Made by a program: the position numbers and the translations under genes. The notes below the pieces were generated by a model that saw only the letters and a program-made list of their open reading frames with translations, ran no database searches and was not told where the DNA came from. This document shows positions 1 to 16,521 of a stretch of 16,521 nucleotides of DNA, in pieces. How positions within the stretch are numbered: the first letter of the stretch is position 1; each line of letters opens with the position of its first letter. This stretch comes from Thermomucor indicae-seudaticae (taxonomy: Eukaryota > Mucoromycota > Mucoromycetes > Mucorales > Lichtheimiaceae): assembly GCA_000787465.1 (NCBI GenBank), contig JSYX01000705.1, forward strand, positions 1 to 16,521, given 5' to 3'.

Positions 1-520
1 ACGTTCATTCCATATCCAGTATACAGTATTTGCATTACACAGTCACAGAGTAAGCCAATCAAAAGGAAAGATTGTTAGCTGAGTTTCGGGATTTAAACCT
101 GAGCTGCATGAATGAAGGGGCAGGTGTGGCCAGATACGGGCAGGTATGGGGTACCCACTATGAATAGTGATCAAAATAAAGAATATGATGCTTCTAAGAT
201 TACTATGCTATGTCTGCAATGTCTTATATCGTGCATGTCTTGCCCCAGGGTATCTATTGGGTTCTAGGCCGGGCCAATATTCAGTCAAATTCACTACCTA
301 TATCAGAATGAGCCGCCAACGAAGTAGGCTGACATGATGTTCTATACTATGGGGTTACCAAACGTACGTGAGGTGGAATAATAAAGTCATCCTTGGTTTT
401 GTTATATTGAAGGTTTAGTTATCAAAAAGAGAAAAACTAATAGGGCAAATGTCCTATACACTCGTCAACAGGAAAGAAATGGCTTCTGACTAATATATAT
501 ATACACATGTACATCGGGTA
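1..520. other. Intergenic, 3' side of HSF-type gene
   Basis: No gene is recognised. The stretch holds only short open frames on both strands and AT-rich segments, including an alternating TA run at about 492-502. It lies downstream of the minus-strand HSF-type gene and should contain its 3' UTR. I see no clear AATAAA signal in the minus orientation next to the stop codon. Confidence 0.5.
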
Positions 521-2192
521 TCAACACAAGCCTTGAGCTCCTACTGTTGTCATTGAATGTGATGAAGCGCTTGAAGAAGGTTGCTGTTGCTGTTGGACCA
601 TCATGAGTGGTTGTTGATGCTGGATCGTCAAAAGTTGCTGTTGCTGCAGCTCTTGTGAATAAAAGATATGATTTGACTGTGAGTTATTGCTGAAGTAGGA
701 TGGATATTGTTGTGGTTGATGGTGAGCAGCCGACGTCATTGACGCGGTGTCGATGCCTGCAGTTGGCATGCCATATGCAGCATTATTATTAGGCGTACCA
801 GGACTGTACGGGCTACATAAACTTGCAGCCTCATCGTCGGACATGAATGCACTTTGACTGGGGCTTGGTGGCAATGGAGTATTCACGGCAGCGTGATAAA
901 TGGATGAATTCGAATGTGGGGATGATGGAGCCGAGGAAGCATCAACGGGACTGCTTTGATCAGAGAATGATGGATGAAGATTGGTTGCCAAGTTATGCGT
1001 CTGAACGGTCAAGGGCGAAGATGGACGCGAACCACTGCTTTTGTTGATATGGCGCTCATGGTTGCAGAAATCATCGTTTGTGAAGTCCACATCTGGAGAA
1101 GTGACATAGATTGGAGGCGGTCGCTGTGCTTCGGGGTCAGACTTTATGGTATCTGTCACTGGCATCTGGGAAGATGTCGAGACTACTACGGACATTTAGC
1201 AAACAACCTTGCTGTATGTGAAAAGGCTCAACTTACTCTGTCCACCTTCTTGCCGGGCAATGTAATCCATCACGGTTTCCATCATTTGTTGCTGCATATC
1301 TTGATGTCGTCTTACGTCTGTCAGCTCTCGTACAACAGCTGCAAACTCGTCCTGAAGACAAGTGAGCTGTTGCATCATGTGGGATTGAGAAACTTGCATC
1401 AAAGCAACACGGGAATGCAAGTCGCCGTTCTCACGCCTTGCCATGTCTGAATCCACAGCTTTTCTTTTGATTGCTTTCAGTAAGTCTGGCCTGCCGTGGA
1501 TGAATTTTGGATGCGAGAATTCCCATATCTGGCTTTCACCCATGGATCTATGGCCACGTGCTGACTTGTTGACTTTATGAAACCCGTACCTGAGGAAAAA
1601 GAACACGGGAAGTTATTACTTGCATAAGGCCTTACACACATTTGATTGAACACACATGTTGAGTTGACGAACAAAACTTGAGAAATTGTTATGCTTAAAG
1701 TGCTTTGGTAACACATCACGCGAGAACTCTGTGATATTGCAAACAACAAAGGAAGTTCCAGTAAAGTTCCACGATATCAGGTGCTGATACTGTTTATCTA
1801 CGACCATACTACAAGTTGCATTAAAATCACAACCGGCGAATGGATCCTTGGGATCAACCTTACTCGTATAACTTGTGCACAAACGTATTGTGACCGGTGC
1901 TATTGCTTGGCGACATCGAGGGTGCCTCCTCGTTGTTGCTATTGGTTGAGAACATATGCTTTGAAGATGATGGTCTTTTGGCGGCAGCATTCTGTGTAGG
2001 CGGTTGAAGGGATAACTGCTGAGCAAACTGTGGTTGAAAAGGGTTTTCCGGTATAGGCAACCCGTGTGGCGAACCGAAAGGAGAATAGACAGGAGAGACA
2101 AGTGGCGATCCCGCGGGCGATCCGGAAGAGACGTAATCGCCGTTCATCGCGGAAGAGTAACATGACAGTGGTGAAATCTGGCTATTGTCCAT
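521..2192 (-). CDS. HSF-type DNA-binding transcription factor (4 exons)
   Basis: Nuclear transcription factor with a heat-shock-factor-type winged-helix domain. Exons (minus): 2192-1864, 1808-1656, 1589-1237, 1185-521. Introns of 55, 66 and 51 nt are all GT-AG and keep frame, giving 499 residues. The DNA-binding domain spans about residues 103-205: TFVHKLYD, the ISW segment, then [21 protein letters not shown], which is the HSF recognition-helix signature, here split by intron 2 inside the Met codon. W183 and F185 continue the wing. Residues about 209-275 are Gln/Met-rich and predicted coiled coil, as in HSF oligomerisation regions. The tail (about 280-499) is Ser/Pro/Gln-rich with two polyglutamine runs, typical of activation domains. 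The start ATG at 2192 has a good context. The family includes Hsf1, Sfl1, Mga1 and Skn7; I cannot say which is the orthologue. The FVHKLYD start and lack of a response-regulator domain argue for an Hsf1/Sfl1/Mga1 type rather than Skn7. Confidence 0.9.
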
Positions 2193-3016
2193 GGCTTATA
2201 CTCTCGCTGCTGTTTACTGCTTAAGTAGACTTTCTATATAGTGTGTCCTGAAACGATAGAGAACAAGAAAAAGGAGAAGGGATACGCAGGAGTGAAGAGC
2301 GAGAGGGCAAGAAGGGGCGTAAATGATGCGCACAACCTCACTTTTTTTGTAGCTCAGTCAATGAGGTTTCCGGGTAGAAACCATGGCACGACAATGGGCG
2401 CTATCGCCACTTGGGCAGGGACTTGTCGTATTCGGATAAGCTCCATACTTGGTGCTAATTCATGCTCTGTCGGTAGAACGACAAAGAAGAATAGATGCCA
2501 CGACTTCCGTTGCCTTAATAACTTTTTCACTATCTGACTTCCATATCTAGTCTAACTCCCCGTTCATTTGTTTTCCTAAATACATCATTTCCTCGGTTTA
2601 TACAGAAATTGCTACGGATTCAGTCAAATAAAGAATGCTTAAACTTTCGCAGATCCGAGGCTTATATACCAGCAGGTCATCCCTTTACAGCAAGTACTTT
2701 TTGCGGTATTAACTAATGCGATATATATCCGCCGCGATGATCGTCCTGAAACGTAGTTGCACGCATGTAGTGTACAAAATACATTGAATATGGCTATCAT
2801 GGCTAGAATTTAAACGTACCAAAACCAATGTATTTGATAAATGTGTATCACCAACTGGAAACAGATACCAACTTTTCTGTCTAGTCGAATTAATGTCTAG
2901 TGCATGTTAAGCTTTGCTTGCAGTAGGAATTGTCTTTGACGGACAGCCGATGCCTTTGCGGAGGAGGAAAAAGAGGCTGAACGCATAGCAGATTGATCAA
3001 GACAAAGTTTCTAGTG
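2193..3016. other. Intergenic: HSF-type promoter and ceramidase 3' region
   Basis: This separates two minus-strand genes, so it should hold the HSF-type gene's promoter and leader (left part) and the ceramidase 3' UTR (right part). On the minus strand a pyrimidine-rich run corresponds to about 2261-2310, close to the expected transcription start. A short inverted repeat (GGTTTC, 6-nt spacer, GAAACC) lies at 2365-2382. Open frames here have no recognisable protein features. No RNA gene was found. Confidence 0.5.
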
Positions 3017-4415
3017 CTAAAGGTTCTTGTTTCGACCAGAGACAGGTCGCAGATAACAGAGGGGGCCAGTCCAGGCGAGTTCGTACTTTTGCTTATTGCC
3101 TTTCCGTATTTGGTGCATCCACTCGCAATATACCACAAAGTAATAGACACCAACGCCTTAAGTAAACGTTAGACGTGAAACGAGTTTAGCTTGAGAGACA
3201 AACGGGCGACGTACCTGTGCCAATATGCCACCATCCGTGCAGCTGAAATTATGTCAGTAAAACAGAAGAATGCAATTATGCTATTTGTGTACATACTTCG
3301 CTTAAGGCACCTAAGGGAAGGCCTACCACGGCTCTCCAGCTCCGGAGCGTCTCGCAAAACTGGTTATCAATGTTCCAAACCACAAAGGCGCCACCAAAGC
3401 AGGATGCCGCGGTCCATAAAAGGCGGGTCATACAAGGCTTCTCGTAGGATTTGAATGCATCGGGAAGCGTGCGGCATAAGTAAATGGAGCGGAAAACGAC
3501 AGTGAACACCAATATAGCATAGCAGACTTGATGATAGACTGGATTCTTGATGATAATATATGAATAGGTCACAAAGGCAGAATAGCCAACCAAGAACAAC
3601 GGCAGCTTGACTCCGTAACGCCTTTCCGGATAAACTTCAAAACTATTATGGTAACACAGGCCAACGCTCAGACCGGGATCTCTCTTATCCCCGTTCCCTT
3701 TAAGATTTACCGCTCGAACTTACATGTGCCATACCATAACGCATGCAGCATAGATCACTAAATGCAAATAAAACAATCATAAGACGAAGGGCGGTTTTCC
3801 ATTGCTCATTAGGTTCTTACTGGGTAACTCGTCGAGTAATTGCATCTCGTATTGCAGAGTCATATGAAAGCACCAACTGAAATGTAGCATGTGAATGACT
3901 GGATTTCTGTATAGAAAAAATCGTATAATACAAACGAGCCAAAGCCAACAAAAAGGACAGCCAGATGTGCTATGACGAAGGACCAGCTGAATCCATTCTT
4001 GATTGTATTGTAGATACCGAAAACTGCCAAAAATCCTGTTTTTCCTAAATCAGGGCAGTTGCACCTTTCTCCCGGCAACACAATTTTCCGTTACCAAAAG
4101 CCAGGTTGGTTGTTGTCTATGGTGACAACAGTATATATTAGGCAGTTAGTTGTAATTTTTTCGTATAGACGCGCGTACATTGAAGAATTCAGCAAGGTAT
4201 GGCGAAACAATATAGTTTTCCTGTTCATGAACGAGTCGAATCAGCAATGAGTTTTGCGATCGCGACATATTCACGGCGTGTCAGCTGTTACCTCGCACCA
4301 GTCAATGGTTGACGTACTATATCAATACACATGATATAAGTGTCTTTCGAAAGAGAAAGAACCTTGTGCAAATATGTGATACTTGCGGCTGACCCCAATA
4401 GTATTCTTCTAGCAT
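3017..4415 (-). CDS. Alkaline ceramidase (10 exons)
   Basis: Integral membrane hydrolase of the ER/Golgi that cleaves ceramide, phytoceramide or dihydroceramide to a sphingoid base and fatty acid (family of yeast YPC1/YDC1 and human ACER1-3). Exons (minus): 4415-4387, 4316-4292, 4220-4179, 4116-4095, 4035-3936, 3876-3821, 3757-3724, 3642-3297, 3242-3215, 3156-3017, giving 273 residues, close to human ACER3. Diagnostic segments appear in order: WGQPTSTIDWCEENY near the N-terminus (calcium-site equivalents D15, W16, E18, N20, E29), GSWCFHMTLQYEMQLLDELP (S73, H77, D88) and LHGWWHIGTG (H220, H224). The metal and catalytic residues of ACER3 therefore all seem present. Seven hydrophobic segments fit the 7-TM fold. 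Intron 1 (4386-4317) starts with GCAAGT, not GT; it is the only choice I found that restores the QPTSTIDWCE motif in frame. Intron 4's acceptor could be 9 nt earlier. Substrate preference cannot be read from sequence. Confidence 0.93.
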
Positions 4416-5692
4416 GATGTTTACAAAGTTGGAAAACCAGCAAATGCAAATGTCCGCCCTTCTCTCAGCTTTTATTTATTAGGCATACCGGCTTTTGAAA
4501 CCCAGTTTACACGCAAGATACTGCAGGCTTCTCTTTTGATAACGTTCGATCTGGGCAGCTTCAAGCAGAGACGCGCTACTGGTAGCAAATGGTTTCCGCC
4601 TCTCTCGTACGGCTGCATAGATACATATTAATTGCCAGTACTGTATTCCCGTAGAAATGGGCCATGTGACGCCTCCTGGCGACATGCTACGAATATGAAA
4701 AGAAGTCTTAAGATTTTGGGTAACTGTTACAGTACTGGTGGATCATGGTGGAGCAGAATATGTCCACCATTCGAGCGACCGATTTGGTGAAGGCATGGGA
4801 GAATGCGCCAACAATAACAAGGTACTCAGCAGCCATTTCTTTCAGGCTCTGTGTGATGGGTATCGAGAGGCATCGTTTCCATTTACTGCGCATTATAAAA
4901 TAGACCATTTGCTGAGACCTATGCAAGTCTGACGTGGGGACAAGGACGATAGCGTCAATGTCTGTTTCCAAATTACCGCGTCTTAGATGTTCTTTGTTCC
5001 TATAATTAATGCCTGGGCCTGCTTCATTAACGCATAAGATAACAGTACTTGATATCTTTTGACAACTTTGTCCATCAATCGCGCTGCTGACTCTCTTAGC
5101 GACGCGACCTATAACAGAACGAAATTGCTGTCATGATCGTCCGCAGCAGTCTTGTTGTTATACAATATCGTAAAGGCATCATTGATCCTCTTTTGCACAA
5201 GAACGTTCTGCGCTGCTTGTACACGCAAAGATCTGGCTTTTTGTCTTTGCTGCTCTTTGCATGCTTAACGAACTTAAGCACTCGAGCGAGTATACGACAT
5301 TGCGAGGAACGTAAATAAAGCCTGTTTGTGGTTATATCCTATAGATCCGGTACAACAGCGTAGGCACATCTATTCCCCGGAGCTGTTTGATGCAAGGTCC
5401 CCAACCCCTTCACTAAAGATAAGTTCGCCATGACCACCGTTCTAGATTCACACACTGGTTTCCATCGCTAATCCTTTCTCATCAGCGTTATGGCTTTATG
5501 CAGTAACGTTAAAGCTCTGATGGACTCTGATAAAAAGGAATGCATATTTTCACGTATCTTGGGTAAGCGCAGTAAGTTTCCTAGTTGCAATGTTGCAGAT
5601 TTCTATGGACACTGAGGTCTTGGGAATAACATACAGGCTAACCGTCTGTCGTCATTTCAAGACGCCATTGTTGAAGTACTGACGAGAACCTA
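4416..5692. other. Intergenic / unassigned region
   Basis: About 1.3 kb upstream of the ceramidase gene with no gene I can name. On the minus strand 4708-5130 is open for 140 codons, and 4479-4685 is a 68-codon ATG-initiated frame; neither shows a convincing domain. A 41-codon plus-strand ORF begins at 5490. In about 45% GC DNA such frames arise by chance. The ceramidase promoter should lie at about 4416-4700. Confidence 0.4.
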
Positions 5693-6118
5693 TCATTTAA
5701 TCAACAAGTGCAGCAAATAAACATGAGTAGATGGATTCTTGGTATTCGTCTTTGTTTGAATGAAGTAAATTTGATCATGTTGTAGCTTATACACGGTTAT
5801 TTCAATGATACGTGTGGGCAATTCTCTGAAGAATCGACAGTGCACTGGATATGCATTTGATAGGGTCAAATGCGCCGCGCAGTTTTCCAGTTCTCTAATA
5901 TGGCCAGACGTCTCGCATAGCAATAGCTCAAACATGGCACTGAATTTTCCAATGTTGTAAGTATCCTTATTGTCTACGAAGTCGCGGGGCAATAATATCG
6001 TTGCTTTCTCTGGAGCCATTTGCAACTGATGGCAGTTAATCTCTGGAACAGGTTCCAACTGACGACTGCGATTGGTGAATGTAATGCATGCATCCGAAAA
6101 GTTATGCGATGTTTCGAA
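5693..6118 (-). other. Unassigned open frame, possible exon
   Basis: This minus-strand frame is open for 141 codons before its TGA at 5693. The first internal ATG gives a peptide beginning MAPEKATILLPRDFV. I do not recognise a family. Residue composition is mixed and not low-complexity, so it could be an exon of a real or decayed gene. A second open stretch lies just upstream on the same strand (about 6290-6157, with the segment LIKTEFLRVINSLD), but I could not join the two with GT-AG splicing in a compatible phase. Chance is a real alternative, and the upstream part overlaps the likely promoter of the bZIP gene. Confidence 0.2.
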
Positions 6119-6289
6119 TCACTAAACTTTAGGCTAAAGGAACATTTGGCCCCTCTTCAAGCACAATCAACAGGCATGAATCTTGGTAAAGTCCCAAGAA
6201 CATCCAGGCTGTTAATAACTCTCAGGAACTCCGTCTTGATAAGATATCTGTTGCCACGTTCGTCCCAATGTCGGGACTGTGACTTGCAT

Positions 6290-6298
6290 ATGAGTCAT
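6290..6298 (+). promoter_or_regulatory. GCN4/CPC-1-type binding site (ATGAGTCAT)
   Basis: ATGAGTCAT is a full 9-bp match to the palindromic consensus ATGA(C/G)TCAT bound by GCN4-type bZIP proteins. It lies 190 nt before the first upstream AUG and about 40 nt before a pyrimidine-rich tract (about 6339-6373) that may mark the transcription start region. The gene behind it encodes a bZIP of exactly this class, so positive autoregulation is likely, as known for Neurospora cpc-1. The match is seen; the function is inferred. Confidence 0.6.
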
Positions 6299-6487
6299 TG
6301 TGCTACCTGTCACAAAACAAATTTTTTTTAACTGGGGACCTCTTCCCCATCTCTTTCTTTCTCTTTGTCTTCGTTGGAATATCCTTATTATCTGTTTAAT
6401 TATTTTCTTTTTCGACCCACACTCACATCAACTATCTTCTATATTTGCTCAGACTTACTCTGTGTTGTGATACTCTTGTTATCCATC

Positions 6488-6508
6488 ATGGCTTTCTTCA
6501 CAGCCTAA
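6488..6508 (+). promoter_or_regulatory. uORF1 in bZIP leader (6 codons)
   Basis: ATG to TAA encoding MAFFTA, the first AUG in the inferred leader, with A at -4 and T at -3. Its stop is 101 nt before uORF2. In GCN4/CPC-1-type control a short 5'-proximal uORF lets 40S subunits resume scanning; position and length fit that role. Confidence 0.6.
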
Positions 6509-6609
6509 GCGCATCCGTACGATCTGTACGAACCCCTGAACGATTATTCCAACGATATCTTTCCAGCGATTTGTTCCATCCAGCGACACTCTTAGTGTAG
6601 TTGCCCACC

Positions 6610-6705
6610 ATGGCCTACTTACCAAGCTTACCAACATGTCTCAAGACTAGCAAGCTTCCTAAAAAGACTTTCAAGTCTACAAAGTTAAAGCAACCTCATT
6701 GTTGA
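6610..6705 (+). promoter_or_regulatory. uORF2 in bZIP leader (31 codons)
   Basis: ATG to TGA encoding 31 residues rich in Lys, Ser, Thr and Pro. The start context is the strong CCACCATGG. The stop is only 20 nt before the main ATG at 6726, leaving too little room for efficient reinitiation. This matches the inhibitory second uORF of fungal cpc-1/cpcA leaders, which ribosomes bypass when eIF2 is phosphorylated. Family knowledge gives the mechanism; the layout is seen directly. Confidence 0.65.
6636..6650 (+). promoter_or_regulatory. Nested mini-uORF inside uORF2
   Basis: ATG TCT CAA GAC TAG (MSQD), lying inside uORF2 in a different frame. Ribosomes that skip the uORF2 start could initiate here and still terminate before the main ATG. 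It may be incidental. Confidence 0.4.
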
Positions 6706-6725
6706 AATCCAGCCGTATATACAAC

Positions 6726-7562
6726 ATGACGACCGTTACCGCTGCCAAACCCTTCGAACTTCCAGCCAAAGTAGAACAACGAGAACAGCAACCAATGGAC
6801 GACGAATTATTCCAGCAGTTTTTCCAGTCGCTCGCCTCAGATGATGGCACTGCTTCTTCTTGGGTGTCTCCCGACTGGCTTTTTGAGCAACAGAGCGTTC
6901 ATTCCAGCCCCGAAATCGCTACGCCACACGATCTATTCTTGGCATCACCACCTACTCCTGCCAGGGTTTCGGTGGAAGAACCCTTGATCGGAAAACAGAC
7001 CGATTTCGGTGACTTGGATGTGTCTGCACTTTTGAATGCTCCTTTGACGGATGTCAGCCCTCCCATTCAGCCTCTGCTTCCAGCAGCAGCAGCCATTTCC
7101 ACTCAAGGCCAACTACCGGTGATCAATCTGTTCCATGATTTGCCACCAGTGTTTGCTACCTTGGGCGACAGCGGCAGCCCACTGACACCACCAGCCATCC
7201 GGCAAATTCAAGAGCCCCAAGCCCACACTGTCATCACCCCAATTCCGATGCGGAAACGGACCCATGATCAAGCAGCCTCGGATAACAAGCTCGATGAAGC
7301 AGCTATCAAGCGTCAAAAGAACACAGATGCAGCTCGTCGATCGCGTCTTCGGAAAGTGTTAAAGATGGAGGCTCTGGAGAAGCGTGTCGCAGAACTGGAA
7401 AAAATCAACACAACTTTGCTTTTGAGAGCGGCTGTGCTGGAATCCGAGAAGTCCTCGTTCTTGGCAAAAGAATCCTCGTTTGAACGTCGCATCAAGGATC
7501 TCGAAGCGCAATTAGCGGATGCTCACAAGTCTTTGGCTGCTCTGGGTCGCAGCACACCTTGA
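6726..7562 (+). CDS. GCN4/CPC-1-type bZIP transcription activator
   Basis: Nuclear bZIP activator of the GCN4/CPC-1/CpcA class, master regulator of amino-acid biosynthesis genes in cross-pathway control. It is a single exon of 278 residues. The basic region has the signature N199-T-D-A-A-R-R-S-R207 (NxxAAxxSR). The zipper follows with heptad positions L217, L224, L231, L238 and F245, and the coiled coil runs on to about residue 270. The N-terminal half is acidic, Pro/Ser-rich and hydrophobic-patched, as expected for an activation region. I chose ATG 6726 because the frame upstream has no other ATG and because uORF2 ends 20 nt before it. Three upstream AUG ORFs and a GCN4-type site in the 5' region indicate translational and transcriptional self-control. 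TERT starts 365 bp downstream on the same strand. Confidence 0.9.
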   Translation: MTTVTAAKPFELPAKVEQREQQPMDDELFQQFFQSLASDDGTASSWVSPDWLFEQQSVHSSPEIATPHDLFLASPPTPARVSVEEPLIGKQTDFGDLDVSALLNAPLTDVSPPIQPLLPAAAAISTQGQLPVINLFHDLPPVFATLGDSGSPLTPPAIRQIQEPQAHTVITPIPMRKRTHDQAASDNKLDEAAIKRQKNTDAARRSRLRKVLKMEALEKRVAELEKINTTLLLRAAVLESEKSSFLAKESSFERRIKDLEAQLADAHKSLAALGRSTP

Positions 7563-7927
7563 AAAATTACCTTTTCCTTTCCGTTTTCTTTTTGCATTTG
7601 TCTTGTATTCATTTTCCATTTAGTTGCTCATAGTTTTAGTGGTTCGTAATATATCATCGTCTACAAAATTGCGTAAACCATTTGCAATGCGTTTAAAAGT
7701 GGATCATCATGGATGTTCTGCTTTGTGTTCAATGGTTATGTTAGAAAGTTGTGTCGTTGATCTATTGTAGATGTTGTCCGTTTATTATGCTGAGGTCGTT
7801 GGGACAATCTGTAGGAGATAAACGTTGCCGCTTTGTTGCTCTTGCCTGCAGGACGCGTGACGGAGTACGAAAAAGGAAACTCGTCCCTGACTTCATGAAG
7901 ACTTAACGATTCTTGTGCATAAAGAAA
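7563..7927 (+). other. Intergenic: bZIP 3' UTR and TERT promoter
   Basis: There are 365 bp between the bZIP stop and the TERT ATG, T-rich at the left. No coding exon is apparent; in particular there is no room for a TERT TEN domain of the usual 150-200 residues. The TERT frame has an in-frame TAA 21 nt before its ATG. Confidence 0.6.
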
Positions 7928-10900
7928 ATGTCTCGAAAAAGATCTTTGACAGATGACGAATCCAGCTCCTCATCAGTAAAGAAGTTACGAACAGACGGGA
8001 TCAACCCCCTGACAGCTATTGATCGTTCCAACCTGTTTTACGGAAATCCTGACGAAAAGTCTTTTGGTAAACCGATCTCCCTGTTCCCAAAGGAATGTGG
8101 TTCGTCCAAGGACACCAGGACGTTAGCCAAGCGTATCTTTCCGGAAGAGTTTCGCAATGAAAAGGTAAGGCAAAAAGAAGCTTTTGGATCTTGCGTGTCA
8201 GTGTTGTAGGGCCGCCAGTAAATACCCGGTTTCTGACTTTGCAGGACACGCGATTGCCCAAGCGATTGCGAACGGTTGGACCATTACTGCAAACGGTAGC
8301 TAAAAAGCACAACAGCGAAAGACCAATTGCGGCATTACTTGCGACTTGTCAGTTACCCAAAGTACGTATCACCTAGTGAGCGAGCGCAGCCGTCCTTAAA
8401 TCCACTCATTTTTCCACGGGTTTAGAGTGATGCGACAATAGCTGACATGTCAAACACTCACAATGCGGTATGTTGGCTCTTATGTGCTCTATCCATGTAA
8501 CTATGAATTCGTAACTATGTACGATGGATAGGTCGCGGCGTTTGCAACCACACAATTAAAGCGCGTATTCCCGGACGAATTTTGGGGCTCGCAGCATAAT
8601 TTTCGTGTCGTCGCTCGTGGTAAGAAAACTATATATATTAAATTGGCATGGCTGTTGAGTTTACAATGTGGGCTAATATTTATATAGCCGTGCGTCGTCT
8701 TGTTACTTTACGGCGTCGAGAGACGTTACGCCTTCAGGATATCTGTAAAAATTTCAAGGTAAGGCAAAGGTTAAGTACGGATTAGGCCATTCTGACATGG
8801 CCGCTCATATGATTGCATAAAGATCACACACTGTAACTGGCTTGCTCCACGGTCGCAAAACGCTCGTCCAGCCCCGTCTGATATGGAGAAACGCAAGGCA
8901 TTACTCCTTCAGTTCTTTAATTGGCTGTTTAGCGGTTATTTGATACCATGCCTAAAGGTGAACAGTTGCATTTTCAAGGGTAAGGGCGAGGCAGGGGAAA
9001 CTAACGATGATGGTTCTTCTTTCAGTCAACGTTTTATGTGACGGAGCATAGTCAATACAAGAATCAAGTATTCTACTTTCGACATGACATATGGAGGAAG
9101 ATTACCAAGCCATTTTTTGATAACTTGACTATTCAGCGTTACCACAGCGTCGATCAGGTCGGCTCATACAGGGCACATATGAGAAGCATGGCTATTCTCA
9201 TAAACCAGCTTTTTTATGTTAGCGCTTCCTTGCCAGTTTACGTTTGGGATCTTCGCCAGTGCGGCTTATACCGAAAGCCAACGGGTTCCGTGTCATTACT
9301 AGCATGAATAGTACCATTCTTCACGTAAGTATATCTATTCAAGTAGTATCGAGGTCAACCAATATTAACGAAATTTGGTCCCTAGACACGAAGCGGGCCC
9401 AGTACCAAAAGGGGCAACAGTAATTGGACCCTTGCTGAATTGATGCAAGTGCTGAAACTAGAAATGGTTTGTATGGTGCTATGATTCCGGTGTGGTCTAT
9501 TGATAACTGATCAGTACGTACAAAGTCTGAGCAACCGGAAATGGTTGGAGGTGCTGTGACAAATATGCAAGAGATGCTGGAAAAGTTCGCTGGATACAAG
9601 AAAACAAATCTTCGGAATGGGTGCGAGTCAAGATCTATCCTTTGGACAGTTTTCCGCCGTTTCAGCTATGCTAACAGCGACGATAGCAGCAATAGGAAGT
9701 TCTATCTCGTGAAGGCTGATATTAAAAATTGTTTCGATACGATCGATCAAACGATATTGCTCGACATTCTGCGGACCGTATTACGTGAAGTACGTTTCAA
9801 ACCTATATTGATATACTCAGGGCAATATGCGCTAATGCTCCGCTGTTTGATGCAGGAAAATTATACACTGCTAAAGTATAATACCACAATCAATGCTCCA
9901 AACAGAAAAATTTCTCGTCAGGAAATCGTGGTTGTCAAGGGTCATAGTGAGTATCAAGCCCTTAGGGAAATAGACATGCTTGAGATAACATGTAATTCGC
10001 GGCTCTACTAGGTAAAACGATGACTGCCGAAGAAGCGTCAGCGTATCTTGCTGAAAGATCCATATACACGGCTTCAACTGATGATGCAAGTGTTGGGACA
10101 AACGAGGATACAGGGAGCTTGTGCTTATTACGCGTTTTAGATAACGTACAAATGCAAAGACGCGAGTTCTCTCATTGCTCTTGCGGAAGAACATATTACA
10201 AAGAACACCGTAAAGGTACATATTCCAATTGCGCTACTATAATCATGTGTAATTGACTTAATGGGCACTCCTTTGGTATAGATTGGGAACAAGTTCTATC
10301 GCCAGACTGTTGGCATCCCGCAAGGGTCATGCCTTTCAAATATACTTTGCAGGTAACTTGCATTGGCCTTGCATAACTTGTTCCCCTGGGATCACTAAAC
10401 ACATGCTTCTTAATACGCCAGCTTGTTCTATGGGCGTATGGAAAAGGAGGAACTCAAATTTCTAAAGGAGGATCCGGATGCGGTAAATGACTTTAGGATC
10501 AAACAAACCTTGTTTTGTTGCTGCTATTTCTGAACATAAGCTCTTAGATGTTAATACGCTACGTTGACGACTTTTTTCTAATCAGCACGAGGAAAGAAAC
10601 AATAACAAAGTTTTGCAATGTGATTGCACGTGGTAAGTTAAGTACATGTACGTATGTTAGCTGTGCAATGGCTTTCTAAAGAGGTTAAACGCAGGTGTTC
10701 CAAAGTACAATTGTTTCTTTAACAAGGAGAAGTCGATGGCAAACTTTGAAACCGGTGTAAAGGGTATCCCTTTCTCGGATTGCAGAGGTAATACTGGCTT
10801 CTCTTAAGGCACGTTTGGTATGTTTCGGTTAAGCTTTTTTGTAGAATTCGCCTGGTGTGGTTTGGTTATAAATACCGAAAATCTGGATATACACTATGAT

Positions 10901-11642
10901 TATTCTCGTTATCTTTCCGGACGTGAGTAATCTATAAGAAGTGCAATAACGAAAAGGATTAACAATGATAGCCTGTTTTAGGCATAAGTGATGGTGTAAC
11001 CGCCGAGTATTCCAGCCACGCGGGCCGAGATGTGTTGCACAAGGCGATCCAGTAAGTGCCAAATTCAGGGAGTAACAAGAAGGGGGACCTAACGTGTGCT
11101 GCCAAGGTCGATCAAAACCAGGATACAGAGTGGATTAATGGATCCTCAGTTCAACAGCAAGAATGCTGTATACCGTAACTTTTACGAGTGTTTTCTGTGC
11201 ACTGCTATCAAATTCGCCGCGCATTGCCGCGAGCTTCAGCGAAAGGGACACCAGAACGCTTTGAATCAGAAATACATTTTCGGTAAGAAGAGAAAGAAGA
11301 TGAACGATAAAGCAAAAAATGCTGATGATCGTTTTAACAGACATTGTTATGCAACTTGCAGACATGATAGAGGTAGAGCTGCCTAGAGGATTGAGCAAGA
11401 AGTCTGTAATGTGGTGAGTTGTGAATTCTTTCTTCGCAAGAAAGAGTTCTTTTTCTAAGTGTCTCGATTGTAATAGGTATTTCTTTAAAGCATTTCATCA
11501 AACGCTCGGACGGCGACACAATTTATTCAGTAACGTCACTGCATGTCTGGAACGTTGTCTTGACGGTTACGGCCCGTGCAAACGACTAGAAGAGATGAGA
11601 CGCGCGTGGCCTGAAACAAGGCTCTCAGAGGTTCCTTGGTAA
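7928..11642 (+). CDS. TERT: Telomerase reverse transcriptase (22 exons)
   Basis: Catalytic subunit of telomerase; copies an RNA template onto chromosome ends. Exons: 7928-8164, 8245-8361, 8426-8467, 8532-8619, 8688-8758, 8823-8957, 9026-9157, 9223-9324, 9386-9466, 9526-9789, 9856-9946, 10012-10091, 10141-10215, 10282-10352, 10422-10482, 10548-10632, 10695-10787, 10845-10922, 10982-11051, 11107-11282, 11341-11413, 11477-11642; 795 residues. TRBD: CP-like motif IDRSNLFYG (31-39), QFP-like region with FPDEFWGS (145-152), T motif STFYVTE (231-237). RT domain: VRLIPKANGFR (motif 1), DIKNCFDTI with catalytic D400 (motif A), GIPQGS (516-521, motif B), RYVDD with D556/D557 (motif C), WCG at 612-614 (motif E, primer grip). 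About 625-795 is the C-terminal extension. The N-terminus has basic, nuclear-localisation-like clusters (SRKR, KKLR) but no TEN domain. All introns are GT-AG. The weakest junction is exon 12/13 (donor GTTGGG), chosen because it restores the DASSLIALAEEH frame ahead of motif B. Intron 9 has an alternative splice pair. Confidence 0.93.
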
Positions 11643-11919
11643 AGCATCTCCAAAGGGGCGTTGTAGTGGTTTAGGGAGTCAGCTGCACTTCTGCGATGGA
11701 AGCGTTTTACGGATCATCCAATTTTAATTGTCTCCCTAGCCACAAGTCTCACTGCAGCTTCTCTCCTGTTCATCACAGATATGAAGCCTAAAGGAAAAAA
11801 CAGAGAGACAAGGAAACCCCAATTCAGACACCTTTTGCTCCTGTCCTTTTACCTTCTTACGTCTCCCGTACCTTCCCTTTCCAATCCTTGGTGCTTAATT
11901 CCTTCCTTTATCTTTTGTG

Positions 11920-13966
11920 ATGTTTCCAATTGTATCCACGATGTCAGCCACTTGCGATCAGCAGAGAGAAGAGCTTTACCAGGCGTTTCAAAAACTGTCG
12001 GCACCTCAGCAACTGCGACCTTCGATCGATTCGCAGTTCAGCCGAGAAAGTTCGATGCAATTGTGTCAGCCTGCCATGTACTCGTTGTATAACACAAGCA
12101 TCCACTTTTTGGCGACTGATTTATCGGTGCCGAGAGAGGAATATATGCCTTATTCGCCATACGCACTGTCTAGCTTTAGCAGCTCTGCATCCAGCCTAGT
12201 GTCATCTTCCCGATCATCTTCTTCATCCTCTTCTGTAATTTCTACTGATATTGAGACCCCTTTGCCTTCACCAAAGCAATCATTGCCGCCCAAACGATGT
12301 CGGATTCCTGGCTTTACTCGCAAGAAACAAAAGGATCCATCCATTGATGCTGAGTCGACCGAAAAGCACAGACTTATATTGGATCTGGATTCCAAAGATA
12401 GGTGAGTAACGATATTCGAGACAGATAACGATCACGTCAATTAATGGACCTCTTTTGTGATCAGGGATATATACGGTTTCAAACGTCCTCTTCAGTGGGT
12501 TAAAGCATCCGAGCTTGAAGCATTTGACCAGACGTATGCCCATATACTCGATAAACAAGCCAACAAGTGGGACAAATTCCTGGCAGAGTACGATGGCAAA
12601 TGGCCTCCCGTGTGTTCTAAATGTGAGTTTGTTTCAGATGAACCATGCTGCAATCAAATACGCTGACGTTTTATCCTATGTTAGTAAAACGTTACGTCCG
12701 AAAAGGTATCCCACGAGAGCTTCGCGGAAAAGCATGGATGCATTATAGTGGTGCCAAGACAAAAATGGATGCAAATCCAGGCATGTATGAGTCGCTTGCC
12801 AGTAAAGCTGCTGATATGGGTAAAGACAATGAATATGCAGAAGTTGTTTATCGAGGTATGTATATACCAACATAGATTTTTCATTAAATTCAGTAGTTTA
12901 ACGATCGAGTTTTACTTGTAGATCTACACCGAACATTTCCGGATAATTTCTACTTTTCGTGTGCTGTACCTCAACCGGATGGCTCGTGCCACATGGTTCC
13001 GGATTCAAATCCTAAACTTTGTGCTCTTCAGCGGGTTCTGCTAGCCTTTAGCGTGCATTCGCCTCATATTGGTTACTGCCAGTCTCTGAATTTCCTCGCG
13101 GGCTTCTTTCTATTATTTCTGGACAGCGAAGAGGAAGCTTTTTGGATGCTCGAGACGGTTGTCAACGACTATTACCCGGAACACATGTTTGACTCGACAA
13201 TGGAAGGTGCAACCGTCGACCAAACGGTGCTTATGCAGCTTGTCTACGAGAAGATGCCTGGTGTTTGGAATAAGTTCAGTGATAAACGTTGCTTCTGGGA
13301 ATGTGAACAGACAGACAACCTCCCTCCTATAACTCTGGTGACGAGCCACTGGTTTTTGACGCTTTTCATCAATATTTTGCCTGTTGAGGTATGCTCTGAA
13401 TTCGAGAAAATGTTACCTGTATTAAACGGTTTCTTTTGCTTAGACTGTCCTTCGAGTCTGGGATTGCGTATTCATGTAAGTCTTGTCGAGTTCACGTAAT
13501 GATGCAGAATCTAATACAACTTTTTTCTTGCAGTGAGGGTTACAAGGTTCTGTTTCGAGTTGCCCTGACGATCATCAAACTTAATGATCGGAAAATAAAG
13601 GCTGTCGAAGATCCTACCGAAGTATTTCAGATCTTGCAGAATATGCCGAGGCGATTGATTGATTGCCACAAATTTATGGAGGTAAGGACGACCATTCAAT
13701 ACAGATGTGGAGAAATACGGTACTTATTGCTTTCCTTTCTGTTATAGTGTGTGTTCTCGAAACCTGGTGTCTCAGATGATTTGACATTACAGGATATTGA
13801 AGCTCGTCGCACCATGTTCCGAGACCGTCGCAGGCATAGAAGACCGGGGGCGATTTTTCGAAATGAGCTCGCCGCTATATCGCAACAATGTGCTGCAGAC
13901 AGCGACTGCGAATACGATGACGACGACAGCGATAAAAACGACGCAGATTGCACTGCTTACATGTAA
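11920..13966 (+). CDS. TBC-domain Rab GTPase-activating protein (TBC1D6/GRTP1-like)
   Basis: Stimulates GTP hydrolysis by a Rab GTPase in membrane traffic. Exons: 11920-12401, 12465-12622, 12685-12855, 12922-13388, 13444-13475, 13534-13681, 13748-13966; 558 residues from the first ATG, 551 from the second at 11941, which is an equally possible start. Residues about 1-160 are Ser-rich and low-complexity. The stretch DIYGFKRP through NKWDKFL matches the pre-TBC region of TBC1D6/GRTP1. TBC motifs follow: YVRKGIPRELRGKAW, YRDLHRTFPDN with the arginine finger R274 (IxxDxxR type), GYCQ with the glutamine finger Q324, then SHWFLTLF, VLRVWDC and GYKVLFRVALT. Both catalytic fingers are present, so it should be an active GAP. 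The C-terminus ends in an Arg-rich segment and a short acidic Asp run. The Rab substrate is not predictable. Confidence 0.92.
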
Positions 13967-14375
13967 TAACACTATGAATAGTCGAAGCATTTATACCATT
14001 AGAAAATGAATTGCTTTCTTTTGATCTCTGTCATGGATCACGTAGTATCAAACAAAGTATAGCCTGTAAAAATTGTGCTCAGTTGTGCCTAACCACATTC
14101 ACGTACATCTGCCAAGAGTAAACACTCGGATAGGTCAAAAACCGTGATGATTGCGTCTCATAATAATTTGTGCTTTGGTGATTTCGCTTGCCTCCTCCGT
14201 AAAAACCCGCTCATTTACCATATGTTGCGTACCGCTCATGTCGCCTTTGAAGGGATTCAAGGCGTCTCTCAGTTGAGAATTTGATTTAAATTTGACACAT
14301 AGATGTACTGAGTTAACGCGATAATAAAATAGCAATGAACATTATCTTACTGATACAAAACTATAATATCTACAG
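13967..14375. other. Convergent intergenic region
   Basis: This lies between the 3' ends of the plus-strand TBC gene and the minus-strand protease. AATAAA at 14323-14328 on the plus strand could serve the TBC transcript, though it would make a long 3' UTR. A minus-strand frame at 14135-14335 (about 66 codons, with an ATG only for its last 34) has no recognised domain and is more likely chance. Confidence 0.45.
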
Positions 14376-15602
14376 TTATGAAGAAGCAACTGGAGCAAAA
14401 CCGACGCGCTTGTTTCCAAAGTCAAAGATTGTAACAAAGTGGCCCAGGACATAGTTACCAAGGATATAATCGCTGCCAGAGGACGTGCTGATGGACAAGC
14501 GGCAAGTCTGGCCGGTCGAATCCACGTGCCTCAAGAGACGATGGAGCGGGAGCGTAATGTAAACCGTACCCTTGGACTGGCTGCTTGCCTGGAAGTGGAA
14601 GGAAACAGTGGTATCCGAGTTCTCATAAGGTGCACAGTCGCCTTCATAAAACGTGCCGTTTCGGGTAAACGTCGGCACCAGTGCGCTTGCCAGTGCATTC
14701 GCGTCCTGCTCGGGGATATAGACGAAATTGCTTCCGGTATCCATCAGAAAAGCCTCTTGATCGAACGTCAGCTGATGCTCGCCCGCCTGGCCTTGGTTGA
14801 TGACAATTCTGGGTACTAGGATGCTCCACTCTTCGTACACTCCTTTCTGATCCCCTATGTCGGAGGTAACCAGGTCCGAGTAGACAATCTCGCCGCCATT
14901 GAGCGACTGGTCGTAGCCGCCGAAAACAACAGAGCCCGTGGTTGAAGATGAGCTGGCAGCGTCTGCGAACACAGGGCCCATGTAGACCGAGAACATGGGT
15001 GCTGGGATGAGCTTGGTCTCATAGAGTGCTTGCGGGACAGTCGGATAGGTAACGTTGTATTTGCCGTACATGGCCGTGCCAAGCGGGAAACCTGCACCAA
15101 AGACGCCATCCACGATGAGCTGGTCGCTGGGTGATTGGTCCGATATGGTTCCAGCCGAGTCATCGACCATGGCCACGATTTGCTTGGACAGGGTGATGTT
15201 GGCAACCGTCACCTGGTCGACGAAGTAGCTACCGTTGTCGCTGCCAGAACCGTAGGTAATCTCGAACTCGTATTTACTTGGCGAGTACGTTGACGATGCG
15301 GAGGAGTTGTACACGTGCTGGCCACTCACGCAGCCTTCCTTCGTAGTGCATTTGGGAGAAGAGACCCAGACATCCGAACTTCCAGTGTCGAACAATAAGA
15401 GGAACTCTTGCCCCGGCCTACCGACCTCCACAGGTATAGCAAGCTCCGACATCTCCTGATCATAGTATGCAGGTGTAGACGCTGCGGATGCATCGCGTTC
15501 CAAGAGCGGATGGCTTGAGCGCATTATCCGGCGAAGTGGTACTTTCAAGAGCTGTGGTTCTGCGGTAGTAGTAAGACAGGAAGAGCAACAGCATCCAGAC
15601 AT
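14376..15602 (-). CDS. Pepsin-family (A1) aspartic protease, N-terminus in doubt
   Basis: Bilobed acid endopeptidase, probably secreted or vacuolar. The uninterrupted body from the ATG at 15602 gives 408 residues. The first catalytic motif is DTGSSDVWV (D72 in this numbering) and the second is DTGS (D288). The flap has ITYGSGSDNGSY with its Tyr. A late hydrophobic-glycine segment (YILGNYVLGHFVTIFDF) and the end VGFAPVA are typical of the family. EPQLLKVPLRR looks like the start of a propeptide, but the residues before it in this frame (Cys-rich MSGCCCSSC) do not form a signal peptide. A better one starts at ATG 15652 (MKFSQAARLACASFAIQ...) in another frame and closes after about 35 codons. 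A TATA box 47 nt upstream of 15652 supports that start. No intron I tried joins the two sensibly, so a single-base deletion, an assembly error or a broken gene is likely. It has no introns in the body, unlike most of its neighbours. Confidence 0.85.
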   Translation of the reverse strand: MSGCCCSSCLTTTAEPQLLKVPLRRIMRSSHPLLERDASAASTPAYYDQEMSELAIPVEVGRPGQEFLLLFDTGSSDVWVSSPKCTTKEGCVSGQHVYNSSASSTYSPSKYEFEITYGSGSDNGSYFVDQVTVANITLSKQIVAMVDDSAGTISDQSPSDQLIVDGVFGAGFPLGTAMYGKYNVTYPTVPQALYETKLIPAPMFSVYMGPVFADAASSSSTTGSVVFGGYDQSLNGGEIVYSDLVTSDIGDQKGVYEEWSILVPRIVINQGQAGEHQLTFDQEAFLMDTGSNFVYIPEQDANALASALVPTFTRNGTFYEGDCAPYENSDTTVSFHFQASSQSKGTVYITLPLHRLLRHVDSTGQTCRLSISTSSGSDYILGNYVLGHFVTIFDFGNKRVGFAPVASS

Positions 15603-15698
15603 TGTATGGCAAAGGAGGCACACGCCAAACGGGCGGCTTGAGAGAACTTCATGCTGAGAGAGATGCTGGAGTATGTAGAAGCCATAAAACGCTCCTGC

Positions 15699-15706
15699 TT
15701 TATATA
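15699..15706 (-). promoter_or_regulatory. TATA box of the protease gene
   Basis: TATATAAA on the minus strand, 47 nt before the ATG at 15652. Transcription starting about 30 nt downstream would make 15652 the first AUG of the message and would exclude the in-frame ATG at 15685, which sits inside the core promoter. Confidence 0.55.
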
Positions 15707-16347
15707 AGTTTGATCTGGAGTATTATGTGTGGCGCTTCCCTTTTTGCTTTGTTGCACGAATCCATATATAGCCGCATGATCCTCGAGGAATAGACAATAT
15801 ACAAAGCTTCTTATATTGATCTTGCCAATTTTCAATAAATAGATTGTAGTTTGCCTAGTGGATACTCAGGTTCTTTAACATGCAAAAGATGACTTTCTTC
15901 ATCGTTGCTTGGCAATAGAGGAGGCGCAGATCGGGCGCAGCTGTTTCCTGTGACGTGTGATCTGGTGCATTTCTGGGTACAGGTCTACGGTCTGCGCCGC
16001 AAATCTGAAACAGCCATCTTACTATTGTTTACATCCAACTTTCGGTCTCAAGGGAGTGTGCGCCAAGTCTCAGGCTCTATTTTGCAGCTCAGGAGTAATC
16101 CAATCCATGTCTAAAGGCTCTCTGGTCGAATTAAGTTACGCAGATGACTATCATGGTCGTTTTGCACTTACTTCCGCGTCGAAGATCCCGTGCAAGCAAG
16201 CAAGCTTTAAAGTTGATGCAGAAAAGGACTCATTTACGAAAACGGCCAGATGGTCATGAGGTTACTATATATAGTTCGAAGGACTGACGAGCCTGAACCT
16301 AATGTGTGCCGTGGTTACAGGCACAAGCTGGCCAAGCAATGCTTTAT
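15707..16347. other. Intergenic, upstream of the protease
   Basis: About 640 bp with no gene recognised. Plus-strand open frames (for example 15957-16259) have no domain and no clear promoter. An 8-bp inverted repeat, GGCGCAGA at 15923-15930 and TCTGCGCC at 15991-15998, and a second TA-rich box at about 16263-16271 are present. It should include the protease upstream control region. Confidence 0.4.
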
Positions 16348-16521
16348 TTATTGGTATAAGTCGCTGCTCTGCAATTGTTCACTCGCATTGAGGCCGCATT
16401 TAATGTTGTTAATGAATGCGTCGCATAGCCAGCGAGGCCGCTCGAAGCTTTTCTCAGTTAATGCTTTGTTCCCGCTGGTATACATTTGGTAATTGTTATC
16501 ATCACAGCAAGATGAGTGCCA
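16348..16521 (-). CDS. Possible partial ORF running off the right edge
   Basis: This minus-strand frame is open from the window edge for 57 codons to TAA at 16348. An overlapping AATAAA just after the stop resembles a fungal poly(A) signal but is AT-rich by nature. The peptide includes EKSFERPRWLCDAFINNI and is not low-complexity. No family is recognised. It may be the last exon of a gene lying to the right, or chance. Confidence 0.25.
   Translation of the reverse strand, partial: WHSSCCDDNNYQMYTSGNKALTEKSFERPRWLCDAFINNIKCGLNASEQLQSSDLYQ

Follow-up and report, generated by a model that had tools for sequence, protein, structure and literature searches.

A predicted telomerase reverse transcriptase of Thermomucor indicae-seudaticae without an N-terminal TEN domain

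In yeast, ciliates and vertebrates, the TEN domain of telomerase reverse transcriptase (TERT) aids RNA and DNA binding, processivity and the recruitment of subunits (PMC13023368). Together with the IFD-TRAP region, TEN is essential for repeat addition by the human enzyme (PMC12920920). TEN is absent from the TERT chain of the beetle Tribolium castaneum (PMC13023368, PMC7274783 and PMC12920920), and beetle TERT without TEN is active in vitro (PMC13023368); the Tribolium enzyme is also described as having no IFD-TRAP (PMC12920920) or a partly missing IFD (PMC7274783). A second point of comparison is engineered human TERT, in which deletion of TEN leaves a core that includes the IFD; when TEN is supplied in trans, repeat addition becomes processive again and recruitment is partly rescued (by ∼35%), an effect that requires IFD-TRAP (PMC10055720). 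In yeast, both TEN and the IFD serve as docking sites for Est3 (PMC7619062). Among the matches listed in searches of open-licence full texts, none describes a fungal TERT that lacks TEN.

We analyzed a 16,521-nucleotide stretch of the Thermomucor indicae-seudaticae genome (contig JSYX01000705.1, hereafter the window), for which a first-pass annotation had proposed a TERT gene whose product lacks TEN.

Gene structure and domains of Thermomucor TERT

The TERT gene was read by hand as 22 exons, which were joined by script (Table 1). Its 21 introns measure 44 to 80 bp each, and their GT..AG borders were chosen by eye to hold the TERT motifs in frame; the spliced product is a single open frame of 800 amino acids running from the ATG at 7928 to a TAA ending at 11642. 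Intron 12 is ambiguous, since it can be read as 49 bp with a TAG acceptor or as 70 bp with an AAG acceptor; the frame is kept either way, and the choice alters part of the IFD-TRAP region.

Table 1 Features of the window around the TERT gene (positions count from the first base of the window)
Feature	Position	Strand	Remarks
Putative heat-shock-factor-type gene pieces	521..2195	-	intron-split, recognized by eye
bZIP open frame	6663..7562	+	stop to stop, TGA 7560-7562; Pfam bZIP_2 8e-09
bZIP-TERT intergenic gap	7563..7927	.	365 bp, GC 0.381, no TEN-like match
In-frame TAA	7904..7906	+	24 bases 5' of the TERT ATG
TERT gene	7928..11642	+	22 exons, 800 aa
TERT exon 1	7928..8164	+	start codon, basic/Ser linker with a bipartite run resembling an NLS (KR-12-KKLR), CP motif (residue 32 onward)
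TERT exons 2-7	8245..9157	+	remaining CP, QFP and T motifs; TRBD PF12009 residues 133-263
TERT exons 8-10	9223..9789	+	motifs 1, 2 and A; catalytic D405
TERT segment including intron 12	9856..10215	+	intron 12 = 10092-10140 or 10090-10159
TERT exons 14-16	10282..10632	+	motif B' (GIPQGSCLS), motif C (YVDD, D561 and D562)
TERT exons 17-22	10695..11642	+	remainder of RT, C-terminal extension (PF21399, 26.9 bits versus cut-off 27), stop TAA
Putative TBC/RabGAP gene pieces	11899..13747	+	recognized by eye
Aspartyl protease	14376..15722	-	nearest in PDB to mucorpepsin

Profile searches of the 800-residue protein identified the TRBD (Pfam PF12009, Telomerase_RBD; 3.2e-43, 147.5 bits) and the RT domain (RVT_1, 1.9e-12), and all three catalytic Asp residues are present. 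The top PDB match, over residues 133 to 717 (4.6e-61), is 7qxa, a human telomerase reverse transcriptase. The first-pass annotation had described the TRBD, RT and C-terminal domains as intact; this holds for the first two and for the catalytic residues, but the C-terminal extension is marginal, with TERT_C (PF21399) falling just below its cut-off. TEN is absent from the Pfam matches at E ≤ 1, a threshold at which the negative is limited by the HMMER filters, which discard most matches above about 0.1. The IFD is of full length: the spacing from the motif A Asp to the motif C Asp is 156, as against 150 to 153 in four Rhizopus TERTs and 138 to 183 across the 16 proteins found, and the alternative reading of intron 12 would make the IFD only a few residues shorter. 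A frame that stays open over 22 exons, together with the conserved motifs, suggests a working enzyme.

Searches of the genome contigs with the TRBD and with the Rhizopus arrhizus TERT (P0009) match contig C582 alone, which makes this the single TERT copy found among the contigs searched, and in these contigs we see no sign of a second copy that might carry TEN.

Other genes in the window include intron-split pieces resembling a heat-shock-factor-type transcription factor and, downstream of TERT, pieces of a putative TBC/RabGAP gene. The aspartyl protease has mucorpepsin (2asi, 5.8e-88) as its nearest PDB entry, the best match of another kind being gastricsin (1.6e-24), as would be expected in a fungus of Mucoromycota type.

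The protein start and the upstream DNA

The first 31 residues of the predicted protein, MSRKRSLTDDESSSSSVKKLR, form a basic, Ser-rich leader that includes the NLS-like run and aligns on the TEN-TRBD linker of other TERTs (aligned after removal of their TEN). From residue 32, DRSNLFYGNP aligns on the CP region, for example on VRSRIFYGRP in Claviceps. By eye, the CP region of the Rhizopus TERTs is less ascomycete-like in the alignment than that of Thermomucor. The account of this region in the first-pass annotation, namely a Lys/Arg- and Ser-rich leader leading into the CP motif, an ATG preceded by an in-frame TAA and a spacing of 365 bp to a bZIP gene, agrees with our reading in each particular. 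On the plus strand of the gap, the longest stop-free stretches, one per frame, are 28, 48 and 53 codons; the largest of these, 53 codons, compares with 154 to 163 amino acids for the TEN-type regions of Rhizopus. A candidate 60-bp 5' intron recognized by eye (7865-7924, GTACGA..ATAAAG) would add ∼26 in-frame residues; this extension was rejected as a TEN domain, being far too short and having no GQ motif by eye. These observations support the conclusion that the TERT polypeptide starts in the TEN-TRBD linker and lacks TEN, for which the upstream gap appears to leave no room, and to this extent they bear out the original proposal.

A TEN profile built from 11 TERT N-termini, of which P0002 and P0015 begin inside the domain, found no match in a six-frame search of the window (best E 0.24, 14345-14530, minus strand). 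A spliced scan of both strands of the window with the TEN profile reached no more than 19.2 bits, against a background with a mean of 16.9, a standard deviation of 2.4 and a maximum of 25.6 (n=60 segments, drawn from loci picked by GQ pattern). As a control, a spliced CP profile was applied: its true place in exon 1 scored 20.2, against a background maximum of 18.3 (n=60), whereas a false one on the minus strand scored 22.1. Because the control scores higher at the false than at the true place, the spliced-profile method is weak, and the absence of a nearby TEN therefore rests mainly on space and frame.

All of this evidence comes from one contig, and a TEN domain could in principle be hidden by a chimeric join within 7563-7927 or by an unusual gene structure, such as a bZIP gene nested in a TERT intron. 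We consider such an artefact very unlikely. The spliced scan, for all its weakness, gave no TEN-like match above background upstream to base 1, and the 1301-bp stretch from 7150 to 8450, which spans the gap, is unique among the genome contigs, matching only itself. Nesting of the bZIP gene would call for an intron of more than 1.1 kb in a gene whose introns measure 44 to 80 bp, and the leader has an in-frame start after a stop as well as the NLS-like run.

Relatives in Rhizopus and searches for a separate TEN

Three protein searches yielded 16 proteins, four of which bear a Mucoromycota name, all of them Rhizopus: P0001 and P0008 (Rhizopus microsporus), P0009 (R. arrhizus) and P0010 (R. delemar). 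Scans of genome and viral contigs gave no further relatives. In a tree of TERT cores comprising the Thermomucor protein and 11 of the 16, Thermomucor TERT groups with Rhizopus at 100/98; P0007 and P0016 were flagged as long-branched, and composition flags fell on P0001, P0008 and P0016. The Rhizopus proteins thus stand nearest in the tree and share with Thermomucor TERT the TRBD, the RT domain and an IFD of nearly equal length, and identity to P0010 is 35% over 610 columns. They differ at the N-terminus. All four begin with a TEN-type region of 154 to 163 amino acids that ends in a GQ motif, [YF]Q[LI]SGYPI, and is followed by a basic linker, whereas the Thermomucor chain begins in the linker. 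The Pfam TEN family PF11474 matches P0001 at 7e-05 (23.5 bits versus a cut-off of 25) and, at E ≤ 0.1, 7 of the 11 TERTs scanned, which were those in the alignment. The AlphaFold model of P0001 has a mean pLDDT of 59.7, and its residues 1 to 160 lie under 60 in every 10-residue block.

The suggestion in the first-pass annotation that TEN might have been lost across this fungal lineage is not borne out by the Rhizopus proteins, which come from three named species. If Rhizopus is representative, we infer, comparing one genus with one gene, that TEN was present in the common ancestor and left the TERT gene later, in the Thermomucor line.

Could TEN be encoded elsewhere in the genome? A separate TEN gene was sought in the genome contigs with PF11474 and with two Rhizopus TEN sequences, and neither gave a match; PF11474 was silent in all control genomes too. 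Two GQ patterns gave 30 places (reversed-pattern control, 10) and 34 places (control, 23), with two places common to both; the 62 distinct places were assessed by in-frame reading and with the spliced TEN profile, and none was judged to be TEN. Among the candidates discarded, L046 had the top spliced score (29.4) yet is Q-rich and of low complexity, and L021 (25.6) and L013 (24.0), the latter inspected more closely, have no TEN-like continuation.

These searches have low power. The P0009 search, used as a yardstick, returned eight stretches, all from P0009 residue 281 on, and so missed the CP exons of the TERT itself; because these exons are present in the genome, an empty TEN search means little, with the proviso that the CP region of P0009 is short and degenerate and makes an imperfect yardstick. 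The TEN domains of many unicellular eukaryotes are poor in the GQ motif (PMC5405514), so GQ-motif searches could miss one. The 47 genome contigs that were sized are all at least 10,150 bases long, and small contigs may therefore be missing from the searches. The TPP1 and POT1 families had no match in the genome contigs, nor in the control genomes, which makes that result uninformative.

Telomere repeats and the proposed mode of action

Telomere repeats were looked for in the same contigs. Four tandem copies of TTAGGG, or of TTGTGG, which corresponds to ACAACC, the R. stolonifer repeat (PMC13111411), are absent from the genome contigs searched. Of 20 contig starts inspected, none looks telomeric; L071 has an 18-bp run of three CGATTC copies away from its end, and L067 starts with a GT run. 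The telomere repeat may differ from TTAGGG and TTGTGG, or the telomeric contigs may be missing from those searched, and because both repeats are absent, these contigs lend no separate support to telomerase activity.

The explanation we favor, with somewhat better than even confidence, is that the gene encodes an intact TERT of the Mucoromycota type that starts in the TEN-TRBD linker, TEN having left the gene after the Thermomucor and Rhizopus lines parted, and that it works by way of the IFD and a trans-acting partner. The remaining chain, consisting of the linker with its likely NLS, the TRBD, the RT domain with a full IFD and the C-terminal extension, would bind telomerase RNA and copy the template. 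In other telomerases the IFD docks both TEN and an OB fold of the TPP1/Est3 type. Because this docking region is kept at full length in Thermomucor TERT, repeat addition and recruitment would most likely still proceed via the IFD, with the partner in trans replacing TEN.

The parallel with Tribolium drawn by the first-pass annotation is apt for the absence of TEN and fails for the IFD, which is absent or truncated in Tribolium (PMC12920920 and PMC7274783) and is full length here. This difference bears on another possibility, that TEN was wholly lost and not replaced, so that few repeats would be added per binding event, as by TEN-deleted human TERT. The in vitro activity of TEN-less beetle TERT (PMC13023368) speaks for it; the retention here of an IFD that is truncated in Tribolium suggests that a partner surface is still in use, and we regard unreplaced loss as possible but doubtful. 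An absent TEN combined with a retained IFD allows for a trans-acting partner.

One special case of the favored explanation is a naturally split TERT, in which the IFD-TRAP docking surface is kept and TEN itself is supplied in trans from a separate gene. It is a live alternative because IFD-TRAP lets a separate TEN act in trans on TEN-deleted human TERT (PMC10055720) and Thermomucor TERT has a full-length IFD. The human arrangement is engineered, whereas a trans TEN in Thermomucor is only a candidate, and PF11474, the Rhizopus TENs and the GQ-like places yielded none, in searches whose low power was noted above. On balance we rate a split TERT as unlikely, somewhat more so than unreplaced loss.

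Of the original interpretation, the TEN-less TERT chain stands, while a loss throughout the lineage and a changed mechanism are not supported. A fungal TERT that has no TEN yet keeps its IFD would uncouple two features that Tribolium lacks together, and it would let one test whether a TEN in trans or some other partner fills the role of TEN in nature.
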